Virus record (IMG/VR): IMGVR_UViG_3300047554_000135
Coordinates: 1-21,188 of that record
Reading direction: 5' to 3' (one strand)
Source of the DNA: a virus
Length of the DNA: 21,188 bases
This document shows positions 1 through 21,188 of the stretch, in pieces; position 1 is the stretch's first letter, and each line of letters starts with the position of its first letter. The position numbers were made by a program, and so were the translations under genes. The notes under the pieces are model-generated. The model made no database searches and was not told the origin of the DNA. It was given only the letters and a program-made list of their open reading frames with translations.

Positions 1-12
1 GGTACAAAGTCA

Positions 13-59
13 GGGGGAGGGTTAAGGAGGGGGAAGGGATGGTTTCCTTCCCGCCCTCC
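13..59 (+). other. G-rich hairpin / possible G-quadruplex in leader
   Basis: Bases 26-37 pair with 46-59 to give a 12-base-pair stem with a two-base bulge (52-53) and an 8-base loop. The 5' side also has four runs of at least three G (13-17, 19-21, 29-33, 36-38) separated by 1, 7 and 2 bases, which fits the usual intramolecular G-quadruplex pattern. The two folds would exclude each other. No T-run follows the stem, so a standard intrinsic terminator is unlikely, although it could close the transcript of a gene to the left of the window. Its function is unknown. Confidence 0.5.
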
Positions 60-165
60 CTCACTTCCAAAAAGTGTGTTACTCTTATGCAAACATCAAG
101 ACGCATGGGGATTGCACGATTAAATTTCGGAGGTGAACACCACGCCGACAACAGTCCTCAGCCGT
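60..165 (+). other. leader stretch without a supported gene
   Basis: I find no convincing reading frame here. A perfect Shine-Dalgarno-like sequence (GGAGGTGA, 129-136) is present, but no ATG, GTG or TTG at a usable distance opens a frame; the nearby GTG at 164 meets TAG two codons later. No promoter with clear -35 and -10 boxes could be fixed by eye. In HK97-type phages the cos packaging site commonly lies upstream of the small terminase gene, so this stretch is a candidate location, but I see no defined site. Confidence 0.3.
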
Positions 166-250
166 GTTGGTGTAGCTTAATTGGAAGAGCAGTGGGCCAA
201 TAGGTATTAACGCCTACCCATCAGTGCTGGTTCATTTCCAGTCGCCAACA
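166..250 (+). tRNA. tRNA-like element with abnormal anticodon arm (possible pseudo-tRNA)
   Basis: Three arms of a tRNA cloverleaf are present. The 7-base-pair acceptor stem pairs 166-172 with 243-249 (one T-G wobble), with A250 as discriminator. The D arm pairs 175-178 with 187-190 and has T8, A9, A14, G18 and G19 equivalents. The T arm pairs 226-230 with 238-242 and has a 7-base loop starting TTCA. The region between D and T arms is 35 bases instead of about 23 and cannot form a 5-base-pair anticodon stem with a 7-base loop. It forms instead a 9-pair bulged hairpin (193-196 with 217-220, CCAA bulge, 201-205 with 212-216). The loop base equivalent to A58 is T235, and no CCA is encoded. No anticodon can be assigned with confidence. 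It ends 11 bases before the Shine-Dalgarno site of the small terminase gene, so it sits in that mRNA leader. Confidence 0.5.
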
Positions 251-273
251 ATTTACAAGACAGGAAAAACTCT

Positions 274-645
274 ATGGCAAAAAAACCACGTCACATTTTG
301 CGTTACCTTGAAGACCCAAACACTTGGGATAAGTCTGCTTTCGAGACTGCCATCCGTGCAGAAGTCGAGGCAAGCACAGGTGCGCTCACAGCTTCCGATG
401 AACTGCTGATCGGTGCGCTCGTGATTACTGTTGACAGCCTTCTGACCGCTGAAATCAACATTCGGGAAATGGGTCACACCTACCAGTACAACGCTGGTGA
501 AGCTGCAAGCCCTTGGTACAAGATTCGCACAGAGATGGCTGACAAGGCTGTCAAGATTCTTGCCGAACTGGGTCTGGTTGCTCGTGGCCGTCCGAAGCTG
601 AAGAACAAGGTGTCAGAAGTCGATGAGCTATTCGCCAACGCTTGA
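274..645 (+). CDS. terS: terminase small subunit (P27-like)
   Basis: This 123-residue protein is the probable DNA-recognition subunit of the packaging motor; it binds the packaging site and brings DNA to the large terminase. The helical body (residues 40-95) and the Ser-Pro-Trp motif followed by a helix and a Glu-Leu-Gly-Leu-x-x-x-x-Arg-Pro ending resemble the phage terminase small subunit P27 family. Length fits that family (about 100-160). The ATG at 274 has an AGGAAAA Shine-Dalgarno site 7-13 bases upstream. Its 3' end overlaps the start of the large terminase gene by 23 bases in another frame, which suggests translational coupling. Function is inferred from motif pattern and position directly before the large subunit; I saw no unambiguous helix-turn-helix. 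Confidence 0.85.
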   Translation: MAKKPRHILRYLEDPNTWDKSAFETAIRAEVEASTGALTASDELLIGALVITVDSLLTAEINIREMGHTYQYNAGEAASPWYKIRTEMADKAVKILAELGLVARGRPKLKNKVSEVDELFANA

Positions 646-2302
646 TAGCGCATTCCAGTACGCCACTGGCGTAGTACGTGGTGACATTCAGGCTTGCGAA
701 GACATCAAGCTGGCGTGTCAACGATTCTTGGATATGGTGGAGCGCAAGGATGCGCCCTACGAATTCGTTGCTGCAAAGGTCGAGCATGTTCTCAAGTTCG
801 TCAAGTTCTGTAAGCATGTCAAAGGCCCAGAAGCCGGGAAGCCTATTGAACTCCAGCCGTTCCAGATTCTTTTCTTGGCTGGTATCTATGGTTTCCGAGA
901 GAAGCGGGATCACTCTCTGCGGTGGACAACGGATGTTATTCTTTTCGTTCCTCGCAAGTCCGGGAAAACGACGATTGCGTCCATCATCTCCCTCTACGAA
1001 CTCCAGTTCGGTGATGCGGGTGCAGAAGTTTTCACTCTCGCAACAAACCGTGAACAGGCATCCATTTGCTTTGACTCGTCAAAGGCGATTGTGGAAGGCA
1101 TGGTGGCGGAACTGGCCGCAAAGTTCATCGTCTATCGGGGTGAACTCAAAAAGGCTGGTGATTCGACATCCACGTACCGTTCGCTGTCTCGTGAGAACCG
1201 CAAAACCGGTGATGGCAAGAACCCGTCTTGTGCGATGATTGATGAGGCCGCGCAGGTTGTAGAGCGTGGCTCCATCGAGGTTTTGCACTCAGGTATGGGT
1301 GCGCGGAAGAACCCGCTTCGTATGTACCTGACGACAGCGAGTTTCACAAAGGAAACCAAATTCTATGAAGACCTTTCGCACTTTCGTGCTGTTCTCCGTG
1401 GGGCTGCTCCTGATAACTACCGCTGGTTTGGTCTTCTTTACAGCGTCGATCCCGGTGATGCTTGGGCAGATGCTAGTGTCTGGGGCAAAGCGAATCCCAT
1501 GCTCGGAGTTTCAGTCACAACTGAACACATTCGTCACATGGCTGAAGAAGCGGCAGCAAAGCCAGCAAGCCTTAACGAATTCCTCTGCAAACAACTCAAC
1601 ATTTATGTAAGCGCGAACGCTGCTTGGGTGGACCGCAGGTTCTGGGATGAATCTGTTGCGAAAAAACCACAGGATAACCCTGAGTCCACGTTCATTGCTT
1701 TTGACTTGGCGCACACGCGAGACTTGAACGCTGTCTGTACTCTTCACCGATATGGCGAAGAAGACTTCCATGCTGACTTCCAGTTCTTCCTGCCGCAGGA
1801 GTCAATCGAGCTTATCCCGAACCACTACAAGAGCATTTTCACTCAGGCGGTGAATACAGGGATTTTGAGGCTCACTCCGGGCAACGTGACCGACCTGAAC
1901 GAGATCGAGTCGTTTATCAAACAGCAATGTGAGAAGCACAATGTCAAAGAAATCGGATACGACCCATACAACGCTGCTGCGCTTGTCGCCAACCTTTATG
2001 CTGACGGTTTACCTGTTAAAAAGGTTGGTCAAGGTATGGCAGTCTTATCGAACCCATCAAAAGCCACCGAACAATTGATCCTGAAGAAAGCCATCAAGCA
2101 TGACGGCAATCCTTTTGTTGGTTGGCAATTGGGTAACTGTGAGGTTTATACAGACGTGAACGGCAACGTCAAGGTCCGAAAGAACGAAGCAGACCCATCA
2201 GCGAAGGTGGACGGCATTATTGCGATGATTATGGCTATCCACTGCCACCTCGACAATGTTTTCGTGTCAGATTCGTTTGGCTTTAGGTCTATTGAGTGGT
2301 AA
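623..2302 (+). CDS. terL: terminase large subunit (HK97-type ATPase/nuclease)
   Basis: 559-residue motor protein that uses ATP to pump DNA into the prohead and cuts the concatemer. The N-terminal ATPase has a Walker A-like motif at residues 110-118 (PRKSGKTTI) and a Walker B with catalytic acid at 204-210 (AMIDEAA). A Thr-Thr-Ala-Ser coupling motif lies at 237-240. The C-terminal RNase H-like nuclease shows Asp361 in a FDLAHTRD context, Asp447 in GYDPYNA, and Asp530 before a hydrophobic helix, the expected three metal-binding acids. Length and order match the Terminase_1 family of HK97-like, mostly cos-type, phages. The ATG at 623 lies inside the end of the small subunit gene, a typical coupled arrangement. 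All key residues appear intact. Confidence 0.96.
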   Translation: MSYSPTLDSAFQYATGVVRGDIQACEDIKLACQRFLDMVERKDAPYEFVAAKVEHVLKFVKFCKHVKGPEAGKPIELQPFQILFLAGIYGFREKRDHSLRWTTDVILFVPRKSGKTTIASIISLYELQFGDAGAEVFTLATNREQASICFDSSKAIVEGMVAELAAKFIVYRGELKKAGDSTSTYRSLSRENRKTGDGKNPSCAMIDEAAQVVERGSIEVLHSGMGARKNPLRMYLTTASFTKETKFYEDLSHFRAVLRGAAPDNYRWFGLLYSVDPGDAWADASVWGKANPMLGVSVTTEHIRHMAEEAAAKPASLNEFLCKQLNIYVSANAAWVDRRFWDESVAKKPQDNPESTFIAFDLAHTRDLNAVCTLHRYGEEDFHADFQFFLPQESIELIPNHYKSIFTQAVNTGILRLTPGNVTDLNEIESFIKQQCEKHNVKEIGYDPYNAAALVANLYADGLPVKKVGQGMAVLSNPSKATEQLILKKAIKHDGNPFVGWQLGNCEVYTDVNGNVKVRKNEADPSAKVDGIIAMIMAIHCHLDNVFVSDSFGFRSIEW

Positions 2303-2326
2303 TATCCTGAAAAATAGGAGCCTATC

Positions 2327-3724
2327 ATGGGACTTTTGGACGTTTTCAGGGGTAAAAAGCAGGCAAATGAGTCGAATTCAATGTTCGGCCAGACTGCTTT
2401 GGGTAACAACATTGTTTACCAAGGGAACAACAAAAATCCCAACGTAAACACCCAAATCCTTTACGTTACCACTGGAAGCGCCACAAATGCTGGTCGTCCT
2501 GTGGATATGTCGATGCTGGCGCGAAACAGCACGATCATGTCCTGCGTGGCTATCAAAGCTCGTGCTTTGTCCCAGTTGCCGATCAATGTGATGTACGAAA
2601 CCGAAGACGGTGAGTATGTCGATGCGATCAAAGACAAGAATGTTGGCGCTCGTGACAAGTCCAAAGCCAAGCAAGTTGCCAAGCTCCTGAACAAGCCAAA
2701 CAACTTCCAGTCTCGTTACGAGTTCTGGTATCAGTGGTTGATGTGGTACGAACTGGCCGGTGAAGCGTTTACCCTGTGGTGGAGAGCCGATCAGGAAAGT
2801 TCGACTCAGACTCCGCTGGAGATGTACATCCTTGACTCGACTCTGATTGCAGTCACGATCACTCCGACTCGCTATCCGAGCTACCGCTTGTCCACTCCGT
2901 CCTACGGTTTCAGCAAAGATGAGCCACTGAAGGCGCATCAGGTAATGCACTGCAAGGAAATGGCATGGCAGGGTTCTGCTGGCTTCAACAAGGGTATCCT
3001 GATGGCCGAGCTTTGCGGTCTGGATCAGGACATCGACCTGTACGCCAACTACGTCATGCAAAACGGTGCGAAGCCGTCTGGCATGTTCGTAACGGAAGCC
3101 GTTATCCCTGATGGCAAGTACAAGGAAATCGCTTCACGCCTGAAAGAGGCATGGTCCAACATGGTTGGCAGCAAGAATTCTGATCCATCCAAGCCGGGTC
3201 AGGGCATGTTGCTTGACCAAGGCATGAAGTATCAGAAGCTGGAGATGCTGACGCTGCAAGACGCCGATGCTGCTGCTCTGAAGCTGCAAACCATGCGCCG
3301 AATCTGCGGTCTGTTTGGTGTGCCACCTTCGATGATTGGCATCCATGACGGCAAGTTCAACAACACTCAGACTGCGATGGATGAGTTCTACAAGTCGGCC
3401 ATGTATCCGATCATTGTGAACGTCCAAGAGAAACTGCGTGACCACCTGTTCCCCGGCTATCCTTCGCTGTGCATCCAGTTCGACACCAAGGACTTCCTGA
3501 AGGGCGCTCCGCTGGACCAGATGAACTTTGTGACTGCTGGCGTGACCAACGGAATCATTACTCCGAACGAAGCTCGTGAGTACATGGGCATGGGTCAAGT
3601 CGAAGGCGGCGATGAGCTTGTAAAAGACGCGAAGCCTGCTGATCCAGTTTCTGGAACCAGTAAACAGGATACCGGTGGTGGTGGTGGAAACCAAACCAGA
3701 AAAATGAACATCGGTAAGACTTGA
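2327..3724 (+). CDS. portal protein (HK97 family)
   Basis: 465-residue protein that forms the dodecameric ring at one capsid vertex, through which DNA enters and leaves and onto which connector proteins assemble. The N-terminal part includes the conserved stretch in which the polypeptide enters the wing (residues 60-100), and residues 327-375 carry the family signature: Phe-Gly-Val-Pro-Pro, an Asn-Asn-Thr-Gln segment and the long helix ending near HLFPGY. The last 40 residues are Gly/Gln/Lys rich and look disordered. The ATG at 2327 has a strong AGGAG site 11 bases upstream. Position between large terminase and prohead protease is canonical for HK97-like phages. Confidence 0.95.
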   Translation: MGLLDVFRGKKQANESNSMFGQTALGNNIVYQGNNKNPNVNTQILYVTTGSATNAGRPVDMSMLARNSTIMSCVAIKARALSQLPINVMYETEDGEYVDAIKDKNVGARDKSKAKQVAKLLNKPNNFQSRYEFWYQWLMWYELAGEAFTLWWRADQESSTQTPLEMYILDSTLIAVTITPTRYPSYRLSTPSYGFSKDEPLKAHQVMHCKEMAWQGSAGFNKGILMAELCGLDQDIDLYANYVMQNGAKPSGMFVTEAVIPDGKYKEIASRLKEAWSNMVGSKNSDPSKPGQGMLLDQGMKYQKLEMLTLQDADAAALKLQTMRRICGLFGVPPSMIGIHDGKFNNTQTAMDEFYKSAMYPIIVNVQEKLRDHLFPGYPSLCIQFDTKDFLKGAPLDQMNFVTAGVTNGIITPNEAREYMGMGQVEGGDELVKDAKPADPVSGTSKQDTGGGGGNQTRKMNIGKT

Positions 3725-3730
3725 TAAAAA

Positions 3731-3946
3731 ATGCGTACTGATTCAAAATATCTGTTAGCATTAGCGAAACAGGTCCGTGGACCAGAAATACCGTTGCCTG
3801 TATTGCAAGGGCAACCCCCTAAAATACAAGACAACAACCAGTCCATTGCTTTAGGGGCAATAAATGAAGCAAGTAAATCTGATCTGCGAAGCAAAACTGA
3901 ACCTGTCCGAAAAGGCCGCAAACGGCGAACCGACAGGAAAGATTGA
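3731..3946 (+). CDS. small overlapping ORF, unknown
   Basis: 71-residue basic ORF filling the 139-base gap between portal and protease genes and overlapping the first 83 bases of the protease gene in another frame. The first 45 codons look like a plausible protein (MRTDSKYLLALAKQV at the start, then Pro/Gln rich); the final 25 residues, which lie inside the protease gene, are Lys/Arg rich and may only reflect the other frame. No clear Shine-Dalgarno site precedes the ATG. I do not recognise the family. It may be a small real gene or just leader sequence of the protease gene. Confidence 0.35.
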   Translation: MRTDSKYLLALAKQVRGPEIPLPVLQGQPPKIQDNNQSIALGAINEASKSDLRSKTEPVRKGRKRRTDRKD

Positions 3947-4664
3947 AGCTCGCATTACCACTTGGGGCGCTCGTGAGGGCGCTGATGGCCGTAAATTCTT
4001 CTACAAGCCTGAAGGCTTCATGGAATGGATGACGGAGTTCACCAAGTCTGGTCGTCCACTCCCCATGTTCCTGAATCACAACGCTGATTCGATGCCTGTT
4101 GGCGAATGGACCGAACTTGAGATGGATGATGACGGAATGACCGCAAAAGGTCGTCTGTTCATGAACACCACCGCTGGTTCTGATCTGTACCAAGTCATGA
4201 GCGAATCCCCCACCATGTTTGGTGGCGTGTCTGTTGGCGCATACGCTGACGAATACCAGTGGGTGAAAGAAGACGGCACTCCGTTTCCTGCTGGTTCTCA
4301 AGATTATTGGGATGAAGGCTACTTCCAGATCACCAAAGGTGGTCTGCGTGAGACTAGTGTTGTGATGTACCCAAATAATCCCAAAGCAGAAGTCAAAAAG
4401 CTGGAGTATTTCCGCAATGACGGTTCTGCTGATCTGAAGGTTTTGGAAGAGGCACTGCGGGATGCAGGGCTGTCCAAGTCGGAAGCGGTTGCCGCCGCAT
4501 CCGTATTCAAGTCGGTGATCGAACAGCGTGATGCTGTTGAAAAGCCGCTTGAAGCTGCGCCGACTCAGAGTGATTCTGATGCGGAGGCAACCGAAGCAGA
4601 AATTCTCGCTGCTCTTGAGCAACGTGAACTTCTTAAACTCCTCGACAAACGACTGAAAGGTTAA
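3864..4664 (+). CDS. prohead protease (HK97 gp4-like, S78/U35 family)
   Basis: 266-residue maturation protease that cuts the N-terminal delta domain from capsid subunits and then itself inside the prohead. The catalytic pattern is visible: His72 in the FLNHNADSMPVGEW segment, Ser123 in GGVSVGA, and an acidic residue in the Gly-Gly-Leu-Arg-Glu-Thr-Ser segment (Glu163) before Met-Tyr-Pro-Asn-Asn-Pro. Residues after about 185 form a charged, helical, Glu/Ala-rich tail of the kind often found as a scaffold-like extension. The ATG at 3864 lies shortly after a GGGG sequence. It ends 2 bases before the first capsid gene, consistent with co-translation in the ratio set by each gene's own ribosome site. 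Confidence 0.93.
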   Translation: MKQVNLICEAKLNLSEKAANGEPTGKIEARITTWGAREGADGRKFFYKPEGFMEWMTEFTKSGRPLPMFLNHNADSMPVGEWTELEMDDDGMTAKGRLFMNTTAGSDLYQVMSESPTMFGGVSVGAYADEYQWVKEDGTPFPAGSQDYWDEGYFQITKGGLRETSVVMYPNNPKAEVKKLEYFRNDGSADLKVLEEALRDAGLSKSEAVAAASVFKSVIEQRDAVEKPLEAAPTQSDSDAEATEAEILAALEQRELLKLLDKRLKG

Positions 4665-4666
4665 TC

Positions 4667-6016
4667 ATGTCTAAAGAAATCATCGAAAAACTGGACGGCA
4701 TCGAAGCTAAACAAATCGAAGCTATCGCTGCTGTTGAAGCCAAAATCCCCGCTGCCGTTGAAGCTGTCAAAGCTGAGATGAGCGAAATGGTTGCTGCTCT
4801 GGAAGCTAAAGTTGCATCCGTGCAAGCTCCTGCCATCCACAAAGAGAAGGCCAAGAGCGTTCGTCAAGACGTGAACCGTCTGGTGCGCGAACAACTCAAA
4901 GAGATGGCTTCTGGCAAGTCGAACATCGACAAAGAACTGAAGATTTTCTCTGACGAGTCGCAACTGCAAGCGTACATGACTGAAGCCTCTGCTCTGACCG
5001 CTGGCGGTGATGGCAAGGGTGGTCGTACTGCTTACGATCCCGTGTTCCGCGCTCTGCGTCTGGAAAACCCTCTGCGTGGCGTGTCTCGCACCGTGGCTAC
5101 CGATGGCTCCAGCTATCAGTTCCGCGTGAAGACTGGCAACGCTGGCGCTCAGTGGGGCTACGGCATCCAGAACAACGGTTCTGCTACCACGGAAAACACT
5201 TCCATTTGGCAAATCGTGCTGAAGGACATCAACGTCCAGTTCCCGATTCGTACCGCTGCTCTGGACGACATCGACGGTCTGGAAGCCAACGTGGTTGACG
5301 ACATGCTGGCTGAATTCGCTCAAGCCGAAGCTCAGTCCATGATCTCCAACAACGACCAAACTGGCACTGGCACTGACACCGCTACTGGCGGCGCTGACGG
5401 CCTGCGCGGTCTGGACCAGTACGGTGGCGCTAACGCTACCTACACTGGTGGCACTCACTCCACCGCTGCCTTCGGCACTTCTGGTACTGGTTCCACTACC
5501 GGTCTGCATAGCCTGAACACCTATGACCAGTTGACCACCAACGGCAACACCGTGGGTGCTGGTAACGTGACCTACAAGGACATCGTTAACTTCATCTACG
5601 CTCTGCCTCAGCAGTACTGGACGCCCAACGCCAAGATCATGATGAACAACGTGTTCTTGTCGCAAGTGCGTGGTCTGGTTGACGACAACGGCGCTCCGAT
5701 CTTCAACCGTAACGAAGGTCTGTCTGTTGACGGTATCGTCGGCCAACTGTTGGGCTTCGACGTGGTTGTGAACAGCTACGTTGACGCTCCTGCACAAGCC
5801 ACCACTGGCGATGCCGGTACTACCAGCCTGTACCCCGCGTACTTCGCTGACTGGTCGCGTTTCCACACGATCATCGACCGCCTGAACATGATGGTTCGTC
5901 GCTACGACCAGACCCTGCCCGGCTATATCACCTTCTACGGTGAGAAGCGTCTGGCTACGTCTGTGCGCGATCCGTTCGCTGGCGTTCGCTATCGCTCGAC
6001 TGGCACTGCTGCCTGA
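4667..6016 (+). CDS. major capsid protein 1 (HK97 fold, with delta domain)
   Basis: 449-residue HK97-fold shell protein. Residues 1 to about 100 are a charged, Ala-rich coiled coil, the expected delta/scaffolding domain removed by the protease encoded immediately upstream. The mature part starts around residues 110-120 (GGDGKGGRTAYDPVF region), and the C-terminal end DPFAGVR is a common ending of this fold. Codon choice is strikingly uniform (GCT, CTG, GGC, CGT, AAC), as expected for the most abundant phage protein and stronger than in the neighbours. A strong terminator follows the stop codon, then a second, clearly homologous capsid gene. The exact cleavage site cannot be read from sequence alone. 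Confidence 0.95.
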   Translation: MSKEIIEKLDGIEAKQIEAIAAVEAKIPAAVEAVKAEMSEMVAALEAKVASVQAPAIHKEKAKSVRQDVNRLVREQLKEMASGKSNIDKELKIFSDESQLQAYMTEASALTAGGDGKGGRTAYDPVFRALRLENPLRGVSRTVATDGSSYQFRVKTGNAGAQWGYGIQNNGSATTENTSIWQIVLKDINVQFPIRTAALDDIDGLEANVVDDMLAEFAQAEAQSMISNNDQTGTGTDTATGGADGLRGLDQYGGANATYTGGTHSTAAFGTSGTGSTTGLHSLNTYDQLTTNGNTVGAGNVTYKDIVNFIYALPQQYWTPNAKIMMNNVFLSQVRGLVDDNGAPIFNRNEGLSVDGIVGQLLGFDVVVNSYVDAPAQATTGDAGTTSLYPAYFADWSRFHTIIDRLNMMVRRYDQTLPGYITFYGEKRLATSVRDPFAGVRYRSTGTAA

Positions 6017-6021
6017 TGAAA

Positions 6022-6059
6022 GTGGGGGCTTCGGCCCCCGCTTTTTACCCCGCTTTTTT
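6022..6059 (+). terminator. intrinsic terminator between the two capsid genes, with duplicated 3' arm
   Basis: Bases 6022-6029 (GTGGGGGC) pair with 6034-6041 (GCCCCCGC) around a TTCG tetraloop, followed by five T (6042-6046): a textbook rho-independent terminator six bases after the capsid stop codon. The 3' arm plus T-run is then repeated: CCCCGCTTTTTA at 6036-6047 recurs as CCCCGCTTTTTTA at 6048-6060, giving a second possible 3' arm and T-run. Because all downstream genes depend on transcription reaching them, it probably acts as a partial terminator or mRNA 3'-end stabiliser that raises capsid 1 output relative to later genes. Confidence 0.85.
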
Positions 6060-6069
6060 AGGAAATGCC

Positions 6070-7086
6070 ATGACCACTATCACCGAAAAAATCCTCAGCG
6101 GAATCAAAGAAGCCTACGACAAAGGCGAGAAAGTCACAATCGACCTCAAGGAAGCGTCCTCGTTGACTGGTTCCGGTTCGGGTGTCGGTGGCCGTGTTCT
6201 ATTTGATGACGCATTTGCGACTCTGCGTTACGCAAACCCTTTCCGAATCGGTTCGCGCAACGTCAAGATTTCCGAATCTGACATGCAATTCGTTGCCAAG
6301 ACTGGTAACGCTGCAAACCAAACAAACCCTTGGGGTTATCCCGTACAAAACAACACGGGCACTCCCGGAACCAACACCTCGATCTGGCAATTGCCTGTTC
6401 GTGCTGTGACTGCTCAATTGCCTATCCGCACCGCTGTGTTCTCTGATGTGAATGGCCTGCAATCCGAACTCGTTGAAGACCTGATGCTGGAATTTGCCCA
6501 GATCGAAGGCGCTTCGATGGCTATCAACGACGACCAAGCTGGTTCCACCACGACTTCGACTGGTGCTACATCTGGCCTGCGTGGTCTGGACTCGTATGCA
6601 ACTGGTTCTACCGCTGCTTACGGCACTTCTGGCACGTCCATCACCTCTGGTATTCACACGCTGGCTACCGTGGCTCAAACTGTCGGTGGCGTGACCTATG
6701 ACAACATCGTTGACATCGTGAATGCTTTCCCGAGCCAGTACTGGGCTATGCCCGGTAACGCTTGGCACATCAGCCCTGCAATGATCGATAGCCTGCGTAG
6801 CCTGAAGGATTCTCAGGGTCTGCCTCTGTTCCTCGAAATGGGTGACGAAGATGCTGCGGCTGTTGGCCGTATGTTCGGTTTCCCTGTGATCCCGAACCCC
6901 TACCTGTCCACGGACTTCCCGATCTATCTGGCTAACTGGCCCCGTTTCCTGACCATTGCTGACAATGAGGAAATGTCCATCCAGATGTTCGATCAGACCA
7001 CCCCCGGTTTTGTTACTATCTACGCAGAAAAGCGTGTAGTATCGTCCGTGCGTGATCCGTTCGCTGGTGTGCGTATGAGCGCCTAA
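6070..7086 (+). CDS. second HK97-fold major capsid paralogue (no delta domain)
   Basis: 338 residues from ATG 6070, chosen because AGGAAA lies 5-10 bases upstream; an ATG at 6016 is in frame but would translate through the terminator hairpin. It is a clear paralogue of the first capsid protein: shared blocks include TGNA, WGY-x-x-QNN, TSIWQ, Q-x-PIRTA, LRGLD, AFPSQYW versus ALPQQYW, and the ending SVRDPFAGVR. It lacks the first ~75-100 residues that form the coiled-coil delta domain in copy 1, keeping only about 40 residues before the GGRVLFDDAF segment. By analogy with T4 gp23/gp24 it might be a vertex or minor shell subunit, but this is inference; a plain second shell subunit or an inactive copy is possible, though the frame is intact. 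Confidence 0.88.
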   Translation: MTTITEKILSGIKEAYDKGEKVTIDLKEASSLTGSGSGVGGRVLFDDAFATLRYANPFRIGSRNVKISESDMQFVAKTGNAANQTNPWGYPVQNNTGTPGTNTSIWQLPVRAVTAQLPIRTAVFSDVNGLQSELVEDLMLEFAQIEGASMAINDDQAGSTTTSTGATSGLRGLDSYATGSTAAYGTSGTSITSGIHTLATVAQTVGGVTYDNIVDIVNAFPSQYWAMPGNAWHISPAMIDSLRSLKDSQGLPLFLEMGDEDAAAVGRMFGFPVIPNPYLSTDFPIYLANWPRFLTIADNEEMSIQMFDQTTPGFVTIYAEKRVVSSVRDPFAGVRMSA

Positions 7087-7096
7087 GAGGTGAAAT

Positions 7097-7765
7097 ATGG
7101 CAGTTGATAATGTTGTCGGCTACCCGTTTGGGGCACAGACTCGTAATCCGTTCAACTATGTAAAGGTTGAACAGACGAATCGTGATGTCTCGACCAACTG
7201 GCTCACTGCCAATGAAATCACCGAACACCTGAACTTGTTTGACGATGAGAGTCAGGACACCTATGTTCTGTCTCTTGAGCTTGCAACTCGCATGGCGATT
7301 GAGGATTACCTAGGTATGTCCATCTTCGCCACGTCATACAGGGTTTACTACGGTGGAGAGAGCCTTGCTGCTGCGCCAGCGAGTCTCGATCTGCCTGAAG
7401 TGAGTCAGGCTTCGGTGTCTTCTCCAAACCCTGTCACGATCAGTTCTGTGGCCTATTGGAATGATTCCACCCCTTCCGTGCTGACGACTGTTCCAAGCAA
7501 CCAGTACTACTACGATGCCTCTGGCAACAAAATCGTAGTGGCTGGTCTGCCGACAGACATCAACACCGCGATGACTGCTCCGATTGTTGTGAACTACACA
7601 GTTGCAGCGAATCCGCTTGCCTCATATCCTGTGATTAAGCAAGCTGCTTTGTTGCTTCTGACGCATTTTTACAACAACCGTGCAAACGCAACGGAAACGA
7701 AGCTCAAGGACATTCCTTTTGGGGTTCATACGCTTCTTCGTGCATACCGTCCATTGGTAATGTGA
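7097..7765 (+). CDS. head-tail connector / adaptor protein (gp6-like)
   Basis: 222-residue protein resembling the gp6-like head-tail connector group (also described as phiE125 gp8-like). These proteins form a ring below the portal. Residues 40-75 carry the typical helical start (Thr-Ala-Asn-Glu-Ile ... Asp-Asp-Glu-Ser ... Ala-Thr-Arg-Met-Ala-Ile-Glu-Asp-Tyr-Leu-Gly), then a beta-rich middle and a C-terminal helix (PVIKQAALLLLTHFYNNR) ending with the usual 'P.G.h.LL..YRP' pattern. The ATG at 7097 has a strong GAGGTGA site. A homing endonuclease gene has been inserted directly after its stop codon. Confidence 0.87.
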   Translation: MAVDNVVGYPFGAQTRNPFNYVKVEQTNRDVSTNWLTANEITEHLNLFDDESQDTYVLSLELATRMAIEDYLGMSIFATSYRVYYGGESLAAAPASLDLPEVSQASVSSPNPVTISSVAYWNDSTPSVLTTVPSNQYYYDASGNKIVVAGLPTDINTAMTAPIVVNYTVAANPLASYPVIKQAALLLLTHFYNNRANATETKLKDIPFGVHTLLRAYRPLVM

Positions 7766-8379
7766 GTATGTTTGTATATTGGATTCACTTGCCAGAACAC
7801 ACTGATATGACTGTTGATGGTTATGTTGGTGTTGCAAAAGATTTTGAGCAGCGCATGTTTGCTCACAAGTCTTGTGCAAAAACTGGCAAGGATTACACTT
7901 TATACAATTCCATCAGAAAGCACGGATGGGATGCTTTGGTCAAAGAGATTGTTGCCATTTCAGATGAAAATTATTGTCTTGAACTGGAAAAGAAGCTAAG
8001 GCCAAAAGAGAGGATTGGCTGGAACATTGCAATTGGTGGAGGTATTTCAGGCGCAATCCTGAAAGGCAAAAAGCAGTCAGTAGAACATATTGCGAATAGA
8101 AAAAAAGCATTGGTTGGAAGAGTATCTGGCATGAAAGGCAAAAAGATGCCTCCAGAGTCAATGGAAAGAACAATGAAATTTGTTCGAGGAATTCCAAAGA
8201 CAGATGAGTGCAAACGAAAACTTGCTCTTTCAAAAAACAAGCCTTTGATGGTCAATGGTATAGTCTATGCAAGCTGGAAAGAGGCAAGCGAACATACCGG
8301 AATACCAACTGGTAGCATTTCCTATCTTCTCAAACATAAGCCAGCCAAAAGCAAATGGGCTTCTTATGAATTGTCTGAG
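7763..8379 (+). mobile_element. inserted homing endonuclease cassette bounded by TGAG
   Basis: The four bases TGAG occur at 7763-7766, starting with the stop codon of the adaptor gene, and at 8376-8379, inside the end of the endonuclease gene. Removing the 613 bases between one copy and the other leaves the adaptor stop codon directly overlapping a GAGGTGA ribosome site eight to ten bases before the ATG of the head-closure gene, the same style of junction as at 7087-7099. This suggests a clean insertion at an intergenic junction. A four-base match can arise by chance, so this is an inference. Confidence 0.5.
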
Positions 8380-8388
8380 GTGATGTAA
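7768..8388 (+). CDS. GIY-YIG homing endonuclease with NUMOD motifs
   Basis: 206 residues from ATG 7768. The N-terminal nuclease shows the two-part signature VYWI (residues 3-6) and GYVGV (18-22), with the expected catalytic Arg29, an acidic residue in LELEKK (Glu72/Glu74) and Asn86 in GWNIAIGGG. Next come three NUMOD3-like DNA-binding repeats (about 99-117, 124-141, 141-158; pattern Gly-Lys-x-x-Ser/Pro-x-Glu) and a NUMOD1-like helix-turn-helix (about 162-191, ending GSISYLLKHK). Together these mark a free-standing homing endonuclease as in I-TevI relatives. The gene is visibly more AT rich and uses different codons from its neighbours, as expected of an invader. It has no strong ribosome site, and its last codons carry the Shine-Dalgarno site of the next gene. 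A GTG at 7762 is an alternative start. Confidence 0.92.
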   Translation: MFVYWIHLPEHTDMTVDGYVGVAKDFEQRMFAHKSCAKTGKDYTLYNSIRKHGWDALVKEIVAISDENYCLELEKKLRPKERIGWNIAIGGGISGAILKGKKQSVEHIANRKKALVGRVSGMKGKKMPPESMERTMKFVRGIPKTDECKRKLALSKNKPLMVNGIVYASWKEASEHTGIPTGSISYLLKHKPAKSKWASYELSEVM

Positions 8389-8733
8389 ATGACCATTGCA
8401 CGTTTTGAGAACATCTCGATCAACAATCTGACTTTCTCCAAGTCGGATTTTGGTGAGCAGTCCACCACTCAGACAGAGTGGTTCAAGACTCGCGCCCGTG
8501 TTGCCGATGTTTCAAACAACGTCAAGATTGCAGACAAGTACCGTCTGTATCAGGATTTGGTCAACCTGACCCTGAACTACACGCCGAACATGAAGACGAT
8601 TGTTGATAACCAGCAGTCGTATTCGATCACTTGGCGTGGGAACAACTGGCGCATCACCGATGCTCGTGAGTCCAACGACAGAATGCGTGTCACATTCTTG
8701 TGCTACCGTTCTGATCCTGTTACGGCGGTCTAA
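8389..8733 (+). CDS. head closure / head-tail joining protein
   Basis: 114-residue small beta-rich protein in the place of the head-closure subunit (HK97/SPP1 gp16-like, head-tail joining family), which plugs the connector and binds the tail. Features that fit are the short length, N-terminal strand-rich part and the SITWRGNNWRITDARESNDRM pattern near residues 76-96, reminiscent of the family's 'y.v.w.g..y.I......d...r..l..c'. The start overlaps nothing but the preceding stop codon is directly adjacent (TAA then ATG), and its ribosome site (GAGGTGAT, 8377-8384) lies inside the endonuclease gene. Assignment rests mainly on size and position. Confidence 0.65.
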   Translation: MTIARFENISINNLTFSKSDFGEQSTTQTEWFKTRARVADVSNNVKIADKYRLYQDLVNLTLNYTPNMKTIVDNQQSYSITWRGNNWRITDARESNDRMRVTFLCYRSDPVTAV

Positions 8734-9153
8734 ATGGCACAGCAACTCAATGTCGTTGATTATGGCAAGGCGATTCAGTATCAACTGAGTCAAATTGTCG
8801 ATCCTGTGCCTGTTTACGCAGCTTTCAACCGAAACTTTGCAAACCAGCCGAAGTTCATCACTTGGATGCTGCGTGATGTCCACCAGCCTGTATATACAGG
8901 GCAGACTCAGAGCAACAAGGGTATTGATACCCCGACATTCCAGATTTCGATCTTCACTCAGCAGATCGAAGACGGGTTCACGATTTCAAACCAGATTCTG
9001 CAAAGTTTGCATGGATATTCCGGTCAATTCGGTAGCGAAGCGGACGGTTTCTTCATTGCAAAAGCAGATGTGTTGTGGCTTTACAACAGCTACAATAACG
9101 AAGAGAATATGGCGCAAATCTATTTGGATTGCACCATCTACATACCAGCATAA
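8734..9153 (+). CDS. probable tail terminator protein
   Basis: 139-residue protein between head closure and the major tail protein, the usual site of the tail terminator that caps the tail tube and docks to the head. The sequence shows an N-terminal helix (AQQLNVVDYGKAIQYQLSQI), followed by alternating strands and a segment with Phe-Gln-Ile-Ser-Ile-Phe typical of tail terminator-like alpha/beta folds. Its start immediately follows the preceding stop codon, and the ribosome site must lie inside the upstream gene. I do not recognise a specific family, so the call is by position, size and secondary-structure pattern. Confidence 0.6.
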   Translation: MAQQLNVVDYGKAIQYQLSQIVDPVPVYAAFNRNFANQPKFITWMLRDVHQPVYTGQTQSNKGIDTPTFQISIFTQQIEDGFTISNQILQSLHGYSGQFGSEADGFFIAKADVLWLYNSYNNEENMAQIYLDCTIYIPA

Positions 9154-9190
9154 GACAATTTGTTCAACTCACTTTTGAAGGAAACTCAAA

Positions 9191-9715
9191 ATGGCTCTCA
9201 TTAACAAAGTCTTGCCGGGTTATACCGCAACCCTCTGGTGTCAATCTGGCGCAACTCCTACTCCTTTGACCGATGCTCAACTGGCAACTTGGACTGGTCA
9301 AGTCGCTGACATCATCGGTACTGCCGCTGGTGGTACTGGTACTGATGGCGTTCAAGTTCCTGTGGAAGCCATCCCCGCTTTCGGTGCTGATGATGCTTTC
9401 GCTGCTTACTCTGTGGCTGGCGCTCGTACCGGTGCAAAGATCACCACGCAGAACCAAGTGACCTCTTTGAGCGTTACTGCTGCTTGGAACCCTGCTGATA
9501 CTGCTCAGTTGCTGATCCGTGATGACGGCTACAACGGCACTATCGTCCGTACCTACGTTGTTGCAGTGTATGATGGCACTGACACCGTTGCTTATGCTTT
9601 CAACGGCATGGTTGGTGGTATGTCTTGGGACATGTCTCCTTCTGCTGAAGGCAAATTCAACTTCACCATCCACCCGATTGGTGGCAACGCTTACGGTTGG
9701 TCCAACAACGCTTGA
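9191..9715 (+). CDS. major tail (tube) protein
   Basis: 174-residue protein that builds the tail tube. It is rich in Gly, Thr, Ala and Val with beta-strand spacing; the middle (VPVEAIPAFGADDAF) and the C-terminal GMVGGMSWDMSP block resemble tail tube proteins of siphoviruses. Its codon bias is strong (GCT, ACT, CTG) as in the first capsid gene, which fits a protein made in large amounts. The ATG has a GAAGGAA site 9 bases upstream in a 37-base gap, the widest in this part of the operon. The position just before the tail assembly chaperone and tape measure genes is canonical. Confidence 0.85.
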   Translation: MALINKVLPGYTATLWCQSGATPTPLTDAQLATWTGQVADIIGTAAGGTGTDGVQVPVEAIPAFGADDAFAAYSVAGARTGAKITTQNQVTSLSVTAAWNPADTAQLLIRDDGYNGTIVRTYVVAVYDGTDTVAYAFNGMVGGMSWDMSPSAEGKFNFTIHPIGGNAYGWSNNA

Positions 9716-9724
9716 TAGAACAAT

Positions 9725-9949
9725 ATGACGACAATAAAAGACAGCAATGACCTTCTGAGTTTCCTCGTATCCCAAGCCGGTTCTAGCAAGGACTGGTTTG
9801 GGTTTACGCAGCAACGCATTACGTCCATTGCTCTAGCCCACGACATTGCTGCTCAACATGCGGACAAGATGACCCCTTCGGAGGCCGTCGAGTACGCTAT
9901 TGAGTTGAACCAACAAATCTACGACAAGATCATCAAGAATAGGAAATGA
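9725..9949 (+). CDS. small helical protein of unknown function
   Basis: 74-residue protein, mainly helical, between the major tail protein and the frameshifting tail chaperone. Sequence features are a Phe/Trp pair (DWFGFTQQRI) near residue 24 and an acidic-helix segment (SEAVEYAIELNQQIYDKII) at the C-terminus. The upstream ribosome site is poor (TAGAACAAT before the ATG), so translation may be coupled to the preceding gene. Codon use is like its neighbours and the downstream gene starts 2 bases after its stop, so it looks real. I do not recognise a family; a role in tail tube assembly is only suggested by position. Confidence 0.65.
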   Translation: MTTIKDSNDLLSFLVSQAGSSKDWFGFTQQRITSIALAHDIAAQHADKMTPSEAVEYAIELNQQIYDKIIKNRK

Positions 9950-9950
9950 T

Positions 9951-10403
9951 ATGACACGACTTGGTAGCACTTTCAAAAATTCAGATGGCCTGCGACTCAA
10001 GACTTTTGAGTTGGGAGGTCAAATCTTTCGCGTCCGTATTCCTTTGACCAAGGAAATGGAAGCGATTGAAGAGCGTATCAACAACATTGACGCAGAAGAA
10101 GAACAGCGCCGCTTTGACAAGATGGTTGCTGGCTTCAAGGATGCAGATGTTGAAGGCGTTGACATCGTTGATGGCGATGTGATCGTTGATGGTCGTTCGA
10201 CACGAGATATGGTTCGCATGGTCCTCAAGATGGAGAACCGTGTGGTGGAGTTCATCAAGATGCTCGTTCCTGTGGATGGGACGCTTGACGACCTCACCTA
10301 TGAAGAGATTGAAGCCGAGTGGCCGATGTCTGTTCAGCTTGATATTCTGGCGAAGATCAATGAAGTGATCTCGCCCGGATACAAGGAAGAGCGAAAAAAC
10401 TAA
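9951..10403 (+). CDS. tail assembly chaperone, short form (gpG-like)
   Basis: 150-residue acidic-helical protein preceding the tape measure gene, the place of lambda gpG. Such proteins coat the tape measure protein before tube polymerisation. The first 30 residues are beta-rich (FELGGQIFRVRIPLTKEM) and the rest is helical and strongly charged. The stop codon TAA at 10401 directly follows the slippery heptamer A AAA AAC (10394-10400), and the -1 frame is open beyond it. The ATG has an AGGAAA site 8 bases upstream. Family identity rests on length, position and the frameshift signal rather than on close sequence recognition. Confidence 0.85.
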   Translation: MTRLGSTFKNSDGLRLKTFELGGQIFRVRIPLTKEMEAIEERINNIDAEEEQRRFDKMVAGFKDADVEGVDIVDGDVIVDGRSTRDMVRMVLKMENRVVEFIKMLVPVDGTLDDLTYEEIEAEWPMSVQLDILAKINEVISPGYKEERKN

Positions 10404-10744
10404 TACAGGACATCCATCGCCAAGCAAGGGCGTACATCTTTGCTCACGGTGGGTGTCCAGACGAAATTCCGGTGGACGACATGCGTTCCATCGAAATCAT
10501 GTTGTCCGATGGGATGATAGGAAATAAGGCGGTGCTTCTGGCCTTATCGTCCTTGACCACGGGCAACTTGAACGCGAAAATACAAAAGACAGCAAAGCCA
10601 TTCCGCATGGAAGACATTTTGCCGTCAACACACGATTACATTGTTCCACCTCTGACAGAGGAACAGAAGCGAGAACAGGTCAATAATCAACTGTTGGCCT
10701 TCATTGCCATGAAACCGGGGTCGGAGGGCTATATAAAGGCTTGA
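9951..10744 (+). CDS. tail assembly chaperone, frameshifted long form (gpGT-like)
   Basis: A -1 slip at A AAA AAC (10394-10400) joins the 150 residues of the short form to a 114-codon -1 frame starting at CTA 10400 and ending at TGA 10742-10744, giving a product of about 264 residues. The -1 frame is open across the whole gap between the two forms: its codons run LIQDIHRQARAYIFAHGG and continue into the C-terminal part. A GTG at 10472 could be read as a separate start, but the open frame upstream of it and the classic signal favour fusion. In lambda the long form links gpG-type chaperone to the tail tube protein while the T part binds it. Confidence 0.85.
10394..10458 (+). promoter_or_regulatory. 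-1 programmed ribosomal frameshift signal
   Basis: The slippery heptamer A AAA AAC lies in the zero frame (CGA AAA AAC TAA) at 10394-10400. After a 7-base spacer, 10408-10415 (GGACATCC) pairs over eight positions, including one T-G wobble, with 10451-10458 (GGGTGTCC). Inside the loop 10418-10421 (CGCC) pairs with 10429-10432 (GGCG), and its loop bases 10423-10428 can pair with 10439-10444 (one G-T wobble), which would make a pseudoknot. The zero-frame stop sits right after the slip site. The heptamer and the frames are certain; the folded stimulator is my pairing by eye. Confidence 0.85.
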
Positions 10745-10745
10745 C

Positions 10746-11228
10746 ATGGCAACTGAGATTTTTCGGATTGACGGCTTGGCAGAACTTGAGTCCAAGCTCT
10801 CCGAAATCATGGCTCTTGGCCGTGCAGATCAGGTTGCCCGTCAAACCCTCGTCAAGGCCGCAAAAACGGCGATGGAGCCGGTTTTCTACGAAGTCCAGTC
10901 CACTGCGCCATACGATGCAGAAAAGCCACGTGATGCTCGTAATCCGATCCACATGCGGGACACGGTAAAGCTGGAAGCCAGAATCCCAAACCAAACTGAC
11001 CGCAAATCCATGATGGTCAATCAGACGGATGCGGCCATCGCTGTTGTATCTGTCAAAAAGTCGGCAGTCTCTCTTGCTCAGGAATTGGGCACAAAGAAGC
11101 TCCACGCACAGCCGTTTCTTCGCCCTGCGCTTGCTCGACACAAAGACAATGTGGTCGCAGCGTTCAAGGATGAACTGCAAACGCACATCAATCTAATTGC
11201 GGCTAAACAGGCCCGGAGGAAGAAGTAA
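10746..11228 (+). CDS. HK97 gp10-like tail/head-tail completion protein
   Basis: 160-residue protein resembling the HK97 gp10 family. The pattern fits: helical N-terminus with Gly-Leu ... Leu, a QSTAPYDAEKP segment followed by His-Met-Arg-Asp-Thr-Val near residue 74, the Glu-Leu-Gly-Thr box around residues 112-115 (QELGTKK) and Gln-Pro-Phe-Leu-Arg-Pro-Ala-Leu around 121-128, then a helical end. The last residues are very basic (RRKK). In HK97-type phages this gene usually sits among the connector genes before the tail terminator; here it lies after the tail chaperone. It starts 2 bases after the chaperone stop and its TAA overlaps the tape measure ATG by one base, so the genes are coupled. 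Confidence 0.8.
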   Translation: MATEIFRIDGLAELESKLSEIMALGRADQVARQTLVKAAKTAMEPVFYEVQSTAPYDAEKPRDARNPIHMRDTVKLEARIPNQTDRKSMMVNQTDAAIAVVSVKKSAVSLAQELGTKKLHAQPFLRPALARHKDNVVAAFKDELQTHINLIAAKQARRKK

Positions 11229-13675
11229 TGGCTTCTCAATATCTTGCGCGACTTGGCATTGTTCTTGGCGTTGACAGCGGTGAGCTTGTTCAAGGCATTG
11301 AAGATGCCAAAAAGCAATTTCACACATTCCGCACTCAGGTTGAAAAAGACACAAAGGCTGCTGCTCGTGAATTTGAAATCCTGAAGAATGCCACAGAAGA
11401 TTACGGCAAAACACTCACGAAGGTCGAGCAAATCCAGCGTGAGATTGAACGTGGTCGTTTTCAGTTTGCTTCGCAGAACGTAAAAGACAAACTGCTTGAG
11501 CAGGCAAAAGCGTATGACGCTCAGGCTGCTTCAATGAAGAAAGTCACTGGAGTGATGACTGAGCAGCAGAAGTTGCAGGTCGGATACCAATTGACTGACT
11601 TCTTCACGCAGGTTGCTTCTGGTCAGAATGCAATGATTGCATTCATTCAGCAGGGTGGTCAATTGAAGGACACGATGGGTGGTGTTGGTAATGCAATCAA
11701 AGCCATCACATCCGTGTTCACACCATTGAGAATCGCCATTGGCGGTGTTGTTGGTGTTTTTGGTGCTTTGGGTTATGCCTTCTATTCTGGAATGAAAGAG
11801 GCCGATGACTTCAATGACTCTCTCACTCTGACAAACAGATACGCTGGAATCACATACGACCAGTTCAATACGCTATCGAAGCAGTTGAGTGGTGACACAA
11901 ACAAGAGCATTGGCACTGTCCGTGAATCGCTGATGGCTGTTGTGGCATCTGGTCAGTTCACCGAGAAGTCTATCGGCGCTGTTACCAATGCGATAACCAC
12001 ATACGCATCCATTGCCGGTATTAGCGGCAAGGAAGCTGCGAACAAGTTGATGTCTGCTTTTGATGGCACTGCTGCTGGTGTGAAGCGACTGAATAACGAG
12101 ATGAACTTCCTGACGCTTGCACAGTACAAGCAGATTGAAGCGTTGGAGAGAGCAAACAAGAAACAGGAAGCTGCTGAACTTGGCGCACTCGCCATGAACA
12201 AGATGCTTGAGACTCAGCGCCGTCAGCTTGGTTACTTAGAGAAGTCTTGGGAAAACGTCAAGAAAGCTGCAAGCAGCTTCTGGGATTGGCTTAAAGGCAT
12301 TGGCCGTCCAGAAGAGGCTGGCAAAGCAATTGAAAACATCAAGAATGAAATCTTTGCTCTTGAGCAGGCTCTGTCCAAATCTGTCGGCACGTCTGGCGCT
12401 GACAAGAAATATCGAGAAGCATTAAAAGCTCAGATTGATGCGAAGAAAGCTCAAGTTGAGACAATGCTTGAGACTGAACGATTCCTTGCTCGTAGTCAAA
12501 CTGGTGTTGCTGGCGAAAAAGATGCAATCAACCTTTATGACAAAGCAGGTGGTCTTCAGTCTCGAATGAAACTTGCTGAAGAGGCTGTAAAACTTGAGAC
12601 TGATGCAAAGTTCAAAGCTCGCATGGCTTCTGCAACTGAAGAGATGCAGATTGAAATCGAGCTTGAACAGAAGATTGCACAAGCCAAAAACGAAGAGTCC
12701 AAAAAGAATCAAGAGACATTCAATCAGTTCACTGTTGAAGCTGCTCGTATTCGTGCTGCAAAAGTTGCTGAAGCAGAAGCTGAGGCCGAGAAAAAGCGTG
12801 TTGAATGGCGCAAGAAAGAACAGCAGAAAGCATTCCAAGCTGATGCGGCAGCATTCGACAAAGAAACTGAAGTCAAGTTCCGACTCATTGATGAGCGCAA
12901 CAAGATTTTTGCTGATGCTGAAACAAAACTGGAGTCTCAGCGTTTTGCCAAGGAAGAGCTTGATGCCAAGTTCTCTTTGATTGGCGCTACTCAGAAAGAA
13001 CTTGACATTGCAAAGGCTCGCATTGAGGCTCAGAAAGAACTCAATCAATTGATGCGTAGCAAAGAGTTTGCTGGCATGACTTCTGAGGACCAAGAGAAAG
13101 CCAAACAGGTCTATGAGCAGACACTGCAAGCCAAGATTGCAAACATCGAGCTTGCTGAATCTCTTCAGCGTGTTCAAGGCATGTATGACGCTGTGTGGTC
13201 GAACATGTCTTCTGCCATCGAGAACTTTGTCCGCACTGGCAAACTGAGCATCAAGGATTTCACGAAGAGTGTGATTCAAGACATGCTCATTATGAACATG
13301 AAGCTGCAAGCCATGACGCTTATTCGAGGTTTGCTTGGCTCGTTCATGGCTGGCTTCAATACAGGCTCTGTTGGAAACGCAGCAACAATGGCTCCGGGCG
13401 GTGGTTACTTTGCTGATGGTGGCGATCCACCAGTCGGTAAGGTTTCTGTTGTCGGTGAGCGTGGTCCAGAACTGTTTGTGCCAAGGACTGCTGGTACGAT
13501 TGTTCCGAATCATGCTCTTGCAGGCATGGGCAGCACGACAAACGTCACGAACAACTACATCAACGCAATTGATGCCAAGTCGTTTGAGCAGCGCCTGCTG
13601 GAGAGCAACCAAGCCATCTGGTCTGCAAACCAGTATGCTACGAAGAACATGTCCACGAATTTCGGGAGAACTTGA
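11228..13675 (+). CDS. tape measure protein (lambda gpH-like)
   Basis: 815-residue tape measure that sets tail length and is threaded in the tube. Domain order: charged coiled coil (20-110), the lambda gpH signature around 119-150 (QLTDFFTQVASGQ ... QQGGQLKDTMGG), a single hydrophobic membrane-like segment (166-187), a long Lys/Glu/Ala helical region (230-640), then a conserved C-terminal block (about 650-720; SAIENFVRTGKLSIKDF) and the common tail-end motif FADGGDPP ... GERGPELFVPRTAG (about 733-765). The strong GGAGGAAG site and the TAATG overlap support the ATG at 11228. A rough rule of about 1.5 angstroms per residue suggests a tail near 120 nm; this is an estimate, not a measurement. Confidence 0.95.
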   Translation: MASQYLARLGIVLGVDSGELVQGIEDAKKQFHTFRTQVEKDTKAAAREFEILKNATEDYGKTLTKVEQIQREIERGRFQFASQNVKDKLLEQAKAYDAQAASMKKVTGVMTEQQKLQVGYQLTDFFTQVASGQNAMIAFIQQGGQLKDTMGGVGNAIKAITSVFTPLRIAIGGVVGVFGALGYAFYSGMKEADDFNDSLTLTNRYAGITYDQFNTLSKQLSGDTNKSIGTVRESLMAVVASGQFTEKSIGAVTNAITTYASIAGISGKEAANKLMSAFDGTAAGVKRLNNEMNFLTLAQYKQIEALERANKKQEAAELGALAMNKMLETQRRQLGYLEKSWENVKKAASSFWDWLKGIGRPEEAGKAIENIKNEIFALEQALSKSVGTSGADKKYREALKAQIDAKKAQVETMLETERFLARSQTGVAGEKDAINLYDKAGGLQSRMKLAEEAVKLETDAKFKARMASATEEMQIEIELEQKIAQAKNEESKKNQETFNQFTVEAARIRAAKVAEAEAEAEKKRVEWRKKEQQKAFQADAAAFDKETEVKFRLIDERNKIFADAETKLESQRFAKEELDAKFSLIGATQKELDIAKARIEAQKELNQLMRSKEFAGMTSEDQEKAKQVYEQTLQAKIANIELAESLQRVQGMYDAVWSNMSSAIENFVRTGKLSIKDFTKSVIQDMLIMNMKLQAMTLIRGLLGSFMAGFNTGSVGNAATMAPGGGYFADGGDPPVGKVSVVGERGPELFVPRTAGTIVPNHALAGMGSTTNVTNNYINAIDAKSFEQRLLESNQAIWSANQYATKNMSTNFGRT

Positions 13676-14325
13676 TGTCTTTCCAAACGATCTTTGAGAA
13701 TCAGCAGTCGATGACTGTGAACAACCGCAGGACGGTAGGCCAGCAGGTCAGCCGTTCTGGTCAGGTTCGTGTGGCTCAGTACCTGACTTCCGTGCCGTGG
13801 GTGTTCACTGTCGTTCCGCACAACTACCTGCCATACGCAACGTCACGCGACATCATCCAGACGATTGACAATCTGGACCGTCAATTGCCTGAAACGATTA
13901 CGTTCAGCAGCGCAAACCTTGCTTGGTTCACTGAGTATCAAGGTGATCTGACTGATGCTCAGGCAAATGCTCTAACTCTTGCAGCAACCCCAACAGCAAA
14001 CTCTCAGGAAATCGCTGTCGGAAACTTGCCAAGCGTTCCATCGACTCGATATGTATTTAAGGCTGGCGATTTTCTCCAGCTTGGAGACTACACATACAAA
14101 GTCACTCAAGATGTTCAACGCGGGGTTGACACTACTGTAACTGTCACGCTTCATAGACCTGTAATTGGAACTCCTTCGACTGGTACTTTGTCCGGAGTTG
14201 GTACGGCATGTGAGTTCACAGTCTTGGCAGAAAAGTGCCCAACATATACACTTACACCTGCGCCCGGTGGAGCTTTTGTCAACTGGGATGATGCGTTCGT
14301 CTTTAGAGAGGACATTACAGGATGA
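13675..14325 (+). CDS. tail tip protein, probably distal tail/minor tail
   Basis: 216 residues from ATG 13675, which overlaps the tape measure stop (TGATG); a TTG three bases earlier is less likely. The sequence is strand-rich: a central segment VFKAGDFLQLGDYTYKVTQD is typical of beta-sandwich tail-tip proteins, and there are two Cys (in the C-terminal third). I do not recognise a specific family. Position directly after the tape measure, where lambda-like tails place tail-tip proteins, and the tight coupling to the next gene argue for a structural tip component. A function beyond that is not supported. Confidence 0.65.
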   Translation: MSFQTIFENQQSMTVNNRRTVGQQVSRSGQVRVAQYLTSVPWVFTVVPHNYLPYATSRDIIQTIDNLDRQLPETITFSSANLAWFTEYQGDLTDAQANALTLAATPTANSQEIAVGNLPSVPSTRYVFKAGDFLQLGDYTYKVTQDVQRGVDTTVTVTLHRPVIGTPSTGTLSGVGTACEFTVLAEKCPTYTLTPAPGGAFVNWDDAFVFREDITG

Positions 14326-14957
14326 GTACAACAATGACGGCTCTGGATAGCCCGTCTATCCGACATGCCGAATTCATCAGGCTGACAATGCCGTCGAACG
14401 TCTATACGTTCTGCAACGCTGCTGCTCCTATAACCGTCAATGGAATTGGTTTCACGAACCTTGGTAGCCTGCTTCAGCTTTCCGAAATCAAGCGCGACAT
14501 CAAGGCCAACAGTTCTGATTTGAACATCTCTTTGACTGGCGTTGACGGAACAAACGTAGCCATCATCCTGAGTTCTGAAATCAAGGGTTCTCGTATCGAG
14601 GTTTGGCGTGGCTTTCTCGATGCTGACAACCAGATTATTGAAACGCCTACGCAGCAGTTCTTCCTGCGCTATCAGGGCATCGTTTCAAACTACTCCATCA
14701 CTGAAGACTGGAATGAGCAGGCACGAAGCCGTGTGGCGACTGTTGGCATTTCCTGTGCGTCTTTCAGGACCATCCTTGAAAACCGTGTTGGCGGTGTCAG
14801 AACCACTCCAAAGATTTGGCAGGCGTTCTACCCCGGCGACAATAGCATGAACAGGGTTCCTGCGATTGCAGGCTCCTACTTTGACTTTGGTGGCGAACCT
14901 ACAACTGGTAGCCAAGCAACGACAGCAGCACCATCACAAAAACGATTCGGACTATGA
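14322..14957 (+). CDS. minor tail / tail tip protein, lambda L-like position
   Basis: 211-residue protein starting with an ATGA overlap with the preceding gene. The first 110 residues are beta-rich, with a block SSDLNISLTGVDGTNVA then VWRGFLDADNQI; the middle has a Cys-Ala-Ser (VGISCASF) turn, then GVRTTPKIWQAFYPGDNSM and a Gly-Pro-containing end. This pattern of a beta sandwich followed by an 'RT...WQ..yPgD' motif is reminiscent of the DUF2163-like tail proteins. In lambda-type order it takes the place of the gpL-like tip protein that precedes gpK/gpJ. The identification is by pattern and position only. Confidence 0.65.
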   Translation: MSTTMTALDSPSIRHAEFIRLTMPSNVYTFCNAAAPITVNGIGFTNLGSLLQLSEIKRDIKANSSDLNISLTGVDGTNVAIILSSEIKGSRIEVWRGFLDADNQIIETPTQQFFLRYQGIVSNYSITEDWNEQARSRVATVGISCASFRTILENRVGGVRTTPKIWQAFYPGDNSMNRVPAIAGSYFDFGGEPTTGSQATTAAPSQKRFGL

Positions 14958-15400
14958 TTCGCATTGCTACAAGATACGACATTCCAAGACTTCTGGAGAT
15001 TGTGGAAGCGTACTCAAAAGAGTATCCGGTTGACACACTCGGCAGAACACACTTTCACATGCCCAAATATGTTGAAGAGCTTTTGTTCTCGATCATTCAA
15101 GGCCGTGGATTTATTCTGATCGACAAGCACATGACAGGCGCACTGATTGCGCTCAAACAGAACAATATCTGGTGTCCGGGAGTTGTAGAACTTCACGAGC
15201 TTTTGTGGTGGGTAGAACCTGAACACAGGAACACGACAGTTGGTGGAAAACTCTGGCTGGAATACGACAAGATTGCAAGCAAGATGCTGAAGGAAGGAGC
15301 GATTCATTGCGCCTACACCTCAGTGTCTGCAAAAGGACCACTGATAAATTATCCAAAGCGCGGATACAAAGCTGTCGGCGCTAGTTTCGTGAAGGAATAA
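14954..15400 (+). CDS. GNAT-family N-acetyltransferase in the tail operon
   Basis: 148-residue protein with the GNAT arrangement: N-terminal MIRIATRYDIPRLLEIVEAYS, then a strand-helix middle, a Glu-Leu-His-Glu-Leu-Leu-Trp-Trp-Val strand (about 77-86), an acetyl-CoA-binding turn region PEHRNTTVGGKLWLEYDK (about 89-106), and a C-terminal GYKAVGASFVKE. It probably transfers an acetyl group from acetyl-CoA, target unknown. The first motif-A loop is a variant of the canonical Q/R-x-x-G-x-G/A, with Arg-Asn-Thr-Thr-Val-Gly-Gly. It overlaps the previous gene (ATGA) and the gpJ-like gene follows two bases after its stop, so it is a fixed part of the tail-tip operon, not a stray insert. It stands where a gpK peptidase or gpI would be expected. 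Confidence 0.85.
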   Translation: MIRIATRYDIPRLLEIVEAYSKEYPVDTLGRTHFHMPKYVEELLFSIIQGRGFILIDKHMTGALIALKQNNIWCPGVVELHELLWWVEPEHRNTTVGGKLWLEYDKIASKMLKEGAIHCAYTSVSAKGPLINYPKRGYKAVGASFVKE

Positions 15401-15402
15401 AA

Positions 15403-18400
15403 ATGGTTGGGTCACTTATTGTTTCGGCCATTATGAACACGGCTGTTGCGTCATTTACATTCGGAATGACTGCGGCAGCTTTTGCCATCAACTTTGCTGT
15501 CTCGTCTATTCTTTCTCGTGCGTTTGCGCCAGACATGAGTGCAGACCAAGCTGTTGACAACGGTGTACGTCAGCAGGTTCCTCCTTCATCGACAAACAGC
15601 ATTCCTGTTGCTTATGGCGATGCTTACATGGGTGGATGCTTTGTTGATGCTGCTCTCAGCACAGACGCAAAGACGATGTACTACGTCTTGGCAATCTCTC
15701 ATATCAGCCCGAATGGTCAGTTTTCTTTCGATCTGACTGACATGTATTGGGGTGATCGAAAAATCACTTTCGATGGCTCTAACAAAACAAAGGTTGTCAG
15801 CCTGACAGACGGAGCAGGAAACGTCGATACGAAGGTCAGCGGCAACTTGTATATTGCTTTGTACACGTCCACTGAAGCTGGTGTGATTTCCGCTGCGAAC
15901 GGAGCTTCCTTGCCTTCTACATTCATGGGCGGTTCTGATCTTCCTTCTGAGCTTCGTTGGGCATCTACGAACCGTCAGATGAATGGCCTTGCGTTTGCAA
16001 TTGTCAAGATGAACTACAACCGTGAAGCAGAGACTACAAACATGCAGACTCTGACGTATCACATCAGTCACTACCTTAATGGTGCTGGATGCGCGAAGCC
16101 GGGTGATGTTTGGTATGACTACATCACGAACCAAAAGTATGGTGGAGCGATGCCAACAGACATTGTTAATGCTTCGTCTGCCACCGCATTGAATACATAT
16201 TCTGATGGCTTGATTCCTTACACCCAACCGGGTTCTGGAGTTCAATACCAGCCACGCTATCGCATCAATGGTGTTATGGATACAGGACAGTCATGCCTGA
16301 ATAACATCAACTCCATCATGATCGTCTGTGATTCATGGAACCAGTACAACGCAGCACTGGGTCAATGGAGCGTTGTAATTAACAAAGCAAGCACTGCATC
16401 GTATGCTTTCGATGATGACACCATCATTGGCGAGATTCGCGTCAGTGCTTACGACATCACTAGCAGCGTGAACCAGATTGAAGCTGAGTTCCCAAGCTCT
16501 GAGAACCGTGACCAATCTGACTTCGTTTACTACGAGACTCCCGCCGAGTTGCTGTATCCAAACGAGCCTATCAACAAGCAGTCTGTTCAGTTTTCTATGA
16601 CAAACGACTCTGTTCAGGCTCAGTATCTTGCGACTCGTATTCTTGAGCAGGCTCGTGAAGACCTGATCGTCAGCTTCAGCACTGCCTACGTTGGCATTCA
16701 GGTTGATGCTGGTGATGTTGTTACTGTCACGAACTCAAACTATGGATGGTCAAATAAGCCATTCCGTGTAATGCGTGTGTCTGAGGTGTCTTTGCCTGAT
16801 GGCAACCTTGGCGCTTCTTTTGAGTTGAACGAATACAACGCACAGGTGTATGACGACAAGGACATCACAAAATATGTTCCTGCTCCGAATACAGACCTGC
16901 CAGACCCATCGTATTTTGGCCCTGTGCCTGCTCCTATTGTTGCATCAAGCTACCCATCTGCCGCAGTCCCGAGCTTCAATGTCCAGCCGTACATGACTGG
17001 GAGCAGCTTTGCAACGTACTCTGAGATTTGGTATTCTGCATTTGCTTCTCCGACATCGACACAGCTTTTGCTTGGAGGCACGACTGCGCTTCCGAGTAAT
17101 GGCGTTCCGTACTCTGCTGGTCAGACGCTTCCAACTGTAAATTTGTCGATTCCTGCTGGTGATTGGTATCTGTTCTCTCGATTGGTGAACCCGATTGCGA
17201 ACAGCGAATACTCTCCTGCATCTACTGTGTTTAAGTGGCGACCAACCACGTTCCAATACACGGAGCGTTGGCTTGCTGTTGCTTATGCTGACAACGCAAC
17301 TGGTACGTCTGGGTTCAGTCTGAATCCTCGCAACAAGACTTACTATGGCTTGTTCAATAACTCAACAGCAAACGGAAGCACAAACCCTTCTGACTACACA
17401 TGGTACGAAGGCAACTTTGGCTCTGCAAACTATCTGTTGATTGCAAACCGCCAGAACCGCAAATTCAGTTTTGCTGTTGGTAATGCAGGATTTGCAAACC
17501 TTGGTGGTGCGTTTGTTCCTACCGAGACTTCTGTGTACGACACATCTGTGTGGGGTGCGCTTGAAGACGGTCAAAACTACATCGACCTTGATCTTCGTAC
17601 TGGTCAGCTTACAAAAGCAGGAACCACTGCTGTAAGTTCTGCTGATGGTCTTTTGAGTGTGAACAACAATACTGATGGCTCAATGGTCGTATCGCTTCAA
17701 AAGTTCTTGAACTTTGGCTCTGGCGTGTATTCAAAGACTTTCGATGCTGCAACGCTAACTATTGACGTTTACGGTCGAGTTGTTGGCTTTACTCAGCCTG
17801 ATGACTTCTTTTATACAGAAGAGGTTTTCTCAGCTACTGCTGGACAAACTGTTTTCACAATCAGCCACACTGTCGGAAACATCTTTGTTTTCCGTGATGG
17901 CATTCTTGCTGATACTTCTGAGTATTCTGAGACAAGTACAAACTTCACATTCACCAGTCCTTGCTCTGCTGGAGAGATTATTGTTGTGTTCAATATGAGG
18001 GCTGTAAGCACAGACCAATACTACGAAGACATCAATGCGACAATTGTTTCGAGCACATCAAACTCGATTACATACGCTGATCCTGTTTATCAGAACATCA
18101 TTGCAGGTGATCTACTTTGTTTTGCTGCAACTCAACCAGCGCCTTCTGATACACCAACAACATACACTGTCCAGTCCATCAATACGACGACAAAAACAAT
18201 CGTATTTACGACAACAATCTCTGGTGCAACTGCTGGATTCTCTGCTTACAGAAAACGTGCAGCAGGATCAGAATACGCACCATTCAGCAGATACTCAATT
18301 GATGTAACTTCTGCAAACTCTGTTACGCCATCGAACTTCACTGTTCGTAATGGTTTTGAGATGATCTATGTGAATGGAGTTCAGCTTAACGAGATTGACT

Positions 18401-18723
18401 ATGACTTGTCTGGAAATACTGTTGGTGGATTCCCTGCTCCAGTAACAGGCAAGATGACATTCATTATGTTCACTGAAAACAATTTCGGTGTTCCTGCCTC
18501 AAACGTAATCAACTCTGTTGCTTACTCGATAGACGGTGCGCTCTCATACGTCTATCCAAACAACCCGTTGTCAGTCGAAATCTACGCTAATGGATGCCTT
18601 TTGGCACAGGGATCGAGCTACGACTACACGGCCACATCGTCTGGGTACAATCTGACTCAGGCATTCAACAACAACTTCACCTTGCTAAACCAGCAGACAT
18701 TTGCTAGGATTGGCCCTGCATAA
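15403..18723 (+). CDS. central tail tip / host specificity protein (gpJ-like)
   Basis: 1106-residue large tip protein; the largest gene here. The N-terminus has a hydrophobic stretch (residues 2-40, two membrane-like spans), then a gpJ-like region with the IPVAYGDAYMGGCFVDAAL motif near residue 67, a large beta-rich body and linker regions rich in Pro/Ser. The C-terminus carries three short similar beta modules around residues 826, 987 and 1060, each with a hydrophobic-Asn/Asp-Gly-hydrophobic turn and a Tyr near the end, of the kind seen in phage fibre proteins. It probably recognises the host receptor and leads DNA transfer. AAGGA before ATG 15403 supports the start. Identity as gpJ-type rests on size, order and N-terminal pattern. 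Confidence 0.85.
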   Translation: MVGSLIVSAIMNTAVASFTFGMTAAAFAINFAVSSILSRAFAPDMSADQAVDNGVRQQVPPSSTNSIPVAYGDAYMGGCFVDAALSTDAKTMYYVLAISHISPNGQFSFDLTDMYWGDRKITFDGSNKTKVVSLTDGAGNVDTKVSGNLYIALYTSTEAGVISAANGASLPSTFMGGSDLPSELRWASTNRQMNGLAFAIVKMNYNREAETTNMQTLTYHISHYLNGAGCAKPGDVWYDYITNQKYGGAMPTDIVNASSATALNTYSDGLIPYTQPGSGVQYQPRYRINGVMDTGQSCLNNINSIMIVCDSWNQYNAALGQWSVVINKASTASYAFDDDTIIGEIRVSAYDITSSVNQIEAEFPSSENRDQSDFVYYETPAELLYPNEPINKQSVQFSMTNDSVQAQYLATRILEQAREDLIVSFSTAYVGIQVDAGDVVTVTNSNYGWSNKPFRVMRVSEVSLPDGNLGASFELNEYNAQVYDDKDITKYVPAPNTDLPDPSYFGPVPAPIVASSYPSAAVPSFNVQPYMTGSSFATYSEIWYSAFASPTSTQLLLGGTTALPSNGVPYSAGQTLPTVNLSIPAGDWYLFSRLVNPIANSEYSPASTVFKWRPTTFQYTERWLAVAYADNATGTSGFSLNPRNKTYYGLFNNSTANGSTNPSDYTWYEGNFGSANYLLIANRQNRKFSFAVGNAGFANLGGAFVPTETSVYDTSVWGALEDGQNYIDLDLRTGQLTKAGTTAVSSADGLLSVNNNTDGSMVVSLQKFLNFGSGVYSKTFDAATLTIDVYGRVVGFTQPDDFFYTEEVFSATAGQTVFTISHTVGNIFVFRDGILADTSEYSETSTNFTFTSPCSAGEIIVVFNMRAVSTDQYYEDINATIVSSTSNSITYADPVYQNIIAGDLLCFAATQPAPSDTPTTYTVQSINTTTKTIVFTTTISGATAGFSAYRKRAAGSEYAPFSRYSIDVTSANSVTPSNFTVRNGFEMIYVNGVQLNEIDYDLSGNTVGGFPAPVTGKMTFIMFTENNFGVPASNVINSVAYSIDGALSYVYPNNPLSVEIYANGCLLAQGSSYDYTATSSGYNLTQAFNNNFTLLNQQTFARIGPA

Positions 18724-18732
18724 GGACTTGAA

Positions 18733-19338
18733 ATGACACAAGCCTATAACCTTTCGCAACTTGCGAATAATCTCAATTCAAGCGGTCAGTTGGATGCAAC
18801 TGACGGCCTTGTAAATGCCGTTCCAGTTGCAAATGGAGGTACTGGGGCTTCCTCGGCATCTGCTGCTCGTAGCAATCTTGGATTGGTTATTGGCACAAAC
18901 GTGCCAAGTACAACAGGTGGCGGAGCATCTGGAAATTGGAACATTAACATTACTGGTAATGCTGCAACTGCAACAAGTGCAACAAGTGCAACTACTGCAA
19001 CAAACGCTACTAATGCCACTAATGCTACCAATGCAACAAATGCAACAAATGCAACAAATGCAACTTATGCAACCACAGCAGGTAATGCCTTGGGATATGG
19101 TCAATCATGGCAAAACATGAGTGGATCAAGAGCAGTTGATGTAACCTATACAAATTCAACTGGCCGAACAATTTTTATTGCTGTTGATACAAACTTTGAT
19201 TACGACACAAGAATTTATATCAATGACGTTTGGATTGTTGTTGCAACCGGATCGGTCTCGGCCCCAATCCCTTCTGGGTCAACCTACAAAGTAACATCTG
19301 CATACTCTACTGTCAACATTTGGATGGAGTTACGCTGA
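18733..19338 (+). CDS. short tail fibre with Thr-Asn-Ala repeat
   Basis: 201-residue fibre-like protein. The N-terminus (about 1-53) has the common fibre adaptor motif VANGGTGASSASAARSNLGL, the middle (54-76) has a WNINITGNA segment, residues 78-114 are a run of Ala-Thr-Asn/Ser triplets (ATN repeated), and the C-terminus (120-201) is a beta-rich head, with VTYTNSTGRTIFIAVD and YINDVW, likely receptor binding. The same general layout (GNAxxAT, then repeated triplets, then a globular head) is typical of trimeric fibres. The C-terminal head and the following small genes are more AT rich than the tail operon. GGA precedes the ATG. Confidence 0.8.
   Translation: MTQAYNLSQLANNLNSSGQLDATDGLVNAVPVANGGTGASSASAARSNLGLVIGTNVPSTTGGGASGNWNINITGNAATATSATSATTATNATNATNATNATNATNATNATYATTAGNALGYGQSWQNMSGSRAVDVTYTNSTGRTIFIAVDTNFDYDTRIYINDVWIVVATGSVSAPIPSGSTYKVTSAYSTVNIWMELR
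18961..19080 (+). repeat. coding tandem repeat, nine-base AATGCAACA unit
   Basis: Inside the short fibre gene, units of six to nine bases built on GCAAC(A/T)(A/G)(A/C)T recur; the clearest part is four near-perfect copies of the nine-base unit AATGCAACA around 19028-19065, flanked by decayed copies. Each unit encodes Asn-Ala-Thr, so gain or loss of a unit leaves the frame intact. This is a plausible site for length variation by replication slippage. Confidence 0.85.
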
Positions 19339-19339
19339 A

Positions 19340-19558
19340 ATGAAATACTACAAACATTTGCAAACAGAAGAAATTTTCGCTTTTGAATTGGATGGCTCTC
19401 AGGATGAATTTATCAAGCCTGAAATGCAATCAATCTCAAAAGAACAAGCTGATGCAATTATTGCAAGTAAAAAACAATTGACTCCATCAAAAACTCCGCA
19501 AGAAAAGCTCGTTGCTTTCCTTAAAGCAAATCCAGATGTTGCATCATTGATTGGATAA
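19340..19558 (+). CDS. small probable tail fibre assembly protein
   Basis: 72 residues. The opening MKYYKHLQTEEIFAFELDGSQDEFI resembles the N-terminus of small phage tail fibre assembly proteins ('mkyYkn..TgevfAfe.dGSQd.fI'), which chaperone folding or attachment of fibres. The C-terminal half contains TPQEKLVAFLKANPDV. It starts one base after the fibre stop codon, with GGAG upstream as a ribosome site. It is shorter than typical fibre assembly proteins, so it may be only the N-terminal domain with its partner encoded next. Codons are AT rich. Confidence 0.65.
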   Translation: MKYYKHLQTEEIFAFELDGSQDEFIKPEMQSISKEQADAIIASKKQLTPSKTPQEKLVAFLKANPDVASLIG

Positions 19559-19561
19559 AAA

Positions 19562-19786
19562 ATGATTTCAGTCAACATTTCAAAAGCAAAAGAAATTGCT
19601 CATTACTATCGTAGAGAAGCAAGATCAAAAGAATTTGAGCCTCTTGATTTGAAGGCAACAATTCCAAGCGAAGCTGTTGCTGCTGAACAAGCAAGGCAGC
19701 TAGTGAGAGAGAAGTATGCTGTTATGCAGGATGAAATCAACAATGCAAACTCTCCTGATGAGATAAAATCTATATTGGGCTTGTAA
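19562..19786 (+). CDS. small helical protein, probable fibre accessory
   Basis: 74 residues, predicted helical. The opening INISKAKEIAHYYRREARSKEF, a central EAVAAEQARQLVREKYA helix and a C-terminal SPDEIKSILGL resemble the C-terminal helical part found in some phage tail fibre assembly or small baseplate-associated proteins, where it is fused to a domain like that of the preceding gene. Here the two are separate ORFs with three bases between them. No specific function is known to me. The gene is AT rich and translation probably couples with the gene before. Confidence 0.6.
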   Translation: MISVNISKAKEIAHYYRREARSKEFEPLDLKATIPSEAVAAEQARQLVREKYAVMQDEINNANSPDEIKSILGL

Positions 19787-19813
19787 AAATTCAATACAAG
19801 ACAGTATCCGTAG

Positions 19814-19831
19814 CCCTGCGAGATAGCGGGG
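19814..19831 (+). other. hairpin in leader of the following gene
   Basis: In the 75-base gap between 19786 and 19862, CCCTGC (19814-19819) pairs with GCGGGG (19826-19831), one T-G wobble, loop GAGATA. A second weak CCC/GGG hairpin (19842-19854) has a similar GAGATT loop and would include the ribosome site GGGGA of the next gene. No T-run follows, so it is not a good terminator. It could be a translational control or mRNA-stability element. Confidence 0.4.
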
Positions 19832-19861
19832 AGCGTAACCACCCGAGATTTGGGGAACCAA

Positions 19862-20359
19862 ATGGCTGTCTTCAATAAAAATACACTTATTCAAGTGTCG
19901 GGGTTCGACAACCCCATCATCGCTGGTGAACTGGTCTATCAACAAAAGACCTACTGGAACCTTGTGTTTACAGGCTCTGGCTCTACTCCTGTTGACCTGA
20001 CTGGTGCAACTATTGATGCTCAGATCGTTCGTCGTTTGCTTGAGAACATCCAAGATAGTCGTACCGGACTGACGTTCGACATCTACGACTACTCACCTGC
20101 TCCTACCCCTGTTGATCTGACCATCACAAACCGCAACGATGCTGCTGGCTCGTTCACGCTTGTGATTGACCAGACTGCATGGGATGTGATTGCAGGCGAT
20201 CCTGAACTCGACATCTCTGCTCAGAGTCCAGTTGGTTTCTCTGGCCGAATCAAAATTAGCTTCCCTGCTGCTGGTGGAACGCCTCAAGATGATGCAATCA
20301 TCTTCCTGTTGTTCCTTGTCCGTTCTGACGGCGTTGTGAACACCTCTGCTTCTGTTTAA
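19862..20359 (+). CDS. beta-rich structural protein of the fibre module, unknown
   Basis: 165 residues from ATG 19862, chosen because GGGGA lies 6-10 bases upstream; a TTG at 19850 is in frame but less likely. The protein is beta-rich: a first strand-rich segment (IQVSGFDNPIIAGELVYQQ), then FTGSGSTPVDLTGATIDAQIVRR, and repeated 'TPVDLT' turns at about 40 and 80, suggesting an internal duplication of a small beta domain. Position between fibre accessory genes and an Ala-rich fibre suggests a structural attachment or baseplate role. It resembles upper baseplate-type proteins only loosely, and I do not name a family. Confidence 0.65.
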   Translation: MAVFNKNTLIQVSGFDNPIIAGELVYQQKTYWNLVFTGSGSTPVDLTGATIDAQIVRRLLENIQDSRTGLTFDIYDYSPAPTPVDLTITNRNDAAGSFTLVIDQTAWDVIAGDPELDISAQSPVGFSGRIKISFPAAGGTPQDDAIIFLLFLVRSDGVVNTSASV

Positions 20360-20368
20360 GGGGAAATC

Positions 20369-21188
20369 ATGGCTAATTTGAATGTGACCGTAGTTGACGG
20401 TAACAATATCAATGTCCAAGTAACCCCAACTGCAAGCAATGTTATTGATGTTGATGGTGGCATTGGCGCTGGAGCAATTGTCCTTGAATTGACACCGCCT
20501 CCAACACAAGTCATCAACATTGACCGTGGTGTGGCTGGTAACGGTATTGTCAGTATTACGCAGACTGACATTGGTGATTACGCATACCTCGACATCGAGT
20601 ACACCAATGGCACGACAGAGCAGCTTGGTCCGATTGGTGTCAGCAGTGCCATCCTAATCGACATTGAAAACAACATGGTCAGTATCACGGCTGTTGCCAA
20701 TGACCTGACTGTCATCAATGATGTCTATGCAAACCTTGCAGCTATCAATGATGTCGAAGCAAACATGGCTGCAATCATTGCTGCGCCTGCTGAAGCCGCT
20801 GCTGCCGCTGCAAGTGCTGCCGCTGCGCTTGTTTCTGAAACAAACGCTGCTGCGTCTGAAGCTGCTGCTTCTGCTTCTGAAACTTCCGCAGCAATCTCTG
20901 CTGCTGCCGCACTTGCTTCTGAAAATGCAGCCTCTGTTTCCGAGGCAAATGCCCTTCAAAGCGCAAATAACTCTGCTGCAAGCGCCGCTGCTGCTCTTGT
21001 TTCTCAGAATGCTGCCGCTGCTTCTGCTGGCGCTTCTCTTGCATCTCAAAATGCCGCAGCATCTTCAGCCGCTGCCGCACTTGTATCTGAAAATGCGGCC
21101 GCTGTTTCAGCTGCTGATGCCGCAACAAGCGAGGTAAACTCTGCCGCTTCTGCCGCAGCAGCCCTTGCTTCTGAAAACGCTGCTGCTG
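20369..21188 (+). CDS. tail fibre with Ala-rich coiled coil, cut by window end
   Basis: The frame opens at ATG 20369 after an AAGGGGAAATC ribosome site and continues without a stop to the window end, giving 273 residues of an incomplete protein. Residues 1-105 form a beta-rich N-terminal domain (MANLNVTVVDGNNINVQV onward), 110-137 have the repeating 'DLTVINDVYANLAAINDVEAN' motif seen in phage tail fibre attachment regions, and from about 138 a long run of Ala-rich heptads follows, repeating units such as SAAAALVSENAAA. This matches the stalk region of side fibres such as lambda Stf-type proteins. A receptor-binding C-terminus should lie to the right of the window. Confidence 0.85.
   Translation, partial: MANLNVTVVDGNNINVQVTPTASNVIDVDGGIGAGAIVLELTPPPTQVINIDRGVAGNGIVSITQTDIGDYAYLDIEYTNGTTEQLGPIGVSSAILIDIENNMVSITAVANDLTVINDVYANLAAINDVEANMAAIIAAPAEAAAAAASAAAALVSETNAAASEAAASASETSAAISAAAALASENAASVSEANALQSANNSAASAAAALVSQNAAAASAGASLASQNAAASSAAAALVSENAAAVSAADAATSEVNSAASAAAALASENAAA
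20780..21188 (+). repeat. Ala-rich coding repeat in the fibre stalk
   Basis: From codon 138 of the last gene onward, units of about 14-15 codons of the type 'Ala-Ala-Ala-Leu-Val/Ala-Ser-Glu-Asn-Ala-Ala-x-Ser' recur imperfectly (the motif ALVSE, ALASE or ALVSQ appears near 20829, 20909, 20993 and further at 21079 and 21167). The GCT/GCC/GCA codons vary so the DNA is only partly repetitive, yet the protein pattern is regular, typical of a trimeric coiled-coil stalk. Reading other frames here gives long Leu- or Arg-rich ORFs that are shadows. Confidence 0.75.

Follow-up and report, generated by a model that had tools for sequence, protein, structure and literature searches.

It is a classic question how a single capsid fold can build hexamers as well as pentamers. 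The question is raised here by a virus record in which two HK97-fold capsid genes (termed copy 1 and copy 2) lie in tandem: what might the second gene, which lacks most of the delta-like N-terminal region of the first, contribute to the phage head?

Two capsid genes in one head module

The window (the whole 21,188-base virus record that was analysed) holds a head and tail module, and the order of its genes is given along the one strand that was read. Genes for the small and large terminase subunits are followed by those for the portal, an S78 prohead protease, copy 1 and copy 2, and 3' of copy 2 come genes for a head-tail adaptor, a GIY-YIG homing endonuclease, a head completion protein and the tail. 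The prohead maturation protease (Peptidase_S78; positions 3864–4664, plus strand) was identified by PF04586 (E=1.5e-9) and by the head maturation protease families phrog_3244 and phrog_80. Copy 1, the major capsid protein (449 aa; 4667–6016), has orthologues in all relatives; it lies on the same strand as copy 2, its HK97-fold capsid paralogue (338 aa; 6070–7086). The homing endonuclease gene (7762–8388) is free-standing, between the adaptor and head completion genes. The tail fibre region (20369–21187 and 18733–19338) encodes low-complexity repeat proteins (Ala/Ser-rich, and with Asn-Ala-Thr repeats).

Both copies match HK97-type major capsid profiles above cut-off over the mature fold, scoring 94.1 bits (copy 1) and 76.0 bits (copy 2) with PF05065 (curated cut-off 24.2), and 112 and 73 bits with TIGR01554 (cut-off 27.5); the same holds for the two proteins of Methylophilaceae phage P19250A, a relative described below. 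The copies align to each other with 42% identity over 326 residues (230 bits, E=3e-76), and their family profiles align with 100% probability when compared profile against profile (E=1e-81). These results bear out the original prediction that two adjacent, intact capsid genes resemble one another along the mature fold. Among capsid families, PF05065 was the only match, even at E-values up to 10, and descent from T4 gp24 was rejected on this ground and on the 42% alignment of the copies with each other. The two families have 87 positions in common that are conserved to at least 90% in each; another 29 are fixed, but with a different residue in each copy type. The 87 common positions take in the N-arm and the presumed E-loop region, as would be expected if copy 2 still tiles a shell.

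AlphaFold2 models built from 24-row alignments had a mean pLDDT of 46.7 for copy 2 and 41.2 for copy 1, and were confident in the A domain alone. In both models this domain matches HK97-fold capsids (SaPI1, R4C, RcGTA and encapsulins) with Z of about 10 over ~115 residues, and T4 chains were found only as distant structural matches. By sequence profile, the RcGTA capsid protein is the closest solved relative of both copies.

The intergenic hairpin and the N terminus of copy 2

A mechanically called open reading frame for copy 2 opens at position 6016, inside the copy 1 stop codon (TGATG). We consider the ATG at 6070, which gives the 338 aa product, most likely to be the actual start, as codons 1–18 from 6016 would read through a hairpin at 6022–6046, a Shine-Dalgarno sequence (AGGAA) is found at 6060–6064, and the frame between the genes is closed in 66 of 93 relatives. 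The arrangement of hairpin, Shine-Dalgarno sequence and ATG recurs in relatives, with an intergenic gap usually of 42–68 nt and a Shine-Dalgarno-like motif in 88 of the 93, in agreement with the earlier claim that copy 2 has a separate ribosome site. A frameshift that would extend copy 1 into copy 2 was considered as well and rejected as not conserved: the copy 2 frame runs open back across the copy 1 stop codon in just 27 of 93 relatives, and the frame of one gene relative to the other is not constant.

In all orthologues, copy 1 has an N-terminal region of ~100 residues ahead of the fold, with the S78 protease gene adjoining upstream. In the window this region was placed at 4667–4981 (plus strand) from alignments and from the secondary structure of the low-confidence model, in which alone helices are seen at residues 3–25, 27–51, 65–81 and 97–109. 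A helical N-terminal region would be as expected of the HK97 delta domain, and we refer to it as delta-like; the S78 protease would be the upstream partner that cleaves it. No comparable ~100-residue region is found in the copy 2 family, in which the start lies only ~28 residues ahead of the conserved N-arm. The claim that copy 2 lacks the N-terminal domain of copy 1 was thus correct for copy 1 residues ~1–65 and ~79–91, which have no counterparts, but too broad as worded, as copy 2 retains one short N-terminal helix and the conserved N-arm (EASxLTGSGSGxGGR). Three copy 1 loops are also missing from copy 2 (residues 258–266, 289–296 and 373–385).

In six loci (L063, at 5686–6012; L068; L072; L073; L075; L076), a phrog_2859 domain of ~100 residues stands at the N terminus of copy 2 and replaces the delta region. 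The same domain opens capsid-protein ORFs in Synechococcus phages S-CBS1 and S-CBS3 (836 aa in S-CBS3) and in Roseobacter CRP phages (CRP-406). Its fusion to copy 2 would fit a location in the head.

Directly after the copy 1 stop codon lies the hairpin GTGGGGGC-TTCG-GCCCCCGC-TTTTT (6022–6046, plus strand; fold of -21.1 kcal/mol), which has the sequence features of an intrinsic terminator: a GC-rich stem, a short loop, a U-tract and compensated pairing. A terminator-like hairpin was found behind copy 1 in all but one of the distinct loci of a first set (100 of 101) and in 84 of 85 in a second, more divergent set, where the single exception (L201) has the stem with a weak T-tract. The frequency after seven other head-module genes that served as controls (TerL, portal, protease, copy 2, adaptor, head completion and putative tail terminator) is 0–2%, and it is on these controls that the weight is placed, because the hairpin finder selects for paired stems. 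Among 53 distinct hairpins, alternative pairs occur at every stem position with pairing kept, and the loops are mostly UUCG, GAAA or UACG. A terminator scan of the window did not report the hairpin at 6022–6046, probably because pairing between the A and T tracts on either side uses up the U-tract. In two loci, a related GIY-YIG endonuclease gene is inserted exactly between the hairpin and copy 2 (L010, 1544–2086; L128, about 5920–6530), and the hairpin stays beside copy 1.

From its sequence, we infer that the hairpin attenuates transcription past copy 1, and its conservation at this site leads to the prediction that copy 1 is the major and copy 2 the minor product. A hairpin of this kind would reduce the expression of every late gene that follows it, copy 2 being one among them, and is compatible with copy 2 being any kind of minor protein.

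Relatives and history of the capsid pair

Phages with the capsid pair form a family that is widespread in freshwater and marine settings. More than 200 loci were found in IMG/VR and MAG contigs, and among 50,697 phage records the sole close relative was Methylophilaceae phage P19250A (59.7% identity for copy 1, 53.7% for copy 2). All other phage records matched only beyond E=1e-4, and no single-copy relatives that would date the duplication were found. P19250A has been isolated, and its complete genome has both copies in the same order, with a hairpin after copy 1 and with copy 2 annotated as a 'hypothetical protein'; a literature search returned nothing on its virion proteins and no proteomics or cryo-EM for any family member.

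Copy 2 is present in 72 of 72 and 124 of 124 loci picked by copy 1 alone, counting loci with at least 400 nt downstream and with some contigs belonging to both sets. Conversely, loci picked by copy 2 all have copy 1, cuts at contig edges excepted. A class-wide search of bacterial genomes, meant to gauge how often PF05065 genes stand in tandem, recovered in genome G001 a single copy where two are known.

Several individual records deserve mention in their own right. One contig has a single in-frame TAG in copy 1 (L046, 4941–4943) and another a single in-frame TAA in copy 2 (L078, 6430–6432), both probably sequencing errors. Two capsid loci of different identities (L142 and L206) lie on IMGVR_UViG_3300022748_000017, which at 75,987 bp is about twice the usual genome length and is two genomes joined or co-assembled. 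One family contig (L087) was binned in a MAG of the archaeon Nitrosotalea, probably through a binning error. The deposited genome of phage Venkman (MT375522; L161) has a podovirus-type head module with a scaffold gene and gave no capsid match to the family of P19250A, although a similar synteny has been described (PMC8163748).

A tree was built from 62 pairs. In it, one branch with support of 100 separates the copy 1 from the copy 2 sequences, and the stems are long, at 1.34 and 0.64 changes per site. This two-sided topology indicates that the gene was duplicated once, before the family diversified, and that the copies have not been homogenised afterwards; the duplication that the original prediction proposed to date by a tree is thus old and common to the family. 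Measured against the window, each copy has a median dN/dS of about 0.13 (22 pairs, dS below 1.8), and purifying selection acts on both. The median dN is 0.26 for copy 2 and 0.15 for the mature part of copy 1. Co-evolution of the copies stricter than with the portal was not found, as their distances correlate at r=0.58, compared with 0.60 and 0.68 with the portal. An origin of the copies in unrelated phages, with degeneration of copy 2, had been named beforehand as one outcome that would overturn the proposal; it is excluded, as the closest relative of each copy is the other one and copy 2 is under constraint.

Possible roles of copy 2 and known two-protein shells

The single ancient duplication, universal co-occurrence, purifying selection, type-specific residues and conserved hairpin all support the earlier view that copy 2 is specialised, and it is very probably a functional, minor, structural paralogue. 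The reading that we favour as the simplest, with a probability of roughly 50%, is that copy 2 has become a minor subunit dedicated to the shell, and most likely the protein of the pentameric vertices and a separately evolved counterpart of T4 gp24; on this reading it would be present in the virion and located at the vertices. In its favour are the whole-fold homology, the A-domain structural matches, the universal pairing, the single duplication, the constraint on both copies, the shared and type-specific residues, the hairpin and the parallel with T4 propeptides described below. None of these computed results separates a pentamer position from a hexamer or other one.

According to this proposal, an ancient tandem duplication of the capsid gene would have given rise to a two-protein HK97-fold shell in siphophages. 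Copy 1, carrying its own delta-like scaffold region, would be made in excess, with most transcripts ending at the hairpin, and would form hexamers. Copy 2 would be made in smaller amounts by read-through and from its own ribosome site, and would co-assemble as a minor subunit, most likely in vertex pentamers, accounting for about 55 of 415 subunits if T=7, a number suggested by genomes of ~38–39 kb. Its assembly into the procapsid would rely on the delta-like region of copy 1 and on the portal. As a broader and slightly more tentative suggestion, a large family of aquatic siphophages may have independently evolved separate HK97-fold proteins for hexamers and vertices; the vertex paralogue would have lost its built-in scaffold, and a conserved terminator between the genes would set its dose. 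One observation counts against a vertex role: a simple penton would not need the extra domain of ~100 aa found in six loci.

Copy 2 might instead be a minor shell subunit without being a penton, mixing with copy 1 at no set position in hexamers and pentamers or entering only some hexamers, and so tuning stability or head size. The similarity of the copies (42% identity, compared with 17–20% for gp23 and gp24) and the N-arm and presumed E-loop region kept in both would suit such mixing, and the two-component encapsulin of S. lydicus illustrates that irregular mixed shells are possible for HK97-fold paralogues (PMC12407261). We nevertheless regard this as unlikely, because one ancient split, 29 type-specific residues and universal retention suggest roles that are not interchangeable. 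A little less likely again is a specialised head part outside the regular lattice: for example, a protein present in few copies that sits at the portal vertex or controls assembly, or else a transient factor that is lost as the head matures. The position of the gene between those for the major capsid protein and head-tail adaptor, the missing delta-like region and the occasional fusion to phrog_2859, which also starts Synechococcus and Roseobacter capsid-protein ORFs, all point in this direction, but constraint spans the whole copy 2 fold, and the literature searched offered no precedent for an HK97-fold portal-ring protein. That each copy builds its own particle type, for example of a different size, with the two used singly, is very improbable. 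Each is a full-length HK97-type protein with a ribosome site of its own, but copy 2 is without the delta-like region, no distinct gene for a scaffold can be recognised beside it and the locus contains nothing that suggests a switch. Finally, although copy 2 has the higher dN (0.26, against 0.15 for the mature part of copy 1) and isolated in-frame stops occur in the single contigs L046 and L078, a pseudogene, an assembly artefact or a recent redundant duplicate is ruled out for practical purposes by retention in every copy-1-selected locus, the tree, the dN/dS of about 0.13 and the presence of copy 2 in the complete genome of the isolated phage P19250A.

If copy 2 is indeed a vertex subunit, the residues that decide between vertex and face would become directly testable, as would the entry of a shell protein without a delta region into the procapsid, and the hairpin would represent a simple genetic device for setting a subunit ratio.

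Among known systems, the capsids of RcGTA and of the marine siphophage R4C resemble the pair in that both are among the best A-domain matches, RcGTA being the closest solved relative by sequence; they differ in that the PDB entries matched name no second capsid paralogue. The S. lydicus Family 2B encapsulin, like the pair, consists of two HK97-fold shell paralogues (Enc1 and Enc2) from one locus that are expected in one shell (PMC12407261). However, encapsulins are cellular compartments without a portal, delta region or protease, and Enc1 and Enc2 mix irregularly.

The T4 shell is built from gp23 hexamers and gp24 vertex pentamers, gp24 having probably arisen by duplication of gp23, and the T4 protease removes 65 N-terminal residues of gp23 and 10 of gp24 (PMC9958956). 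This asymmetry lends weight to the original analogy with gp23 and gp24: in both systems HK97-fold paralogues are accompanied by a prohead protease, with a long propeptide on the major protein and a short one or none on the minor protein. Unlike the T4 proteins, the pair described here belongs to the PF05065/TIGR01554 family, with the RcGTA capsid as closest solved relative; its members are 42% rather than 17–20% identical, and they are encoded in small, siphophage-type genomes near 38 kb with a terminator-like hairpin between the genes and a predicted vertex role for copy 2. According to a 2025 study of encapsulins, no virus other than T4 has two HK97-fold proteins that take separate roles (PMC12407261), in line with the expectation that a mixed shell is unusual for HK97-type phages. 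Should the proposal hold, a two-role HK97 shell would have arisen independently for a second time in this family, in which the copies are still 42% identical and one member, P19250A, is in culture.
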